Below, in pieces: positions 1 through 64,000 of a DNA stretch of 64,000 bases (positions are counted from its first letter, which is position 1; the number at the start of each line of letters is the position of its first letter). The position numbers were made by a program, and so were the translations under genes. Source of the DNA: Hyphomicrobiales bacterium. GTDB taxonomy: Bacteria; Pseudomonadota; Alphaproteobacteria; Rhizobiales; Beijerinckiaceae. The notes beneath the pieces are model-generated. The model was not told the origin of the DNA and did no database searches. It saw nothing but the letters and a program-made list of their open reading frames with translations. Where the stretch lies: positions 62,001 to 126,000 of the forward strand of contig UBZM01000025.1 in assembly GCA_900470095.1 (NCBI GenBank). The letters run 5' to 3'.

Positions 1-73
1 CGAACCAGGCATCGCGGCCCCGGCGCGTGAAAACCTTGTGCGCAACAGGGCAACGGGCGTATGTGCAGCGCTC

Positions 74-1189
74 ATGAGCAACACAGATCCCGCCGCCTCA
101 GCCCTGTCCGTCTGGATCGCGCTGGAAAGCCCCACCCATCACGCTCCTGGCGTGAACGGCATGATGGACCTCGTCGCCAAGGAGGTCGAAGGCCTGCCGA
201 TCGCGGTCGAGCGTCTGCCCGGGCGCGACGGGCTCGGCGACAGCGTGATCCTCAGGGCCGGGCTCGCTAATGGCGAGAAGGCAGTTTCGGTCATGTCGCA
301 TCTCGACACGGTCCACCCGGTCGGGACGAGTGCTCGGGATTTGCCGGTCCGGATCGAGGGCGACAGGCTCTATGGTCCGGGCGTCTATGACATGAAGGGC
401 GGTGCCTGGCTCGCCTTGCAAGCTTTCAAGGATGTGGCCAAGGCGGGCTCGGCCAAACGGCCGATGATCTTCCTGTTCACTCCGGACGAGGAGATCGGCT
501 CCCCGACGACCCGTTCGGTGATCGAGGATATCGGGCGGCAGTCGGCGGCGGTGCTGGTCACCGAGCCGGCGCGCGAAGGCGGCCGCATCGTCACGGCCCG
601 CAAGGGTGTCGGCCGTTTCGACGTCAGGCTGGAAGGTCGCCCGGCGCATTCAGGCTCGCGCCATGCGGACGGACGCAGCGCCATCCGCGAGGCGGCGCAC
701 CAGATCCTCGCCATCGAGGGCATGACGGATTACGCGCGTGGCATCACCACGTCGGTCGCCTTGATCGGCGGCGGCACGGCGGCGAACGTGATTCCGCAGC
801 ATGCCTGGTTCAGCGTCGATGTGCGCGTCACCACGCTTGCCGACGGTCAGATGATGGAGAACCGCATCCTTGGGCTCACCCCCCGCGATCCCGATGTGAA
901 GATCACGGTGACGGGCGGCATGAACCGGCCGCCCTATGAGAAGTCGAGCACGGTCGCGCAGTTGTTCGAGACGGCACGCGGCGTTGCGGCGAAGGTCGGT
1001 TTCGACCTGCAGGATTGCCCGATGACCGGTGGTGGCTCCGACGGCAATTTTACGGCGGCGCTTGGCGTGCCGACGCTGGATGGTCTCGGCATCGACGGCA
1101 ATGGCGCCCACACGCTCGAGGAATACGCCCTGATCTCCTCGATCTCACCGCGTCGCGCCCTGATCAAGGGGCTTCTCGAGACGGTCTGA
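74..1189 (+). CDS. M20 family metallopeptidase (ArgE/DapE/carboxypeptidase G2 type)
   Basis: A 371-residue zinc-dependent amidohydrolase/peptidase of the M20 family, probably cytoplasmic, that would cleave an N-acyl amino acid or dipeptide-like substrate. The metal and catalytic motifs are visible: SHLDTVHP near residue 75, YDMKGG near 105 and the PDEEIGS Glu pair near 139, then a dimerisation-domain stretch and a C-terminal GIDGNGAHTLEEY with the last metal His. The ATG at 74 (MSNTDPAAS) was chosen over the in-frame ATG at 38 because family homology starts a few residues later. It stands alone, with a separate exported hydrolase 90 bases downstream. The exact substrate cannot be read from the sequence. 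Confidence 0.85.
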   Translation: MSNTDPAASALSVWIALESPTHHAPGVNGMMDLVAKEVEGLPIAVERLPGRDGLGDSVILRAGLANGEKAVSVMSHLDTVHPVGTSARDLPVRIEGDRLYGPGVYDMKGGAWLALQAFKDVAKAGSAKRPMIFLFTPDEEIGSPTTRSVIEDIGRQSAAVLVTEPAREGGRIVTARKGVGRFDVRLEGRPAHSGSRHADGRSAIREAAHQILAIEGMTDYARGITTSVALIGGGTAANVIPQHAWFSVDVRVTTLADGQMMENRILGLTPRDPDVKITVTGGMNRPPYEKSSTVAQLFETARGVAAKVGFDLQDCPMTGGGSDGNFTAALGVPTLDGLGIDGNGAHTLEEYALISSISPRRALIKGLLETV

Positions 1190-1279
1190 GCGCTCGGCTT
1201 CCCGCTTCCGCTTCTGCCCGAAATCCGCTCTGATGCTTCCCAAGGCCGCATGACGGCTGTCCTTGGGAAGGGAAGCGGC

Positions 1280-2458
1280 ATGAAGAACTGGATCGCGGGC
1301 GCCCTTGGCGCTGCGTGCATGGTGGTGGCGGGAATGGCAGCGGCACAGGAGCTGATGGTCGAGAAGAAGGTGTTCGGGCTGCCGAGCTTCACGACGCAGG
1401 GCGGGCGCATAGTCAAGAACGTCAAGGTCGGCTGGGAGAGCTACGGCACGCTGAATGCCGACAAGTCGAATGCGATCCTGATCTGCCATTTCTTCTCCGG
1501 TAATTCACATGCCGCCGGCAAGTATGACGCAAAGGATGCCGCACCAGGCTACTGGGATGCGATTATCGGCCCGGGCAAGGCGATCGACACCAATAAGTAC
1601 TTCGTCCTGTCCTCCGATACGCTGGCGAATCTCAACACCGGCGACCCGAAGACAACGACCACCGGGCCGGCCTCGCTCAATCCCGATACCGGGAAGCCCT
1701 ATGCGCTCGATTTCCCGATCGTCACGGTTGGCGACTTCGTCAATGTCCAGAAGGCACTGGTCGAGAGCCTGGGCATCAGGAAACTGGCGCTGGTCGCCGG
1801 CCCATCCATGGGCGCGCTCCAGACCTGGGAATGGGCAGCAAGCCATCCGGAGATGGTCGCCAAGGCGATGCCGGTGATCGGTGCGGCCGAAGCCGATGCG
1901 CAGCTCATCGCCTGGCTCGATGTCTGGGCGGCGCCGATCCTGGTCGACCCCAACTGGAACAAGGGTGACTATTACGGTGGGACCCCGCCCAATGCCGGTC
2001 TCGCCAAGGCCCTGGCAGTGGTGACGCTGCAGGCGAACCACCGTGACTGGACCAATAGCACCTTCGGACGCCGGCCCGCCAAGGAAGGCGAGGACCCCGC
2101 CAAAGCGCTCGGAAACAGGTTCCAGGTCCAGAGCATTCTCGACAATGCCGGGGAGGCACGCGCCAAGCTGTCAGATGCGAACCATTTCCTCTATCTCGTG
2201 AAGGCCAATCAGCTTTTTGCCGCTGGCGGAACCTCGCTCGCCAATGGCGCGTCGAAGATCAAGGCGCCGGTGCTGCTGATCACGCAACCGAAGGATCTGG
2301 TCTTCACCGCGGATACGATCGCCAGCACGGTCGATGGCATGAAGCAGGGCGGCGTCGACATCTCCCATATCACCATCCAGGGCTCGCGTGGGCATCTCGA
2401 TGGCGTCATCTCGATGAAGCAGGCCGAGGGAGCGATCCGGGCCTTCCTGGAGAAGTGA
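1280..2458 (+). CDS. Exported alpha/beta hydrolase, homoserine O-acetyltransferase (MetX)-like
   Basis: A 392-residue alpha/beta-hydrolase fold protein of the MetX-like group. A clear signal peptide (MKNWIAGALG..., hydrophobic core, AAAQ cleavage) precedes the domain, so the product is likely periplasmic. The nucleophile elbow is AGPSMGALQ near residue 178. The acid is probably the Asp of TQPKDLVF and the base the His of SRGHLDG near the C terminus. Classical MetX enzymes acting in methionine synthesis are cytosolic, so this is more likely an exported esterase or acyltransferase of unknown substrate. The ATG at 1280 starts exactly at the signal peptide; an upstream ATG at 1250 would add ten residues. 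Confidence 0.8.
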   Translation: MKNWIAGALGAACMVVAGMAAAQELMVEKKVFGLPSFTTQGGRIVKNVKVGWESYGTLNADKSNAILICHFFSGNSHAAGKYDAKDAAPGYWDAIIGPGKAIDTNKYFVLSSDTLANLNTGDPKTTTTGPASLNPDTGKPYALDFPIVTVGDFVNVQKALVESLGIRKLALVAGPSMGALQTWEWAASHPEMVAKAMPVIGAAEADAQLIAWLDVWAAPILVDPNWNKGDYYGGTPPNAGLAKALAVVTLQANHRDWTNSTFGRRPAKEGEDPAKALGNRFQVQSILDNAGEARAKLSDANHFLYLVKANQLFAAGGTSLANGASKIKAPVLLITQPKDLVFTADTIASTVDGMKQGGVDISHITIQGSRGHLDGVISMKQAEGAIRAFLEK

Positions 2459-2580
2459 GGCGCATCAGCGCCTCATGGGCGGCATTCTGCCGGGCATGAG
2501 GCTTTGAGCGATGATGAGCGGCGCATGCGCCGATGGCCGGGGGAGTCTCGTCAGGGTGCCCTGTGCAAGGCCGCAGCGTT

Positions 2581-3213
2581 CTAGCCGCCTCCGATTACGG
2601 CGCGTACGCCGTCGATGACGAACTGCACGGCGAGGGCGGCGAGGATCACGCCGAGCAGGCGGGTCAGCACGACATTGCCGGTGACGCCGAGGAGGCGCGC
2701 GATCGGCGTCGCCATGAAGAAGGTCACGAGGCAGGAGAGGATCACCAGCCCGCAGATGACCGCCAGCGAGCCGAGCATGGCGAGATCGCCATTGGCGCGG
2801 CCTGCGAGCAGCATCATCGCGGTCAGCGAGCCAGGACCTGCCATCAGCGGGATGGCGAGCGGGAAGGCGGCAACGTTGCGGATGTGATCCTGCGTGATCG
2901 CGGTCTCGGCCGTCGCCTGCTTGCGCTCGTTGCGGCGCTCGAACACCATCTCGAACGAGATCCAGAACAGCAGCAGCCCGCCCGCGATCCGGAAGGCCGG
3001 CAGCGAAACGCCGAGCGCCTTCAGCACGATATCGCCCGCAAGTCCGAAGAAGGCCATGATGCCGAAGGCGATGATGCAGGCGCGCACCGCGACCTGCTTG
3101 CGCTCGTCGGCCGACATGCCGCGCGTCAGGGACAGGAAGATCGGGGCGAGCCCCGGCGGATCGAGTGTGACCAGCAGCGTGACCAGGGCGGAGGTGAGAT
3201 ATTCCAGGAACAT
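2581..3213 (-). CDS. MarC family integral membrane protein
   Basis: A 210-residue inner-membrane protein with six predicted hydrophobic segments, of the MarC/YhgN family. The N terminus (MFLEYLTSALVTLLVTLDPPGLAPIF) carries the family's conserved start and the 'DPPG' turn. An internal repeat around GPGSLTAMMLLA is typical. The role of the family is unsettled; the early link with multiple antibiotic resistance was not supported, and no substrate is known. The start at 3213 matches family length; an in-frame ATG at 3315 would add an unlikely charged leader. It is divergent from gyrA, with about 265 bases between. Confidence 0.88.
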   Translation of the reverse strand: MFLEYLTSALVTLLVTLDPPGLAPIFLSLTRGMSADERKQVAVRACIIAFGIMAFFGLAGDIVLKALGVSLPAFRIAGGLLLFWISFEMVFERRNERKQATAETAITQDHIRNVAAFPLAIPLMAGPGSLTAMMLLAGRANGDLAMLGSLAVICGLVILSCLVTFFMATPIARLLGVTGNVVLTRLLGVILAALAVQFVIDGVRAVIGGG

Positions 3214-3479
3214 CGCGGAGCTTAGGCATGCCGCCGACCCCGCGTCACTAGGCGCGGACGCGAAATTTGAGGAGCGGTTTTCCGGCTCCGCCACGCGCTC
3301 GCGCCGGTTAAACAAGGCGGCAATGTGGGAGGGCTCGGAAAGTGAGTCAAAAACGACTCGTAACGCGTTGACAAAGAACGGTTTTAATTTCTCTGGAGAG
3401 ATTCGTCTTTTGCTGGCTTCGCGAGGCGGAATCGGATAGCCAGAAGCTTGAAAAATCGTAGAAAACGGGACCTCATCCC

Positions 3480-6284
3480 TTGAGCGAAGACGACAACGGC
3501 ACGCGCGGCGGCCAGCCCGAAGACGCGCATTTCGGCGGCGACATCAAGCCGATCGCCATCACTGACGAGATGAAGAAGAGCTATCTCGATTACGCCATGA
3601 GCGTGATCGTTAGCCGCGCTCTTCCCGACGTCCGCGACGGCCTGAAGCCGGTGCACCGGCGCATCCTGTTCTCGATGCACGAGAACAAGAACCTGCCGGA
3701 CCGGCCCTATACCAAATGCGCCCGCATCGTCGGCGATACGATGGGTAAGTACCATCCGCACGGCAACATGGCAGTCTATGACGCGCTGGTCCGCATGGCG
3801 CAGGATTTCTCGCTGCGCCTGCCCTTGATCGACGGCCAGGGCAATTTCGGCTCGATGGATGGCGATTCCGCGGCGGCCGATCGTTATACCGAGGCCAGGC
3901 TCGACAAGGCGGCGATGCCGCTGCTCGAGGATCTCGACCTCGACACGGTCGATTTCCAGCCGAACTATGACGGCAAGGAGCATGAACCGCGGGTTCTGCC
4001 GGCGCGTTATCCGAACCTGCTCGTCAATGGTGCCGGTGGCATCGCGGTCGGTATGGCGACCAATATTCCGCCGCATAATCTCGGCGAGGTGATCGATGCC
4101 TGCATCGCGCTGATCGACGATCCCGAGCTCTCGATCGACGACCTGATCGAGATCGTGCCTGGTCCGGACTTCCCGACCGGCGCCTCGATCATGGGCAAGA
4201 GCGGCATCCACTCCGCCTATCACACCGGTCGTGGCTCGATCGTGATGCGGTCGAAGACGCATATCGAGGAGCTGCGCAAGGAGCGCGAGGCGATCATCGT
4301 CACCGAGGTTCCCTATCAGGTGAACAAGGCTTCGATGGTTGAAAAGATTGCCGATCTGGTCCGCGAGAAGCGGATCGAAGGCATTTCCGACCTGCGTGAC
4401 GAATCCAGCCGCGAGGGCGTGCGCGTCGTCATCGAGGTCAAGCGCGACGCCATGGCCGATGTCGTGCTGAACCAGCTCTACCGCTATACGCCGCTGCAGA
4501 CCTCGTTCGGCGCCAACATGGTCGCACTCAACGGTGGTCGGCCGGAGGTGTTGAACCTCAAGGACTTCATCTCGGCCTTTATCGAGTTCCGCGAGGAAGT
4601 CGTCTCCCGGCGCACGCGCTACCTGCTCAACAAGGCGCGCGAACGGGCCCATGTTCTCTGCGGCCTTGCCACGGCCGTCGCCAATATCGACGAGGTCATC
4701 CGGCTGATCCGCACCGCGCCGACCCCGGCCGCCGCGCACGCCTCGCTGATGGATCGTAACTGGCCGGCCGAGGATATCGCGCCGCTGATCGCACTGGTCG
4801 ACGATCCGCGTCATCCGCTCAACCCGGACGGCACCTATCGCCTGTCCGATGCGCAGGCCAAGGCGATCCTCGAATTGCGCCTTGCCCGCCTGACCGCCCT
4901 CGGCCGCGACGAGATCGGCGAAGAACTCTCCAAGCTCGCAACCGAGATCGCGGATTATCTCGAGATCCTACGCTCGCGCGCCCGCATCCAGTCGATCATC
5001 AAGACCGAACTCACCGAGGTGAAGGCTGCCTTCGCCACGCCGCGCCGCACGGTGATCCAGGACTGGGGTTCCGATCTCGACGACGAGGACCTGATCGCGC
5101 GCGAGGACATGGTGGTGACCGTGTCCCATGCCGGTTACATCAAGCGCGTGCCGCTCTCGACCTATCGGGCGCAGAAGCGTGGCGGCAAGGGCCGTTCGGG
5201 TATGTCGACCCGGGACGAGGATTTCGTCACCCGGCTCTTCGTTGCCGACACCCACACGCCGATCATCTTCTTCTCCTCGCGCGGCCAAGCCTACAAGGAG
5301 AAGGTCTGGCGATTGCCGCTGGCGGCGCCGAATGCACGCGGCAAGTTCCTCAACAACATGCTGCCGCTGGAGAAGGATGAGCGCATCACCACGGTGATGC
5401 CGCTGCCGGAGGATGAGGAGAGCTGGGAGCGGCTCGACGTGATGTTCGCGACGCGGACAGGCAATGTCCGCCGCAACAAGCTCTCCGACTTCGTGCAGGT
5501 CAATCGCAACGGCAAGATCGCGATGAAGCTCGACGAGGGAGACTCCATCGTCGACGTCCAGATCTGCTCGGAGCATGACGACGTGCTGCTGACCACGGCA
5601 GCAGGCCAGTGCATCCGTTTCGCCGTGCCGGAAGTGCGCGTCTTCAAGGGGCGCGACTCGACCGGCGTACGCGGCATCAACCTCGCCGATGGCGACGAGG
5701 TGATCTCGCTCGCCATCCTGCATCATCTCGATGCGACGCCGGATGAGCGCGCCGCCTATCTCAAGCGCGCTGCCGCTGCCCGCAAGGCACTGAACGGCGA
5801 AGGCGACGACACCGCCGAGCCGATTCAGGCAGGCGAGGGCGAGGAAGCCGCCAGCGACATCGAACTCGGCCAGGAGAAATATGCCGAGATGGGTGCTGCG
5901 GAGCAGTTCATCCTGACGGTGTCCGAGAAGGGCTATGGCAAGCGCACCTCGTCCTTCGAGTACCGGGTCACCGGACGCGGCGGCAAGGGCATCGTCGCCA
6001 TGGTTGTGAACGAACGCAATGGCAAGCTGATCGCCTCCTTCCCTGCGGTCGACACGGACCAGATCATGCTCGTGACCGATGGCGGGCAAGTAATTCGCGT
6101 GCCGGTTGACAAGGGGCCTGATAACCGCATCCGCATCGCCGGCCGCTCGACCCAGGGTGTCACGGTGTTCAACACCGCTGCCGGCGAGAAGGTCGTCTCG
6201 GTCGAATGCATTGGTGATGCAGGTGACGACGAGGCAGAGGACGAAGGCCCAGCGCCTGGGGACGAGCCTGCTCAGGAAGGCTGA
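3480..6284 (+). CDS. gyrA: DNA gyrase subunit A
   Basis: The 934-residue A subunit of DNA gyrase, which breaks and rejoins DNA to introduce negative supercoils with GyrB in the cytoplasm. The N-terminal winged-helix/tower region starts with [25 protein letters not shown], the catalytic Tyr lies in the [10 protein letters not shown] stretch, and the C-terminal beta-pinwheel contains the GyrA box QKRGGKG near residue 565, which separates it from ParC. The start is a TTG at 3480. The quinolone pocket reads [10 protein letters not shown] (Asn96-Met97, with Asp101 kept) where E. coli has Asp82-Ser83...Asp87. An acidic insertion near residues 780-800 ([16 protein letters not shown]) and an acidic tail are common in alphaproteobacterial GyrA. 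A TTGACA hexamer lies at 3368. Confidence 0.97.
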
Positions 6285-6293
6285 GACCGGCCT

Positions 6294-6317
6294 GTTTCAG
6301 GTTTGAAATGACCTGAA
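6294..6317 (+). terminator. Possible hairpin terminator after gyrA
   Basis: A perfect 7-bp inverted repeat (TTCAGGT at 6296-6302, ACCTGAA at 6311-6317) with an 8-base loop starts about 12 bases after the gyrA stop. There is no U-run, so it is only a weak candidate. Confidence 0.3.
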
Positions 6318-6364
6318 GCTTGGGCTGTGGAACGACTGAGGCATGATGTCGAACATTCTCGACG

Positions 6365-6664
6365 TCATGCCGCCAGGACCGCGACAAGAACCGACAGCCA
6401 GATCGCAAACACGCCCAGGGCGAAGGCCCGCCGGGCGGGTACGACCTTCTCGTCGCTGTCTGCTGCTACGGGTGTGGTTGCGATCCAGGTGACCGAGCCC
6501 AGTGAGGCAAAGCCGGCAAAGGCCAGGGTGACGATGACGATATCGAGCCGCCGCCATGGCACCGGCTCATGCACGCCCCAATAGCCGAGGAACGCCATCC
6601 CCATTGCAAACATGGTGGCGGAGGCGGAACAGAGCCCGACGATCGATCCCGTTGGTGCACGCAT
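6365..6664 (-). CDS. Hypothetical small membrane protein
   Basis: A 99-residue protein with three hydrophobic segments (SIVGLCSASATMFAMGMAFLG, IVIVTLAFAGFASLGSVTW, FALGVFAIWLSVLVAVLAA), so probably in the inner membrane. No recognised family. The ATG at 6664 (MRAPTGS) was preferred to one 36 bases upstream because the membrane segment then starts close to the N terminus. It lies convergent with gyrA and downstream of nothing obvious on its own strand. Codon use resembles the neighbours, which supports a real gene. Confidence 0.6.
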   Translation of the reverse strand: MRAPTGSIVGLCSASATMFAMGMAFLGYWGVHEPVPWRRLDIVIVTLAFAGFASLGSVTWIATTPVAADSDEKVVPARRAFALGVFAIWLSVLVAVLAA

Positions 6665-6778
6665 GGCGTGGTTTCCGCGCTGATTGCAATGAGGAAACAC
6701 CCGACCCGTGGGCAGGTCAATCGCGGGGCTGCCCGCGCAGGCTGAGGCTCAATCTGCCCTGACTAACCGGACGGGGCG

Positions 6779-8536
6779 TCAGCGGGTCAGGAGATTTGGC
6801 AGGGTGCTGCCGGCAGGCCGCAAGGTGGCTTCCGAGTTGAGCGCCAGCGATGGAGCCTCGAGCGGGCCCTGCAGGACGAGGGGCACCGTCAGGGAGCCGC
6901 TCTGCTGCGCCAACTGGCCGGCCATCTCGATCCAGCCTTGCGGAAGGAATGCCTGGCCTGCGAGAGTGAGACGATAGGTCGGGCCGGTCATCTGGGCATC
7001 AGCGATTGTCGCGATGCCATCCGCGACATTCGCCGTGGCGCTCGCGCTGTCGAATGGTGTCTTGCCCTGCCGCCATTCCCGCAGGGCCGCAACCGGATTG
7101 CGCTCGGCGCGGCGCAGCAGGTCGATGAAAGCAAAGCCGCCAAGCTCGCCTTGACGCAGACTGAGGCTCGCCTTTCCGTTCATGGAGGCGAGAACGGCCT
7201 CGGCGGTGGTGCCGGTGCCATCCAGCGCGAACTGCAGATTGCCTTGCCCGCTTAGTTTCGGCAGTTCGGGCAGGTCGGTTGCGCTCTGCCCGAGATTGAT
7301 CCGGTCGAGAATGCCTTGCAGCTTCACGTCGACGGCGTTCGGGGCCGCACTCGCAAGCAGGCGGCCCTTGACGCTGCCGCCATAGGCCGTCGCGCGAAGC
7401 AGCCCGGCCTCGAAGCGGCCCTTCTTGACGAGCAACTGGGTCGCGACGTCACTGAGACGGGCGCCGCCAAGGCGGGCCGCATCCACGGAGACGCGCAGGT
7501 CGATGTCATGGGCCGTCCAGGCCTCGAATTCGAGCGGCGTCGGGTTGGAGAGCCCGGTGCCGGGCTTGGGCAGGCCGAGCCGGTTGGTCATGCGTCCAAG
7601 ATCGAGCGTCGCGCCGGCGAGTGTTCCGGAGAGGGACCAGCGTTGGCCGGCTTCGCCGAGCATGATCGCGCCGTCGAGGCGGTCCCCGTCGAAGATGGCG
7701 CTTGCGTTGCTGAGCGAGATCTCGTTGGCCTTGATCTGGGCTTCAGCGGCGATGCTGAGCTGTCCGATGGCAGGCGCGAGGCGGGGCGTTTCACCGAACC
7801 AGTCGAACAGTTCCGGGAGCGACCGCGTCGAGAGGCTCAATTGCCCATTGAAGACCGGCTCGCGCAGGCCGGATCGTATGCCGTCCAGGCGCAGGTTCAT
7901 CCGTTCGGAGGTCGCGGACAACGAGAGCCTGGCGCTTTCCCCGGCGACCGGCCAGACAACGCTGAGATTGGTCGCGACGCCGCGCCAGGTCACGGAGCCC
8001 GAGGCGATGATCGGCTCCTCGGGGTCGCGATCTTCGATGATCAGATTGACATCGCGCAGGATGGTGCGGATCGCGCCTTCGGCCCGCGCAAAGACCGAAC
8101 CCGAAATGATCACGATCCGGCTCTGGTTCGTGAGGCCACTGAGATAGGCGAGGGGCGGCGCCAGCCACTCCGAGAGCTCATCCTCCCTGCCTGAAACGGT
8201 GGCATCGATCTCAGGAGAGATCAGATCGATCCGGTCGAAGGAGAGGCGCCCTGCCAATAGCGGCAGCAGGCGCGCGCGGGCCTTGAGCTGCGATGCCTTG
8301 CCGGAGAGCAGGCCCTCATGTTGCTTGAAGCTGACTTGCGAGAGCTCGATCCGCGGCAAAGGCAGCAGGACGATACTCGCATGCTCCAGGCTGGTCACCT
8401 TGAGGCCGGTGCGATCCTCGATGCGGGCAACGACATGTCGCTCGACCAGCCCGACGGCAACGCCCCAAGATTGCAGGCCAAGCAGCATCAGGCCGATGGC
8501 GAGCGAATAGGCGAGAATGGAAACGCGTCGTGTCAT
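6779..8536 (-). CDS. AsmA family protein
   Basis: A 585-residue envelope protein of the AsmA/TamB-like superfamily. It has one N-terminal membrane anchor (SILAYSLAIGLMLLGLQSWGVAVG), then a long beta-rich periplasmic region (RIELSQVSFKQHEGLLSGKA, IASGSVTWRG). The C-terminal AsmA_2-type block (LQGILDRINLGQSATDLPELPKLSGQGNLQFALDG... then RQGELGGFAFIDLLRRAERNP) is diagnostic. Such proteins are thought to act in outer-membrane lipid supply or membrane homeostasis; the exact role of this one is unknown. The ATG at 8536 (MTRRVSIL) fits a short cytoplasmic leader. Confidence 0.85.
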   Translation of the reverse strand: MTRRVSILAYSLAIGLMLLGLQSWGVAVGLVERHVVARIEDRTGLKVTSLEHASIVLLPLPRIELSQVSFKQHEGLLSGKASQLKARARLLPLLAGRLSFDRIDLISPEIDATVSGREDELSEWLAPPLAYLSGLTNQSRIVIISGSVFARAEGAIRTILRDVNLIIEDRDPEEPIIASGSVTWRGVATNLSVVWPVAGESARLSLSATSERMNLRLDGIRSGLREPVFNGQLSLSTRSLPELFDWFGETPRLAPAIGQLSIAAEAQIKANEISLSNASAIFDGDRLDGAIMLGEAGQRWSLSGTLAGATLDLGRMTNRLGLPKPGTGLSNPTPLEFEAWTAHDIDLRVSVDAARLGGARLSDVATQLLVKKGRFEAGLLRATAYGGSVKGRLLASAAPNAVDVKLQGILDRINLGQSATDLPELPKLSGQGNLQFALDGTGTTAEAVLASMNGKASLSLRQGELGGFAFIDLLRRAERNPVAALREWRQGKTPFDSASATANVADGIATIADAQMTGPTYRLTLAGQAFLPQGWIEMAGQLAQQSGSLTVPLVLQGPLEAPSLALNSEATLRPAGSTLPNLLTR

Positions 8537-8655
8537 GGGCCTTCGGCCGGGCTGCAACCGGAATCGAACCGGAGGTCAAGCTAAAATTGTTTATGACGAT
8601 GCCGGGGGGCTTGTCGAGTTGAGGGGCCCATTTCCGGCATACAAACTGTGGATCG

Positions 8656-8681
8656 GCAAAGAGAGCCGTAACGCCTTACGG
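8656..8681 (-). terminator. Terminator of the ferric iron operon
   Basis: On the minus strand a perfect 6-bp stem (CCGTAA at 8681-8676, TTACGG at 8671-8666) with a 4-base loop is followed by CTCTCTTTG. It begins three bases after the permease stop. Confidence 0.45.
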
Positions 8682-8683
8682 TG

Positions 8684-10363
8684 TCACCCCTTCGTGCCAC
8701 CGGCTCGTGCCAGAATGATGGCGGGATAAAGGCCGGCGATCACGATCAGCAACGCAGCCAGCGCTCCGTCTTCGAACATGCCGCGAGAGGCATGCCCATA
8801 GACGATGGTTGCGAGCGTGTCGACGTTCAGCGGTCGCAGCAGCAGTGTCGCGGGCAGTTCCTTCAGGCAGTCGACGAAGACGAGCAGGGCGGCCGCCGCA
8901 ATGGCAGGACGCGCGAGCGGCCAGTGCACCTGCCGCAACACCTCGCCCGAGCTCGAGCCGAGGGCGCGCGCGGCATCGTCGATCCTCGGCGAGATCCGGG
9001 CGAGGCCGCTCTGGATGCCCGAAATCGCGATCGACAGGAAGCGTACGACATAGGCAATCACGAGAGCCGCGCCCGAGCCGATCAGGATGAGACCTGGATT
9101 GACGCCGAACAGTGCGGAGACGGTGTCGGCGACGAGATTGTCAAAGGCGGCAAGCGGGACGAGCAGTCCGAGCGCGAGCACCGTGCCGGGCAGCGCATAG
9201 CCAAGCGAGGCGGTGCGCGCGAGCGCCGGTAACCAGGTTTCGCGACCGAGCCGGCCTGCGGCTACGATGCCAAGGCCGAGCGCCACCACGATCAGAGCGG
9301 CGCCAGCCGAAAGCAGCAGGGCATTCAGGAGATTGCGTAGCAGGGCCATGTCGAACTGATGCAGCAGGCCGCGCGTCAGTACCTCCTGGAGGAGAAAGCC
9401 CATCGGCAGAAGGGCGCCGAGCAGCAGGGGGAGGGCGCAGGCGGCGCTGGCTGCGAGCGCAATGCGCCCGGACAGGAGGCGGCGGCCGACGGCACGCGGC
9501 TGGCGCACCGAGAGCGTGAAGCGGCGTGCGCCGCGCAGTCTCGCCTCGGTTGCGATCAGGGCGACGACCAGGAGAAGCATCACGCAGGAGATCTGAGCTG
9601 CGCCCGCCAGAGAACCGCGATTGAGCCAGGTCGTATAGATCGACAGCGTCAGGGAGCGGACGCCGAGATATTCGGTCGCGCCGATATCGTTGAGCGTTTC
9701 GAGCAGTGCCAGGGTCAACCCTGCGACGAGCGCCGGGCGCGCCATGGGCAGGCCAATCCGCCAGAACAAGGTGCCATGCGCGGCCCCGAGCGTCCGCGCC
9801 GACTCGACGATGGTCGCGCTCTGCAGACCGAACAGCGCCCGGACGCTGAGATAGACGTAAGGGTAGAGCACGATCCCCATGACGAAGATCGCACCGGCCA
9901 GATTGCGCGGGTCGGGAAACCAGTAGTCACGCAGGCTGCGATAGCCGGTCACTGCCCGCAACGCCGCCTGCAGGGGTCCCTGGAAGCCCAGGAACTCGAC
10001 ATAGATATAGGCTGTCAGATAGGTCGGAATCGCCAATGGCAGCACGAGCAGCCACTCGAAGGCACGGCGGCCGGGAAACTCATACTGGGTGACGAGCCAG
10101 GCCGTGCCGACGCCGATGAGGCTGCAGAGCAGGCCGACGCCGGCAAGAAGCATGACGGTGTTCGCCAGCGCATCGGGAATGACATTGGCGACAAGATGCG
10201 GCCAGATCGACGAGGCTGCCGGCGAAAGCGCGGTCAGGCCGAGCGAAAGCACTGGCAGTGCGACGAGCCCGGCAGCTGCAATCGAGGCCCAGACAAAACG
10301 GCTCGACGGCCGCCACAGGCGTGGCGACCGTCGCACTTCTCCAGCCGTGGGAGACAGGCTCAA
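8684..10363 (-). CDS. Ferric iron ABC transporter permease, fused two-unit (FbpB/SfuB type)
   Basis: A 559-residue inner-membrane permease with about twelve hydrophobic segments and two copies of the permease module. EAA-type loops are visible as SARTLGAAHGTLFWRIGLPMARPALVAG in the first half and DAARALGSSSGEVLRQVHWPLARPAIAAA in the second. The duplicated length is typical of the FbpB/SfuB/ThiP group. It carries Fe(III) or a similar oxyanion/metal ligand through the inner membrane. The start is a TTG at 10363 that overlaps the stop of the upstream binding-protein gene as TTGA, so the two genes are translationally coupled. No ATPase (FbpC) gene follows, so the energising subunit must be encoded elsewhere. 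Confidence 0.88.
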   Translation of the reverse strand: MSLSPTAGEVRRSPRLWRPSSRFVWASIAAAGLVALPVLSLGLTALSPAASSIWPHLVANVIPDALANTVMLLAGVGLLCSLIGVGTAWLVTQYEFPGRRAFEWLLVLPLAIPTYLTAYIYVEFLGFQGPLQAALRAVTGYRSLRDYWFPDPRNLAGAIFVMGIVLYPYVYLSVRALFGLQSATIVESARTLGAAHGTLFWRIGLPMARPALVAGLTLALLETLNDIGATEYLGVRSLTLSIYTTWLNRGSLAGAAQISCVMLLLVVALIATEARLRGARRFTLSVRQPRAVGRRLLSGRIALAASAACALPLLLGALLPMGFLLQEVLTRGLLHQFDMALLRNLLNALLLSAGAALIVVALGLGIVAAGRLGRETWLPALARTASLGYALPGTVLALGLLVPLAAFDNLVADTVSALFGVNPGLILIGSGAALVIAYVVRFLSIAISGIQSGLARISPRIDDAARALGSSSGEVLRQVHWPLARPAIAAAALLVFVDCLKELPATLLLRPLNVDTLATIVYGHASRGMFEDGALAALLIVIAGLYPAIILARAGGTKG

Positions 10364-11373
10364 TTGTCGAAGCCGACCTTGTCGACGAGGTCAGCGGCCG
10401 CCTTGCGGTTCTTGCCGATCTCGGTCAGCGGGGTGGTGTCGACATTGACCTTGCCGAGCAGCTTCACAGCGGCGCTTTCCTTGACGTCCGGGTTGACCGG
10501 GAACTCGAAATTGCCGTCGGCATAGATGGTCTGCGCCTTGTCGCCAAGCATGTACTCGATCAGCTTGACCGCGTTTTCGCGATTGGGGGCATGTTTGGCG
10601 ATGGCGGCGCCCGAGATGTTCACATGTGTGCCGCCATTGGCGAAGGTGGTCTTCAGCGGCTTGATCGCCTCGAACCAGCCCTTCTGCTCGTTCGCCGCAG
10701 TGCTCATCAGGCCGATATAGTAGGTGTTGATCACTGCGATGTCGCAGAGCCCGGACTGGATGTCGCGCGCGACTTCACGGTCGCCGCCGCCGGGCTTGCG
10801 CGCGGTGTTGGCCTTGAGCGCCTTGAGCCACGCTTCGGTCTTCTCGGCGCCGTTGCGCGCGAGATAGGTGGCAAAGAGAGCGTTGTTGTAGGGGTGCTGA
10901 CCGCCGCGGATGCAGAACTTGCCCTTCCACTTCGGGTCGGCGAGATCCTCATAGGTGATCGCATCCTGCTGCACGCGATCCTTCGAGACGACGACGATGC
11001 GGGCGCGCTTGGTCAGGGTGACCCAGTTGTCCTGCGGATCGCGCAGCTGCGCGGGGACGATCTTGTCGACAGCCGCCGACTTGATCGGCTGGGTGACGCC
11101 GGCATTGGCGGCCGAGATCATCTGCGCGGCGTCGACCATGATCATGACGTCGGCCGGGCTGTTTGCACCCTCGGCCTTGATGCGCTCCTCGAGTCCGTCC
11201 TTCAGGAACACCGTGTTGACCTTGATGCCGGTGTCCTTGGTGAAGGCCTCGACGACGGGATTGAGCAGGGCCGGCTCGCGCGTCGTGTAGAGATTGACGC
11301 TCTGGGCCAGGACCGGGGTAGCGAGCAGGCAGGACGCCAGGGCGATGAGGGACAGGCGAGTTTTGTCGATCAT
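10360..11373 (-). CDS. Ferric iron ABC transporter substrate-binding protein (FbpA/FutA type)
   Basis: A 337-residue periplasmic binding protein. The signal peptide MIDKTRLSLIALASCLLATPVLAQ ends in a normal LAQ cleavage site. The mature part opens with SVNLYTTREPALLNPVVEAF, and the C-terminal half has the NTYYIGLM tyrosine stretch that binds ferric iron in FutA/FbpA proteins. It delivers Fe(III) to the permease encoded directly downstream. The ATG at 11373 has a good ribosome site (AAGGAG seven bases upstream), while the in-frame ATG at 11472 would place the signal peptide internally. The upstream region 11450-11520 is strikingly AT-rich and probably carries the iron-responsive promoter. Confidence 0.9.
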   Translation of the reverse strand: MIDKTRLSLIALASCLLATPVLAQSVNLYTTREPALLNPVVEAFTKDTGIKVNTVFLKDGLEERIKAEGANSPADVMIMVDAAQMISAANAGVTQPIKSAAVDKIVPAQLRDPQDNWVTLTKRARIVVVSKDRVQQDAITYEDLADPKWKGKFCIRGGQHPYNNALFATYLARNGAEKTEAWLKALKANTARKPGGGDREVARDIQSGLCDIAVINTYYIGLMSTAANEQKGWFEAIKPLKTTFANGGTHVNISGAAIAKHAPNRENAVKLIEYMLGDKAQTIYADGNFEFPVNPDVKESAAVKLLGKVNVDTTPLTEIGKNRKAAADLVDKVGFDN

Positions 11374-11545
11374 GGTTCGCTCCTTCGGGCGTAGATGCCC
11401 TCTGCACGTTCGTGGTGCTGGAGCGGTAGTGCCTGACACCAGGGCGGTCAATTGAAAAGCGTTATAGATCAATTGCTTATAGGTTTTCTAAATTGCTGTC
11501 TCTTTAGATTAATTCAAAGAAGAAGCGCCTCGGAACCAGCGCCCA
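11374..11545 (-). promoter_or_regulatory. AT-rich promoter region of the iron importer
   Basis: About 75 bases (11450-11525) are much richer in A+T than the surroundings and contain TTCTAAA near 11485 and TTTAGAT near 11510. TTCTAAA equals one half of the Irr iron-control element (TTTAGAA-NN-TTCTAAA) known from Rhizobiales, but the other half does not match. Assignment to Irr or another iron regulator is inference. Confidence 0.35.
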
Positions 11546-11581
11546 AGATTGTCATCGGCTCGCCGAAGCCAGTCGATGGAG

Positions 11582-12679
11582 CTAAGGCAAAAGCCGGAAC
11601 GCCGGCCCGGCGATCACGCGGATCGGCCCGCGCGTTGGCGGATCGATCGAGCCGCGCAATTCGATTGCATCGCTCATCACGGTCTCGTCACGGAGGGACG
11701 CTTCGCGCGTACGCAGCTTGCGGCGCAGCGCCTGCATCTGCGCTTCGACGCGTGAAATGCCGACCCTCTCGTCGATGCCGCGCCGATCGCCGGCGCTAAG
11801 CTCCCGCGCCGATCTGAAATCGACGAAGTCGCGCCGACTATAGGGCCACTGCGACGAGCCGGTGAAGGTCGTGACCTTGCCGTCAAGCACGACGCTGTCG
11901 CCGGGACGAAGCGTGATATCGCGCAACAGCGAGACGCGGCGCTCGCCGCTGGCGACAATCGGCGGCCGGCAGGCTGGATCAGAAGATTTCTCGTGGCCGT
12001 AGGCAACGGGGAGCGAGCCATAGGTCTTGCCGTCCGCGGAAACGGCGCCGTCGATCGTGCTGGCACCGGCGGGAACGCGGAAGACCCTGACCGGGATGCC
12101 GGGGTTCATGGCGCGGCAAAGAGCGTCGTGCGCCGCGAGGTCAGACTGAGCATTCAGGTTGCCGATCGGCGCATGGAAGCCGTCGCAGAGCCGCACGCAG
12201 ATGGTGCGCGCGCCATGTCCACTGCCGGAGACGGTCTCAAGACGTGCAACGCCGTGCTGCGTTGTAGGACGTCGTGCAATCTGACGCGGAGGCTCGACCG
12301 ACCTGAAGGGGTTCAAGACCACGGGCGGATGTGCGAGGCGCCCGTTCGGGACGCTGCGCGCCAGGGGCAGGGTCCAGATCCCACGCGCAGGCGCATAGGC
12401 GTTGGGGGCATGATAGGCGCCAGCTTGCGGGCCGCGCATGGCGCGGCGGTTTGCCGCTTCCTGAAGCTGAAAGTCGCGGACGCCGGCATCGTCGCCAGCC
12501 TGGACGAGCGAGATCGTACCGATCGCGCCGCCTGCTCCGAGCACGAGGCCAAGCGCAGTCATGGCTGCCAAGCGGCCCGCGCGTTTCTTGCCGTGAGCAG
12601 TGTGCTCCAGCGCAACGACGGGGACAGGGCTGCTTAACGGCGGGTCTTCCCGGTCGGGGATTTCACGGACACGAAACAT
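11582..12679 (-). CDS. DUF2865 family exported protein, copy 1
   Basis: A 365-residue protein with a cytoplasmic basic leader, a membrane/signal segment (MTALGLVLGAGGAIGTISLVQAG) and an extracytoplasmic domain. The core CVRLCDGFHAPIGNL...AHDALCRAMNPGIPVRVFRV is the conserved DUF2865 block of Hyphomicrobiales. Its paired Cys residues could form disulfides in the periplasm. The C-terminal part (RPGDSVVLDGKVTTFTGSSQWPYSRRDF) ends in a predicted helical stretch. The function is unknown. It is a close paralogue of the gene at 12833-13855 over almost the whole length; a terminator between them suggests separate transcription. Confidence 0.75.
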   Translation of the reverse strand: MFRVREIPDREDPPLSSPVPVVALEHTAHGKKRAGRLAAMTALGLVLGAGGAIGTISLVQAGDDAGVRDFQLQEAANRRAMRGPQAGAYHAPNAYAPARGIWTLPLARSVPNGRLAHPPVVLNPFRSVEPPRQIARRPTTQHGVARLETVSGSGHGARTICVRLCDGFHAPIGNLNAQSDLAAHDALCRAMNPGIPVRVFRVPAGASTIDGAVSADGKTYGSLPVAYGHEKSSDPACRPPIVASGERRVSLLRDITLRPGDSVVLDGKVTTFTGSSQWPYSRRDFVDFRSARELSAGDRRGIDERVGISRVEAQMQALRRKLRTREASLRDETVMSDAIELRGSIDPPTRGPIRVIAGPAFRLLP

Positions 12680-12776
12680 CGCGTCAACTCCACTCGCGCT
12701 TGTTCTTCGTCCGCCGCCCTTGGGGTGTAGTTTACTTTTCGTTAATCATCAACGGCCCGTCGGCGTTCGCCCATGC

Positions 12777-12809
12777 AAAACGGGCGCGATGCTTAACGCA
12801 GCGCGCCCG
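12777..12809 (-). terminator. Rho-independent terminator after DUF2865 copy 2
   Basis: On the minus strand CGGGCGCG pairs with CGCGCCCG (arms at 12809-12802 and 12788-12781), with an inner TGC/GCA extension, followed by TTTT (12780-12777). It lies between the two DUF2865 genes. Confidence 0.7.
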
Positions 12810-12832
12810 GCCAAAATGGCTGGAGAGAGGGC

Positions 12833-13855
12833 TCAGCTTTCGGGCGAGATGACGATGCGCTGTATGTTCGAGGCAGTTGCGGATTCACCCGAGGCGCTCT
12901 CGAAACGGCCGCGCAGCTCGATCGTGGTTGCGTCACCGATCTTCGCCTCCCGCACCGTCATGTCGCGACGCAGGGCCAGCATCTGGCCTTCACGGCTGGA
13001 AATGCCGACCGTCTCGTCGATCATCCGGCGTTGGTTGGCGTTGAGTTCGTTCGACGAACGAAAATCGCGGAAATTCCTCGGGTTGTAGGGCCAGGTGGAA
13101 GAGCCCTCGAAGGTTGTCACCTTGCCATCAAGCACCACCGAGTCGCCCGGGCGTAGGGTGAAATCGCGTAGAAGAGAGACACGGCGGTCACCGGCCGACG
13201 GGATGGCGGGCCTGCAGCCCGGATCGGACGATCTCTCGTGGTCATAGGCAACGGGCAGGGAACCGTAGGTCCTGCCATCGGAGGCCACGGCGCCGTCGAT
13301 ATCGGCGCCGGCAGGAACGCGAAAGACCTTGACCGGGATGCCGGGGTTCATCGCCCTGCAAAGGGCTTCATGCGCCGGCCAGTCGGCCTGCGAGCGCAAA
13401 TGGCCAAGCGGCATGTGATAGCCGTCGCACATCCGCACGCAGATGGTGCGGGAGGCGCTCGAGCCGGTATCGTAACGTGCCGTTGCGTGGAAGGCGCCTG
13501 CGGTCGCTGCATCGCGCGGCTTGCCGCGTTCGCGCAGAACGGGGGGATGTTCGATCCGGCCATCTGGATATGAGCCGAGGAGCGGCAGCCTCCAGCCGGA
13601 ACTGACCGGAGCATAGGTCAAGGGCGCGGCGCTGGGCCCACGTCTCGCCGCCTCCTGAAGATGGAAGGCACGGACGCCGGCGTCATCGCCTGCCCGAACG
13701 AGCGAGACGGTCAGCGCTGTGCCACTCGCCCCGAGAACCAATCCGAGCAGCACCATGGCTCCGTACCGCGTCAGAGCGGCCCGCCGGGATGGAGGCGAAT
13801 GGATTCCGGGCGGAGTATGGCCCGATAGCGGCACGGCATTTCTTATGGGGAACAT
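12833..13855 (-). CDS. DUF2865 family exported protein, copy 2
   Basis: A 340-residue paralogue of the preceding gene in transcription-independent tandem. It has a basic leader, a membrane segment (GAMVLLGLVLGASGTALTVSLVRAG) and the same core (CVRMCDGYHMPLGHLRSQADWPAHEALCRAMNPGIPVKVFRV), then RPGDSVVLDGKVTTFEGSSTWPYNPRNF. The two copies differ most in the linker after the membrane segment and at the C terminus. The likely location is the periplasm, anchored or exported. The role is unknown; the shared 'SLLRDxTLRPGDSVVLDGKV' segment hints at a small beta-domain that was kept under selection in both copies. Confidence 0.75.
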   Translation of the reverse strand: MFPIRNAVPLSGHTPPGIHSPPSRRAALTRYGAMVLLGLVLGASGTALTVSLVRAGDDAGVRAFHLQEAARRGPSAAPLTYAPVSSGWRLPLLGSYPDGRIEHPPVLRERGKPRDAATAGAFHATARYDTGSSASRTICVRMCDGYHMPLGHLRSQADWPAHEALCRAMNPGIPVKVFRVPAGADIDGAVASDGRTYGSLPVAYDHERSSDPGCRPAIPSAGDRRVSLLRDFTLRPGDSVVLDGKVTTFEGSSTWPYNPRNFRDFRSSNELNANQRRMIDETVGISSREGQMLALRRDMTVREAKIGDATTIELRGRFESASGESATASNIQRIVISPES

Positions 13856-13954
13856 CGACGACTTTGCTTGTGGCAGGGATCACCCACCCAGCGTTATGCA
13901 AGCCGCCGTTCTCTCCGCTTTAAGGCACTCGCTTGCCTTTGATGCATTCTGCAG

Positions 13955-13991
13955 AAATACGCCCGAGCCTCGGGACATGCGAGGTTCGGGC
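13955..13991 (-). terminator. Terminator of the RND efflux operon
   Basis: A 12-bp stem with one G-T pair (arms 13961-13972 and 13980-13991) and a 7-base loop, followed on the minus strand by GTATTTC. It lies about 35 bases past the permease stop. Confidence 0.55.
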
Positions 13992-14024
13992 GCGGGAATG
14001 AAGGAGAGGGGGCTTTGAGCGCCC

Positions 14025-17000
14025 TCAGAGGTCTGGGCCGCGCACCGCCTGCGGGATGGCGACGGGGACGGCGGAGGTGGGCACGCTTTCGCGTTCGCCG
14101 CGACTGCGACCGGAGAGCCAGGTGTCGACCTTGTCGAGGTAGAAGTAGATCACCGGCGTGATGTAGAGCGTCAGCAACTGCGAGACGATCAATCCGCCGA
14201 CGACCGCGATGCCGAGCGGCTGGCGCAGCTCGGCGCCGGCGCCCGCGCCGAGCGCGATGGGAAGCACGCCGAAGATAGCGGCAAAGCTCGTCATCATGAT
14301 CGGACGGAAGCGGACAAGCGCCGCCTCGCGGATGGCGGTCAGCGCGTCGTCCCCCTGTTTGCGACGCTCGATCGCGAAATCGACCATCATGATCGCGTTT
14401 TTCTTGACGATGCCGACCAGCATCAGGATGCCAATGATCGCGATCACCGACAGGTCCATGTTGAAATACTGCAGGGCGAGCAGTGCTCCGAGGCCGGCAG
14501 AGGGGAGGCCGGAGAGGATGGTGATCGGGTGGATGAAGCTCTCGTAGAGAATGCCGAGGATGATGTAGATCACCAGGATTGCGGCGAAGATCAGCAGGCC
14601 TTGCCCCTTCAGCGCATCCTGGAACAGCTGGGCGGAGCCGGCGAAACTCGTCACGATCGAGGCCGGCAGATTGACGTCGCGCTCGGCCGCACGGATGGCG
14701 TTGACGGCGTCGCCAAGCGAGATGCCCGGCGCCGTGTTGAAGGAGATTGTCACTGCCGGCTGCTGCGAGATGCGGTTCACCGCGAGCGGACCGACGCTGG
14801 GCTTGATCGTCGCCACCGTTTCCAGCGGCACGTTCAGGCCGTTCGCCGCCTTGAGCAGCAACCGCGAGAGCACGGCGGGATCCTGCTGATAGGCGCGATC
14901 GGCCTCCATGATGACCTGATAGTCGGTCGAGGGGGTGAAGATCGTCGCGATCTGGCGCGAGCCGAAAGCGTTGCCCAGTGCCTGTCGGATCTGGTCACTG
15001 GAAATGCCCAGGCTCGCGGCGCGTTCGCGGTCGATGTCGATCGAGAGCTGGGGGTTGCGCAACTGCAGGTCGATATTGGCATCGCGCAGCTGCGGAAGCC
15101 GCGCGAGCCGCTGCTGCATCAGCGGAGCATAGGCGAAGAGGGCATTCAGGTCCGGTCCCTGCAGCGAATAGAGGTACTGGGCGCGTGAGGAGCGGCCGGC
15201 GTTGAGGTTGATGTTCTGGACCTGCTGGAACACCGCAGTGATACCCGGCACGTCGCCGGTCGCGCGCCTCAGCCGCGAGATCACCACTTCGGCCTTCTCG
15301 CGCTGATCCTTGGGCTTGAGCGCGATGAACATGAAGCCGTTATTGGTGGCGTTGAAGCCGCCGATATTCGAGGTCAGGTAATCGACCGCCGGATCGGCCT
15401 TGACGATTTCGGCGATGCGGATCTGGCGCGCCGCCATGGCCTCGAATGAGGTGTCGGGCGGGCCTTCGGTCGATGCGCGCAGGAGGCCGGTATCCTCGGT
15501 CGGGAAGAAGCCCTTCGGGATGTCCATATACATCTGCGCCGAGATATAGACCGTCGCCAGCGTGAAGATCAGCATCAGGATGCGCGCCTTCAGCACCCAG
15601 TCCAGCGTCCAGCGATAGGCGCTCAGCATCCCCTGGAAGCCAGCCTCGAAGACGCGTTCGATCAGGTTCGGCTTCTTGTGGTGATCATGCGCCTTGAGGA
15701 AACGGGCGCAGAGCATCGGGGTGAGGGTCAGCGAGACGAAGCCCGAGACGATGATCGCGGCGGCGATCGTGCCGGCGAACTCCGTGAAAACCTTGCCGAC
15801 GACGCCGCCCATGAAGAAGACGGGAATGAAGACGGCAACCAGCGAAATGGTGATCGAGAGAATGGTGAAGCCGATTTCGCGGGAGCCGTCGAGGGCCGCC
15901 TGGAATGGTTTCTTGCCCATCTCGATATGCCGGATGATGTTTTCCAGCATGACGATGGCGTCGTCGACGACGAAGCCGACCGCGAGGGTCAGTGCGAGCA
16001 GCGAGATGTTGTCGAGCGAATAGCCGAGCGCGTGCATGATCGCGAAGGTGCCGACCAGCGAAATCGGCAGGGCGAGCGTCGGAATCAGCGTCGCGGCCAG
16101 GCTCTTCAGGAACAGGAAGATCACCATGATCACGAGCGCGATTGCGATCATCAGCGAGACTTCGACATCCTCCACCGCCTCCCGGATCGGGATCGAGCGA
16201 TCGTTCAGGACATTGAGTTCCATCGCCGCCGGAAGTTGCTCGCGATAGGCGTCGAGCCGGGACTTGATGCTGTCGACGACCTCGACGGTGTTGGCGTCGG
16301 ACTGACGATAGACCGCCAGCATGATCGAGCGCTGCCCGTTGAACCAACTGCCGGTCTGGTTGTTCTCGACGGAGTCGTAGACCTGCGCCACGTCCTCGAG
16401 GCGGATCGGCACGCCATTCTTCTGCGAGATGATGAGGTTGCCGTACTCGGCGGCGCGCTCCATCTGGCCGGTGGCGCCAAGGGTCAGGCGCTGGTTCTCG
16501 CCATTGAGCGTGCCGACCGGGGAATTGGAGTTGGCGGCGGCGATCGCATTGCGGACATCGCTCAGCGCCAGGCCGCGAGCCGAGACGGCGTCGGGATTGA
16601 CCTGGACGCGCACGGCATATTTCTGCGCGCCGAAGATGTTGACCTGCGCGACGCCAGGCAGTTGCGAGATCTGCTGCTGCAGGATGTTCTCGCCGAATTC
16701 ATGGACTTCGTAGAGCGGTTTTGTCGCCGAGGTCAGCACCATGAACAGCACCGGCTGGTCGGCCGGGTTGACCTTCCTGAAGCTGGGCGGCGAGGGCAGC
16801 TCCGGCGGCAGCCGACGCGCGGTGGCGCTCAGCGCGGCCTGCACGTCGAGCGCTGCGCCGTCGATATTGCGGTTGAGGTCGAATTGCAGCGTGATCGAGG
16901 TGGCGCCAAGCTGCGAGACCGAGGACATCGAGGTGATGCCCGAGATCGAGGCGAATTCGCGCTCCAGCGGTGCGGCGACCGAGGAGGCCATCGATTCGGG

Positions 17001-17165
17001 ACTCGCGCCCGGCAGGCGGGCGCTGACATTGATCGTCGGGAAATCGACCCGCGGCAGTGCCGCGACCGGGAGCTGTTTGAAGGCGAAGAACCCGAAGATC
17101 AGAAAGGTCGCCATCAGGAGTGTCGTCATCACCGGACGACGGATGCAGGCCTCCGGGAGGTTCAT
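14025..17165 (-). CDS. RND multidrug efflux permease (AcrB/MdtB type, HAE1 family)
   Basis: A 1046-residue inner-membrane proton antiporter, the pump of a tripartite efflux system. It begins MNLPEACIRRPVMTTLLMATFLIFGFFAFKQLPVAALPRVDFPTI, the usual first helix and 'P-xVDFPTI' porter entry. The relay Asp pair is seen in AVGFVVDDAIVMLENI. The second half repeats the layout (LILVIYIILGILYESFIHPITILSGLPSAG, GIVKKNAIMMVDFA). The ATG at 17165 overlaps the stop of the adaptor gene as TGATG, so the two are co-translated. The frame stays open upstream to 17486, but that extension is antisense-like low-complexity Arg/Pro sequence. No outer-membrane factor gene is adjacent, so a shared TolC-like channel is probably used. 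Confidence 0.93.
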   Translation of the reverse strand: MNLPEACIRRPVMTTLLMATFLIFGFFAFKQLPVAALPRVDFPTINVSARLPGASPESMASSVAAPLEREFASISGITSMSSVSQLGATSITLQFDLNRNIDGAALDVQAALSATARRLPPELPSPPSFRKVNPADQPVLFMVLTSATKPLYEVHEFGENILQQQISQLPGVAQVNIFGAQKYAVRVQVNPDAVSARGLALSDVRNAIAAANSNSPVGTLNGENQRLTLGATGQMERAAEYGNLIISQKNGVPIRLEDVAQVYDSVENNQTGSWFNGQRSIMLAVYRQSDANTVEVVDSIKSRLDAYREQLPAAMELNVLNDRSIPIREAVEDVEVSLMIAIALVIMVIFLFLKSLAATLIPTLALPISLVGTFAIMHALGYSLDNISLLALTLAVGFVVDDAIVMLENIIRHIEMGKKPFQAALDGSREIGFTILSITISLVAVFIPVFFMGGVVGKVFTEFAGTIAAAIIVSGFVSLTLTPMLCARFLKAHDHHKKPNLIERVFEAGFQGMLSAYRWTLDWVLKARILMLIFTLATVYISAQMYMDIPKGFFPTEDTGLLRASTEGPPDTSFEAMAARQIRIAEIVKADPAVDYLTSNIGGFNATNNGFMFIALKPKDQREKAEVVISRLRRATGDVPGITAVFQQVQNINLNAGRSSRAQYLYSLQGPDLNALFAYAPLMQQRLARLPQLRDANIDLQLRNPQLSIDIDRERAASLGISSDQIRQALGNAFGSRQIATIFTPSTDYQVIMEADRAYQQDPAVLSRLLLKAANGLNVPLETVATIKPSVGPLAVNRISQQPAVTISFNTAPGISLGDAVNAIRAAERDVNLPASIVTSFAGSAQLFQDALKGQGLLIFAAILVIYIILGILYESFIHPITILSGLPSAGLGALLALQYFNMDLSVIAIIGILMLVGIVKKNAIMMVDFAIERRKQGDDALTAIREAALVRFRPIMMTSFAAIFGVLPIALGAGAGAELRQPLGIAVVGGLIVSQLLTLYITPVIYFYLDKVDTWLSGRSRGERESVPTSAVPVAIPQAVRGPDL

Positions 17166-18418
17166 CAGCCAGCACTCCCGCGCTGCGAAGTCTGGTTCGG
17201 CGGCGGCCTCTGGCCGCCCCGGTTGCGCTCGACCGCGCGGGCGCCATCGGTCAGCAGGAGCTGGCCGTCGACGACGACCGTCTCGTCGCCCTTCAGGCCC
17301 GACGCAAGTACGACGCGCTCGTCGATGGTGCGGTCGACGGTGACCGGGCGGGCGCGGGCGACGCCGTCCTCGATCACGAAGACGAAGGTGCCGTTCTGGC
17401 CGTTCTGGATGGCTTCGCGGGGCACGGTCAGCGCATCGGGCTCGACACGCAGGGTCAGGCGGATCTGGCAGAGGGCGCCCGGCCACAGGGTCTCGTCGGG
17501 ATTGTCGAAGATCGCGCGCATCTGGATGGTGCCGGTCGTCGCATCGACGAGATTGTCGATGACCGCGATCTTGCCCTCGACGCCGCGACTCGCACCCTGC
17601 TGCGTGGCAACCGCCACGGCCGTGCCGGCATTCATCGCCTCGCGGATGCTGGACATCTGACGTTGGGGCAGGGCGAAGCTGACATAGATCGGGTGGACCT
17701 GGTTGATCGTGACCAGTGTGGTCGAGTTGTCGCCTGTCTTGGCGATATTGCCTTCCTTGAGGCCGGCGACGCCAATCCGGCCCGAAACCGGGGCGGTGAT
17801 GGTGTAGTAGGTCAGCTGGACCTTGAGAGCGTCGACCGCCGCCTCACCGCCACGGACGCTGGCCTTGAGCGTCGCGACCTGGGTGCGGGCGGTGTCGAGA
17901 CGCTGGTCCGTGGCGAAATCGCGCTTGGCGAGTTCTTCCGCCCGGCGCAGATCGGCTTCGGCGGAGGCGAGCGAGGCCTTGTCGCGGGCGACGCCGGCTT
18001 CAGCCTGCTTCAGGAGCGCTTCCGCCAGGCGGGAGTCGAGGCGGAAGAGCATGTCGCCCTTCTTCACATAGCCGCCATCGGGGAAGCCGACCTCGATGAT
18101 CTGCGTATCGACGCGTGAGCGCACCGCAACGCTGGAGAGTGCCTGCACGGCGCCGATCGCGTCGAGCCTGACCGGCATCGGCCGGCGTTCAGCCTTGGCC
18201 GTGACGATCGTCACGGGCGGGCGCTGTTGTCCCGAAGCGCGTGATGACGTGGCTCCGGCCTGCTGGGCCGGCTGGGCATAGGGCGGGATGATCTTTCCGT
18301 AGGGAATGCGATCGAGCGGCGGAGGGACCGATCTGCCGGAATAATGAAGACCTGCGCCAGCCGCGACCGCGCCGACGGCGGCCACGACAACAACGCGCCC
18401 GAAAGACAAGACTGCCAT
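17165..18418 (-). CDS. RND efflux periplasmic adaptor (HlyD/MFP family)
   Basis: A 417-residue membrane-fusion protein that links the RND pump to an outer-membrane channel. A single N-terminal anchor (FGRVVVVAAVGAVAAGAGLHYSG) is followed by a Pro-rich linker. Then come the first lipoyl half (VRSRVDTQIIEVGFPDGGYVKKGDMLFRLD), an alpha-hairpin coiled coil (EALLKQAEAGVARDKASLASAEADLRRAEELAKRD), the second lipoyl half (TAPVSGRIGVAGLKEGNIAK) and the beta-barrel and membrane-proximal domains. The start at 18418 (MAVLSFGR) places the anchor properly; an ATG at 18457 would add 13 residues and cannot be excluded. The gene is coupled to the downstream permease. Confidence 0.9.
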   Translation of the reverse strand: MAVLSFGRVVVVAAVGAVAAGAGLHYSGRSVPPPLDRIPYGKIIPPYAQPAQQAGATSSRASGQQRPPVTIVTAKAERRPMPVRLDAIGAVQALSSVAVRSRVDTQIIEVGFPDGGYVKKGDMLFRLDSRLAEALLKQAEAGVARDKASLASAEADLRRAEELAKRDFATDQRLDTARTQVATLKASVRGGEAAVDALKVQLTYYTITAPVSGRIGVAGLKEGNIAKTGDNSTTLVTINQVHPIYVSFALPQRQMSSIREAMNAGTAVAVATQQGASRGVEGKIAVIDNLVDATTGTIQMRAIFDNPDETLWPGALCQIRLTLRVEPDALTVPREAIQNGQNGTFVFVIEDGVARARPVTVDRTIDERVVLASGLKGDETVVVDGQLLLTDGARAVERNRGGQRPPPNQTSQRGSAG

Positions 18419-18622
18419 GCGAAACCTTGCGCCAGAGCGGGACAGATTTTGTACCATTTGGAACGGTCGTCCCTAAACCGTCCTAGCCGCAAGCATTTAG
18501 CATGCCGGCAGGTGGTTTTGGGCGCAAGCGCGAAACACCGTTTGTCTCACGATGTAGCGAGGATGTGACAGAGTATATCTTACGGACGTACGGCTGCGAA
18601 CATTGCACGCCGCACGAGCATG

Positions 18623-19033
18623 TCAAAGTACCGTAGCGAGAATGTCGAGCGTCATGCAGAACAGGCAGACGACACCAAGAGCAAAAACAGCCGCACGCAC
18701 TGGGACCCGGTTGGAGCCGGTATGGATCAAGGTGTGCACGACGCGCGTCAGCACGAAGGCCCAGGCAAGCGCAACAATCACCGTGCCGGTCGCGCCGACC
18801 TCCATGGCGAGCATGATCAGCGCGAAGAAAAGGACCGGCGTCTCGAACTGATTGGCATAGTTCGCGGCAGCGAGGCGGGCACTTTCCGGATAGCGCTCGG
18901 TCGAGACCGCGATATCGGCCATCCCGACCTCCTTGTCCCGGAAGGCGACACGACGGCGCTGGAACAGGATGCCGAGCACGACGAAGGTCCACAGGATCTG
19001 AGCCAGGGCGGGATAGACCAGTTGGATCGTCAT
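18623..19033 (-). CDS. MAPEG family membrane protein
   Basis: A 136-residue integral membrane protein with four hydrophobic segments, of the MAPEG (membrane-associated proteins in eicosanoid and glutathione metabolism) family. The family signature region is NYANQFETPVLFFALIMLAMEVG, with the conserved Asn and Glu of the 'N-x-x-E-x-P' motif, and ALAWAFVLTRVVHTLIHTGSNRVPVRAAVF. Bacterial members may have glutathione-transferase or peroxidase activity or none; the specific role here is not known. It lies just downstream of the guaB terminator. Confidence 0.85.
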   Translation of the reverse strand: MTIQLVYPALAQILWTFVVLGILFQRRRVAFRDKEVGMADIAVSTERYPESARLAAANYANQFETPVLFFALIMLAMEVGATGTVIVALAWAFVLTRVVHTLIHTGSNRVPVRAAVFALGVVCLFCMTLDILATVL

Positions 19034-19060
19034 GGGCGGCTTGCCTCTCGCTGCTCATTC

Positions 19061-19117
19061 AAAAGAAAACCCTCACCCCGGGATGTTGCCGCTTGAGGCA
19101 ATTTCGCGGGATGAGGG
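19061..19117 (-). terminator. Rho-independent terminator of guaB
   Basis: On the minus strand an 11-bp stem with one wobble pair (arms 19117-19107 and 19080-19070), with an inner TTGCC/GGCAA stem, is followed by TTTTCTTTT (19069-19061). This is a strong intrinsic terminator about 30 bases past the guaB stop. Confidence 0.85.
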
Positions 19118-19150
19118 CCAATCGGCCTCACGAGGGAGGAAGCCTAAGCC

Positions 19151-20770
<1,620 letters not shown>

Positions 20771-20837
20771 TTATGCTGCGCTGCGATAACGCGACTCATG
20801 CGACAGGCGCAGGGCGTCTCTTCGCGATACGGGCAAA

Positions 20838-22358
20838 ATGGCCGTGTTCATGCCACATCCGGCGTGGCAAAGAACAAAACTCTCCGATTCCGACTCCGGG
20901 CCGCAAGGTTCCTTATCCGTGCAACGCGCCAAACTCCTGCCCCTGATCGTCGCCTGCGCGCTGTTCATGGAGAACACCGATTCCACGGTGATTGCGACCT
21001 CACTGCCGGTGATCGCGCAATCGCTGGGCGAGGATCCGATCGCGCTCAAGCTGGCGTTGACCTCCTATCTCGTCAGCCTCGCGGTCTTCATCCCGATCTC
21101 GGGCTGGATGGCCGATCGCTATGGGGCCCGCACGATCTTCCGCACCGCGCTCGGCGTCTTCATGCTGGGCTCGATCCTGTGTGCGATCTCGAATTCGCTC
21201 GGTGCTTTCGTCGGCGCGCGCTTCGTCCAGGGCATGGGCGGGGCCATGATGGTGCCCGTCGGCCGGCTGGTCATCCTGCGCAGTGTCGAGAAATCGCAGC
21301 TCGTCAGTGCGCTGGCCTATCTGACCGTGCCGGCACTGGTCGGGCCGGTGGTCGGGCCGCCGCTCGGCGGCTTCATCACCACCTATTTCGACTGGCGCTG
21401 GATCTTCTTCATCAATATCCCGATCGGGCTGATCGGCATCGTTCTGGCGAGCCGGTTCTTCGAGGATGTGCGCGAGGAAGATGTCGCGCCGCTCGATCTC
21501 CGCGGCTTCCTGCTGTCGGCCTTCGGTTTCGCGGCGCTGATGCTCGGGCTTGCGACCGGCGGCCGGCATCTGGTGCCGATCGAGGCCTCGATCGGCTTCG
21601 TTATCGCGGGCTTGGCCTCGCTGATGACCTATCTCTGGCATGCGCGCCGCACGGCCCATCCGGTCCTGAACCTCTCGCTCTTCAAGATCCCGACCTACCG
21701 GATCGGCGTGCTCGGCGGCTCGATCTTCCGGGTCGGCATCGGAGCGATCCCCTTCCTGCTGCCACTCATGCTTCAGCTCGGCTTCGGCTATGACGCCCTG
21801 CATTCAGGCCTGATCACCTTCGCTTCGGCCGCCGGTGCCATGATCATGAAGACGCTGGCCCGGACCATCCTGGCGCGGTTCGGCTTCCGCCACGTCCTGA
21901 TGTTCAACGCGCTGATCGGATCGGCCTTCCTGGCCGCATCCGGGCTGTTCACGCCGACGACGCCGCAATGGCTGATGCTCTGCGTGCTGCTGATCGGCGG
22001 TTGCTTCCGCTCGCTGCAGTTCACCGGCATCAATGCGCTGAGCTATGCCGATGTCTCGAACCGGGACATGTCGAGTGCGACCAGCCTCTCCAGCGTGGCG
22101 CAGCAATTGTCACTCAGCCTCGGGATCACGATCGGCGCCTTCGCTCTGGAGGCGGCGAACATGCTGAACGGCGGCAAGGCGCTGGGCGCGCATGATTTCT
22201 GGCCGGCCTTCGTGCTGGTCGGGCTGATCTCGGCCTCGTCGGTCCTCTGGATGATGCGGCTTGCACCCGATGCCGGCGCCGAGGTTTCAGGTCACGCACC
22301 GCTCAGCGCGCGCAAGGCAACGGCCCAGGCGATCGAGGATCAGAAGCCGTTGGACTGA
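20838..22358 (+). CDS. MFS drug exporter, DHA2 family (EmrB/QacA type)
   Basis: A 506-residue inner-membrane transporter with about fourteen hydrophobic segments. It has the DHA2 first-helix motif (LIVACALFMENTDSTVIATSLPVIAQSLG), motif A (GWMADRYGARTIF) and motif C-like PALVGPVVGPPLGGFITTYFDWRWIFFINIPIG. It probably exports lipophilic or cationic compounds by proton antiport. The ATG at 20838 gives a 28-residue polar leader; a GTG at 20919 just before the first helix is a plausible alternative start. No EmrA-type adaptor or regulator is adjacent. It converges on rlmE. Confidence 0.87.
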   Translation: MAVFMPHPAWQRTKLSDSDSGPQGSLSVQRAKLLPLIVACALFMENTDSTVIATSLPVIAQSLGEDPIALKLALTSYLVSLAVFIPISGWMADRYGARTIFRTALGVFMLGSILCAISNSLGAFVGARFVQGMGGAMMVPVGRLVILRSVEKSQLVSALAYLTVPALVGPVVGPPLGGFITTYFDWRWIFFINIPIGLIGIVLASRFFEDVREEDVAPLDLRGFLLSAFGFAALMLGLATGGRHLVPIEASIGFVIAGLASLMTYLWHARRTAHPVLNLSLFKIPTYRIGVLGGSIFRVGIGAIPFLLPLMLQLGFGYDALHSGLITFASAAGAMIMKTLARTILARFGFRHVLMFNALIGSAFLAASGLFTPTTPQWLMLCVLLIGGCFRSLQFTGINALSYADVSNRDMSSATSLSSVAQQLSLSLGITIGAFALEAANMLNGGKALGAHDFWPAFVLVGLISASSVLWMMRLAPDAGAEVSGHAPLSARKATAQAIEDQKPLD

Positions 22359-22361
22359 AGG

Positions 22362-22382
22362 GCGGGCTGGCCTCCAGCCCTC
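22362..22382. terminator. Possible bidirectional hairpin between MFS gene and rlmE
   Basis: GGGCTGG (22364-22370) and CCAGCCC (22374-22380) form a perfect 7-bp stem with a 3-base loop, four bases after the MFS stop. There is no U-run. Confidence 0.35.
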
Positions 22383-22447
22383 AGGCGAAGGCGCGGGCAG
22401 GCAGGGGGCGTCATCTGGACCTCCCCCTGGCACATTTGGAAGACAGA

Positions 22448-23164
22448 TCAGCCCTCGGTATCCGCTGCCGGCTGTTCCTTGCGACGGTAGCCCGTCGCAA
22501 GGACGTAGAGTTCCGAGGAATCCGCCCGGCTCGCTGCCGGCTTGACGTTGCGCACGGTGGTGAAGTCGCGTTTGAGCATGGCGAGCAGCTCGGCGCTTTC
22601 GCCGCCCTGGAACAGCTTTGCCAGGAAGAAGCCGCCGGGAGCCAGAATCGAATAGGCGAATTCCAGCGCCGCCTCGGCCAGCGCGATGATCTTGAGGTGG
22701 TCTGTCTTCTTGTGGCCGGTGGTGTTGGCCGCCATGTCCGACATCACGCCGTCGGCCCGGCCGCCGAGCCGCTCGGTCAGGAGGGCAGGGGCCTCGTCGG
22801 CCATGAAGTCCATCTCGATGAGATCGACGCCGGGGATCGGATCGACGTGCAGCAGGTCGATGCCGACGATCGCTCCCTTGCCGCGCTCGAGCCCGATGCG
22901 TTGCGCCGCGACCTGGCACCAGCCGCCCGGCGCGCAGCCGAGGTCGATCAGCTTCTGCCCGGTCTTCAGGAACTTGTAGCGATCGTCCATCTCCTCGAGC
23001 TTGAACGCGGCGCGCGAACGAAAACCGCGCTCCTTTGCCCGTTTGACATAGGGGTCGTTGAGCTGGCGTTCGAGCCAGAGCTGCGAGGAATGCTTGAGCT
23101 TGCCGGCCTTCTTCACCTTGACCCGCATATCGCGGGCGCCGGTGCCGCCTTTGGTGGTGCTCAT
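22448..23164 (-). CDS. rlmE: 23S rRNA (uridine(2552)-2'-O)-methyltransferase
   Basis: A 238-residue SAM-dependent methyltransferase (RrmJ/FtsJ) that methylates U2552 of 23S rRNA during 50S maturation. The K-D-K-E tetrad and SAM site are visible: SRAAFKLEEMDD, LIDLGCAPGGWCQVAAQ, GVMSDMAANTTGH and GFFLAKLFQGGE. A basic N terminus (MRVKVKKAGKLKHSSQLWLERQLNDPYVKRAKERGFRSR) precedes it, as in alphaproteobacterial members. It lies 65 bases downstream of the Ppx/GppA gene on the same strand, a common pairing in this class. Its start codon is the third of three nearly identical 17-bp copies, which create two upstream mini-ORFs. Confidence 0.95.
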   Translation of the reverse strand: MSTTKGGTGARDMRVKVKKAGKLKHSSQLWLERQLNDPYVKRAKERGFRSRAAFKLEEMDDRYKFLKTGQKLIDLGCAPGGWCQVAAQRIGLERGKGAIVGIDLLHVDPIPGVDLIEMDFMADEAPALLTERLGGRADGVMSDMAANTTGHKKTDHLKIIALAEAALEFAYSILAPGGFFLAKLFQGGESAELLAMLKRDFTTVRNVKPAASRADSSELYVLATGYRRKEQPAADTEG

Positions 23165-23198
23165 TGCTGGGTGGTGCTCATCTCTTGGTGGTGCTCAT
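23150..23198 (-). promoter_or_regulatory. Triplicated start region of rlmE with two six-codon upstream ORFs
   Basis: ATGAGCACCACC occurs three times at 17-base spacing on the minus strand, with ATGs at 23198, 23181 and 23164. The first copy reads MSTTKR-stop and its TGA overlaps the second ATG as ATGA. The second reads MSTTQQ-stop and its TGA overlaps the third ATG, which is the rlmE start. A purine-rich ribosome site (GGAAGGAAG) lies upstream of the first ATG, so ribosomes may enter there and reinitiate twice. Confidence 0.75.
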
Positions 23199-23229
23199 GG
23201 CTACGGGGCTTCCTTCCCGTGGACTTACG

Positions 23230-24354
23230 TCATGCCTGCCTGCGGCGCCACCAGGCGCGATCCTCATGCATCATCCGGAGCAGGATGCCCTCGCGCAGGC
23301 CGCGATCGGCGATGCGCACCTTTCGGCTCGGGAAGGCGCGCCTGATCGCCTCGAAGATCGCACAGCCGGCAAGCACGAGGTCGGCCCGCTCGCGGCCGAT
23401 GCAGGCATTGGCCGAGCGCGCGGCATAGTCCATATCGACCAGCCGGTCGATGACTGCGAGGATATCCGTCTCGTCCATCCACAGCCCGTCGACCAGGCGC
23501 CGGTCGTAGCGCGGCAGGCCGAGATGGATGCCGGCGACGGTGGTGACGGTGCCAGACGTGCCGAGCAGATGGAAGCCGGCGGCGTCCTTTGCCGCCGCAG
23601 CGCGCGTCGCGAACGGCTTCAGGGCAGCGCTGCAATCATCGACCATGCATTCGAATTTCTCGCGCCCGACATCGACGCCGCCATAGCGCTCGGCGACAGA
23701 GACGACCCCCATCGGCAGCGAGGCCCATTCGCGGATGCGCCCGGCCGGATCGCGCGCCTGCGAGCGCCCTCCCATCCAGACGATCTCGGTGGAGCCGCCG
23801 CCGATATCGAAGACGATGACGCCTTCCGCCGTTGGATGGGCCAGCGCCGCGCAGCCTGTGACGGCGAGCGAAGCCTCGGTGCGCTGGTCGACGATCTCGA
23901 GCTCGAGATCGGCTTCAGCCGCGACCCGGCGCACGAAGTCGAGCCCGTTGGCGGCGGCCCGGCAGGCCTCGGTCGTGACCAGCCTTGCGCGGCTGACGCC
24001 GCGATGGGTCATCTTGCTTTTGCAGATCTTCAGGGCTTCGACCGCCCGGTCCATCGCCGCATCGGCAAGTCGCCCGCTTGCGGTCAGCCCTTCGCCCAGC
24101 CGCACGATGCGGGAAAAGGCATCGACGACGCGAAAGCCATGCTGGGCCGGGCGGGCGATCAGCAGCCGGCAGTTATTGGTGCCGAGATCGAGCGCGGCAT
24201 AGGTCGCGACCGGATGGCGCGACGGCGCGTAATAGGTTTGCGTAGCGGGGGGAGGGCCGAGGGGAGACGAGCCGATCGGGCGCGGATCGGCGCCATTAAC
24301 CCCTGGGGATACCGCGAGCGCGATATCCCGATCCTGGCGGTCCTCGACCGTCAC
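23230..24354 (-). CDS. Ppx/GppA family phosphatase (exopolyphosphatase/pppGpp phosphatase)
   Basis: A 374-residue member of the ASKHA-fold Ppx/GppA family, which removes terminal phosphates from polyphosphate or pppGpp. The nucleotide/phosphate motifs are YAALDLGTNNCRLLIARP near the N terminus, GVIVFDIGGGSTEIVWMGG in the middle and GTSGTVTTVAGIHLGL later. It is of the short type, lacking the long C-terminal HD extension of E. coli Ppx. No ATG suits the start; the GTG at 24354 is used here. The frame runs open to 24573, but that segment is unlike the family. Located upstream of rlmE. Confidence 0.85.
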   Translation of the reverse strand: MTVEDRQDRDIALAVSPGVNGADPRPIGSSPLGPPPATQTYYAPSRHPVATYAALDLGTNNCRLLIARPAQHGFRVVDAFSRIVRLGEGLTASGRLADAAMDRAVEALKICKSKMTHRGVSRARLVTTEACRAAANGLDFVRRVAAEADLELEIVDQRTEASLAVTGCAALAHPTAEGVIVFDIGGGSTEIVWMGGRSQARDPAGRIREWASLPMGVVSVAERYGGVDVGREKFECMVDDCSAALKPFATRAAAAKDAAGFHLLGTSGTVTTVAGIHLGLPRYDRRLVDGLWMDETDILAVIDRLVDMDYAARSANACIGRERADLVLAGCAIFEAIRRAFPSRKVRIADRGLREGILLRMMHEDRAWWRRRQA

Positions 24355-24560
24355 CGTGTTTTGACCCCTCGTCGGCCGCGGTTTGCACGCTCCGGCCGCT
24401 TGCTTCGGGTGAAGCGTAACAAGAGCCTGATGAAGATGCCAAGCGGAACCTGTGTGCTGTTCATTTGTCGGTGGAGCGCTTGCCTGCGGCGACACGCTTC
24501 GGCCAAGTTCGGGGCAAGCCCGGATCGGACGGGCCGCCACTGGGAAGGACCACTGCTGCC

Positions 24561-26063
24561 ATGGCCGGAGCACGCTATATTCTCGCGATCGATCAGGGGA
24601 CGACCTCGTCGCGTGCGATCCTGTTCGATGGTGCGCTCAGGGCTGTGGCATCGGCGCAGCGCGAGTTCCCACAGCATTTTCCGGCCTCGGGCTGGGTCGA
24701 GCATGAGCCCGAGGATCTGTGGGAGAGCGTCCTGGCGACCTGCCGCGAGGCCATCAGCAAGGGCGGGCTCTCAGCCGCGGACATTGCCGCGATCGGCATC
24801 ACCAACCAGCGCGAGACGACGCTGATCTGGGACCGCAGGACCGGGCAGGCGATCCACCGCGCCATCGTCTGGCAGGACCGGCGGACGGCGCCGCGTTGCG
24901 CCGAGCTCAGCGAGCGAGGCCATGATTCGCTGGTTTCGAGCCGGACGGGCCTGCGAATCGATCCCTATTTCTCGGCAACCAAGATCGCCTGGCTGCTCGA
25001 CAATGTGCCGGGCGCGCGCCGGCGGGCGGAAGCCGGTGAACTCGCCTTCGGCACGGTCGATTGCTTCCTGTTGTGGCGGCTGACAGGCGGAGCCGTCCAC
25101 GCAACCGACGCGACCAATGCCGCCCGCACCATGCTGTTCGATATCGGGCGCGGCGTCTGGGACGAGGACCTGCTCAAGCTGTTCGACATCCCCAGCTCAT
25201 TGCTGCCGGAGGTTCGCGATTGCGCCTGCCTGTTCGGCGAGACGCTGCCCGAACATTTCGGCGCGGCGATCCCGGTGCGCGGCATAGCCGGCGACCAGCA
25301 GGCGGCGACGATTGGCCAGGCCTGCTTCACGCCTGGCATGGTGAAGTCGACCTATGGCACCGGCTGCTTTGCCCTGCTGAACACCGGTTCGACGCCGGTG
25401 ACGTCCCAGAACCGGCTGCTCAGCACCATCGCCTATCAGCTCGGCGGCGAGCGCACCTATGCGCTGGAGGGTTCAATCTTCGTCGCGGGGGCGGCGGTGC
25501 AATGGCTCCGTGACGGGATTGGAATCATCGAGACGGCAAGCGAGACCGGGCCGCTTGCCGAAGCTGCCGATCCGACCCAGGCGGTCTATCTGGTGCCGGC
25601 TTTCGTCGGACTCGGCGCGCCGCATTGGGACGCCGAGGCACGTGGCGCCATTTTCGGGCTCACCCGCAACAGCGGCCCGCGCGAGCTGGCGCGGGCGACG
25701 CTGGAAAGCGTCTGTTACCAGACGCTCGATCTGCTCGACGCGATGCGTGCCGACTGGCCGGACGCCGGGCAGGGCGCTGCGGTGCTGCGCGTCGATGGCG
25801 GCATGGTCGCCTCCGACTGGACCATGCAGCGGCTCGCCGACATTCTCGCGCTGCCTGTCGACAGGCCCGAGGTGCTGGAAACGACGGCTTTGGGAGCCGC
25901 CTATCTCGCCGGGCTCGATGCAGGGCTGTTGCCGGAGCCGGATCGTTTCGCCGATCTCTGGCGGCTGGAACGGCGCTTCGCCCCCGGGATGGCAAAGAGC
26001 CAGCGCGAAAAGCTGGTCTTGGGCTGGCGTGATAGCGTCAGGAGAACGCTGAGCGCCGGCTGA
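24561..26063 (+). CDS. glpK: Glycerol kinase
   Basis: A 500-residue FGGY-family kinase that phosphorylates glycerol to sn-glycerol 3-phosphate with ATP. It starts [24 protein letters not shown] (the first phosphate-binding motif), then [31 protein letters not shown] with the glycerol-binding Arg-Glu, [16 protein letters not shown], and the adenosine motif [22 protein letters not shown]. The length equals the family norm. The ATG at 24561 was chosen over 24465 because the extra leader is unlike the family. It stands alone without glpF or glpD nearby, divergent from the Ppx/GppA gene. Confidence 0.96.
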
Positions 26064-26167
26064 CAGGCGGCCCTGTCACCTTCATGCACAAGATTGCTCA
26101 CAATGGGCTTGCCATGCGGGCGGAGGTTGTTTAGACCGCGCCTCACCAACGAAGGCGTTCGCGCCGT

Positions 26168-26241
26168 TGGGGGATCGTCTAACGGTAGGACCCCAGACTC
26201 TGACTCTGGTTGTCTAGGTTCGAATCCTAGTCCCCCAGCCA
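26168..26241 (+). tRNA. tRNA-Gln(CTG)
   Basis: A full cloverleaf is readable: acceptor TGGGGGA/TCCCCCA, anticodon stem CCAGA/TCTGG around loop CTCTGAC (anticodon CTG), T-arm CTAGG-TTCGAAT-CCTAG, and encoded GCCA at the 3' end. Its 3' end (from 26231) is the left copy of a 15-bp direct repeat and is the likely integration target of the island that follows. Confidence 0.95.
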
Positions 26242-26245
26242 CTTC
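26231..26245 (+). repeat. Putative attL of the tRNA-Gln island
   Basis: TCCCCCAGCCACTTC at the 3' end of tRNA-Gln recurs exactly at 30315-30329. A 15-bp direct repeat with one copy completing a tRNA 3' end is the usual signature of site-specific integration. Confidence 0.75.
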
Positions 26246-26409
26246 CTTAGGTGGTTGACTTTAAAGAGAAATTCAAAATCGTGGTAACACCTTGTGGTAG
26301 CACCTCAAGGTGACGCGACAGCCTGTCGCGGCCTGCCCTTCCGCCGCGATCGAATGCGCGTTAAGCCCCTCGCTGGGGAAAGCGATACGGCGGGGCAAAC
26401 CGATTCTCG

Positions 26410-26763
26410 ATGGCGAAGCGTGCGAAAAGGACAGTCCGGTATTTCACGCTGGATGATGACGTTGGCGTAACACCCTCTCGCTTAAAGCGCATGTCGGCCA
26501 AACGTCAGCTAGAATACCTAACGTATTGGTTTGGGCAGTATTACGAAGACCCCGCTCATCAGACGTCCTATAATACGCGTGAAGGCGGATATCTCTGGAA
26601 TCATGGCGGTCCTTACGATGCCGCTGAAGAACTGTATTCTGAATTTGCGGGCATTGTCTGGTTCAGAAAGCCGCTGATGACGTTCAGGATGAAAACGGCA
26701 TCTATGAGTGGGCTGCCACGTCCCGCCATCCCGATCAGCGGGAAGCCTATGATGAGGCGATGA
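26410..26763 (+). CDS. Hypothetical protein, N-terminal part of a probably frameshifted gene
   Basis: The frame starting MAKRAKRTVRYFTLDDDVGVTPSRLKRMSAKRQLEYLTYWFGQYYEDPAHQTSYNTREGGYLWNHGGPYDAAEELYSEFAG is convincing up to about 26660. After that the reading becomes atypical (KPLMTFRMKTASMSGLPRP). The frame used by the next gene instead reads KAADDVQDENGIYEWAATSRHPDQREAYDEA directly into that gene. One indel around 26655-26672 would join the two into a single protein of about 290 residues. The function is unknown; the aromatic-rich YWFGQYYEDP and 'EELYSEFAG' patterns occur in other hypothetical proteins of this order. This may be a true pseudogene or a sequencing error. Confidence 0.6.
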   Translation: MAKRAKRTVRYFTLDDDVGVTPSRLKRMSAKRQLEYLTYWFGQYYEDPAHQTSYNTREGGYLWNHGGPYDAAEELYSEFAGIVWFRKPLMTFRMKTASMSGLPRPAIPISGKPMMRR

Positions 26764-27281
26764 GTGAGGCGTTCGACGGAGATCGGCCGGCACCCCGCAC
26801 GCCTGATGAGACGCTGGCAGATGTCCAGCAACTGCTAGCCAGCGGCACCTTGCCGACCTTCGGCTCAGCCGATGAGCTCGCCCAACGGCGCGAGATTTTG
26901 GAACGCCTTGCGGCTGTGGAGGCAGAGCTTGCAAAGCTCAAGCCGGTGCATGGCGGTATCGGCCACAACAATCCCCCGGCCGACGAACTGGATGACGATG
27001 AAGGCGTGCTCGAACAGAGCCGCGAGGCCACCGCTGTCATCCAAGCCGAACTCAGCAAGCAGCAACCGGATGTCGCCAAGGTTGCTGAATCGGCTTCCCC
27101 GCTTTCGAGCGCCGCGAAATTCCTCGCGAAAAAAGCCGCAGAGAAAGGCTTGGAGGAAGTCGCGAAACGGGTTTGGGAATCGCCGGTAGCTCAGAGCGCA
27201 ATTGTGGCAGTCGGCGCCGCGATCTACGCCGCTTACGACAAAATCGTTGACTGGCTCTTCTCCATTACGCTGCCGTTCTGA
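26760..27281 (+). CDS. Hypothetical protein with GIGHNNPP motif and C-terminal membrane segment
   Basis: A 173-residue product as read from the ATG at 26760. It contains a predicted coiled coil (AQRREILERLAAVEAELAKL), then HGGIGHNNPPADEL, a short motif frequent in rhizobial hypothetical proteins, an acidic linker, a helical stretch rich in Ala and Lys (AAKFLAKKAAEKGLEEVAKRVWESP), and a C-terminal hydrophobic segment (SAIVAVGAAIYAAYDKIVDWLFSITLPF) that may span or lie on the membrane. The frame is open upstream and appears to continue the protein that starts at 26410, so this is probably the C-terminal part of a frameshifted gene. Function unknown. Confidence 0.6.
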   Translation: MSEAFDGDRPAPRTPDETLADVQQLLASGTLPTFGSADELAQRREILERLAAVEAELAKLKPVHGGIGHNNPPADELDDDEGVLEQSREATAVIQAELSKQQPDVAKVAESASPLSSAAKFLAKKAAEKGLEEVAKRVWESPVAQSAIVAVGAAIYAAYDKIVDWLFSITLPF

Positions 27282-27287
27282 AGCAGA

Positions 27288-27336
27288 AAAGCCCGCCGAT
27301 CTGCGCCGGTTGGCTTCATGTCGCAAATCACCCTGG
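27288..27336 (+). repeat. 49-bp imperfect direct repeat, copy A
   Basis: Starts AAAGCCCGCCGATCTGC and matches the copy at 28265-28313 at 41 of 49 positions without indels. The first part can fold (GCCCGCC...GGC), so it may act as a terminator-like unit. It begins seven bases after the stop of the upstream gene. The remaining bases 27337-27593 hold no supported gene and shift sharply to high A+T from about 27420. Confidence 0.6.
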
Positions 27337-27593
27337 CTCGACCTGATGACGCGCATCTTGAATGGCGAAAAGGATGGCAGGGCCTTTGTGTGTCGCTATG
27401 GTGAGGGTGGGATAGAGTAACGTTTGAACTCATTTCTGCGTAGATTTAGATGATATTCGCACGACGTCTCCAGATGGAATAATAACCGATCGTCCGTCAA
27501 CTTGAAATGCCGTATGGTGCGACAATATCATTGTAATTATAGTTTCATTATAAGTTATTTCGTAATTTGATTTATCTTTAGTGGCGATCTCTT

Positions 27594-27980
27594 TTAGGCT
27601 ATTTTGTCTTTTTTAACGCTAATGCCATGAAATACGTCAAGTAAAAAAACAAAAATTATGCTAAAAGTCATTACAGCAAATGGTTGATTGTGCGTGAATC
27701 GGCCTTCTGTTCGAATCTGCTTTGTATAATCAATAATGAAATACAATGTAACAAAAAACATCAAAAGAGTTGCTGTATTCGCTATCTCAGATATAATTCC
27801 GTCTTTTCTTCCTGCTTTAAAGTGCTCGTATCCGGGAATTCCAAACCAGACGACAATACTCAAAAGTAGGGCTGCGGCCCATAAGAGTCTTCCTCGGCCG
27901 GGTGATTGAATAAGGTTTATATAGTCTGTAATAAAATGAAGAAGCGTAAAAGATGCAGCTAGCAGCGATATTCCGATCAA
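27594..27980 (-). CDS. Hypothetical AT-rich membrane protein, C-terminal part of a broken gene
   Basis: 128 residues with three hydrophobic segments (MIGISLLAASFTLLHFITDYINL, LLWAAALLLSIVVWFGIPGY, TATLLMFFVTLYFIIDY) and a fourth near the C terminus (VMTFSIIFVFLLDVFHG). The frame is open upstream and reads TLIWTIEYTDIIKITLIGIS, which would join smoothly to the FDR of the small gene at 27983-28174 after a one-base shift near 28025. Codon use is far more AT-rich than in the surrounding genes, a sign of foreign origin. No family recognised. The intact product would be a four- or five-helix membrane protein of about 190-200 residues. Confidence 0.55.
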   Translation of the reverse strand: MIGISLLAASFTLLHFITDYINLIQSPGRGRLLWAAALLLSIVVWFGIPGYEHFKAGRKDGIISEIANTATLLMFFVTLYFIIDYTKQIRTEGRFTHNQPFAVMTFSIIFVFLLDVFHGISVKKDKIA

Positions 27981-27982
27981 AG

Positions 27983-28174
27983 TTATCTTAATAATATCTG
28001 TATATTCAATAGTCCATATAAGGGTCTATCAAAAACGGCGAGGTATCCGGATATAAATATTATTGCGATGGTCGCGCCAAATGCTGAGAGGCCGGCTGAT
28101 ATCGCAAGGAAATTTTTAGTGATGAAGTCGATCGCTCTTACCATGAGTGCATTGTCGGACACGTCACGCCCCAT
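27983..28174 (-). CDS. Hypothetical membrane protein, N-terminal part of a broken gene
   Basis: 63 residues: MGRDVSDNALMVRAIDFITKNFLAISAGLSAFGATIAIIFISGYLAVFDR, with one clear membrane helix, followed by an atypical tail and stop. A one-base shift near 28025 would fuse it to the membrane protein at 27594-27980. An internal ATG at 28144 (MVRAIDF) is an alternative start. Read together, the two parts form one AT-rich multi-helix membrane protein lying between the 49-bp repeats. Confidence 0.5.
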   Translation of the reverse strand: MGRDVSDNALMVRAIDFITKNFLAISAGLSAFGATIAIIFISGYLAVFDRPLYGLLNIQILLR

Positions 28175-28264
28175 GTCGAGGGATTGGCGTCATAACTCAC
28201 AGGAAGGTCGGGCCAGATGCCAGCCATGTCCTGAAAAACTACGCACTGCAAACTTTGAACGATT

Positions 28265-28313
28265 AAAGCCCGCCGATCTGCACCGGCGAGCCTCGTGTCG
28301 TAAATCGCCCTGG
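28265..28313 (+). repeat. 49-bp imperfect direct repeat, copy B
   Basis: Matches copy A (27288-27336) at 41 of 49 positions. It abuts the 3' end of the small minus-strand gene at 28316. The pair brackets the AT-rich membrane gene in a unit of about 980 bases. Confidence 0.6.
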
Positions 28314-28315
28314 GC

Positions 28316-28573
28316 TTAGGCGACGTGCTGCGTCGCCGCGCTGATCCTGATGCGGGGCTTGGGAAGCTGGACGCCGAGGGATTCCAAGCGCTCAACGATC
28401 ATTTCGGTGAGCGCGAGAACGTGGAGGTTCGCATCTTCGGGCGTGATCGAATGAATCTCATCGGCGATAGCGTGGGACATCGCCTCGCGAGCAACCTCGC
28501 GCCTGATCATCATCCTCTCGCTCTTACTGGCGATCCGAACGATTGCTTCGCGGAGGGCAGGATTCAGGCTCAT
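28316..28573 (-). CDS. Hypothetical protein, second gene of a small overlapping pair
   Basis: An 85-residue, mainly helical, soluble protein (MSLNPALREAIVRIASKSERMMIRREVAREAMSHAIADEIHSITPEDANLHVLALTEMIVERLESLGVQL). No family recognised. The ATG at 28573 overlaps the stop of the upstream gene as TGATG, so the two are translationally coupled; a GTG at 28576 is directly before it. Base composition is like the host chromosome rather than the AT-rich parts of the island. Confidence 0.55.
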   Translation of the reverse strand: MSLNPALREAIVRIASKSERMMIRREVAREAMSHAIADEIHSITPEDANLHVLALTEMIVERLESLGVQLPKPRIRISAATQHVA

Positions 28574-28875
28574 CACGCGGCCTCCCTATGGGCGGCCTTG
28601 TAGGTAATGAAGCCTTCCCTGACGCGCCTCAGCTTCGCGACAAGGCCCTCGAACTCCTGAATTGCGAGGTCCAGTTCAGGAACGGGTTCCGGGTCGTTGC
28701 TGAGGATGCCGTTGACCATCTCGGTAATGACATCGTCCAAGCTGTAGAACTCGAAGCCGGACAGGTAGAGATAGCCGACGCTGTCGCCGTCACCGTTCGC
28801 CGTCGTCTTGAGATAGGCAGCGAACAGTTCCTTGTCGGTAGTCGTTTCCGGCTCGGCGGCAGTAGTGGTAGACAT
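28573..28875 (-). CDS. Hypothetical acidic protein, first gene of a small overlapping pair
   Basis: A 100-residue acidic protein (MSTTTAAEPETTTDKELFAAYLKTTANGDGDSVGYLYLSGFEFYSLDDVITEMVNG...) ending in a basic helix (LVAKLRRVREGFITYKAAHREAA). The ATG at 28875 follows an AAAGG ribosome site; the frame stays open to 29016, but the added part looks non-coding. It is coupled to the 85-residue gene downstream. The acidic/basic pairing and overlap resemble small two-component modules such as toxin-antitoxin pairs, but no toxin motif is visible. Confidence 0.5.
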   Translation of the reverse strand: MSTTTAAEPETTTDKELFAAYLKTTANGDGDSVGYLYLSGFEFYSLDDVITEMVNGILSNDPEPVPELDLAIQEFEGLVAKLRRVREGFITYKAAHREAA

Positions 28876-29459
28876 AGGCGTGCATGCCTTTCGAGGCTGT
28901 GTGATGGCAGGTGGAACGACGCTGCACCAAACCGGGTGCGAGGCGACGCATCTCGACAGGGCGGCCGTCGCCTGACCGGGAAACGTGGGCATAGCCGGCG
29001 CCGTGAAGTAGCGCATCTGTTGTCAAGAAGGTGCGAGGCTGCCCCGCGTTAGTCCACTCGTTGACGCGGTTATGGGCTAGCCGATAGCCGCGGTGATCCT
29101 TTGCGGCCTCTTATCTGCCGTTGCGTCACGATAGATCTTGCAAGGAGGGGGGCGTTTCAGCGATCAGGCGTGTGGCCTGAAGAGCAGCGGGGCGCGAAGC
29201 GCCGTGTGAGCGTTGACCGGAACGCCAGAAGCAGTTGGCAACGTGCCGAACAGCTCAGAGATTGCGGGATCGGAAGGGGGGGGCAGGACTTTCCCTCCGA
29301 TCCAAAACCAAGAGAATTATTTACGCTGCCAACTAACTCGCGGAACACAACTCAGCCCACGCCATACTTAACTTGGCGTGAGTCTCATGGGGTTGAATCG
29401 GGTGGCAACTGGGAATATGAAAATAATCCTACACCTATAGGGTTAAGGTCAGATGCCAG
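28876..29459. other. Gene-free stretch within the island
   Basis: About 580 bases without a convincing gene. Open frames on both strands here lack ribosome sites and have atypical composition. It presumably contains the promoter of the overlapping minus-strand pair (right at its left end) and the 3' flank of the FRG gene. A G run (GGAAGGGGGGGG-like) occurs near 29270-29283. Confidence 0.5.
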
Positions 29460-30305
29460 TTACGCCCCGTTCTGGTAGCGACGAACAATGAAATCAGACG
29501 CTTTGTCGATCTCGGGGAAAAGTGTGCTGGCGTGAATTCCAAGCACCTCCAGTTCTTTCCGAATTTCACCTTTGGCATCCGATCGTATAGTAAGACGGTG
29601 TATCAATAAGTCGTCGTCCTTTTTTACTCTGACAAGCTTTCTCCCATAAATCATAAAAGCACCATATTGAGCAATAATCCTGCGGTTACTCATCTTTGGT
29701 TTTACATAGACGGGGTCGTTCAAGTCAGATTTGTCAATATTCGGTTCAAAATGAGGGTTTTCAATCTTGATGAACCAAGAGAGCCGTCTAATGGCGTCGC
29801 TTTTATTGAATTCTAATTTTGGTAATTTAAATGCAGAGGCTATATCCGATTTTTCTTCTGATGTTAGATTCGCAATATTTGATAGACAGCTAACAAGATC
29901 GCTATCATAGTACCTTTGCCTGCTTTCGGGAACCGAAAAGCCCTGAACTTTTCCGTCTTGCTCGGTTTTGTCTGCAATATGTTTCTCTGTGGCGAAATAT
30001 AGAGCTACTAGTGGATTTGTTGTGACATCCAATAATCTAGTCGGAAGGTCAAAGTGCTGCATTCTTACTAGACGATCAAACATTGTATTATCGTCACGAA
30101 ATTCTTGCGGATGGAGAGAGACAAGGTCGCGGACAATTTTCTTTTCGTGGTCGTATACGCCAACATCTTTGCGAAAAATCTTAGGTTCTGTCGGCCATTT
30201 CCAGTATGCTTGACCTCGAAAAGCGATGGGTCTTTTGCCATTAATTTTCCAATTAATTACGCTTTCCACGAATTGGGCAACTGACTTAATGTCATTATTT
30301 CCCAT
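29460..30305 (-). CDS. FRG domain-containing protein
   Basis: A 281-residue soluble protein with an FRG domain (named after its Phe-Arg-Gly motif). The motif is at residues 29-31 (PIAFRGQAYWKWPTEPKIFR), followed by the second conserved block RMQHFDLPTRLLDVTTNPLVALYFA at about 81-105. The C-terminal part (PKMSNRRIIAQYGAFMIYGRKLV...) carries the usual 'R-I-x-x-Q-x-G-x-F' segment. FRG proteins are common in phages and accessory islands, and their biochemical role is unsettled. The gene is very AT-rich compared with the chromosome. The ATG at 30305 has a strong ribosome site (GGGGGAGG) that extends into the right att repeat; an ATG at 30326 inside the repeat is a possible alternative start. Confidence 0.8.
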   Translation of the reverse strand: MGNNDIKSVAQFVESVINWKINGKRPIAFRGQAYWKWPTEPKIFRKDVGVYDHEKKIVRDLVSLHPQEFRDDNTMFDRLVRMQHFDLPTRLLDVTTNPLVALYFATEKHIADKTEQDGKVQGFSVPESRQRYYDSDLVSCLSNIANLTSEEKSDIASAFKLPKLEFNKSDAIRRLSWFIKIENPHFEPNIDKSDLNDPVYVKPKMSNRRIIAQYGAFMIYGRKLVRVKKDDDLLIHRLTIRSDAKGEIRKELEVLGIHASTLFPEIDKASDFIVRRYQNGA

Positions 30306-30314
30306 GTATTTTCC

Positions 30315-30329
30315 TCCCCCAGCCACTTC
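30315..30329 (+). repeat. Putative attR of the tRNA-Gln island
   Basis: Exact second copy of TCCCCCAGCCACTTC. Its complement supplies most of the ribosome-binding purine run of the FRG gene. The sequences diverge immediately on both sides of the repeat. Confidence 0.7.
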
Positions 30330-30753
30330 AGCTTGACAAGCTGATTATGAGTACGAATCGTCTAGAGCTCAGATTCCACTGATAGAGCGTAGTTCGGAAG
30401 CAAATCGATCGCGATCTTGTGCGCCTTCATCGTCACCTCGCCATAGTTCTCGCCGGCATCAGCGCCTTTACCCCTAGGTCCATGAAGCTGGCTGCTTCAA
30501 CAGGCCGCTTTTTCGGTGGCTTCTCTCGAAGAAATCAAGAACTTAGCGAATTGGCCGCGGCTCCTCGCAATAGGGTTGCATCCTGCCGGGGCACGCATTC
30601 ATCAGGTTCGTCAGGCGCACGCAACGGCTGGCAATACCTGAAGTGCTCGCATTCACGCGCAGCGGCGCTTGATCTCGGCGCCGACACCGTTCTTCGCGCG
30701 CCGCCCCCGACAGGAGACTAGCGTCGGGGCGCCACACAGCGCTATCAACGGCC
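30330..30753. other. Stretch without an intact gene between island and HNH gene
   Basis: About 420 bases. On the minus strand, 30435-30370 reads MKAHKIAIDLLPNYALSVESEL-stop, with an open frame upstream (KGADAGENYGEVT) to about 30474. This looks like the remnant C terminus of a lost gene. Bases 30540-30750 show normal GC content but no supported gene; they should hold the promoter of the HNH gene. Confidence 0.4.
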
Positions 30754-31656
30754 ATGGGGTTTGGTGTCTTCATTCATCGGTACGATTCGATCTATACCGA
30801 CAAGCCGGCTGAGAAATATCAGTTCCCGCGGCAATATCTTGGTCGCGTTCAAGCCTGCGTCGGTGATTGGATCGTCTATTACGAGCCGCGCAAGGTGCTC
30901 AATACGCGCGGGTACTTTGCTCTTGCCAAAGTCCAGCAGATCATTCCCGACCCGGACGCACCCGCGATGTTCATCGCGGTCATCGAGCCAGGCAGCTATC
31001 TCGACCTAGCCAATCCAGTCCCCTTCGTTGACGAGAGTGGTGTCATTGAACGTGGCGTTCTAAATGACCAAGCTCGGATATCGGGGCGAACACAAGCCGC
31101 AGTGCGACCGATCTCGCCCGCCGACTTCAACCGTATTCTCGCCCTCGGCCTCGATGAGGCTGAGCCACTCCTGCCGCGAAGCGATAGCCTGAACGCTGCT
31201 GCCGGTGGGCTTGCGGAAGAGCAAGCTCCCTTTGTCTTTGATCAAGCCCGCGAGCGGTTGACGATCGCGCTCTCACGGATCGTGCGCGATCGAGTATTTC
31301 GCCGAACGGTGCTGCGGGCCTATGGTGAGCGCTGTGCGATCACTGGACTCAGGTTGATCAATGGCGGCGGTCGTGCCGAGGTCGCTGCCGCCCATATTCG
31401 CCCCGTGGAGGCGAACGGGCCGGACATCGTCAGCAATGGGCTCGCGCTGTCGGGAACGGCGCATTGGATGTTCGATCGCGGGTTGATCAGCCTGTCCGAT
31501 GACCTGGACATTCTGGTCTCACGGCATGCGAACGACGTTGAAGGCATCCGGGCCTTCGTGAACCGAAGCGGCCGCGCGTTTGCTCCCACCCGGCCGGCCG
31601 AACGTCCGCATCCTCATTTCCTCAATTGGCACCGCGAGACCTGCTTCAAGCAGTGA
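30754..31656 (+). CDS. HNH endonuclease with N-terminal PUA/EVE-like domain
   Basis: A 300-residue protein. The C-terminal half is an HNH nuclease of the HNH_2 type: RRTVLRAYGERCAITGLRLINGGGRAEVAAAHIRPVEANGPDIVSNGLALSGTAHWMFDRGLISLSDD, with the AAHIRP His, the central Asn and the HWMFD His. The N-terminal part (GVFIHRYDSIYTDKPAEKYQFPRQYLGRVQACVGDWIVYYEPRK...GYFALAKVQQIIPDP) resembles PUA-superfamily (EVE/SRA-like) modules that read modified bases. Such fusions are known as type IV-like restriction enzymes; that reading is inference. It has normal GC content and lies just outside the island, without a methylase beside it, which fits modification-dependent restriction. Confidence 0.75.
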   Translation: MGFGVFIHRYDSIYTDKPAEKYQFPRQYLGRVQACVGDWIVYYEPRKVLNTRGYFALAKVQQIIPDPDAPAMFIAVIEPGSYLDLANPVPFVDESGVIERGVLNDQARISGRTQAAVRPISPADFNRILALGLDEAEPLLPRSDSLNAAAGGLAEEQAPFVFDQARERLTIALSRIVRDRVFRRTVLRAYGERCAITGLRLINGGGRAEVAAAHIRPVEANGPDIVSNGLALSGTAHWMFDRGLISLSDDLDILVSRHANDVEGIRAFVNRSGRAFAPTRPAERPHPHFLNWHRETCFKQ

Positions 31657-31707
31657 CGTGATTGCTGGACCCTACTCTGGCGAGGCGCGGTCGATCGCGC
31701 CCAGGCC

Positions 31708-32286
31708 TCAAAGATAGGGTGGCGTGCAGGCGCTCACGACCTCGCACCGCGCGGCGCCGATATTGCGAAACCGATGGGGGGTGCGGCTGTCGAAGAGATA
31801 GGCGTCGCCGGGGCCAAGGATCTTGATCTGGTCGCCAACCGTGATCTCGAGCTCTCCCGACAGGACCACGCCGCCCTCATGTGAATCGTGCTTCAGCATG
31901 GTCACGCCGGTATCGGCGCCGGGCTCGTAGGATTCATGCAGGATCTGCAGGTTGTGCGCCTTGGCGTCGCCGACCTGTCGGAACGACATACGGCCCTCGC
32001 CGCTGCCGCCACTGACCTGATGCAGGCGGGATGTCAGGTCGAGAAGGTCGCCGGCCTCGAAGAACACCTTGCCGCGCGGCACGCGCTCCTCGTCAAAGAA
32101 ATTCACCATCGACATCGGGATGCCGTCGAGAATCTTGCGCAAGGATGCGACCGAGGGACTGTTCCGATTCTGCTCGATCAGCGAGATCAGGCTGTGCGTC
32201 ACGCCCGAACGGGCGGCCAATTCACGCTGCGAAAGCCCGGCAGACGCCCTGATTTCCTTCAATCTTCCACCCACGTCAAAACTCAT
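31708..32286 (-). CDS. XRE-cupin transcriptional regulator (PuuR-like)
   Basis: A 192-residue regulator. The helix-turn-helix occupies about residues 8-62 (LKEIRASAGLSQRELAARSGVTHSLISLIEQNRNSPSVASLRKIL) and a cupin domain about 110-188 (GADTGVTMLKHDSHEGGVVLSGELEITVGDQ...GDAYLFDSRTPHRFRNIG), which would sense a small ligand. This architecture is that of PuuR, the repressor of putrescine use in E. coli. It is transcribed away from the amidohydrolase-transporter cluster across about 330 bases, so it is the probable repressor of that cluster. Confidence 0.88.
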   Translation of the reverse strand: MSFDVGGRLKEIRASAGLSQRELAARSGVTHSLISLIEQNRNSPSVASLRKILDGIPMSMVNFFDEERVPRGKVFFEAGDLLDLTSRLHQVSGGSGEGRMSFRQVGDAKAHNLQILHESYEPGADTGVTMLKHDSHEGGVVLSGELEITVGDQIKILGPGDAYLFDSRTPHRFRNIGAARCEVVSACTPPYL

Positions 32287-32620
32287 GACCGGTCTCCGCC
32301 CGTCTTCGTTCCATCACGCAATGCCTGCGACCTGATCCGCACGGCATGCAGCGCTTGCCTGCTCAGCGCCCCTTGCGCTGTTAAATATTCTGAGCAATGC
32401 TAGCCCCAATCCAATAAGAAAATGACTCCGAGGAAATATCAAGGATGGAAGAGTTTCTGCGGCTCGAGACCGCTGCCTAGAGCATATTCCATTATCTGAC
32501 AGAGCTGAACGTCGTGGATTTAGTGCGCTAAATCTGCGTTACGCTACGCGTTTGCTTGCGCCTGACAAGTTGCGCGCGCAGCGGTGTCAATCATTACAAT
32601 GCAGCAGTGAGCGTTAGGTT
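32287..32620. promoter_or_regulatory. Divergent promoter region with candidate operator
   Basis: About 330 bases between the XRE-cupin gene and the first amidohydrolase. It contains a clean inverted repeat GATTTAG-TGCG-CTAAATC at 32517-32534, a candidate binding site for the regulator, and a rhizobial-type TAGAGCAT tract at 32478. A+T content is raised. Confidence 0.45.
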
Positions 32621-34267
32621 ATGATTCAAGCGGACACCGTCTTGTTGAACGGCCGCATCTTCTGCGGTCTGGCCGAGGGTTTCGTCGAGGCCTTGGCGGT
32701 CAGGGACGGCACAGTCCTCGCGGCAGGTTCGGCTGAGGAGATCTCGAGCCTGCGGGGGGCGGGCACGCGTGTCATCGACCTGGCTGGTCGCGTTGCGATT
32801 CCCGGCCTCAACGATGCGCATATGCATCTGCTGCCGCTCGGCGTCAGCATGAACGAAATCAATCTTCGGCCGGAAGAGGGCGTGCGGAGCATCGACGAGG
32901 TCCTGCGCCGCGTCGCGACTGTCGCCAGGACGAAGAAGCCAGGCGAGTGGGTGCTCGGGCGCGGCTATGATCACAATGAACTGGCCGAGGGCCGCCATCC
33001 CACCGCCGCCGAGCTCGATCAGGTGGCGCCCGACAATCCGGTCTATATCAAGCGCACCTGCGGCCATGTCGGCGTCGTCAACAGCCAGGCCATGCGCAAA
33101 GCCGGCATCGGCCACAACACGCCGAGCCCCGATGGCGGCCTGATCGAGCGGCGCGACAACAAGCTCACCGGCCTTCTGGCTGAAAGCGCCATGCGCCTGA
33201 TCGTCGAGGCGATGCCGAAACCCAGCCACGCGGAGCTGACGACGGCCATCGAGCAGGCCGGCCACTACATGCTGTCGCAGGGCTTCACCAGCGTGATGGA
33301 TGCCGGCGTCGGCATGCTGGCGGGCATGGCCGAGATCGAGGCCTATGAGGAGATGGCGCGCAGCAACCGGCTGCCGGTGCGGACCTGGGTCTGCATCTAT
33401 GGCAATGCCGACGGCATCGGCGATGCCGCGCACGCGGCCGGATACCGCTTTGGGCGCGAGGTCGGCCTGCTGCGCTATGGCGCCATGAAAGTGTTCGGTG
33501 ACGGCAGCGCCGGCGGTCTGACGGCAGCGATGAGCCAGCCCTATCGCGTTGGCGACCCCGACAACCGCGGCATCTTCATCTATTCCGACACGGACATGCA
33601 CGGTTACCTCGCGCATTATCACAGGCTCGGCTACCAGCTCGCGATTCATGCCATCGGCGACGCAGCCATCGAGCAGGTGCTGTCGGGAATCGAGCAGGCG
33701 GACAGTACCGAGCACCCCGTCCTCGGGCGTCGCCACCGCATCGAGCATTGCGGCTTCCTGACCGACGGCCAGCTCGCTCGGATGGCTGCAGCGGGGATCG
33801 ATCCCGTACCGCAGCCGGTGTTCATCTACGAGTTCGGCGATCTCTACGTTCATAATCTCGGGCAAGAGCGGGCGGATGCCTCCTATCCGATGCGCAAATG
33901 GTTCGATGCCGGTGTGCATCCCGCTGCGAGTTCGGATGCGCCGGTCTGCGCCACGGACCCATTCAAGAACCTCTTCACGATGGTCACCCGCCAGACCAAG
34001 CGCCACACGGTGATCGGTGCGGCGGAACGCCTGACGATGGAAGAGGCCGTCCATGCCTATACGGCGATCGGCGCCTATACCCAGTTCGCCGAGGACCGCA
34101 TGGGACGTCTCGTGCCGGGTCAGCTCGCCGACATCGCGGTTTTGTCGCACGACATCTTCGCGGCTCCGGTCGAAACCGTGGAGATGGAAGCGCGCTGCGA
34201 TCTGACGCTGCTGGGCGGCGAGGTGGTCTATGACCGGCTCGGCCAGTTCGCAGCCGCGGCGCAGTAG
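32621..34267 (+). CDS. Amidohydrolase family protein (YtcJ/NfdA-like)
   Basis: A 548-residue metal-dependent hydrolase of the amidohydrolase family 3 (YtcJ-like) type, probably cytoplasmic. It opens with the small beta domain (ADTVLLNGRIFCG...VRDGTVLAAGSAEEI), then the metal motif IPGLNDAHMHLLPLG (HxH). Later come the carboxylated-Lys region, AIHAIGDAAIEQVL, HRIEHCGFLTDGQLARM, and a C-terminal ASSDAPVCATDPFKNL with the catalytic Asp. Known relatives include the N-substituted formamide deformylase. It heads an operon with a Dpp/Opp-type importer, so its substrate is probably imported by that transporter. The next gene starts 12 bases after its stop. Confidence 0.87.
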   Translation: MIQADTVLLNGRIFCGLAEGFVEALAVRDGTVLAAGSAEEISSLRGAGTRVIDLAGRVAIPGLNDAHMHLLPLGVSMNEINLRPEEGVRSIDEVLRRVATVARTKKPGEWVLGRGYDHNELAEGRHPTAAELDQVAPDNPVYIKRTCGHVGVVNSQAMRKAGIGHNTPSPDGGLIERRDNKLTGLLAESAMRLIVEAMPKPSHAELTTAIEQAGHYMLSQGFTSVMDAGVGMLAGMAEIEAYEEMARSNRLPVRTWVCIYGNADGIGDAAHAAGYRFGREVGLLRYGAMKVFGDGSAGGLTAAMSQPYRVGDPDNRGIFIYSDTDMHGYLAHYHRLGYQLAIHAIGDAAIEQVLSGIEQADSTEHPVLGRRHRIEHCGFLTDGQLARMAAAGIDPVPQPVFIYEFGDLYVHNLGQERADASYPMRKWFDAGVHPAASSDAPVCATDPFKNLFTMVTRQTKRHTVIGAAERLTMEEAVHAYTAIGAYTQFAEDRMGRLVPGQLADIAVLSHDIFAAPVETVEMEARCDLTLLGGEVVYDRLGQFAAAAQ

Positions 34268-34279
34268 GGAGAAGCCGGA

Positions 34280-35221
34280 ATGCTGCGGCACACGCTGCAA
34301 CGGCTGCTGCTCGCGCTGCCGGTCCTGTTGGGGGTTCTCCTGCTGGGCTTCCTGCTCATGCAGGTGGTCCCGACAGATCCGGCGCAGGTGCGAGCGGGGC
34401 CAACCGCCACACAGGACATCGTCGAGGCCATCCGCCGCGATCTCGGGCTCGATCAGCCGCTCTGGAAGCAGTTCCTGATCTATGTCGGGCGGTTGTTGCA
34501 GGGTGATCTCGGCGTGTCGATCATCAACAATGTGCCGGTGGTCCAGGAGCTCGGCAACACGATCGGGCCGACGCTCGAGCTGATGGTCGCCTCCCTGATC
34601 TGGGCCATTCCGCTGGGCATCGCCATGGGCACGGTCGGCGCCTATTTCCGCGGCTCTATCCTCGATCGCGCGATCATGGCGGTGTCGGTCGCGGGCGTCT
34701 CCCTGCCCGTGTTCTTCCTCGGCCTGGCACTGATCTGGTTGCTCGGCTTCAAGTATCCGCTGCTGCCCTTCACCGGCCGGATGGGGCCGTTCTGGACCTG
34801 GGACGGCTTTCTCGCGATCATCCTGCCGGCCATCACGCTCGGCGGCGTCTTCGTCGGCCCCGTCGCGCGCATGACCCGCAGCTCGGTGCTCGACGTGCTG
34901 GGCGCGGACCATGTCAGGACAGCTCGCGCCAAGGGGCTGACCGAACGGGCCGTCGTCATGCGGCACGCCCTGCGCAATGCGCTGGTTCCGGTCGTGACAC
35001 TGATCGGGCTGCAGATCGGGTTTCTGCTCGGCGGCGCCGTCGTCACCGAAACCGTCTTCAGTTGGCCGGGCATCGGCCGGCTCGCCGTGGGTGCGATCCT
35101 GTCGAGCGACCTGCCGATGGCCCAGGGCACCATCATCGTGCTGTCGCTCGGCTTCATCCTGATCAACCTTGCCGTGGACGTGCTCTATGCCGTGCTCGAC
35201 CCGAGAGTGAGGGGCGCCTGA
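34280..35221 (+). CDS. Dpp/Opp-type ABC transporter permease (DppB-like)
   Basis: A 313-residue inner-membrane permease with six hydrophobic segments. It starts MLRHTLQRLLLALPVLLGVLLLGFLLMQVVPTDPAQVRAG, the typical DppB first helix. The EAA loop is VRTARAKGLTERAVVMRHALRNALVPVVTLIG. It ends VLYAVLDPRVRGA, the common family C terminus. With the next gene it forms the membrane channel for a peptide, nickel or small-amide solute. Its stop overlaps the next start as TGATG. Confidence 0.92.
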   Translation: MLRHTLQRLLLALPVLLGVLLLGFLLMQVVPTDPAQVRAGPTATQDIVEAIRRDLGLDQPLWKQFLIYVGRLLQGDLGVSIINNVPVVQELGNTIGPTLELMVASLIWAIPLGIAMGTVGAYFRGSILDRAIMAVSVAGVSLPVFFLGLALIWLLGFKYPLLPFTGRMGPFWTWDGFLAIILPAITLGGVFVGPVARMTRSSVLDVLGADHVRTARAKGLTERAVVMRHALRNALVPVVTLIGLQIGFLLGGAVVTETVFSWPGIGRLAVGAILSSDLPMAQGTIIVLSLGFILINLAVDVLYAVLDPRVRGA

Positions 35222-36129
35222 TGAGCTCCGTCACGCAGACGCTCGCGAAGGGGCAGGCGGAATCGCTGCCGGCGCCCACGACCGAAGACTTCATCGTCCG
35301 CCGCCCATCTGTGCTGAGAATGCTCGTCAGCGATGTCGGCGCCTGCATCTCGCTGGTGCTCGTGGTGCTGGTGATCGCAGGAGCGATCCTCGCGCCTTGG
35401 CTTGCTCCGTCGGATCCTTATGGCGGCGATCTCGCCAATACCCTGAAGGCGCCCGGCGAGATGGGCCTGCTCGGCACGGACGGGCAGGGGCGTGACATGA
35501 TCACGCGACTGCTGTTCGGCCTGCGCACCACATTGCTGATGGGGTTCGCTTCCGTCGTCTTCGGCTGTGCGCTCGGTGGTCTGGTCGGCTTCGTTGCGGC
35601 CTATTACACGCGGGTGTCGGGCCTGCTGATGCGCCTGATGGACGTTCTTCTGTCCTTTCCGGCCATTCTGTTCGGACTGGCCATCGCTGCCATTTTCGGG
35701 CCCGGGCTCACGGCGGTGATCATCGCACTGTCGATTGCGACCGTGCCGCTCATGGCACGTGTCGTGCGCGGTTCGGCCATCGTCGTGCTGCAGCAGGACT
35801 ATATCGAGAGTGCTCGCTCGCTCGGCATGAGCGACGCACGCATCATCTTCAAATATCTGCTGCCGAACTGCCTGTCGGCGATCTTTGTCTTCGTCACCCT
35901 GCGCTTCGGCCAGGTCATTCTGCTCGGCGCCGCGCTGTCGTTCCTTGGCCTTGGCGCACAGCCGCCAACGGCAGAGCTCGGCGCGATGGCGGCGGACGGC
36001 CGCAACTTCCTGTTCTTCGCGCCGCATGTCTCCGTCCTGCCAAGCCTGGTCATCTTCGTGGTCGTGCTGGCCTTCAACGTGCTCGGCGACGCGCTGCGCG
36101 ATGCTCTCGATCCCAAGCTGCGCAAATAG
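35221..36129 (+). CDS. Dpp/Opp-type ABC transporter permease (DppC-like)
   Basis: A 302-residue permease. An N-terminal OppC_N-type helix (ACISLVLVVLVIAGAILAPWLAPSDPYG) is followed by GLLGTDGQGRDMITRLLFGLRTTLLMG, the DppC hallmark. The EAA loop is IESARSLGMSDARIIFKYLLPNCLSAIFV. The ending is FNVLGDALRDALDPKLRK. The ATG at 35221 overlaps the stop of the partner permease gene, giving strict co-translation of the heterodimer. Confidence 0.92.
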   Translation: MSSVTQTLAKGQAESLPAPTTEDFIVRRPSVLRMLVSDVGACISLVLVVLVIAGAILAPWLAPSDPYGGDLANTLKAPGEMGLLGTDGQGRDMITRLLFGLRTTLLMGFASVVFGCALGGLVGFVAAYYTRVSGLLMRLMDVLLSFPAILFGLAIAAIFGPGLTAVIIALSIATVPLMARVVRGSAIVVLQQDYIESARSLGMSDARIIFKYLLPNCLSAIFVFVTLRFGQVILLGAALSFLGLGAQPPTAELGAMAADGRNFLFFAPHVSVLPSLVIFVVVLAFNVLGDALRDALDPKLRK

Positions 36130-36156
36130 ACGCAGAATTTCCGGAGGTTTCCTCAT

Positions 36157-37746
36157 ATGAACAGGCTTACCGCACTGCTTCTCGGCAGCGCCGCTGCTGT
36201 TGCGGCCACCGCCGCGCCGGTTTCGGCGCAGCAGAAGGCACCTTTGTCGATCCTGCGCGTCATCGACGCGGATAATTACGATCCGATCCGCTCGACATCG
36301 ACGGCCGCTGCCGAGGCGCTCTACATGCTGGCCGACACGTTGGTCAGCGTCGATTTCGACATGAAGACGATCAAGCCCGGCCTGGCGGAATCGTGGAAGG
36401 TCTCTCCGGACGGCACGACCTACACGTTCAAGCTGCGCACCGATGTGAAGTTCTGCGACGGCCGTCCGATGACGGCCGAGGACGTCGTCTACTCGCTGAA
36501 GCGCTGGACCGATCCGGCCAACAAGTCGCCGGTGTCGTTCCGCGGCGGTCAGGTCAAGGATATCCGCGCGGAAGGCGACGCGACCGTCGTCTACGAGCTG
36601 AAGGAGCCCTATAGCGACCTGCTCTTCCAGATCGGCCTGTCCTTCGCTTCGGTGGTCGACAAGAACGCGGTCGAGAAGCTCGGCGCCAATTTCGGCGTGC
36701 AGGGCTTCAACGCGACGGGGCCGTATTGCTGGGTGAAGTGGACCCCGCGGCAGGAACTCGTCATGAAGAAGAACCCCCACTACACCTGGGGGCCGCCGAT
36801 CTACAAGGATCCGAAGCCGCAGATCGACGAGATCGTCTGGAAGATCATTCCTGAGTCGAATACGCTGATGGCGGCGATCCAAGCCAAGCAGGCCGACGTC
36901 ACCTACTATATGCCCTATATCGCGCTCGACACGATGCAGCGTATGCCCGGCATGCAGGTGCAGCGGCAGGACAATTATATCTATGACATCTTCATGGGCT
37001 TCAAGGTCGACAAGCCCGTCGCCAGCGAGGGTGTGATCCGTGAGGCGGTCAACATGGCCGTCAACAAGGACGCCATCGCGAAGGCGATCTTCTTCGGCAA
37101 GGGCCAGACCCTGCCGGCACTGCTCAATGCCAGCGTCCTCGATTTCGACAAGGACGCTGCCGCCAAGATGCCGAAATATGATCCGGCCGCGGCAGCCAAG
37201 CTCCTCGACGCGGCAGGCTGGAAGGCCGGTGCCGACGGCCTCCGCGAGAAGGACGGCAAGAAGGCCACCTTCACCGTCTACGGCATCCGCAACGACGTGA
37301 ACCCGCGCATCACCGAGGCCATGCAGGCCGACCTGCGCAAGGTCGGCATCGACATGAAGATCCAGCTCTGGGATGCGACGGTCGCCTGGGGCAAGCTCGC
37401 CACGCAGGAATTCGACGCCTTCGTGATGGCCTATCCCTATGTGACGGCGACCGAGGCCTTGAACCTCTACTTCAACAGCCGCCAGGCGCCGACGCCGAAC
37501 CGGATGAACTGGAAGGATGCCAAGACCGACGAGATGCTGAAGGCTGCTGCGACGGCAGTGGACGCCGACAAGCGCAAGCAGGCGATCGGCGCCGTGCAGG
37601 CCCAGCTCACCGAAGCCAATGTCTGGGTGCCGCTCGTCTCGCAGCCGCTCTGGGTTGTCTCGGGCGACCGCGTCGAAGGCGTGCGCGCCCATGGCGTCTA
37701 CGGTGCGGGTCTCTACAAGGGCCTCGACATCAAGCTGAAGCGCTGA
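36157..37746 (+). CDS. Dpp/Opp-type ABC transporter substrate-binding protein
   Basis: A 529-residue periplasmic binding protein of family 5 (SBP_bac_5). The signal peptide MNRLTALLLGSAAAVAATAAPVSAQQ ends at an Ala-x-Ala-type site. Family features include ESWKVSPDGTTYTFKLRTDVKFCDGRPMTAEDVVYSLKRW and FNATGPYCWVKWTPRQELVMKKNPHYTWG. A good ribosome site (CCGGAGG) precedes the ATG. It captures the solute for the permease pair just upstream. Clusters with amidohydrolases suggest an amide or N-heterocyclic ligand rather than ordinary dipeptides. A strong hairpin follows the stop. Confidence 0.92.
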   Translation: MNRLTALLLGSAAAVAATAAPVSAQQKAPLSILRVIDADNYDPIRSTSTAAAEALYMLADTLVSVDFDMKTIKPGLAESWKVSPDGTTYTFKLRTDVKFCDGRPMTAEDVVYSLKRWTDPANKSPVSFRGGQVKDIRAEGDATVVYELKEPYSDLLFQIGLSFASVVDKNAVEKLGANFGVQGFNATGPYCWVKWTPRQELVMKKNPHYTWGPPIYKDPKPQIDEIVWKIIPESNTLMAAIQAKQADVTYYMPYIALDTMQRMPGMQVQRQDNYIYDIFMGFKVDKPVASEGVIREAVNMAVNKDAIAKAIFFGKGQTLPALLNASVLDFDKDAAAKMPKYDPAAAAKLLDAAGWKAGADGLREKDGKKATFTVYGIRNDVNPRITEAMQADLRKVGIDMKIQLWDATVAWGKLATQEFDAFVMAYPYVTATEALNLYFNSRQAPTPNRMNWKDAKTDEMLKAAATAVDADKRKQAIGAVQAQLTEANVWVPLVSQPLWVVSGDRVEGVRAHGVYGAGLYKGLDIKLKR

Positions 37747-37753
37747 GCGCTTC

Positions 37754-37785
37754 GATGCGGCGCGGGGGACACCCTGCGCCGCATC
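37754..37785 (+). terminator. Hairpin after the binding-protein gene
   Basis: A perfect 10-bp stem (GATGCGGCGC at 37754-37763, GCGCCGCATC at 37776-37785) with a 12-base loop directly after the stop. There is no U-run. Inside an operon it would more likely stabilise the binding-protein mRNA or attenuate downstream expression than terminate fully. Confidence 0.55.
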
Positions 37786-37864
37786 CGCTGCTCCGTCGGT
37801 CATGCAAATCGCCCGCGTGGCCCTCGGGCCGGGCCCTTTCCCTGTTCTTTGTACGGATGATGCC

Positions 37865-39325
37865 ATGACGATCACGGTCATCAGGAATGCGGATGTCGTC
37901 GTGGCCTGGGATGCCCAGGCTGCCGGTCACGTCTATCTCTACGGCGCAGACGTCGCCTTCGAGGATGGCAAGATCCTTTTCGTCGGCGAGCGCTATGACG
38001 GTCCTGCGGACGAGACCGTGGACGGGCAGGGGCGGATGGTCATGCCCGGCCTCGTCAATATTCACTCGCACCCATCGAGTGAGCCTCTCAATAAGGGCTT
38101 CCTGGATGAGCTCGGCTCGCCGGCACTCTACAATTCCTCGCTCTACGAGTTCATGCCGATCCTGCGCCCGGATGCCGAGGCGGTGCCGGATTGCGTGCGC
38201 GTCGCCTATTCCGAGCTGCTGCTCTCCGGCGTGACGACGGTTGCCGATCTGTCGGTGCCGCATCCGGACTGGCTAGACCTCGCGGCGCAGAGCGGCATGC
38301 GCGTCTGCCTTGCCCCGATGTTCCGTTCGGCCCGCTGGCATACGCGCAATGGCTATGTCGTCGAATACGAGTGGGACGAGAAGGCCGGCGCCGATGCCAT
38401 GGCGCAGGCCTTCGAGGTTATCGCCAAGGCCGAGGCTCACCCCTCGGGCCGCTTGTTCGGCATGGTATGCCCCGCCCAGATCGACACCTGCAGCGAGGGG
38501 CTGATCAAGGAAAGCTACGCCGAGGCCGGCCGACGTGGGCTGCGCTGGCAGATCCATGCGGCGCAGTCGACGGTCGAGTTCCATGAGATCACGCGCCGTC
38601 ATGGCGTCTCGCCGATCCAGTGGCTCGAGAAGCTCGACGTGCTCGGCTCGACGAGCATCGTCGGTCACGCCATCTTCCTCGACGACTACCCGCGCAACGC
38701 CTGGCACAGCCGCCGCGATCTCGATCTCCTGGCTGAGACCGGCACGACGGTGGCTCATTGTCCGACCGTGTTCATGCGGCGGGGCATCGCCTTGCGTGAT
38801 TTCGGGCGCTATCGGCGCGCCGGCGTGAATATCGGCCTGGGGACGGACACCTATCCCCACAACATGCTCGAGGAAATGCGCAACGCGGCCTATGTCGCGC
38901 GCCTGATGGCGGAGAGCCCGCGCACACTCAGCACGACCGACCTGTTCGAGGCGGCGACGGTCGCCGGTGCTCGTGCGCTGGGACGCAGCGATATCGGCCG
39001 GCTTGCGGTGGACTGCAAGGCGGACCTCGTGCTCGTCGATCTCACCCATCCCATGATGCAGCCGCGGCGTGATCCCGTTCGCAGCCTGATCTACGCAGCG
39101 GCCGAGCGCGCGGTCGATCGTGTCTATGTCGATGGCCGTCTTGTCGTCAGCGGCGGCGAGGTTCTCACCCTCGATTATCCGGCGGCCGCCGGGCGCCTGC
39201 ATGAAGCGCAGAAGCGGACTGAAGCGGCTGCTCCCAGGAATGACTGGGCCGGCCGCCCGGTGACGGATTACTCGCCCCTGACCTTTCCCGAAGCCGGGCA
39301 GCGGGCTTCCGGGGCCCGCTCATGA
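37865..39325 (+). CDS. Amidohydrolase family protein (TrzA/AtzA/chlorohydrolase-like)
   Basis: A 486-residue metal-dependent hydrolase of the amidohydrolase subfamily 1 (AtzA/TrzF, guanine-deaminase-like) type. Motifs: [21 protein letters not shown] (first metal site, HSH), [17 protein letters not shown] (metal His), [21 protein letters not shown] and [18 protein letters not shown] (catalytic Asp). The C terminus ([23 protein letters not shown]) closes the beta domain. It probably deaminates or dechlorinates/hydrolyses an N-heterocycle or amidine. The ATG at 37865 ([10 protein letters not shown]) was chosen over 37802 by family fit. Its end overlaps the next gene by four bases (ATGA). Confidence 0.88.
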
Positions 39326-40314
39326 GTGCGACCAAGGCCACGCCGATCATCGAATTGCGCAACCTGACGACGGCGTTTCAGACCCTCAACGGGACGGTGC
39401 GGGCGGTCGACGGGATTTCGCTCTCGCTCGAGCGCGGCAAGACGCTCGGTATCGTGGGGGAGAGCGGCTGCGGCAAGAGCATGCTGTCTCTGTCCATCAT
39501 GGGGCTCGTGCCGCCGCCGGGGCGCAATGCCGGCGGCGAGATCCTGTTCGAAGGGCGCGATCTCCTGAAGCTGTCGCCTAGCGAGATGCGCGACATGCGT
39601 GGCAACCGCATCGCGATGATCTTCCAGGAGCCGATGACCAGCCTCAACCCCGTGCATACGGTGGGGTACCAGGTCGTCGAGTCCCTGCGCGCGCATCGCA
39701 AGGCTTCAGCCCGGGACCTGCGCGACGAGGCCATCGAGGCGCTGCGCAGGGTGCGCATTCCGTCTCCCGAGCGACGCTTCGACGAGTATCCGCATCAGCT
39801 GTCCGGGGGCATGCGCCAGCGGGTCATGATCGCCATGGCCCTGACCTGCAAGCCGGCCCTGCTGATCGCGGACGAGCCGACCACGGCGCTGGACGTCACC
39901 ATCCAGGCCCAGATTCTCAGGCTCCTGCGCGAGTTGCAGGAGGAGACGGGCATGTCGATGATCCTGATCACCCACGACCTCGGTGTCGTCGCTCAGGTCG
40001 CCGACGAAGTGGCCGTCATGTATGCCGGCAAGGTGGTCGAGCGGGCCTCCGTCAAGGACGTGTTCGACGATCCGCAGCACCCTTACACGATCGGCCTGAT
40101 GGGCTCGATGCCGCGCATGGACCAGGACGTGGCGCGCCTCATCGCGATCGACGGCGTCGTGCCTCCGCCCTTCCGGCTGCCGCAGGGCTGCCGGTTCAAT
40201 CCGCGCTGCCCGTTCGCCGATGATGGTTGTCGCGCGGAGATGCCGGTGCTCGGGGAAATCGGCCCGACCCATCTTGTCGCCTGTCGGAAGGCCCCGCTGG
40301 AGGAGTTCGTATGA
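39322..40314 (+). CDS. Dpp/Opp-type ABC transporter ATP-binding protein (DppD-like)
   Basis: A 330-residue ATPase. Walker A is [16 protein letters not shown], the signature [15 protein letters not shown], and Walker [16 protein letters not shown]. The C-terminal oligopeptide/dipeptide extension has the Cys-containing motif [20 protein letters not shown]. It energises the import system together with the next gene. The start overlaps the upstream amidohydrolase stop, and its own stop overlaps the next ATG, showing tight operon structure in which the hydrolase is embedded among transporter genes. Confidence 0.94.
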
Positions 40315-41381
40315 CAGCGCCGTTGCTCGAACTTGAGGACGTGACCAAGCATTACCCCGTCTTCAAGGGCCTGATCCGGAAGAAGCAGGTGGGCGCGGTG
40401 CGTGCCGTGGACGGGGTGAGCCTGCAGATCAATCCCGGCGAGACCCTGGCGATCGTCGGTGAGAGCGGCTGTGGCAAGTCGACCACCGCGCGTCTTGCCA
40501 TGCGGCTCATCGAGCCCACGGCGGGAAGCGTGCGCTTCGAAGGTCGCGACATCACGCATCTCGACCGGGCGGCCATGCGCAGCATGCGCCGCAACATGCA
40601 AATCGTTTTCCAGGACCCCTATGCCAGCCTGAACCCGCGCATGACGGTCGAGGAGCTGATCGCCGAGCCCATGCTGGTGCATGGCGAGGGCACGCCAGCC
40701 TCGCGGCGAGCCCGCGTGCTGGAACTGCTCCGCAGGGTCGATCTCGCGCCCTATCATGCGGCGCGTTATCCGCACGAGTTCTCGGGTGGTCAGCGCCAGC
40801 GCATCGGCATTGCCCGAGCCCTGGCCCTGTCGCCCAAGCTCATCGTCTGCGACGAACCCGTCTCGGCCCTCGACGTGTCGATCCAGGCGCAGGTCGTCAA
40901 CCTGCTGAAGGATCTTCAGAAGGAACTCGGCCTGGCCTATCTGTTCATCTCGCACGGCCTCGCGGTCGTGAAGCACATGGCTGACCGTGTGGCGGTGATG
41001 TATCTCGGGCAGGTCGTCGAACTGGCGAGCAAGCAGGACCTCTACCGCAATCCGCGCCATCCCTACACGCAGGCCCTGCTGGCAGCGGCGCCGGAGCCCG
41101 ACCCGACCAGGCGCGAGGCCTGGAATGTGCTGGGGGGCGACGTCCCGAGCCCGCTCAACCCGCCTGCGGGCTGCCGGTTCCATACGCGCTGCCCCCTTGT
41201 GCAGGAGCGTTGCCGCACCGACGTGCCGAACCTGCGTTCCATCGGCGCGGGACACAGCGCAGCCTGCCATTTTGCAGAGACGGTGCCGACTTTCAGCCAC
41301 GCTGCCGCGGCCAGGGAGGAATCACCGAGCCGGCGCAGGCGCCTCGCGCTCTATGAAGCGAGCCGCCGCCAGGCGAATTAG
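40311..41381 (+). CDS. Dpp/Opp-type ABC transporter ATP-binding protein (DppF-like)
   Basis: A 356-residue ATPase, the partner of the preceding subunit. Walker A is [19 protein letters not shown]-loop region [18 protein letters not shown], signature [15 protein letters not shown] and Walker [14 protein letters not shown]. The C-terminal extension has [20 protein letters not shown]. The ATG at 40311 ([20 protein letters not shown]) overlaps the upstream stop by four bases. It is the last gene of the cluster; about 90 bases follow before the convergent reductase gene. Confidence 0.94.
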
Positions 41382-41471
41382 CGGAGGCCTGGGCATAGCG
41401 GGAGGCTTGGCGGGATACGCTGAGCAGCGACGCCAGAGGCGGTCAACTCACCGTTCGTTATCGCCTCGCCT

Positions 41472-42488
41472 TCACGCCTGGACCTCGATCTCTGGACCAT
41501 CTGCGCTGGCTTGGTCCGACGTCGTGAAGAAGGCGTCGGCATAGGCGTGAGCCGGGTCGAGGCCGCGGCGCGTCATCGCTGCGACGGCGTCATCAACCAG
41601 GCGAGGCGAACCGGCGACATAGGCTGTCACGCCCTCGAGTTCGGCGAGCGCTTCAAGCCGAGTGCTGAGCGGCGGCCCGCCGCTCAGGACAGGGATATAG
41701 GCAAAATCGGCGAGCCGGTTGGCCAGGTCTGCGATCGTGGCTTCCTGATAGAGATCACGCTCAGCCCGTGCGGCATTGTAGAGCCGGATCGGCTGTTTCA
41801 GATGCAGGCGCGCGGCGCTGTGGAGGATCGACAGGATCGGGGCGAGCCCCGTTCCGCCCGCCACGGCGAGGATCGGCCCTGTCCGCCTTGCGCGCAGATG
41901 CGCCGTACCCATCGGGCCCCGCAGCCGGACGGGATCGCCCGAGCGCAGCCTGCTCGCGACATGACCGCTGGTTGCACCATTGGCGACATGCCTGATGTGG
42001 AACTCGAGCAGCGGCTCGTCCGGGTCGTTCGCCATCGAATAATTGCGCGGCGCGCAGCCCGCGAAATGCAGTTCGGCATATTGGCCGGCCGTGAAGGCGA
42101 GCGGCGCTCCCTCCAATTCCACGCGCAGGATCGAGATATCCGGCGTCGGCCGTTGCAGGGAGACGACCCGTCCCGAAACCTCGCGCAGGGGATGTCCGGC
42201 CGTGTCGCTGCCGAGCCAGGCGATGCTGCAATCGCTGCGCGGCTGTGCGCGGCAGGCGAGAACGAAACCGCGCTCCGTGTCTGCTGCGGTGAGTGCGAAT
42301 GGCGTATGGGGCAGCAGCTCGACTTCGCCCGAGAGAAGCCTCGATTTGCAGGCGCCGCAACGCCCAACCTGGCAGCCATAGGGATAGGCGTACCCGGCAA
42401 GCTGGGCCGCCTTCAGGATCGTCGTATCCGCCGCAACCGTGATTTCGGTCGCGAGGTTGGCGATGCGGACGGTGTGGGGTGCGGTCAT
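41472..42488 (-). CDS. 2Fe-2S ferredoxin / FAD / NAD(P)H oxidoreductase (oxygenase reductase-like)
   Basis: A 338-residue three-domain electron-transfer protein. The N-terminal plant-type ferredoxin has the cluster ligands in YGCQVGRCGACKSRLL (C-x4-C-x2-C) and a fourth Cys in FVLACRAQ. The FAD domain has PRNYSMAND (RxYS). The NAD(P)-binding domain has ILAVAGGTGLAPILSIL. This order (ferredoxin first) is that of naphthalene and other ring-hydroxylating or monooxygenase reductases. No oxygenase component is in the window, so its partner is unknown. It is convergent with the importer operon. Its C terminus is shorter than some homologues but complete. Confidence 0.88.
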   Translation of the reverse strand: MTAPHTVRIANLATEITVAADTTILKAAQLAGYAYPYGCQVGRCGACKSRLLSGEVELLPHTPFALTAADTERGFVLACRAQPRSDCSIAWLGSDTAGHPLREVSGRVVSLQRPTPDISILRVELEGAPLAFTAGQYAELHFAGCAPRNYSMANDPDEPLLEFHIRHVANGATSGHVASRLRSGDPVRLRGPMGTAHLRARRTGPILAVAGGTGLAPILSILHSAARLHLKQPIRLYNAARAERDLYQEATIADLANRLADFAYIPVLSGGPPLSTRLEALAELEGVTAYVAGSPRLVDDAVAAMTRRGLDPAHAYADAFFTTSDQASADGPEIEVQA

Positions 42489-42652
42489 CGCGTGGGCCTC
42501 AGCCGAGGCCCACGCGCCGCTGACGGCCTTTCGAACTGAGTGATAACCGTCATCTGCGCCACCTCGGTTGGACGAACGGTCACTGCGATGCGGCTTCCCA
42601 TCGTAGGAATGTCAAGCGGCTGGAGACCTCTCGTTCGGAGAAAAATCCGGGC

Positions 42653-42684
42653 TTGACCTTGCCATATGGCAAGGAACGACACTG
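42653..42684 (+). promoter_or_regulatory. MerR/CueR-type promoter-operator of the copper chaperone gene
   Basis: TTGACC (-35, 42653-42658) is followed by the perfect 18-bp palindrome CCTTGCCATATGGCAAGG (42657-42674) and, after a 19-base spacer, a weak -10 (GACACT, 42678). A long spacer with the dyad between the boxes is the hallmark of MerR-family metal activators (CueR/HmrR). Confidence 0.75.
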
Positions 42685-42717
42685 ATTTTGCGCTCATTCC
42701 TTCAGGAGAGGTTTCCT

Positions 42718-42972
42718 ATGTGCCAAGCTCACCAGACCCACGATCATGAGGTTGCTTCCGCTGCCGTTTCCGGCGTTTCCGTCCGCGTCGAGGACATGAC
42801 CTGCGGTCATTGTGCTGGCACCATCAAGAGCGCCATCGAGAGCTCGATCCCGGGTGCCAAGGTCAGCGCCAATCCTGAGGCTCGTCTCGTCTCGGTTGAG
42901 GGTGCCGATCTTGCCCGGGTTCGCGAGATCATCGCGCAGGCCGGCTATACGCCGGAGGCCGCTCACGCCTGA
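42718..42972 (+). CDS. Heavy-metal-associated domain protein (CopZ-like copper chaperone)
   Basis: An 84-residue cytosolic HMA-domain protein. The metal motif is EDMTCGHCAGTIKSAIES (MxCxxC) and the fold closes with VRVEGADLARVREIIAQAGYTPEAA-type sequence. An extra His-rich leader (MCQAHQTHDHE) could add metal ligands. It would bind Cu(I) and hand it to an exporting P-type ATPase or regulator. The ATG at 42718 has an AGGAG ribosome site. A CueR-type operator lies directly upstream and a strong terminator downstream, so it is a monocistronic metal-induced gene; no ATPase or regulator is adjacent. Confidence 0.9.
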   Translation: MCQAHQTHDHEVASAAVSGVSVRVEDMTCGHCAGTIKSAIESSIPGAKVSANPEARLVSVEGADLARVREIIAQAGYTPEAAHA

Positions 42973-43034
42973 GCGTTTGAGGCCGGCAATCCGGCTTTCG
43001 CCGACAATCGGCGTGCCTCTTTGAAATGATGACA

Positions 43035-43059
43035 GCCGCGGCGAATGCCGCGGCCTTTT
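43035..43059 (+). terminator. Rho-independent terminator of the copper chaperone gene
   Basis: GCCGCGGC (43035-43042), loop GAAT, GCCGCGGC (43047-43054), then CTTTT. A strong intrinsic terminator about 60 bases after the stop. The rest of 42973-43387 holds no supported gene. Confidence 0.85.
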
Positions 43060-43315
43060 GCTTGATTGGCGCTGCCGATCCTTCGCGCCCGCCCTCGGAG
43101 CCGGACCAGAACGCCGAGCCCTTTCCGGAGGAGCGGAAGCGCGGCGTCTCGGATTTTGGAAGGCTGATTGATTGTCGGGCGGACGATCAGACAGCGCTGA
43201 ATGGCGCCCCGATCCAGATGGAGGAGTGAGAACGCCGCAATGCGGATAGACGGCCTCCATCATCGGCACGGAAGGGGGAAGGCAGATCATGCCGGATTCC
43301 ATTGCGGATCAGGCT

Positions 43316-43355
43316 GGAGAAACAGTCAGGCCCGGCGCTGGATCGCCGGCCTGAC
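43316..43355 (-). terminator. Terminator of the second Dpp/Opp-type operon
   Basis: On the minus strand a 12-13 bp stem with one bulge (arms 43355-43344 and 43337-43325) and a 6-base loop, followed by TGTTTCTCC. It lies about 30 bases past the binding-protein stop. Confidence 0.55.
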
Positions 43356-43387
43356 CTTACGCGGCATTGATGTCGGAGAACGTCAGA

Positions 43388-44878
43388 TCATTCCAGGCCC
43401 GGCATCATCGTGTAGTAATTGATGAAATGTGCCCTGTAATTCTTGATCTTCGTCGCGTGAGCATCGTAGCTCGATTCATGGACAAGGAAGACGTTGATCG
43501 CGTCTTTTTGGATTTTTTCGCCCAGGTTGGCGTACATTTTGAACCGGTCCGCCTGGTCCTTCGTGCCGTAGATCTTGCCGATCTCCGCGTCCATTTCAGG
43601 TGTGCAGTAATGCGCAATATTGAAGCTTCCCGAACATGAGTAATCGGCATTGATGAAGCCGATCGGCTCGGGAACGTCGGTCAGGTAACCGCGCGACATG
43701 AAGGCCATGTCGAAATTGCCGGCGAGCATATCCGGCTCAATGGCCTTATATTCCGCCATCCGGATATCGACCTTGATGCCGACCTGCCCGAGCATTTCCT
43801 GCACCACGGCGGCGACATCCTTGAGCTCGACCTTGGACACGTAGCCCCAGAGATTGAGGGTCAGGCTGCCGGGCTTGATGCCGGCTTCCGCCAGCAGCTT
43901 CTTTGCCTTCGCGGGATCATAGGACGGCTTTTGATTGGCTGGCGCCCACGGATCGGTCGCGCGGAACGGGCCCATGGCCGGCGTCGCGGCGCCCTCATAG
44001 ACCGCCGCGGCAATCGCCGATGTGTCGATCGCGGCCTGGATCGCCTGGCGGACGCGGATGTCGTCGAACGGCTTCTTCTTGTTGTTGAGGAGAAGCATGA
44101 GGGTGCGTGGGGCCTTGGTCTGCTCCAGCCTCACGTTCTTCAGATTCTTGAACTGGGCCAGCGCGGTGGCCGAGATCATCCGGGCGATATCGGCTTCTCC
44201 GGTGCGGATCTGGGTGGCACGGCTGTTCGCATCCGAGATGAATTTGATCTCTGCTCCGTCGAGCTTTGGCTTGCCGCCCCAGTAGTTGTCATTGCGCTTG
44301 ACGGTCATGCCTTGCTTGGCATCGACGCGCGTGATGGCGAAGGGGCCAGTGCAGGTCTTGATCGGGTTGACCTTGCCGTCCTTGTAGGCTGCCGGTGCCA
44401 GGATCGTCGTGGCCGGACTGGCCAGCTGGCCGGGGAGGAAGACCGAGGGTTCGACGGTGGTGATGCGCAGGGTCTCGGTGTCCAGCACCTCGACGGATTT
44501 GATGTTCTTCTTCGAAAAAGCCCTTGCCGGCACCTGCGCCGCCAGGAGCTGGTTGAGTGCGTTCGCCGCCGCTTCGGCCGTCAGGGGGCTCCCGTCATGG
44601 AATGTGACGCCCTGGCGTATCTTGAAGTCCCAGGCGGTCGGCGAAGACTGGCTCCATGCCGTGGCGAGCGAGGGCTTCAGCTCGCCGTCGAAATCAACTT
44701 TGGTCAGGCCCTCATAGCACCCTGAGCGACTGCCCAGATAAGCGTCGTCAGACGCCATGTCCCAGCCCGCGACAACATTCACAACCTCGCCGATGGTGAG
44801 GGTTCCCGCGGCTTCAGCCGCGGTCGCCGCAGACAAGGCAAGTGCGCAGGCAGCCCCTATGGTCTTGCGATTGCTCAT
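43388..44878 (-). CDS. Dpp/Opp-type ABC transporter substrate-binding protein (second system)
   Basis: A 496-residue periplasmic family 5 solute-binding protein. The signal peptide is MSNRKTIGAACALALSAATAAEAAG. Family features: YEGLTKVDFDGELKPSLATAWSQSSPTAWDFKIRQGVTFHDGSPLTAEAAANALNQL and GPFAITRVDAKQGMTVKRNDNYWGGKPKLDG. It is the last gene of a minus-strand operon whose permeases and ATPases lie upstream. Low similarity to the first system's binding protein suggests a different ligand. Confidence 0.92.
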   Translation of the reverse strand: MSNRKTIGAACALALSAATAAEAAGTLTIGEVVNVVAGWDMASDDAYLGSRSGCYEGLTKVDFDGELKPSLATAWSQSSPTAWDFKIRQGVTFHDGSPLTAEAAANALNQLLAAQVPARAFSKKNIKSVEVLDTETLRITTVEPSVFLPGQLASPATTILAPAAYKDGKVNPIKTCTGPFAITRVDAKQGMTVKRNDNYWGGKPKLDGAEIKFISDANSRATQIRTGEADIARMISATALAQFKNLKNVRLEQTKAPRTLMLLLNNKKKPFDDIRVRQAIQAAIDTSAIAAAVYEGAATPAMGPFRATDPWAPANQKPSYDPAKAKKLLAEAGIKPGSLTLNLWGYVSKVELKDVAAVVQEMLGQVGIKVDIRMAEYKAIEPDMLAGNFDMAFMSRGYLTDVPEPIGFINADYSCSGSFNIAHYCTPEMDAEIGKIYGTKDQADRFKMYANLGEKIQKDAINVFLVHESSYDAHATKIKNYRAHFINYYTMMPGLE

Positions 44879-45015
44879 TCGTCGATCCCCTGTTTTATTC
44901 TGCTTATGGTTGCAGCAAGGCTGATCGTCCCGCGTCTGGCGAAGAATTTAATACCGTTCTGCGGGGAACTGGCCGCAGAACCGATCATCCCCATCGAACG
45001 CGCGCCGATAAGATG

Positions 45016-46077
45016 TCATGGGCCTGTCGTCGCCGCATCAGGCGTCCCGGCTGCGCGATAGGTCACTGAGGTCAGATCGAGCTTTTCCCAGTGGTGGCAG
45101 CGGACGAGATGGCCGTCGCCCGCGTCGCGAAGCAGGGGCATCTCGCTGGTGCAAGGCTGCGTCGCAAAGCGGCATCGCGTCTGAAGCCGGCACCCCGGCG
45201 GCGGAGCCAGCGGGCTTGGCAGATCGCCCTTGAGATAGCTGGCTGCGCCGTCAAGGCCAGTCTCGTCGATCAAGGCGGATGAGATCAGTGCGCGCGTATA
45301 GGGGTGGCGCGGCCGTGCGAAGAGCTCGTCCCGGTCGGCGATCTCGACGATCTGGCCAAGATACATCACGGCGATGCGGTCGCACATGTGCTTCACAACG
45401 CGCAGATCATGGGAAATCATCAGCAGCGTCAGGCCGAAGCGCTGCTTCAGGTCGACCAGAAGGTTCAGGATCTGTGTCCGCATCGAAGCGTCCAGCGCCG
45501 AGGTCGGTTCGTCGCAGACGAGGAACCGAGGCTTCAGCAGCAGGGCCCGTCCGATGACCACACGCTGCAACTGTCCTCCGGAGCATTCGCGGGGATATCG
45601 CTCGGCGAAAGAGGCATCGAGCCCCACTTCTTCGAGCATCTGCAGCACCGTAGCGCGAAGCGTGTCACGCGTGCCGAGCTCGTTCTGGATCATCGGCAGC
45701 AGCATGCTGTTGCCCAGCGTCATGCGCGGATCGAGGGCGGCATAGGGGTCCTGAAAGACAAGCTGCATGGTCCGCCGCATGCGGCGCAGGTCCGGGCCAT
45801 TCAGCGTCAGGACGTTCCGTTGGTCGATCCTGGCCTCGCCGCCTGTTGCGGATGTCAGCCGCATCAGGACGCGGGCGATCGTGCTCTTGCCGCAGCCGGA
45901 CTCACCAACGAGACCCAGGACCTCGCCCTCGCGAATGGAGAAGGAGACGCCGTCCAGGGCCTTCAGCGAGAGCCCTGCGCGCATCATGTAGTGCTTCTTG
46001 AGGTCGGTGACCTCGACGAAGGGGCGGCCGACCGTAGCGTGAGACCGCGGCGCCATGTCGATGCGACTGTCGATCAT
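45016..46077 (-). CDS. Dpp/Opp-type ABC transporter ATP-binding protein (second system, DppF-like)
   Basis: A 353-residue ATPase. Walker A is [21 protein letters not shown]-loop region MQLVFQDPYAALDPRMTL, signature CSGGQLQRVVIGRAL and Walker B FLVCDEPTSALDAS. The C-terminal extension has GCRLQTRCRFATQPCTSEMP. The ATG at 46077 (MIDSRIDMAP) overlaps the upstream stop as ATGA, which decides it over the in-frame ATG at 46134. About 137 bases separate it from the binding-protein gene. Confidence 0.93.
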   Translation of the reverse strand: MIDSRIDMAPRSHATVGRPFVEVTDLKKHYMMRAGLSLKALDGVSFSIREGEVLGLVGESGCGKSTIARVLMRLTSATGGEARIDQRNVLTLNGPDLRRMRRTMQLVFQDPYAALDPRMTLGNSMLLPMIQNELGTRDTLRATVLQMLEEVGLDASFAERYPRECSGGQLQRVVIGRALLLKPRFLVCDEPTSALDASMRTQILNLLVDLKQRFGLTLLMISHDLRVVKHMCDRIAVMYLGQIVEIADRDELFARPRHPYTRALISSALIDETGLDGAASYLKGDLPSPLAPPPGCRLQTRCRFATQPCTSEMPLLRDAGDGHLVRCHHWEKLDLTSVTYRAAGTPDAATTGP

Positions 46078-47141
46078 GCGTGGGTTCCGCTGGCAGCCAT
46101 CGCAGGATGGTCGTTGCAGGCCACGGCCCAGCATCGTGCCATGCAGCTTGCGTCATAGATACTCAGCTGGGGTTCCTGCTCGAGGCAATGCGCGGAGATG
46201 CCGTTGGCTGCCGCGGTCGGGCAGCGCGGCAGGAAGCGGCAGCCCTGTCCGGTCGCGAGTGCCGTCGGCGCCGCCGGAATCGAATAGAGCCGGCCGTTCG
46301 CGTCCGCCTTGAGCAGCGAGCACTGCACCAGCGCCCTGGTGTAGGGGTGGCGCGGCTGCTTGAGGATCTCGCGGGCCGGTCCTTCCTCGACGATGCGGCC
46401 GGCATACATCACCGCGACGCGATCGGCGATCGCGGAGACGATCGACAGATCATGGGTGATCAGCAGGATCGCGAGGTTCCGCTTTCGGCGCTGCTCGTCC
46501 AGCAGCTTCAGGATCTGCACCTGCACGGTGACATCGAGCGCTGTCGTCGGCTCGTCGGCGATCAGGAGCTGGGGCTCGCCGCTCATTGCGGCTGCTATCA
46601 TCACGCGCTGCGCCATGCCGCCGGACAGTTCATGTGCATAGCAGTCGATGCGGCTCGCCGGAGCAGGGATGCCGACATCGGCGAGCAGTTTGATCACGCG
46701 CTCCTTGACCGAGGAACGGTCGGGACGGCGATGCTTCCAGAGCGCCTCCGCCACCTGCACCCCGACCCGAGACGTCGGATCGAGCATGCCCTGCGGCTGC
46801 TGGAAGATCATGGCGATGTGCCCGCCGCGCAGATGGTTCAATTCGGCCGGGCTCATGCCAAGCACATCGCGCCCCCGAAACAGGACCTGCCCGCCCGTGA
46901 TGCTGGCGGCAGAGGGCAGCAGGCGCATCAGCGACAGCGCGGTCATGCTCTTGCCCGATCCCGACTCGCCGACGAGCGCGACGATCTCGCCGCTCCTGAG
47001 CTGCAGGCTCAGGCCATCGATAATGGTCTTCGATGAGCCTTTGCCGGGCACCGAGACGTGCAGGTTGCGGATATCGAGAAGCACGTCCCTGGCCGGCTCG
47101 GGTCGCGCGTCATCGGCAGTATCGGGAAGGCGCTTGTCCAT
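46074..47141 (-). CDS. Dpp/Opp-type ABC transporter ATP-binding protein (second system, DppD-like)
   Basis: A 355-residue ATPase. Walker A is ALVGESGSGKSMTALSLMRL, Q-loop region IAMIFQQPQGMLDPTSRV, signature LSGGMAQRVMIAAAM and Walker [15 protein letters not shown]. The C-terminal extension keeps GCRFLPRCPTAAANGISAHC. It is translationally coupled to the partner ATPase downstream. A 180-base gap separates it from the permease gene upstream, without an obvious terminator. Confidence 0.93.
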   Translation of the reverse strand: MDKRLPDTADDARPEPARDVLLDIRNLHVSVPGKGSSKTIIDGLSLQLRSGEIVALVGESGSGKSMTALSLMRLLPSAASITGGQVLFRGRDVLGMSPAELNHLRGGHIAMIFQQPQGMLDPTSRVGVQVAEALWKHRRPDRSSVKERVIKLLADVGIPAPASRIDCYAHELSGGMAQRVMIAAAMSGEPQLLIADEPTTALDVTVQVQILKLLDEQRRKRNLAILLITHDLSIVSAIADRVAVMYAGRIVEEGPAREILKQPRHPYTRALVQCSLLKADANGRLYSIPAAPTALATGQGCRFLPRCPTAAANGISAHCLEQEPQLSIYDASCMARCWAVACNDHPAMAASGTHA

Positions 47142-47322
47142 CTGTGACCCCTCTGTTCTGGTTTTTTGGTCGTGTTCTCTATTGGTGCACTCGCTCTTCG
47201 CGGCTCAGGCTATGGTGTTTTCCTATCTCTGCGGGGGGGCAGGCTCGTTCGTGCTCGATCAGAGGCGAATGGGGGGCGGCCTTACACATTCGGTTGGCCG
47301 CATCCTTCCCGCTTCCGCAATC

Positions 47323-48213
47323 CTATCGGGCTTCCTTGAGTTCGAGGCCCTGGCCGATCCAGGTCACTGACAGTGCCGTCAGGAAGATCGCCAGGCCGGG
47401 CACGATCACGAGCAGCGGCATCCGCTCGACATAGGGCTGAGCCTCGGCCAGCATCAGCGCCCAGTCGGCCTGGGGTGGCTGCACGCCGAGCCCGATGAAG
47501 GAGAGGCCACCCACTGTGATCAGCTTGTGCCCGAAGCGCAGGAAGGTGATCGCCGCGATCGGCCGCAGGGTATTGGGAATGATGTGCCGGACAATGATGA
47601 AGGTGCGCGAGCAGCCCAGCACCTCGGCCGCGCTGATATATTCCTTGGCGCTGATCACGAGCGCCAGACCGCGTGACAAGCGGGCGAAGGGTGTCCAGCC
47701 GATGATCGTCAGGGATATGATGAGCGTACCATAGCCCGGCCCGAGGATCGCGATCGCGAAGATGGCGATCACCACGTCGGGAAACGAGATCAGCAGGTCG
47801 ACCAGGCGCATGATGATTTCATCGACCCAGCCGCCCGAGCGAGCCGAGATGATGCCGACCACGGTTCCGATGGTGACGCAGAGGAACAGCGTGACCATGG
47901 CGATCAGCACGGAAAACTGGCCGCCGACCAGAATCCGGCTCAACAGATCGCGGCCCAGATGGTCCGTGCCGAGCCAGTGTGCAGCGCTCGGTGAGGCCAG
48001 GCGGCGCAGCAGGCTTTGGCTTGCCGGATTGTAGGGTGTCACCCAGGGACCGGCGATCAGCAGCGCAGCGATCAGCGCAAACAGCGCGATTCCAACCCCG
48101 AAGGTCCAGTGTCGGCTGCGGGCGAAACTGAGGAAGCGCCGAAGGGCTGAAGGGCGGCCAGCCACGGTGCGACCGGCGAATGGGAGCAGGGGCAGGGCGG
48201 TTTCAGTGGACAT
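47323..48213 (-). CDS. Dpp/Opp-type ABC transporter permease (second system, DppC-like)
   Basis: A 296-residue inner-membrane permease. N-terminal helix FGVGIALFALIAALLIAGPWVTPYNPASQ, then HWLGTDHLGRDLLSRILVGGQFSVLIAM, the DppC signature. The EAA loop is ISAAEVLGCSRTFIIVRHIIPNTLRPIAA. It overlaps the upstream permease gene by eleven bases, so the two are co-translated. Confidence 0.92.
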   Translation of the reverse strand: MSTETALPLLPFAGRTVAGRPSALRRFLSFARSRHWTFGVGIALFALIAALLIAGPWVTPYNPASQSLLRRLASPSAAHWLGTDHLGRDLLSRILVGGQFSVLIAMVTLFLCVTIGTVVGIISARSGGWVDEIIMRLVDLLISFPDVVIAIFAIAILGPGYGTLIISLTIIGWTPFARLSRGLALVISAKEYISAAEVLGCSRTFIIVRHIIPNTLRPIAAITFLRFGHKLITVGGLSFIGLGVQPPQADWALMLAEAQPYVERMPLLVIVPGLAIFLTALSVTWIGQGLELKEAR

Positions 48214-49147
48214 GGCCCATCCGCACGACTGGATTCAGCAGGATGTAGAGCACGTCGGCAATGGTGTTGATCACGATCGACAGGACGACGATGCACATGA
48301 AGCTCGCTTGCAGCACGGGCACGTCGTTGTTCACCACGCCTTCGTAGATCAGCCGTCCCATGCCGGGGATCGAGAAGATGACCTCGACCACGACGGAGCC
48401 GCCGAGCAGGCCGGCAAGCCACAGGGCAAACAGCGTGACGACCGGCATCGATCCGTTACGCAGCCCGTGGTGAACAACTGTCTGCCGCATGCTCAGCCCG
48501 CGGCTGAGCGCAGCGGTGATATAGGGCGCCTGCAGCACATCGATCATCGCCGCGCGCGTCACTCGGGTGAAGTAGGCCATCGGGCGCAGCGACAGAACGA
48601 GGGCAGGGAGCACGATATAGGACGGACCTTGCCAGCCGGCGGATGGCAAGAGACCAAGGTACAGCGAGAAGATCAGCACCGAGATCGGCGCGAACCAGTA
48701 TTCGGGGATGGCGACAAGGGACTGCGTGAGGAAAGTGACGATGTTGTCCAGGCGTCCGCCCGGCTTCAGCGCCACAAGCGTTCCCATTGGAAGGGCCACG
48801 AGCAAGGCGAGGCCGAGCGCCGCCATGGCAAGCGTGAACGAGACGCCCAGCGACCGCAGCACTTCCTGTCCCACCGGCGCGCGACTGACGAAGGAATAGC
48901 CAAAGTCACCGCTCAGGGCCGCCTTCAGCCAGGACAGGTATTGGACATAGAGCGGCTGTTCGAGCCCGAGGCTTATGCGCAGGGCCTCAACGGCCTCAGT
49001 ATCGAGGGCCACATCTCCCATGCGGGATCGCAGGATCGTCCGGGCGGGATCGCCGCCATTCATGTAGGGCACGATGAAGGCGAGCAGCGAGATGAAGACG
49101 CATGTCGCACACAGCAGCGTGAAGCGTTTCAACGCGATCGTCCACAT
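48203..49147 (-). CDS. Dpp/Opp-type ABC transporter permease (second system, DppB-like)
   Basis: A 314-residue inner-membrane permease with six hydrophobic segments. It starts MWTIALKRFTLLCATCVFISLLAFIVPYMNGGDPA. The EAA loop is LQAPYITAALSRGLSMRQTVVHHGLRNGSMPVVTLF, and it ends VLYILLNPVVRMGHVH. First gene of the minus-strand operon, so its promoter should lie in the stretch after 49147. Confidence 0.92.
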   Translation of the reverse strand: MWTIALKRFTLLCATCVFISLLAFIVPYMNGGDPARTILRSRMGDVALDTEAVEALRISLGLEQPLYVQYLSWLKAALSGDFGYSFVSRAPVGQEVLRSLGVSFTLAMAALGLALLVALPMGTLVALKPGGRLDNIVTFLTQSLVAIPEYWFAPISVLIFSLYLGLLPSAGWQGPSYIVLPALVLSLRPMAYFTRVTRAAMIDVLQAPYITAALSRGLSMRQTVVHHGLRNGSMPVVTLFALWLAGLLGGSVVVEVIFSIPGMGRLIYEGVVNNDVPVLQASFMCIVVLSIVINTIADVLYILLNPVVRMGHVH

Positions 49148-49829
49148 TCACGCGCCCCTTTTGTCGATGCGCCAGGCGGCAAGACCCATGATCTTGCCGC
49201 CGACCCCCAATGTCGATCCGAACCGTCTCCGCCCAAGCACAGACCACAGCAGCAAGGAACGGGCCGCGTCGCTCTAGCGCGGCGCGCAGTCCGGCACGGC
49301 AGTGATCGCTCGACGCATGTCAGGCGCAGTTCGTGAAGTGTAAGTCGCAGCGATGGCTGCCGATGTCGTTCTCGATGTCACGCCGACAACACCGTGCCGT
49401 TTTCGCACCCCGCCATGGCAGGCCATGCCGTCATCTCCGGATCGCGGGATCGCGTGGGGCATTTCGACCGGGCGATGTTGCTGGCGTCAAGGCGATCGGC
49501 TCTGCTGGACGATGATGTCGATGTGCCCTTCGGAGGCGAAACAGCGCAAAAACCCGCCATCGAGGAACGCGCGCCAGGGCAGGCGGCTGTTGACAGCAAT
49601 GTCGCGCGAGGAAGGGTGTTCGGCAGATTATGCCGTGCCTATCCGGTTCATGGCGCAGGAAGGCGTCTTCCTGCGCCCCGGTTGGTCTTGCTCCTGGATT
49701 TCCGGAGGGCGAGCCGGCGCGTGCGGCTGTCGGCCCCGAAACTGGCATCCGGAAAGATGGTCCAATCCCGATGGCGGCTTTGGCTTTAGCTCTGGACCTG
49801 TCGCAAGAAACGTCTGGACGGCTCCACCG
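49148..49829. other. Long stretch without an intact gene
   Basis: About 680 bases between the second importer operon and the cupin gene. It should contain their two promoters. On the minus strand about 49626-49480 there is an open frame reading SSRDIAVNSRLPWRAFLDGG, then FLRCFASEGHIDIIVQQSRS and a stop. It looks like the C terminus of a lost gene: no start codon fits and a stop lies just upstream. No other coding signal is convincing. Confidence 0.4.
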
Positions 49830-50555
49830 ATGACATCGCCCGCAATCATAGTGCTTAACCGCGCCAAGGGCGCCCAGCCCGCCATCAGCCCCGGCATGAC
49901 GAGACTCAGCGCCACCGACCCATTTGCTGCAGGCCGCGAGATCGCCTGGACCGGCCCCGATTCCATGGCGGCGGGCCGCGCTGCGTTCGAGGGGGCTTGT
50001 GAGAGCGCCTCGTTTCCTCACACCGAATTCATGGTTGTCGTCGCGGGCCTGCTGCGTCTTGCCGAGACCGGCAAGACCGCCCTGGAGTTGACGCCTGGGC
50101 GTGGGGCGGTGATCGCGCGCGGCACCGCGTTGCGGATCGAAGCAGCGCCCGGTACGCGCTTCGTCTTCTGCGCCACGACCGGTGCGACCTCGGCCGCGCC
50201 GGCCTTGCAGGACATTCGGGCCGACGCCGCCCTCTCGGCCTCGGCGGCGCCGCCGGCCGAGGTGCTCATCGGCCCGACACCGCAATGCCGCAGCTTCAAC
50301 GCCTTTACCGACGAGGCCTCGCGCTTCCGGGCGGGTACCTGGGATTCGACGCCCTATCACCGCATCTCGCGCCCGCATCGCGTCAATGAGCTCATGCATC
50401 TGGTCGCAGGCAGCGTCGATCTCACGGGAGCCGATGGCAGCGTCACGCGTGTCGAGCAAGGCGACAGCGTCTTCGTTGTCCAGGATGCACCCTGCGCCTG
50501 GGAAAGCAGCGTTCATGTCGCCAAATTCTACGTCGTGCAGGAGGTCCGCGGCTAA
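49830..50555 (+). CDS. Cupin domain-containing protein (Cupin_3 type, possibly bicupin)
   Basis: A 241-residue soluble protein with two cupin-like halves. The C-terminal one (ELMHLVAGSVDLTGADGSVTRVEQGDSVFVVQDAPCAWESSVHVAKFYVV) is of the Cupin_3 (DUF861/EutQ-like) type; its 'W-x-x-x-x-x-V-x-K' ending is characteristic. The N-terminal half has HTEFMVVVAGLLRLAETG followed by GRGAVIARGTALRIEAAPGTRF. It may bind or isomerise a small carboxylate or sugar-like ligand, or act as a sensor. The ATG at 49830 was chosen because the frame upstream reads like non-coding sequence. It begins the plus-strand catabolic block. Confidence 0.75.
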   Translation: MTSPAIIVLNRAKGAQPAISPGMTRLSATDPFAAGREIAWTGPDSMAAGRAAFEGACESASFPHTEFMVVVAGLLRLAETGKTALELTPGRGAVIARGTALRIEAAPGTRFVFCATTGATSAAPALQDIRADAALSASAAPPAEVLIGPTPQCRSFNAFTDEASRFRAGTWDSTPYHRISRPHRVNELMHLVAGSVDLTGADGSVTRVEQGDSVFVVQDAPCAWESSVHVAKFYVVQEVRG

Positions 50556-50574
50556 GTCCGCGACCATCCTGCCG

Positions 50575-51459
50575 ATGCCTCTGATCATGGAACCGATGAT
50601 GTGCGCTACCGCCCCTCAAGAGACGCTGCTTCTGCGCCAGATCGCGACGGCCGACGCACTGGCTTGCCATGCGTTGTCGTGCGCCGTGAACTGGCCGCAT
50701 CGGGCCGAGGATTGGGAGATGGTGATCGGCCTCGGCCATGGCGTCGTCGTGACGCTCGGCGAGGAGATCGTCGCGACGGCGCTGTGGTGGCCCTATGGCG
50801 AGAGCCATGCCACGCTCGGCATGATCATCGTTTCACCCGCCCATCAGGGTGGAGGCATTGGCAAACGGCTGATGCAGGCGCTGTTCGTGCAGGCACAGGG
50901 GCGCTCGCTGATGCTCAACGCCACCGCCGCGGGGGAGCCGCTCTATGCGAAGCTCGGCTTCGTTCCCTGCGGTGAGGTGCAGCAACATCAGGGTGAGACG
51001 CCGGCGATCGCGGCGCCCGTCCTGCAAGCTGGCATGTCGCTGCGCCTTGGTCGCCGAGCGGATCTGGTTCTGCTGGAGCGGATCGACCGACAGGCCACCG
51101 GGCTGGCGCGCAAACCGATGTTGGAGGTGCTGCTCGCCTGCGGCGAGTGCATCGTGCTGGAGCGCAACGGCCAGCCCGAGGGGTTCAGCATCCTGCGCCG
51201 CTTCGGTCGCGGGCTGGTGGTCGGACCTGTCGTCGCCGCGACGCGCGACGATGCTCAAATTCTGATCGCACATTGGCTGCATGAACAGCGCGGCCAGTTT
51301 CTGCGTGTCGATATCCAGGTCGATTCCGGGCTCGCGGATTGGCTCACGGAATGCGGGCTGAACCCTGCGGGGGCGGTGACGTCGATGGTGCTTGGCAATA
51401 AGCCAAATCCAGTGGGACCGATGTGCCTCTACGCGTTGGCCAACCAGGCACTCGGCTGA
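50575..51459 (+). CDS. Two-domain GNAT family N-acetyltransferase, copy 1
   Basis: A 294-residue protein with an N-terminal GNAT fold (LLRQIATADALACHALSCAVNWPHRAEDWEMVIGLGHGVVVTLGEEIVATALWWPYG...GMIIVSPAHQGGGIGKRLMQALF, with the acetyl-CoA loop QGGGIGKRL) and a second, C-terminal GNAT-like domain (LERIDRQATGLARKPMLEVLL...VGPVVAATRDDAQIL). The group is common in Rhizobiales and Burkholderiales next to amine and amino-acid catabolic genes; the acceptor substrate is not known. It is a paralogue of the minus-strand gene at 56611-57501 (shared NWPHR/AWPHR-EDW, WWPYGE/WWPFGE and NQALG end). In-frame ATGs at 50587-50599 are alternative starts. Confidence 0.82.
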   Translation: MPLIMEPMMCATAPQETLLLRQIATADALACHALSCAVNWPHRAEDWEMVIGLGHGVVVTLGEEIVATALWWPYGESHATLGMIIVSPAHQGGGIGKRLMQALFVQAQGRSLMLNATAAGEPLYAKLGFVPCGEVQQHQGETPAIAAPVLQAGMSLRLGRRADLVLLERIDRQATGLARKPMLEVLLACGECIVLERNGQPEGFSILRRFGRGLVVGPVVAATRDDAQILIAHWLHEQRGQFLRVDIQVDSGLADWLTECGLNPAGAVTSMVLGNKPNPVGPMCLYALANQALG

Positions 51460-51480
51460 ATTTTGGAACAGGCAGGTAGT

Positions 51481-52407
51481 ATGGCGCTGCTTTACAAATC
51501 CGACCCCACGCGCGGTGCCGAATGGGCCCGCCTCCTGGCGGCAAAGGCGCCGGATCTGGCCTTCCGCATCTGGCCGAATGTCGGCGATCCCACAGATATC
51601 CGCTATCTCGCTGCCTGGTTACCGCCCGACGACATCATGGCGCAGTTTCCCAATCTGGAACTGCTGATCTCGGTCGGGGCCGGTGTCGACCAGTTCGATT
51701 TCTCGAAGCTGCCGCCGGAGCTTCCGGTCGTGCGGATGGTCGAGCCCGGCATCGTCGACGGCATGGTCGAATATGTCACGATGTCGGTACTGGCGCTGCA
51801 TCGCGACCTGGTGCCGTATATCGCCCAGCAGCGCGACCAGATCTGGCGTCAGATCAGGGTATGGCCGGCTTCGACCCGTCGCGTCGGCATTCTGGGGCTC
51901 GGCATGCTGGGGGAGGCCGCGTGTCGCAAGCTCGCAGGGTTCGGCTTTCAGGTCGCGGGGTGGAGCCGCTCACGCCGCGAGATCAAGGGCGTCACCTGTT
52001 ATGCCGGCCCGGACGAGATGGCTGATTTCCTCGGCCGCACCGATATCCTGGTCTGCCTGCTGCCCCTGACCGATGAGACGCGCGGCGTGCTGAATGCCGA
52101 GCTCTTCGCAAAACTGCCGCGCGGGGCGCGGCTGGTGAGTTCGGGACGTGGCGGCCATCTCGACCAGGATGCTCTGCTCGCCGCACTTGATAGCGGCCAG
52201 GTCTCGGCGGCGGTCCTGGATGTCACCTCGCCCGAACCGCTGCCCGTCGGCCATGAGCTGTGGAGCGACCCGCGCGTGCTGATCACCCCGCATATCGCCA
52301 GCATGACCCAGCCGGAAACTGCGGTCGACGTCGTGCTCGACAATCTAAGGCGCCATTGCGCCGGCGAACCGCTGCTTGGGCTGGTGGACCGCAAACGCGG
52401 CTATTGA
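51481..52407 (+). CDS. D-isomer-specific 2-hydroxyacid dehydrogenase (GhrA-like)
   Basis: A 308-residue NAD(P)H-dependent reductase of the glyoxylate/hydroxypyruvate reductase A type. The Rossmann motif is [23 protein letters not shown]. Catalytic residues: the Arg in [16 protein letters not shown], the Glu in [16 protein letters not shown] and the His in [14 protein letters not shown]. It likely reduces a 2-oxoacid formed by the neighbouring catabolic enzymes. The ATG at 51481 (MALLYKSDP) was chosen over a TTG at 51463. It starts 21 bases after the GNAT gene and ends 14 bases before the aldehyde dehydrogenase, so the genes form one operon. Confidence 0.9.
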
Positions 52408-52421
52408 GGGGAGATCAGTCC

Positions 52422-53891
52422 ATGCTCATGGAACAGCTGAAGGATCCAGGGCTCTTCGTCCAGCGAGCGCTGATCGGCGGCGAGTGGGTCGGGGCGGCGT
52501 CGGGCGCGGTGCTCGCGGTGAACGACCCGGCCGACGGTTCCGAGCTTGGCACGATCCCGACCTGCGGCGAAGCCGAGACGCAGGCTGCCATCGCTGCCGC
52601 GGAAGCCGCCTTCCCGGCGTGGCGCGCGCGCCCGGCAGCCGAGCGTGCCGCCTTGCTGGAGCGCTGGCACGATCTCCTGCTGTCGCATGCCGGTGATCTC
52701 GCCCTGATCATGACCGCAGAACAGGGCAAGCCGCTGGCGGAAGCCGAGGGCGAAGTGCGCTATGGCGCGGGCTTCATCAAATGGTTCGCCGAGGAGGCGC
52801 GGCGCATCTATGGCGGGATCGTGCCGGCTCCGACCACCGACCGACGTATTCTTGTGCTCAAGGAGCCGGTTGGGGTTTCCGCCGCGATCACGCCGTGGAA
52901 CTTTCCGAATGCGATGATCACCCGCAAATGCGCGCCGGCACTGGCGGCGGGCTGTACCGTTGTGGTCAAGCCATCGGAGCTGACGCCCTATTCGGCCTTG
53001 GCGCTCGGCGTGCTGGCGGCGCGGGCCGGGATCCCCAAGGGCGTGATCAACATCGTCACGGGCCTGCCCCATGCGATCGGCGAAACGCTGACCGGCAGCG
53101 CCGCTGTGCGGAAGCTCTCCTTCACAGGCTCGACGCGGGTCGGTGCCCTGTTGATGCGTCAGTCCTCGGACACGCTGAAGCGGCTCAGCCTCGAGCTTGG
53201 CGGCAATGCCCCGTTCATCGTCTTCGACGATGCCGATCTCGACATGGCCGTTGCGGGGGCCATCGTCAGCAAGTTCCGCAATGCCGGCCAGACCTGTGTC
53301 TGCGCCAACCGCATCCTGGTGCAGGACGGGGTTCATGACGCGTTTGCCGAGCGCCTTGCCAGCGCAGTGTCGGCCATGCGGGTCGGCAACGGTCGCAAAG
53401 GAGGCGTCAATATCGGTCCGCTGATCAATGCTGCGGCGGTTGAAAAGGTTCGGGCGCATGTCGAGGATGCGCTGTCGCTTGGCGCAACGCGGGTCGTTGG
53501 CGGGGAGGCTGGCTTCGATATCGCCCGTTTCATTGCGCCGACCGTGCTGATCGGGGCGAATACGCGGATGCGCCTGGCCAATGAGGAGACATTCGGGCCG
53601 GTCGCGCCGCTATTCCGGTTCAAACATGAGGATGAGGCGATCGAGATCGCCAATGGCACGCCCTATGGCCTGGCGGCCTATTTCTACACCGAGAACCTGC
53701 ATCGTGCCTGGCGGGTCGGGGAGCGGCTCGAATTCGGCATGGTCGGGCTCAATACCGGCTCCGTCTCGATGGAGGTTGCACCCTTCGGTGGCATCAAGCA
53801 GTCCGGAACTGGACGCGAAGGAGGCGCAACCGGTATCGAGGAATATCTGGAGACCAAGAGTTTCCACATGGGCGGGCTGAAGCAAGCCTGA
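52422..53891 (+). CDS. NAD(P)-dependent succinate-semialdehyde dehydrogenase family protein (GabD-like)
   Basis: A 489-residue aldehyde dehydrogenase. It opens [32 protein letters not shown], the GabD-type entry. The catalytic Glu is in [21 protein letters not shown] and the Cys in [20 protein letters not shown], with the C-x-C typical of succinate-semialdehyde dehydrogenases (a redox switch in some). It would oxidise succinic or glutaric semialdehyde formed by the aminotransferase encoded downstream. A ribosome site (GGGGAG) precedes the ATG at 52422. Confidence 0.9.
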
Positions 53892-54054
53892 GCGGCGGCG
53901 CCTCATTGAACGCCGAAAGCACGATGTGCTGTCGCTGCGTAGCAAATGCGCAGGGGATACCATGTCTGCCCCCTGGCGGAGGCCCACATCATGGCGGCCC
54001 GGTCCTAGGCTCCTGGCAAGGCGGCAATGGCCGTCAGCAGGGAAGAGCCAGTCC

Positions 54055-54471
54055 ATGCATGAGCCAGTTTCCAATGTCGGCACAGCGCTTTCGGGGCGTA
54101 TCAGCCCCGGTATCCAGCGTGCTCTCACCCATATCGAGCGGCACTTCACCGACGCGGTCTATCTTGAGGATATCGCGGTTCTCGCGGGCCTCAGCGTTTG
54201 CCGCTTCGTGACGGTGTTTCGCCGGCAGGTCGGGCTGACGCCGCACCGCTTCATCTGCCATCGGCGCATTCGTTACGCGAAGTCATTGCTGCGCGAGGGC
54301 GTACCCTTGGCACTGGCGGCTTCCGAGGCCGGATTCTTCGACCAGAGCCACCTGTCGCGTCATTTCAAGAGCATATGTGGGGTCACTCCTGGGCGCTACC
54401 TGCGCGAGCAGGCGCATGCTACGCGGCTGAGGTCCGAACCTGCCAAGTATGGGCAGGCCGGCGCCGCCTGA
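54055..54471 (+). CDS. AraC family regulator consisting almost only of the DNA-binding domain
   Basis: A 138-residue protein. Both helix-turn-helix motifs are present: RALTHIERHFTDAVYLEDIAVLAGLSVCRFVTVFRRQVGLTPHRFICHRRIRYAKSLLREG, then VPLALAASEAGFFDQSHLSRHFKSICGVTPGRYLRE. The ligand-binding domain of typical AraC proteins (about 150 residues) is absent, like SoxS or MarA. The ATG at 54055 follows AGGGAAGAG; the upstream frame is open to 53926 but adds only low-quality sequence. It sits between the dehydrogenase and the aminotransferase and may control them. Confidence 0.83.
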   Translation: MHEPVSNVGTALSGRISPGIQRALTHIERHFTDAVYLEDIAVLAGLSVCRFVTVFRRQVGLTPHRFICHRRIRYAKSLLREGVPLALAASEAGFFDQSHLSRHFKSICGVTPGRYLREQAHATRLRSEPAKYGQAGAA

Positions 54472-54520
54472 GCCGTCATCCGTCTCTCGATCTAGAGATC
54501 CCCCAGCAAGGCTTGTCTCC

Positions 54521-55915
54521 ATGACTGTGAACTCTCTCGAAGCCCTCGACCGCATGCATTGGGTCCACCCCGTCGCCAACTGGGCGGGGCACGAGAAGCG
54601 CGGCGTCACCATCCTGAAGTCGGCCCGGGGAGCCTTCATCACCGATGCCGATGGTCACGAGCTGATCGACGGTTTTGCAGGGCTGTGGTGCGTCAATGTC
54701 GGCTATGGCCATGACAGCATCGTTGAGGTAGCCGCCGCGCAGATGCGTGAACTGCCCTATGCGACCGGCTATTTCGGTTTCGGCAGCGAGCCTGCGATCC
54801 GGCTGGCCACCAAGCTTGCGGAGATCACTCCCGGCGATCTCAACCACATCTATTTCTCGCTCGGCGGCTCCGATGCCGTCGATAGCGCGCTGCGCCTGAT
54901 CCGCTACTACTACAACGTCACCGGACGACCGGCGAAGAAGCAGATCATCTCGCTGGAGCGAGGCTATCACGGCTCGAGTTCGACGGGGGCGGGCGTCACC
55001 GCGCTGCCCGCGTTCCACGCCAATTTCGACCTGCCGGCCGAGGGCCAGCACTACATCGCCTCGCCCTATCCCTATCGCAACCCGGCGGGCTCCGACGATG
55101 CCGCCGTCATCGCGGCCAGCGTCGCGACGCTGCGGGCCAAGGTCGAGGAACTCGGGGCTGACACCGTTGCTGCCTTCTTCTGCGAGCCGGTGCAGGGATC
55201 GGGCGGCGTCGTCGTTCCCCCGAAGGGCTGGCTGAAGGCGATGCGCGATGCCGCGGCCGAACTCGACATCCTCTTCGTCGCCGATGAGGTCATCACCGGC
55301 TTCGGTCGTACCGGACCGATGTTCGCCTGCGAGGCGGAAGGCGTCGTGCCGGACATGATGAGCATGGCCAAGGGCCTGACCTCGGGTTACGCCCCGCTCG
55401 GAGCGCTCGCGATCGGCGAGAAGGTCTATCGCGCCATCGCCGACAATGCGCCCGCCGGCGGCCCGATCGGGCATGGCTATACCTATTCGGGCCATCCCGT
55501 CAGCGCCGCTGTCGCGCTCGAGGTACTGCGCCTCTATGACGAGGGTGGCATTCTCGCCAATGGCCAGCGCGTCGGCGCCTATTTCGAGGAGCGCCTCGCC
55601 ACGCTCGCCGACCATCCCCTGGTCGGAGAAGTCCGGGCGCGCGGTCTGCTCGCCGGTGTCGAGATCGTTGCCGACAAGGTCACCAAGGAGAAGTTCTCGC
55701 GCGCGGCGAAGCTGTCCGACCATCTCTTTGCGCGTGGCTATGCCAATGGCGTGATCTTCCGCGCCTTCGCCGATGACATCATCGGGCTCGCTCCGCCGCT
55801 GTGCTGCAGCGAGTCGGAGATCGATCTGATCATCGCGCGCCTGCGCCAGACGCTGGACGACATGCTGGCGCTCCCTGAGGTCAAGGCCGAGTTGAAGCTG
55901 GTTGAGCTGGCATGA
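54521..55915 (+). CDS. Class III PLP-dependent omega-aminotransferase
   Basis: A 464-residue transaminase acting on the distal amino group of a diamine, omega-amino acid or similar, probably with pyruvate or 2-oxoglutarate. It starts MTVNSLEALDRMHWVHPVANWAGHEKRGVTILKSARGAFITDADGHELIDGFAGLWCVNVGYG. The PLP region is in ILFVADEVITGFGRTGPMFACEAEGVVPDMMSMAKGLTSGYAPLGAL, with the Schiff-base Lys. The size and N terminus match putrescine/GABA/taurine-pyruvate type enzymes. Its product aldehyde could feed the semialdehyde dehydrogenase upstream. The Lrp regulator follows. Confidence 0.9.
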   Translation: MTVNSLEALDRMHWVHPVANWAGHEKRGVTILKSARGAFITDADGHELIDGFAGLWCVNVGYGHDSIVEVAAAQMRELPYATGYFGFGSEPAIRLATKLAEITPGDLNHIYFSLGGSDAVDSALRLIRYYYNVTGRPAKKQIISLERGYHGSSSTGAGVTALPAFHANFDLPAEGQHYIASPYPYRNPAGSDDAAVIAASVATLRAKVEELGADTVAAFFCEPVQGSGGVVVPPKGWLKAMRDAAAELDILFVADEVITGFGRTGPMFACEAEGVVPDMMSMAKGLTSGYAPLGALAIGEKVYRAIADNAPAGGPIGHGYTYSGHPVSAAVALEVLRLYDEGGILANGQRVGAYFEERLATLADHPLVGEVRARGLLAGVEIVADKVTKEKFSRAAKLSDHLFARGYANGVIFRAFADDIIGLAPPLCCSESEIDLIIARLRQTLDDMLALPEVKAELKLVELA

Positions 55916-56018
55916 TCCTCGCTTTGCTCGGATAGAGCGACGTGTTTAGTTTCACGCCACCGGAGTGGTGGCTCGCCGTTCGGGTTTGCGCGGGGAGGGC
56001 TGGGGTGAGGCTTTCGTG

Positions 56019-56507
56019 GTGACACCGGGCGTGCGGCTCGACCGCATCGATATGAAGATTCTGATCGAGCTCCAGAACAACGGCCGCGTGACGAATGTCA
56101 CGCTGGCCGATGCGGTCGGCTTGTCGCCCAGTCCCTGCCTGCTGCGGGTGAAGCGGCTTGAACAAGCCGGCTTCATTTCCGGATATGGAGCCACGATCAA
56201 TCTGCAGAAGCTCGGTGAGACGATCACGGTCTTTACCGAGATCACGCTGGCTGACCATACGAAGGAATATTTCATCCGCTTCGAGACGGGCCTGCGCCGC
56301 GTCGACGAGGTGGTGGAATGCCATATGGTCAGCGGCGGCTATGACTATCTGGTCAAGTTCGTCACGCGCGGGCTGACGCATTACCAGTCGCTGATCGAGA
56401 CGCTGCTCGATCGCAATCTCGGCATCTCGAAATACTTCAGCTACATCGTCATCAAGACGCCGATCCAGAAACCGGGCTATCCGCTGCCTGTGCTGTTCGA
56501 CGTTTAA
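56019..56507 (+). CDS. Lrp/AsnC family transcriptional regulator
   Basis: A 162-residue regulator. The N-terminal winged helix is VRLDRIDMKILIELQNNGRVTNVTLADAVGLSPSPCLLRVKRLEQAGFISGYGATINLQKLG. The C-terminal RAM ligand-binding domain follows (ITVFTEITLADHTKEYFIRFETGLRRVDEVVECHMVSGGYDYLVKF). No ATG suits the start; GTG codons at 56016 and 56019 follow GGTGAGG. Lrp-type regulators sense amino acids, which fits control of the adjacent aminotransferase. Confidence 0.88.
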   Translation: MTPGVRLDRIDMKILIELQNNGRVTNVTLADAVGLSPSPCLLRVKRLEQAGFISGYGATINLQKLGETITVFTEITLADHTKEYFIRFETGLRRVDEVVECHMVSGGYDYLVKFVTRGLTHYQSLIETLLDRNLGISKYFSYIVIKTPIQKPGYPLPVLFDV

Positions 56508-56508
56508 A

Positions 56509-56552
56509 GCATCGGCCGAAAAGTGGATTGCGGTTTTCGGAAAAGCCGATGC
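56509..56552. repeat. Rhizobial-type intergenic palindromic element
   Basis: GCATCGGC (56509-56516) and GCCGATGC (56545-56552) flank CCGAAAA (56516-56522) and TTTTCGG (56534-56540). This nested palindrome with a 'GAAAAGTGG...CGGTTTTCGG' core resembles the short intergenic elements that are abundant in Hyphomicrobiales genomes. It starts two bases after the Lrp stop. Confidence 0.6.
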
Positions 56553-56562
56553 AAACACAGAA

Positions 56563-56609
56563 GGTTAGATCATCGGACCGGATACGATATCCGGTCCGAT
56601 GATCTAACC
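56563..56609. terminator. Long perfect inverted repeat, probable bidirectional terminator
   Basis: Two perfectly complementary 22-base arms (56563-56584 and 56588-56609) separated by three bases, between the convergent Lrp and GNAT genes. There is no long U-run; the great stability and position suggest a two-way transcription stop. Confidence 0.7.
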
Positions 56610-56610
56610 C

Positions 56611-57501
56611 TCAACCCAAGGCCTGGTTGATCAGCCCGAAGGTGCGCATTGTGCCGCGCGCTGCATGGTTGTTGCCGCGGATCATCGTCGTCACGGTGTC
56701 GTGGATCATCATGCCGCAGGATTCGAGGAAACCGCCGAACAGACCCTGCTCCATCGCAGTGTCGACCCGGAGGAACCCACCTTCATGGGCCTGGACATGT
56801 GGCCGGGTCAGAGCGATCGCCGCCCTATCGTCCTCCGCCACGATCGGCCCGACGACATGGCCGCGCCCGAAGGGGCGGCACAACGCGAAACCGACGGCCT
56901 CTCCGTTGCGCTCGTGGATCGTCCCGACCGATTGCGGCATCAGGGCCTGGATCACCCGCGCCCGATCCGCGCCATAAGCCATGGCATCGAGACGGGCGAT
57001 GGCGTCGAGATCGTCCGCGACGACCGGCCTTATGGTGATCGTAGGATCGGTTGCCGGGCCCGCATCCTCGACGCGGCCCTGATGCTGAAAGACGCGGCCG
57101 ATCGGCTCGAAGCCGAGCGAGCGGTAGAGCCGGTAGCCTTCGCGCGTCGAGTTCAGGCGCAGATCGCGCTGCCCGGATTGTTCGAAGATCGTGTCCATCA
57201 ACCGCCGGCCGGCGCCTCGCGCCTGGAGTCGGGGCGAGGTGATCACCATGCCGATCGTGGCGAAATGTTCGCCAAAGGGCCACCACATTGCTGTCCCGAG
57301 TGCGCGACCGATCCGGTCGCAGGCGATGAGGCCATATCCGACCTCGAACACCAGCCGCCAATCTTCAGGGCGGTGCGGCCAGGCGACGGCGATCGAGAGC
57401 TGGTGTGCCTGGCCGAGATCGGCCTCGGTCATCGCGCGGATATCGATCGCATAGTCGAGTGGGCGCTTGGCTGTTTTGGTATCCACCCCTGCGAGCCTCA
57501 T
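56611..57501 (-). CDS. Two-domain GNAT family N-acetyltransferase, copy 2
   Basis: A 296-residue paralogue of the gene at 50575-51459. N-terminal GNAT domain: IRAMTEADLGQAHQLSIAVAWPHRPEDWRLVFEVGYGLIACDRIGRALGTAMWWPFGEHFATIGMVITSPRLQARGAGRRLMDTIF. The C-terminal domain has TIRPVVADDLDAIARLDAMAYGADRARVIQALM and the common end NQALG. The ATG at 57501 gives the same length as the paralogue; in-frame ATGs at 57558 and 57585 are possible. It may modify an intermediate of the amine pathway. The acceptor is unknown. Confidence 0.8.
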   Translation of the reverse strand: MRLAGVDTKTAKRPLDYAIDIRAMTEADLGQAHQLSIAVAWPHRPEDWRLVFEVGYGLIACDRIGRALGTAMWWPFGEHFATIGMVITSPRLQARGAGRRLMDTIFEQSGQRDLRLNSTREGYRLYRSLGFEPIGRVFQHQGRVEDAGPATDPTITIRPVVADDLDAIARLDAMAYGADRARVIQALMPQSVGTIHERNGEAVGFALCRPFGRGHVVGPIVAEDDRAAIALTRPHVQAHEGGFLRVDTAMEQGLFGGFLESCGMMIHDTVTTMIRGNNHAARGTMRTFGLINQALG

Positions 57502-57691
57502 CTGGAATGAAACCCAAGTATAGGTGCGCCGCTGGCTTTCGAGAATAGTAAAATTCATACAATACATACGCTTAGAATGTCGCATGCTCGGTCCTCCAAA
57601 CCGGACCGCGTCTGGGCAACAGCTTGCGCAGACCGGTTCGCAACGCCTTTCCGGCCCTGACAGCCGGCGCTGACCCGCGGACCGATCGCTG

Positions 57692-58970
57692 ATGAAACTC
57701 GAACCCTATTGGCTTGCGACGGCGCCGCGTTTCGGCGCAGGTGCCACAGGTCCGCTGGCGGGCACTTTTGATGTCGCTATCGTCGGCGGCGGCTTCACCG
57801 GGCTCTCTGCGGCCCTGGCTCTGGCGGGATCCGGCGCGAGCGTTGCGGTTCTGGAGGCGGGCCGTGTGATCGGCGAGGCATCCGGTCGCAATGGCGGACA
57901 CTGCAATAACGGGCTCGCCCATGATCTCGGCGGTCTCGCAGCCAGCCTGGGCCAGGACCGTGCCGTGGCGCTCTACCGGGCCTTCGATGATGCGGTCGAT
58001 CAGGTGGAGAGGCTGGTCGCAAGCGAGGCGATCGATTGCGATTTTATCCGCACCGGCAAGATCAAGCTCGCGGCCAAGCCTGGGCATTTCGCCAAGTTGC
58101 AGAAGAGTGCTGAGTTGCTGTCGCGCACCGTCGAGCCTGATCTCACCGTGGTTCGGCCGGAGGATATCCGGCGCGAGGTCGGTTCCGACGGTTTCCATGG
58201 CGGACTGGTCTTCCCGCGCAGTGCCCACATGCATATGGGCCGCTTCGGCGTCGGGCTGGCCGATGCCGCTGCGCGGCGCGGTGCGAGCATCTACGAGAAC
58301 GCCGCCGTGACGGACCTTCACCGGGTCAATGGTTGTGCGCACAGGGTCGTGACGACGCGTGGCGAGATCGAGGCCGGGCAGGTGCTGCTTGCGACTGGCG
58401 CCTCCCGGCAGGGGCCCTTCGCCTGGCTCAGGCGGCGCATCGTGCCGGTGGGCAGCTTCATCATCGCCACAGCGCCGCTTTCGGCCGAGCTCGCTTCGTC
58501 GATCCTTCCGATGCGGCGGACCGCGACGACGACGAAGAACATCGGCAACTATTTCCGCCTCACGCCGGATAATCGCCTGATCTTCGGTGGCCGGGCCCGT
58601 TTCGCACTGTCGAGCCCGAAATCCGATGCGAAGAGCGGCGCGATTTTGCAGGCGCGGATGCTTGAACTCTTTCCGCAGCTTTCCGGCGTGCGCATCGACT
58701 ATTGCTGGGGGGGGGCTGGTCGACATGACCTCTGACCGGTTGCCGCGCGCCGGCGAGCGTGAGGGTGTGTTCTATGCGCTGGGCTACAGCGGTCATGGCA
58801 CCCAGATGTCGGTGCATATGGGGCAGATCATGGCCCGTGTCATGGGCGGGGAGGTGAATGCGAATCCGTTCGCGGGGCTCGCCTGGCCGGCTGTGCCAGG
58901 CCATTTCGGTCCGCCCTGGTTCCTGCCCTTCGTCGGCGCCTATTACCGCTACCAGGACTGGCGCCACTGA
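57692..58970 (+). pseudogene. FAD-dependent amine oxidase (PuuB/DadA type), frameshifted in a G run
   Basis: An oxidase of the DAO family, similar to gamma-glutamylputrescine oxidase. FAD site: FDVAIVGGGFTGLSAALALAGSGASVAVLEAGRVIGEASGRNGGHCNNG. The reading frame from 57692 runs to about 58710 and ends at a stop at 58735 with an atypical tail. In another frame the expected C terminus follows: GLVDMTSDRLPRAGEREGVFYALGYSGHGTQMSVHMGQIMARVMGG... to 58970. Nine consecutive G at 58707-58715 would need to be eight to restore a 426-residue protein. This is either a real slipped tract (with possible phase variation) or a sequencing error. It lies among enzymes expected of putrescine breakdown. Confidence 0.8.
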
Positions 58971-58992
58971 GGAGCCGTCAACCGACGAGCCC

Positions 58993-59085
58993 CATCGTCA
59001 TACCGGGTCTCCGGTTCGCGGCTTGTCGGGAATGACGATGAGCCTCGTTGATTCAGACGGCCTGCTTCAGCATCGCTGAAGCAGG
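58993..59085. repeat. Palindromic elements between convergent genes
   Basis: CATCGTCAT (58993-59001) pairs with ATGACGATG (59032-59040). Further on CCTGCTTCAG (59061-59070), loop CATCG and CTGAAGCAGG (59076-59085) form a perfect 10-bp hairpin, flanked by GACGG/CCGTC. They lie between the convergent oxidase and aldehyde dehydrogenase genes and probably stop transcription from both sides. Confidence 0.55.
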
Positions 59086-59176
59086 AGGAAAGCCGTCGTC
59101 AGCACGGGCCGGAATCGAGGCGATCGATCGGCTCCTTCCCGATCACGGCCGGCGGCGCGCGAGTGGCCGTAAGCCT

Positions 59177-60649
59177 TCACGCACCGATGTCGATCAGCAC
59201 GGTCTTGTGCCGCAGGTTGGCCTCGACGGCCTGCCGGCCGAGATCCTTGCCGATGCCGGAGCTCTTGTACCCGCCGGTCGGCAGGATGAAGTCGAGCGTG
59301 CGATTATAGCGATTGATCCAGATCGTGCCCGCCTTGATCTGGCGCACGGCCCGCAGACCCCGGCCGAGATCGGAGGTGTAGACACCGGCTGCGAGCCCGT
59401 ATTCGGGGTGATCGGCGAGGGCGAAGCCTTCCTCTTCGGTTTCGAAGCTCTGGATCGTCAGCACCGGGCCGAAGATCTCCTCACGCACCGCTGCGGTGTC
59501 CGCATCAACGCTTGCGAGCAAGGTCGGCTGATAGAAGGCTCCGCCATGGCCCTCGATCCTTCCTCCTCCCAGCAGCACTTCGGCGCCCTGGGCGCGGCTG
59601 CGGGCCAGGATCGCATCGATGCGCCGGGCCTGGATCTCCGAGATGATCGGCGCAAAGCCCGTCGACGATTTCCAGGTCGGACCTGGCGCGATACGCGAGA
59701 GCCGCGCCAATAGAGCCGAGACCAGGGCATCAGTGGCCTCCTGCTGAACGATCAGCCGCGAACCCGCCACGCAGGCCTGGCCGGCATTGGCGAGGAGCGA
59801 ACTGGCTATGCACTCCGCTGCCTTGTCGAGATCGGCGTCAGCGAAGACGAGCTGCGGGCTCTTGCCGCCGAGCTCGAGTGTTACCGGCTTGATGCCGGTC
59901 TCGGCCGCGGCCTTCATCACGGCGATGCCCGTACGGGTGGAGCCGGTAAAGGAGAGCTTGGCAATGCCGGGATGACGGCTGAGTGCGTCGCCTGTCACCG
60001 CGCCCGTGCCCTGTACGACATTGAAGATACCGGGCGGAATTCCGGCCTCGACGGCGAGCTCAGCCAGCCTCACGGTCGAGAACGGCGTCAGTTCGGATGG
60101 TTTCAGGACGATTGCATTGCCGGCGGCGAGCGCCGGGCCGACCTTCCAGCTCGCCATGCTGAGCGGGAAGTTCCAGGGCGTGATCGCCCCCACCACACCA
60201 TAGGGCTCGGAGACGATCATGCCGAAATGGTCGGCCCGCGTCGCGGCAACGTCGCCGCCGAGCTTGTCCGCCCATTCAGCGAAAAAGCGGATGCCTTCGG
60301 CTGTGCTGGCGACGTCGCCGGTCACGGCCTGGGCGATTGGGCGCGTCGAGCCCAGCGCCTCCAGTCGGCCGAGTTCCTCACTCTTCGCCTCGATCAACTC
60401 GGCCCAGTGCCGCATGGCGCGCGCCCGGTCGCGCGGCGGCTGCGTCGCCCAGCCACTGCGCTTGACCGCATTCGTTGCATCTTCGACCGCCCGATCAACG
60501 ATCTCTGGCGATGCGACCGGCAGATCGGCATAGGCGGCGGCGTCGGATGGTCGGGCGACGCTGATCCTTTCACCGGGGCCATCGAGATGGCTGCCGGCGA
60601 TGAAATGGCCCGTGGCGAAGGTAATGGCGTCAGGGTCGAAATCGCGCAT
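59177..60649 (-). CDS. NAD-dependent aldehyde dehydrogenase (PuuC/betaine aldehyde dehydrogenase-like)
   Basis: A 490-residue aldehyde dehydrogenase. Substrate/NAD motifs: [38 protein letters not shown]; catalytic Glu in PVTLELGGKSPQLVFADADLD; catalytic Cys in SLLANAGQACVAGSRLIVQQE. It would oxidise an amino-aldehyde such as gamma-glutamyl-gamma-aminobutyraldehyde or a related product of the FAD oxidases around it. It starts five bases after the stop of the dehalogenase gene, so both are in one minus-strand operon with the FAD oxidase upstream. Confidence 0.9.
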   Translation of the reverse strand: MRDFDPDAITFATGHFIAGSHLDGPGERISVARPSDAAAYADLPVASPEIVDRAVEDATNAVKRSGWATQPPRDRARAMRHWAELIEAKSEELGRLEALGSTRPIAQAVTGDVASTAEGIRFFAEWADKLGGDVAATRADHFGMIVSEPYGVVGAITPWNFPLSMASWKVGPALAAGNAIVLKPSELTPFSTVRLAELAVEAGIPPGIFNVVQGTGAVTGDALSRHPGIAKLSFTGSTRTGIAVMKAAAETGIKPVTLELGGKSPQLVFADADLDKAAECIASSLLANAGQACVAGSRLIVQQEATDALVSALLARLSRIAPGPTWKSSTGFAPIISEIQARRIDAILARSRAQGAEVLLGGGRIEGHGGAFYQPTLLASVDADTAAVREEIFGPVLTIQSFETEEEGFALADHPEYGLAAGVYTSDLGRGLRAVRQIKAGTIWINRYNRTLDFILPTGGYKSSGIGKDLGRQAVEANLRHKTVLIDIGA

Positions 60650-60654
60650 CGGCG

Positions 60655-61323
60655 TCAGAGCCCGAGCAGGCCTGGCAGGCCACCAATGTCCTTGATTTCG
60701 TGGTAGCCGTAAGCGGGAATACCGGGCTCGTGACCGCGATTGACGAAAACCCTCTGGCCGATCTTCAGATCGTACGCGCTCATCAGATCGTAGCGCAGGC
60801 TGGACGAGCAGTGCACGATCTCTTCAGGTCCGCAGCCCAGCATGTCGAACATGTATTCGAAGGCCTGCAGGCGCGGCTTGTAGGCCTTTGCCTCCTCCGC
60901 TGTGTAGGCCGCATGGAAGGGGGCGCCGAGTTTGACGACGGAGTGCGGAATCAGATCCGTCATCGAGTTCGAGAGAATGACGAGGGGGATCTCCCTGGCG
61001 ACCTTGGCGAGGCCCGCCGGCACATCCGGGTGCGGGTTCCAGCCTGGGATCTCGTCATAGATCGCCTGGGCATCAGCGGGGTCGAACTTGATCTTCCAGG
61101 CCTTGCAACTGCGCTCCACCGCGTTGTGGACCACCTCGATGAAGGGCTTCCAGGCGCCGAGGACCTCGTCGAGGCGAAAGCCCCTGAAGCTCTCGCAGAA
61201 ACCGTCCATGACCTCGGGAGACAGGCGTGCGCCATAGACGCGCCGCGCCGCCGGGCCCATTTCGAAATTGATCAGCGTGCCATAGCAATCGAAGGTCACG
61301 AATTTCGGCCGCAGGGTGCTCAT
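60655..61323 (-). CDS. Haloacid dehalogenase type II (HAD superfamily)
   Basis: A 222-residue HAD-fold hydrolase of the L-2-haloacid dehalogenase class. Nucleophile motif FVTFDCYGTLINFEMG near residue 10; motif II LVILSNSM; motif III Lys in AEEAKAYKPRLQAFEYM; and the final SSSLRYDLMSAYDLKIGQRVFVNRGHEPG with the acidic residue replaced by the type II 'SSxxxDxxxA' pattern. In catabolic clusters such proteins may act on phosphates or halogenated acids; the true substrate is not clear. The ATG at 61323 (MSTLRPKF) was chosen over 61431 on family length. Confidence 0.87.
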   Translation of the reverse strand: MSTLRPKFVTFDCYGTLINFEMGPAARRVYGARLSPEVMDGFCESFRGFRLDEVLGAWKPFIEVVHNAVERSCKAWKIKFDPADAQAIYDEIPGWNPHPDVPAGLAKVAREIPLVILSNSMTDLIPHSVVKLGAPFHAAYTAEEAKAYKPRLQAFEYMFDMLGCGPEEIVHCSSSLRYDLMSAYDLKIGQRVFVNRGHEPGIPAYGYHEIKDIGGLPGLLGL

Positions 61324-61523
61324 CGCGTCTCTCGCCATCAGAAGTTGCCGCGCCAGCACGATCTGCCGCGTTGCATCCAAGACTACGGCCGATGCGCAGG
61401 CGCGGACTTGGAATTGCGTCCTGCCGAGCAAAGATTCTGCCGATCAACTGCCCCGGTTCAGCATGAATTGCCGCCAGCTGCGAAAGGCCGAATGACGGGC
61501 TGTCCCACGCTGACGGGCGACGT

Positions 61524-62840
61524 TCAGAATTCGCCGATCTCGCCCCTCGAGCCATCGATCAGGCGCGAATGCCGGAAGGGACGCGGGTCGACGATCGGGG
61601 TATCACCCACGGCGAGATCGGCAGCCAGATGGCCGGCTGCGGGCCCGAGTCCGAAGCCATGCCCGCTGAACCCGGCCGCCAGCACGAAGCCCTGCAGACC
61701 AGCGACGGGCGAGATCACCGGCACGGCATCCGGCGTCGAATCGATGTAGCTGCCCCAGCTCTCGCGGACGGCGACGTCTTGAAGTGCGGGGTAGAGCGCG
61801 CGCGCCCGTGCCAGCGTCAGCGCAACGGACGTGCGGCTCGGCACGGGATCGAGCACGCGGATGCGTTCGAAGGGTGTCTCCCTGTCGAAAGCCCAGCCTC
61901 CGAGCGCTTCCGGCCCTCTGAAAAAGGAGGTGCCGAGGCCGAACTCGACCGCCTTCAGCCGCTTGATGAACATGGGCAGGAACTCGCGCGCATAGCGCAA
62001 GCCCTGCGGGGTGATCTCAAGTGTGCCCTTGCCGCTGATGGCGATCGTGTAGCTGCCGTCGAGCCGCCGTGTCAGGGCGCAATCGGGGGTATAGAGCGCA
62101 TTGAGCAATTTGGGCGCGACTTCCGTCCGCAAAATGGTCGAGCGGATGCTCGCCTGCGGAAACCGAATGCCATGGCGCCGGCAGAAGGCTGACGCCCAGG
62201 CCCCGCCGGAAAGGATCACCGAGCGCGTTCGGATCAACCCCTTCTCGGTGATCACGCCGGAGACCGCGCCATTCGTGATGTCGAGGCCGCGCGCAGCACA
62301 ATCCTGGTGGATGCTCGCACCATGCGAACGGGCGCCTTCTGCGAGGACAGGTGCGGCGCGTGCGGGCTCGGCCTTGCCGTCGCTGACCGAATGGACCCCG
62401 CCGCGCCAGGAGTGGCCGCCCGTCATGGCTGCCGCCTCGCTACCGGAGAGCATGCGCGTATCGATGCCGAACTGCCGCGCCGTTTCCCGCCATTTTTCCC
62501 ATTGCGCGATCTGGCCGGTATCATTGCTGGCATAGACGAGTCCGCTGCGCCTGAAGCCGATATCGCCGCCGATTTCGCGGCTGAAGCTGTCCCAGAGATC
62601 CATGGCGCGCATGGCGAGGGGCAGTTCGCGGGCGTCGCGGTTCTGCTGGCGGCACCAGCCCCAGTTCCGGCTCGACTGTTCGCCGCCGACGACACCCTTC
62701 TCGACGAGCGCGACGGCGTGCCCACGCTTCGCGAGGTAATAGGCTGCCGCACTGCCGACGATTCCGGCGCCGATCACCACGACATCGGCTTCGGCGGGCA
62801 GGCGCGCATTGCTGGCGATGCGTTCAAGCGTCGGTGACAT
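61524..62840 (-). CDS. FAD-dependent oxidoreductase, DAO family (DadA/PuuB-like), copy A
   Basis: A 438-residue flavoenzyme that oxidises an amine or D-/N-methyl amino acid. FAD site: EADVVVIGAGIVGSAAAYYLAKRGHAVALVEKGVVGGEQSSRNWGWCRQQNRDARELPLAM. The C-terminal flavin segment is FVLAAGFSGHGFGLGPAAGHLAADLAVGDTPIVDPRPFRHSRLIDG. The start at 62840 lies 24 residues before the FAD motif. It is closely related to the partial gene upstream (shared SGHGFG(I/L)GPAAG...DTPIVDPRP(F/Y)R(H/Y)SR(M/L)IDG end), which points to a tandem duplication with divergence. Confidence 0.9.
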   Translation of the reverse strand: MSPTLERIASNARLPAEADVVVIGAGIVGSAAAYYLAKRGHAVALVEKGVVGGEQSSRNWGWCRQQNRDARELPLAMRAMDLWDSFSREIGGDIGFRRSGLVYASNDTGQIAQWEKWRETARQFGIDTRMLSGSEAAAMTGGHSWRGGVHSVSDGKAEPARAAPVLAEGARSHGASIHQDCAARGLDITNGAVSGVITEKGLIRTRSVILSGGAWASAFCRRHGIRFPQASIRSTILRTEVAPKLLNALYTPDCALTRRLDGSYTIAISGKGTLEITPQGLRYAREFLPMFIKRLKAVEFGLGTSFFRGPEALGGWAFDRETPFERIRVLDPVPSRTSVALTLARARALYPALQDVAVRESWGSYIDSTPDAVPVISPVAGLQGFVLAAGFSGHGFGLGPAAGHLAADLAVGDTPIVDPRPFRHSRLIDGSRGEIGEF

Positions 62841-62994
62841 AAACGGGGAGCTCCGGCGGTTTCGTCAGGAGGTTAGCGACCGCGCTGCCGGCAGCATTGG
62901 ATCATCTTTGCATCGGTGCCGGACGCGATGCCGCAGCGCGGTCTCGATGCCGGTGGTCGGCGGTTCCTCGGGCGAGATCCAAATCCAAGCCGCG

Positions 62995-64000
62995 TCACAT
63001 CATGCCGGGCTCGCCGAGATCGGTCCCGTCGATCATGCGGCTGTAGCGATAGGGCCGTGGATCGACGATCGGGGTGTCGTTGGCGACGATGTCGGCGGCA
63101 AGGCGCCCTGCGGCCGGGCCGATGCCGAAGCCATGACCGCTATAGCCCGTCGAGATATAGAAGCCGGGCAGGGCCGCGACGCCGGAAATGACCGGAATCC
63201 AGTCCGGGGTGAAATCGACCAGCCCGCCATATTTGTGCGCGATCTTCACATTGGCGAGCTGCGGATAGAGTTGTCCAAGCCTTGTCAGGGCAAAGCTGAT
63301 CAGCTCCTCCTGTGCCGGCGGATCGAAGGTGCGGATCCGCTCGAAGGGCGAGATGCTGTCATTGCTCCAGCGGGAGATCGCCTCTGGTCCGGCGAAGAAG
63401 GACCGGCCGGCCCGGATGGTCAGGCCCCAGCGCCGCTTCTTGAAGGTCCGCCAGAACTGCTGTGCGTAGAGCATGCCCTGCGGGGTGAGTTCGAGCAGGC
63501 CGCGCCCGCTGATGCCGACCGTGTAGCCCCCGTCGAGCCGACGGCGGAAAGTGAGGTCGGGCATCGATAGCCCGCCCTCGATCACCTGCGGTGCTGCCTC
63601 TGTGAAAAAGGAGGTCGAGCGCACACCGGCCTGCGGCAGCTTGATGCCGTGGTGGCGGCAGAACATCGAGCTCCAGGCCCCGCCGGCGCAGAGCACCGCG
63701 CTGGTCCGGATCGTGCCTCGTTCGGTGACGACGGCCGAAACCCTGCCACCGTGGGTCTCCAGTCCCCGCGCAGCGCAGTTCTGATGAATGGTCGCGCCCC
63801 GCTTGCGCGCCCCTTCGGCGATGGCGGGAGTCGCCAGCGCGGGCTCGGCCCGCCCGTCGGTCGGCGAATGCACGCCGCCGATCCAGTTCTCCGTGCTGCC
63901 CGGCGACATGGCCTTGGCCTCGGCAGCCGTCAGCATCCGGCTGTGCATCTGATGCTCGCGGGCGCGGTCGGCCCAGTTCGACCACAGATCGAGATCGGAT
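62995..64000 (-). CDS. FAD-dependent oxidoreductase, DAO family, copy B (partial, cut by window edge)
   Basis: 335 C-terminal residues of a second flavin oxidase; the N terminus with the FAD-binding motif lies beyond the window. Visible parts: LTAAEAKAMSPGSTENWIGGVHSPTDGRAEPALATPAIAEGARKRGATIHQNCAARGLE, then the C-terminal ISTGYSGHGFGIGPAAGRLAADIVANDTPIVDPRPYRYSRMIDG. It aligns along its whole visible length with copy A, with the same IHQ(D/N)CAARGL(D/E) and PQ(A/x)S(V)RST blocks. The genes are 154 bases apart on the same strand. The pair may act on different stereoisomers or chain lengths of the same amine class. Confidence 0.88.
   Translation of the reverse strand, partial: SDLDLWSNWADRAREHQMHSRMLTAAEAKAMSPGSTENWIGGVHSPTDGRAEPALATPAIAEGARKRGATIHQNCAARGLETHGGRVSAVVTERGTIRTSAVLCAGGAWSSMFCRHHGIKLPQAGVRSTSFFTEAAPQVIEGGLSMPDLTFRRRLDGGYTVGISGRGLLELTPQGMLYAQQFWRTFKKRRWGLTIRAGRSFFAGPEAISRWSNDSISPFERIRTFDPPAQEELISFALTRLGQLYPQLANVKIAHKYGGLVDFTPDWIPVISGVAALPGFYISTGYSGHGFGIGPAAGRLAADIVANDTPIVDPRPYRYSRMIDGTDLGEPGMM

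Follow-up and report, generated by a model that had tools for sequence, protein, structure and literature searches.

A candidate defense gene in a putative immobile remnant of a tRNA-Gln island from a Hyphomicrobiales bacterium

Genes and features behind tRNA-Gln(CTG)

We analyzed a 64,000-nucleotide stretch of DNA from a Hyphomicrobiales bacterium (the window), in which small genes follow a tRNA-Gln(CTG) gene with an encoded CCA (positions 26168 to 26241, plus strand; ARAGORN). We read this tRNA gene as an integration target. An earlier note on the same DNA had described a small island of mixed, partly AT-rich composition carrying only unknown genes. The composition is as described, with a GC content of 35% at 27500 to 27999 versus 65 to 71% in the left flank. 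The gene content is so only in part: several small open reading frames (ORFs) are unknown, but an FRG gene, a HEPN/RES-type gene, and pieces of a phage portal gene can be named.

The HEPN/RES-type gene (26410 to 26763, plus strand) is truncated or frame broken. Its relatives match only approximately residues 12 to 85 of 117, and the plasmid matches stop at residue 79 to 85 in the 10 of 25 that were listed. The match to PF18870 was below the cutoff (E value, 5.8e-4), and that to phrog_17908 covered positions 35 to 94 of 340. A 173-amino-acid (aa) ORF (26760 to 27281, plus strand) has no assigned family; it gave no Pfam match above the cutoff and no PADLOC, plasmid, or PHROG match. Two small, AT-rich (35% GC), membrane protein-like ORFs from the ORF list, together at 27594 to 28174 on the minus strand (27594 to 27980 and 27983 to 28174), likewise had no Pfam match above the cutoff and, by our own reading, are possibly one broken gene. 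Further along are an 86-aa ORF (28316 to 28576, minus strand), with relatives at 56 to 59% over 77 to 85 residues that sit elsewhere in the genomes of G012, G018, and G068 among the loci compared, and a 100-aa ORF from the same list (28573 to 28875, minus strand) with no PHROG match. A repeat piece of ~60 bp (28265 to 28324, plus strand), with a second copy at 27288 to 27336, also occurs downstream of this tRNA in G062 and G008. An integron-like attC was rejected for the piece at 28265: a 151-bp query around it matched 16 of 67 genomes, at one to four places each, and no attC consensus was apparent in it.

The phage portal gene remnant (28925 to 29209, minus strand) corresponds to residues 47 to 143 of 410 and contains in-frame stops. 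It was found via an S. meliloti match (tblastn, 51.5% identity over 97 residues; E value, 6e-21). The related S. meliloti gene belongs to a small integrase-portal-protease-capsid element on pSymB (CP090106.1); the window differs from that element in having no match to an integrase, capsid, or gene transfer agent (GTA)-family protein at an E value of ≤1e-5.

The one intact gene with a defense assignment encodes a 281-aa FRG domain protein (29460 to 30305, minus strand). By sequence, it matches Pfam FRG (E value, 9.5e-19) and, over its full length, the PADLOC candidate system PDC-S15 (E value, 4e-108). The FRG motif is present, relatives are 38 to 66% identical, and an invariant block is kept in five aligned relatives. 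No related solved structure was found by sequence at an E value of ≤1; a close relative of the gene in the genome contigs was considered, and none was confirmed. Frg is placed in the ART superfamily (PMC9503650). By analogy with the family, the protein is probably, provided that it is expressed, an antiviral effector that uses NAD+. The earlier suggestion of defense cargo holds at the level of a predicted, candidate system.

The left end and its arm-type repeats

Two close relatives, G062 and G073, are 97% and 95% identical to the window directly 5′ of the tRNA and 72% and 65% identical directly 3′ of it. The gapped identities of unrelated trailers (the sequence behind the tRNA) reach 60 to 77% in the same comparison, so that the latter two values mean little except as a break. 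This break bears out the proposed insertion at the 3′ end of the tRNA. Judged by sequence comparison, the left end is an attL, and foreign DNA begins at the 3′ end of tRNA-Gln(CTG). The trailer (26242 to 26340, plus strand) is read, from the identity break and its score, as a P′ arm brought in by the element. Its nearest counterpart by score is the trailer of G078 (120; the highest of 300 shuffles was 52). That of G007, which has no visible second site and no visible cargo, is almost as near (score, 104; 83% versus 81% of aligned columns).

Trailers of the same type, with no arm pair, occur in G014, G052, G003, G045, and G007, followed by genes that look ordinary in our own reading of the ORFs. 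In G065, G077, and G044, a second copy of the tRNA end is likewise followed by a similar trailer. A reading of positions 26242 to 26340 as merely a native terminator had rested on these two observations; it was dropped in light of the break in identity, the arm-type repeats, and the integrase end of G078.

G078 carries an island at the same tRNA-Gln(CTG), with an att repeat that recurs exactly over 21 bp at a distance of 23.6 kb and a tyrosine recombinase at the far end. The recombinase has Pfam and PHROG integrase matches and is identical to one on a contig of “Rhizobiales bacterium 2SD” (SCMY01000003.1). Possible arm repeats noted earlier at 26281 and 26294 proved to be real when scanned with a matrix trained on G078 and G051 sites only. 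The first site (26280 to 26292, plus strand; CGTGGTAACACCT) scores 21.3 bits and starts 39 nucleotides (nt) after the last CCA base; the second (26293 to 26305, plus strand; TGTGGTAGCACCT) scores 17.2 bits and starts 13 bp later, 52 nt past the CCA. The pair reaches 38.5 bits; in 60 sequences of 64 kb generated by a first-order Markov model, no pair at this spacing exceeded 14.8. Both 13-bp repeats match those of the G078 island, and the same offset and spacing are found behind tRNA-Gln(TTG) in G051. Of the 47 different trailers that follow a complete or partial tRNA-Gln(CTG) end, those of the window and G078 (a training member) score 38, those of G062 and G064 score ~13 at the same offset, and the other 43 score ≤4.9.

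In both G078 and G051, three further arm copies are found next to both the recombinase and the distal att. The genes behind the G051 tRNA on that contig look metabolic by our own reading, which counts, as do the trailers without an arm pair and the closeness of the G007 trailer, against the explanation we favor below. No such P arm, with three sites at 13-bp spacing, was found in the window: the best triple was negative in both 29900 to 30330 and 30100 to 30520. The matrix scan found no further strong arm site elsewhere in the insert.

The 15-bp repeat, the right border, and the recombinase search

The exact 15-bp repeat of the tRNA 3′ end was confirmed at 26231 to 26245 and 30315 to 30329 (plus strand); allowing ≤3 mismatches adds three places (2, 3, and 3 mismatches). 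The second copy, which may be an attR core, overlaps the probable Shine-Dalgarno sequence of the FRG gene (GGGGGAGG, minus strand). As a measure of chance, an exact direct repeat of at least 15 bp occurs in the next 5 kb for 19 of 8,286 overlapping 30-bp anchors in the window (0.23%). At 36 other tRNA loci, the longest tRNA-end repeat was 7 to 10 bp in 35 and 17 bp in the G053 island. One of the 36 (L113) is a partial tRNA copy, and the window itself accounts for the two remaining rows of the 38 compared. The comparison reached 20 kb downstream, so that farther ends, such as that of G078, lie outside its range. The repeat is unusual, though compatible with chance. The copy at 30315 is about equally likely to be the surviving half of an attR and to match by chance around the ribosome-binding site of the FRG gene.

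The earlier note predicted an empty site in which the tRNA is joined directly to base 30330. Such a site is seen in neither G073 nor G062, the only two close relatives found, and the right border is therefore unproven. Homology resumes at 30691 in G073 and at 30654 in G062, which leaves the border somewhere in 30329 to 30690 (border zone, 30330 to 30690). In one version, to which we give slightly less than an even chance, a single insert extends to approximately 30505, where the G073 trailer resumes, which would make the 15-mer at 30315 an accidental match inside the insert. Among ~50 trailers, that of G073 scores best with 30505 to 30604 of the window, and vice versa (75, versus a maximum of 63 in 300 shuffles); a local score this high occurs in 2 of 500 shuffles, and a 57-base query has its top tile here (25, with the next at 24). 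The homology is nevertheless weak, because the full 115-bp spacer scores higher elsewhere in the window (33 at 23201 and 26 at 38201, versus 25 at 30401). This version alters only the right border and is compatible with the explanation we favor.

The description of the element as integrase-less is supported. No tyrosine recombinase match lies inside it or anywhere on the 241-kb contig (88 kb to the left and 153 kb to the right of the locus); all seven PF00589 matches in the genome are on other contigs. Relatives of the tRNA-Gln recombinases of G053 and G078 are absent from the window's own genome at an E value of ≤1e-5. The label DUF6538 comes from the G053 recombinase, the others being joined to it by relatedness. 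Since P-arm repeats are absent near both candidate right ends and neither tested recombinase has a relative in the genome, the proposed dependence on an integrase in trans is unsupported.

Origin of the insert

We conclude that the locus is probably a truncated, immobile remnant of a tRNA-Gln-specific tyrosine recombinase island in which a candidate FRG defense gene was kept. On the comparisons above, an element of an island family specific for the tRNA-Gln 3′ end integrated here and rebuilt the tRNA end, leaving the P′ arm and its two repeats beside the tRNA. Later, the right end would have been lost together with the recombinase gene and P arm that it carried, and interior decay would have left the truncated HEPN/RES-type gene and the portal fragment, both present as sequence; the order of these events is our reconstruction. 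The remainder, with its intact FRG (ART superfamily) gene, would now be fixed in the chromosome. If the copy at 30315 is half of an attR, one may speculate that the integrase end was lost by recombinase action at a secondary site. The idea of a satellite or decayed island stands as to decay, lack of an integrase, candidate defense cargo, and left-end arm repeats, and falls as to an integrase in trans.

It is unlikely that no integrase was involved and that the locus is a hotspot behind a native trailer with cargo swapped by homologous recombination, a route considered in the Pseudomonas core hotspot paper (PMC10250203). No recombinase was seen near four cargo-bearing loci (the window, G062, G064, and G008), and related trailers occur without visible cargo, as such swapping would allow. 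However, identity breaks off right at the tRNA end, and G078 and G051 have counterparts of the paired arm repeats at the integrase end. Also unlikely is a small satellite spanning 26231 to 30329 and moved in trans: an exact repeat is rare by chance and the P′ arm is intact, but the best single arm site near 30315 or 30505 scores 8.6 bits, no relative of the G053 or G078 recombinase was found in the same genome (although seven other tyrosine recombinases are present there), the FRG ribosome-binding site lies within the supposed border and its promoter would lie beyond it, and no empty site has matching borders.

Several known systems come close to this locus. It shares with the G078-type island the target, the arm offset and spacing, and defense-type cargo, and differs in lacking the recombinase and P arm. 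Past the tRNA end, att, and arm repeats, the two share no cargo DNA except short, chance-level matches; their inner right ends, when aligned, had nothing in common longer than 10 bases. Among relatives whose tRNA flanks resemble those of the window, three have as their cargo Zorya together with type I restriction, type IIG restriction, or TIR. The family search of the cargo covered four relatives (G062, G078, G064, and G008), picked for window-like flanks and visible cargo. Defense hotspots have been described in E. coli (defense islands; PMC10121019) and P. aeruginosa (core defense hotspots; PMC10250203). They resemble the present locus in having one locus with changing defense cargo in relatives and copies without mobility genes. 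The present locus differs from them in lying directly behind tRNA-Gln and in its evidence of recombinase origin, albeit from few loci inspected. A term search for “Gln” in the main text of PMC11476347 returned nothing.

In three species (the window, G062, and G064), the P′ arm, by which the tRNA end is repaired, would have persisted next to defense-type genes after the integrase end had gone. On this basis, we tentatively raise the possibility, which we consider rather doubtful, that defense cargo at the tRNA-Gln site is domesticated repeatedly, and perhaps under selection, by losing the recombinase end; if so, such loss would lock the cargo in. The motif, offset, and spacing of the arm-type sites allow integrase-less remnants of this family to be recognized without an integrase or a clean repeat. 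The locus offers a worked example of a tRNA-borne island with defense-type cargo that would have lost mobility and kept its cargo, and the tRNA-Gln site is worth searching for defense systems in this genus.

The 3′ end of the tRNA-Gln(CTG) gene

The tRNA-Gln(CTG) gene occupies 26168-26241. A search of the window for the 15-mer TCCCCCAGCCACTTC found exact copies at 26231 and 30315 only, confirming the exact repeat reported in the earlier note. Such a direct repeat is uncommon: 19 of 8,286 overlapping 30-base anchors from the window had a repeat of at least 15 bases within the next 5 kb. We also compared 36 other loci, including one partial tRNA copy, each followed by 4 kb or more of sequence, over a reach of at most 20 kb that misses more distant ends. 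The longest repeat of the tRNA end was 7 to 10 bases in 35 of them and 17 bases in one (genome G053). In G053 (L115, 1661-10703), this tRNA hosts a 9-kb island; its 652-aa recombinase is encoded immediately downstream of the tRNA, and the repeat measures 17 bp. GC content is 35% at 27500-27999 versus 65 to 71% in the left flank; to this extent the insert is partly AT rich, as had been claimed.

The tRNA region was matched in 67 of 67 genus genomes searched, two of which (G073 and G062) are close relatives with ~94% identity in the flanks. Identity to the window was 97% (G062) and 95% (G073) over the 110 bases upstream of the tRNA, and 72% and 65% over the 100 bases downstream; unrelated trailers (the DNA directly 3′ of the tRNA) also reach 60 to 77% under this gapped scheme, and the evidence is the break itself, not the lower identity figures. 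The divergence of three close strains from the tRNA 3′ end on is as would be expected of different insertions there. The best-scoring match to the window trailer came from a distant relative, G078 (score, 120; maximum of 300 shuffles, 52), with 81% identity, compared to 79% upstream. The next were the tRNA-Gln(TTG) trailer of G051 (108) and that of G007 (104; 83% of aligned columns). The G062 trailer was best matched by that of G064 (120; shuffles, 60; 82%).

Arm-type sites and integrase-bearing relatives

In G078, the tRNA end is repeated exactly over 21 bp, 23.6 kb downstream, delimiting an integrase-bearing island at the same tRNA (contig C23, 56590-80218; loci L119 and L204). A 607-aa tyrosine recombinase (Pfam match over the cutoff; PHROG integrase match, 1.5e-33) starts beside the distal copy and reads inwards, and the cargo comprises HipA, Zorya type I genes A to D, and a type I restriction set. 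Arm repeats lie at both ends: three of the form GTGGTAACACC, with 13-bp spacing, adjoin the recombinase, and two more lie 3′ of the tRNA. The ends of a related island in G051 are on two contigs (L106 on C37 and L224 on C34). Two 13-bp repeats follow tRNA-Gln(TTG) on one contig; on the other, three accompany a copy of the tRNA-Gln(TTG) end and a 65% identical recombinase with one internal stop.

A matrix built from the ten G078 and G051 sites found one strong pair in the window, at 26280 and 26293 (38.5 bits, versus ≤14.8 in 60 random 64-kb sequences). When 47 distinct trailers were scored, 38 was reached by the window and by G078, and about 13, at an identical offset, by G062 and by G064; none of the other 43 exceeded 4.9. 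Of the four named, only G078 had contributed to the training set. Given these scores, and the agreement in offset after CCA and in spacing with the G078 and G051 sites, the earlier note was right to propose integrase arm repeats here. Judged by these comparisons, the left end of the window element is an unusually clear attL.

We selected G078, G062, G064, and G008 for visible cargo, which is not a genus-wide count. Behind related trailers, G062 has a DpnI-like protein, PDC-M36A, and a type IIG enzyme split over two open reading frames (ORFs), together with a C-terminal resolvase fragment, and G064 has a TIR protein. The G062 cargo, 6.5 kb long, lies at the same site (L053, 6586-12757). G008 has a DUF2971 protein, PDC-S31, behind a trailer without paired arm sites. 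No PF00589 match was found on the tRNA contig of G062 or G008, and the nearest on that of G064 is about 156 kb away. Similar trailers lacking the paired sites occur in five genomes (G014, G052, G003, G045, and G007), and we read the ORFs that follow them as ordinary genes, which counts against a tidy story.

Right border and cargo

An empty site running from the tRNA straight to 30330, as predicted, was seen in neither of the two close relatives. The G073 spacer between the last aligned base after the tRNA and the resumption of homology at 30691 is 115 bases long; in G062, about 6.5 kb, mostly other cargo, precedes resumption at 30654. Among about 50 trailers compared, that of G073 best matched 30505-30604, with a local score near 30505 reached by 2 of 500 shuffles. 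The putative homology is weak, because with the full G073 spacer as the query other places in the window score 33 and 26 versus 25, and a 57-base query reaches 25 at best, with the next tile at 24. The 15-mer copy at 30315 overlaps the likely Shine-Dalgarno sequence of the FRG gene (29460-30305, minus strand; ATG at 30305), and GGGGGAG likewise precedes a candidate start of a 66% identical FRG relative in G192. We place the right border somewhere in 30329-30690. To its right, an HNH-endonuclease gene (30754-31656) may be mobile too, since relatives with 70 to 74% DNA identity sit at other loci in several genus genomes.

The FRG-domain protein is intact and matches the PADLOC candidate defence family PDC-S15 (4e-108). 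At an E value of ≤1e-20, a match is present in 6 of the 297 genomes searched from the order, its own among them; tblastn matched 356 plasmid records, all with <60% identity, and 8 phage records were matched. PMC9503650 assigns Frg to the ART superfamily and suggests an NADase role. The HEPN/RES-type ORF (26410-26763, plus strand) is cut short, with relatives' matches ending near residue 85 among the matches listed, and positions 28925-29209 hold a fragment of a phage portal gene interrupted by stops. Relatives of an 86-aa ORF were found in G012, G018, and G068. A hairpin-like repeat of ~60 bp (27288-27336 and 28265-28324) is clustered behind this tRNA in the window's genome and in G008 (C19; 15930, 16722, and 17260), is single in G062, and also occurs in G077, close to a second copy of the tRNA end.

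Recombinase-bearing members of the family

No P arm, the arm beside the distal att, was found near 30315 or 30505. All seven PF00589 matches in the window's genome are on other contigs, and a search of that genome for relatives of the G053 and G078 recombinases found none at an E value of ≤1e-5. On present evidence, then, the element is not the satellite dependent on an integrase in trans that had been suggested. In 8 of 67 genus genomes (G053, G071, G044, G058, G024, G046, G055, and G065), a relative of the G053 recombinase sits no more than about 1.5 kb beyond this tRNA; in G004 one adjoins a partial copy of the tRNA, and in G078 one lies at the far end. With no P arm found near either of the two candidate right ends, no relative of these two recombinases found in its own genome at that threshold, and recombinase-bearing loci elsewhere in the genus, we interpret the window element as a truncated representative of a family in which other members retain a recombinase. 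We conclude that it belongs to a known kind: tRNA-borne islands that have decayed and carry candidate defence cargo.
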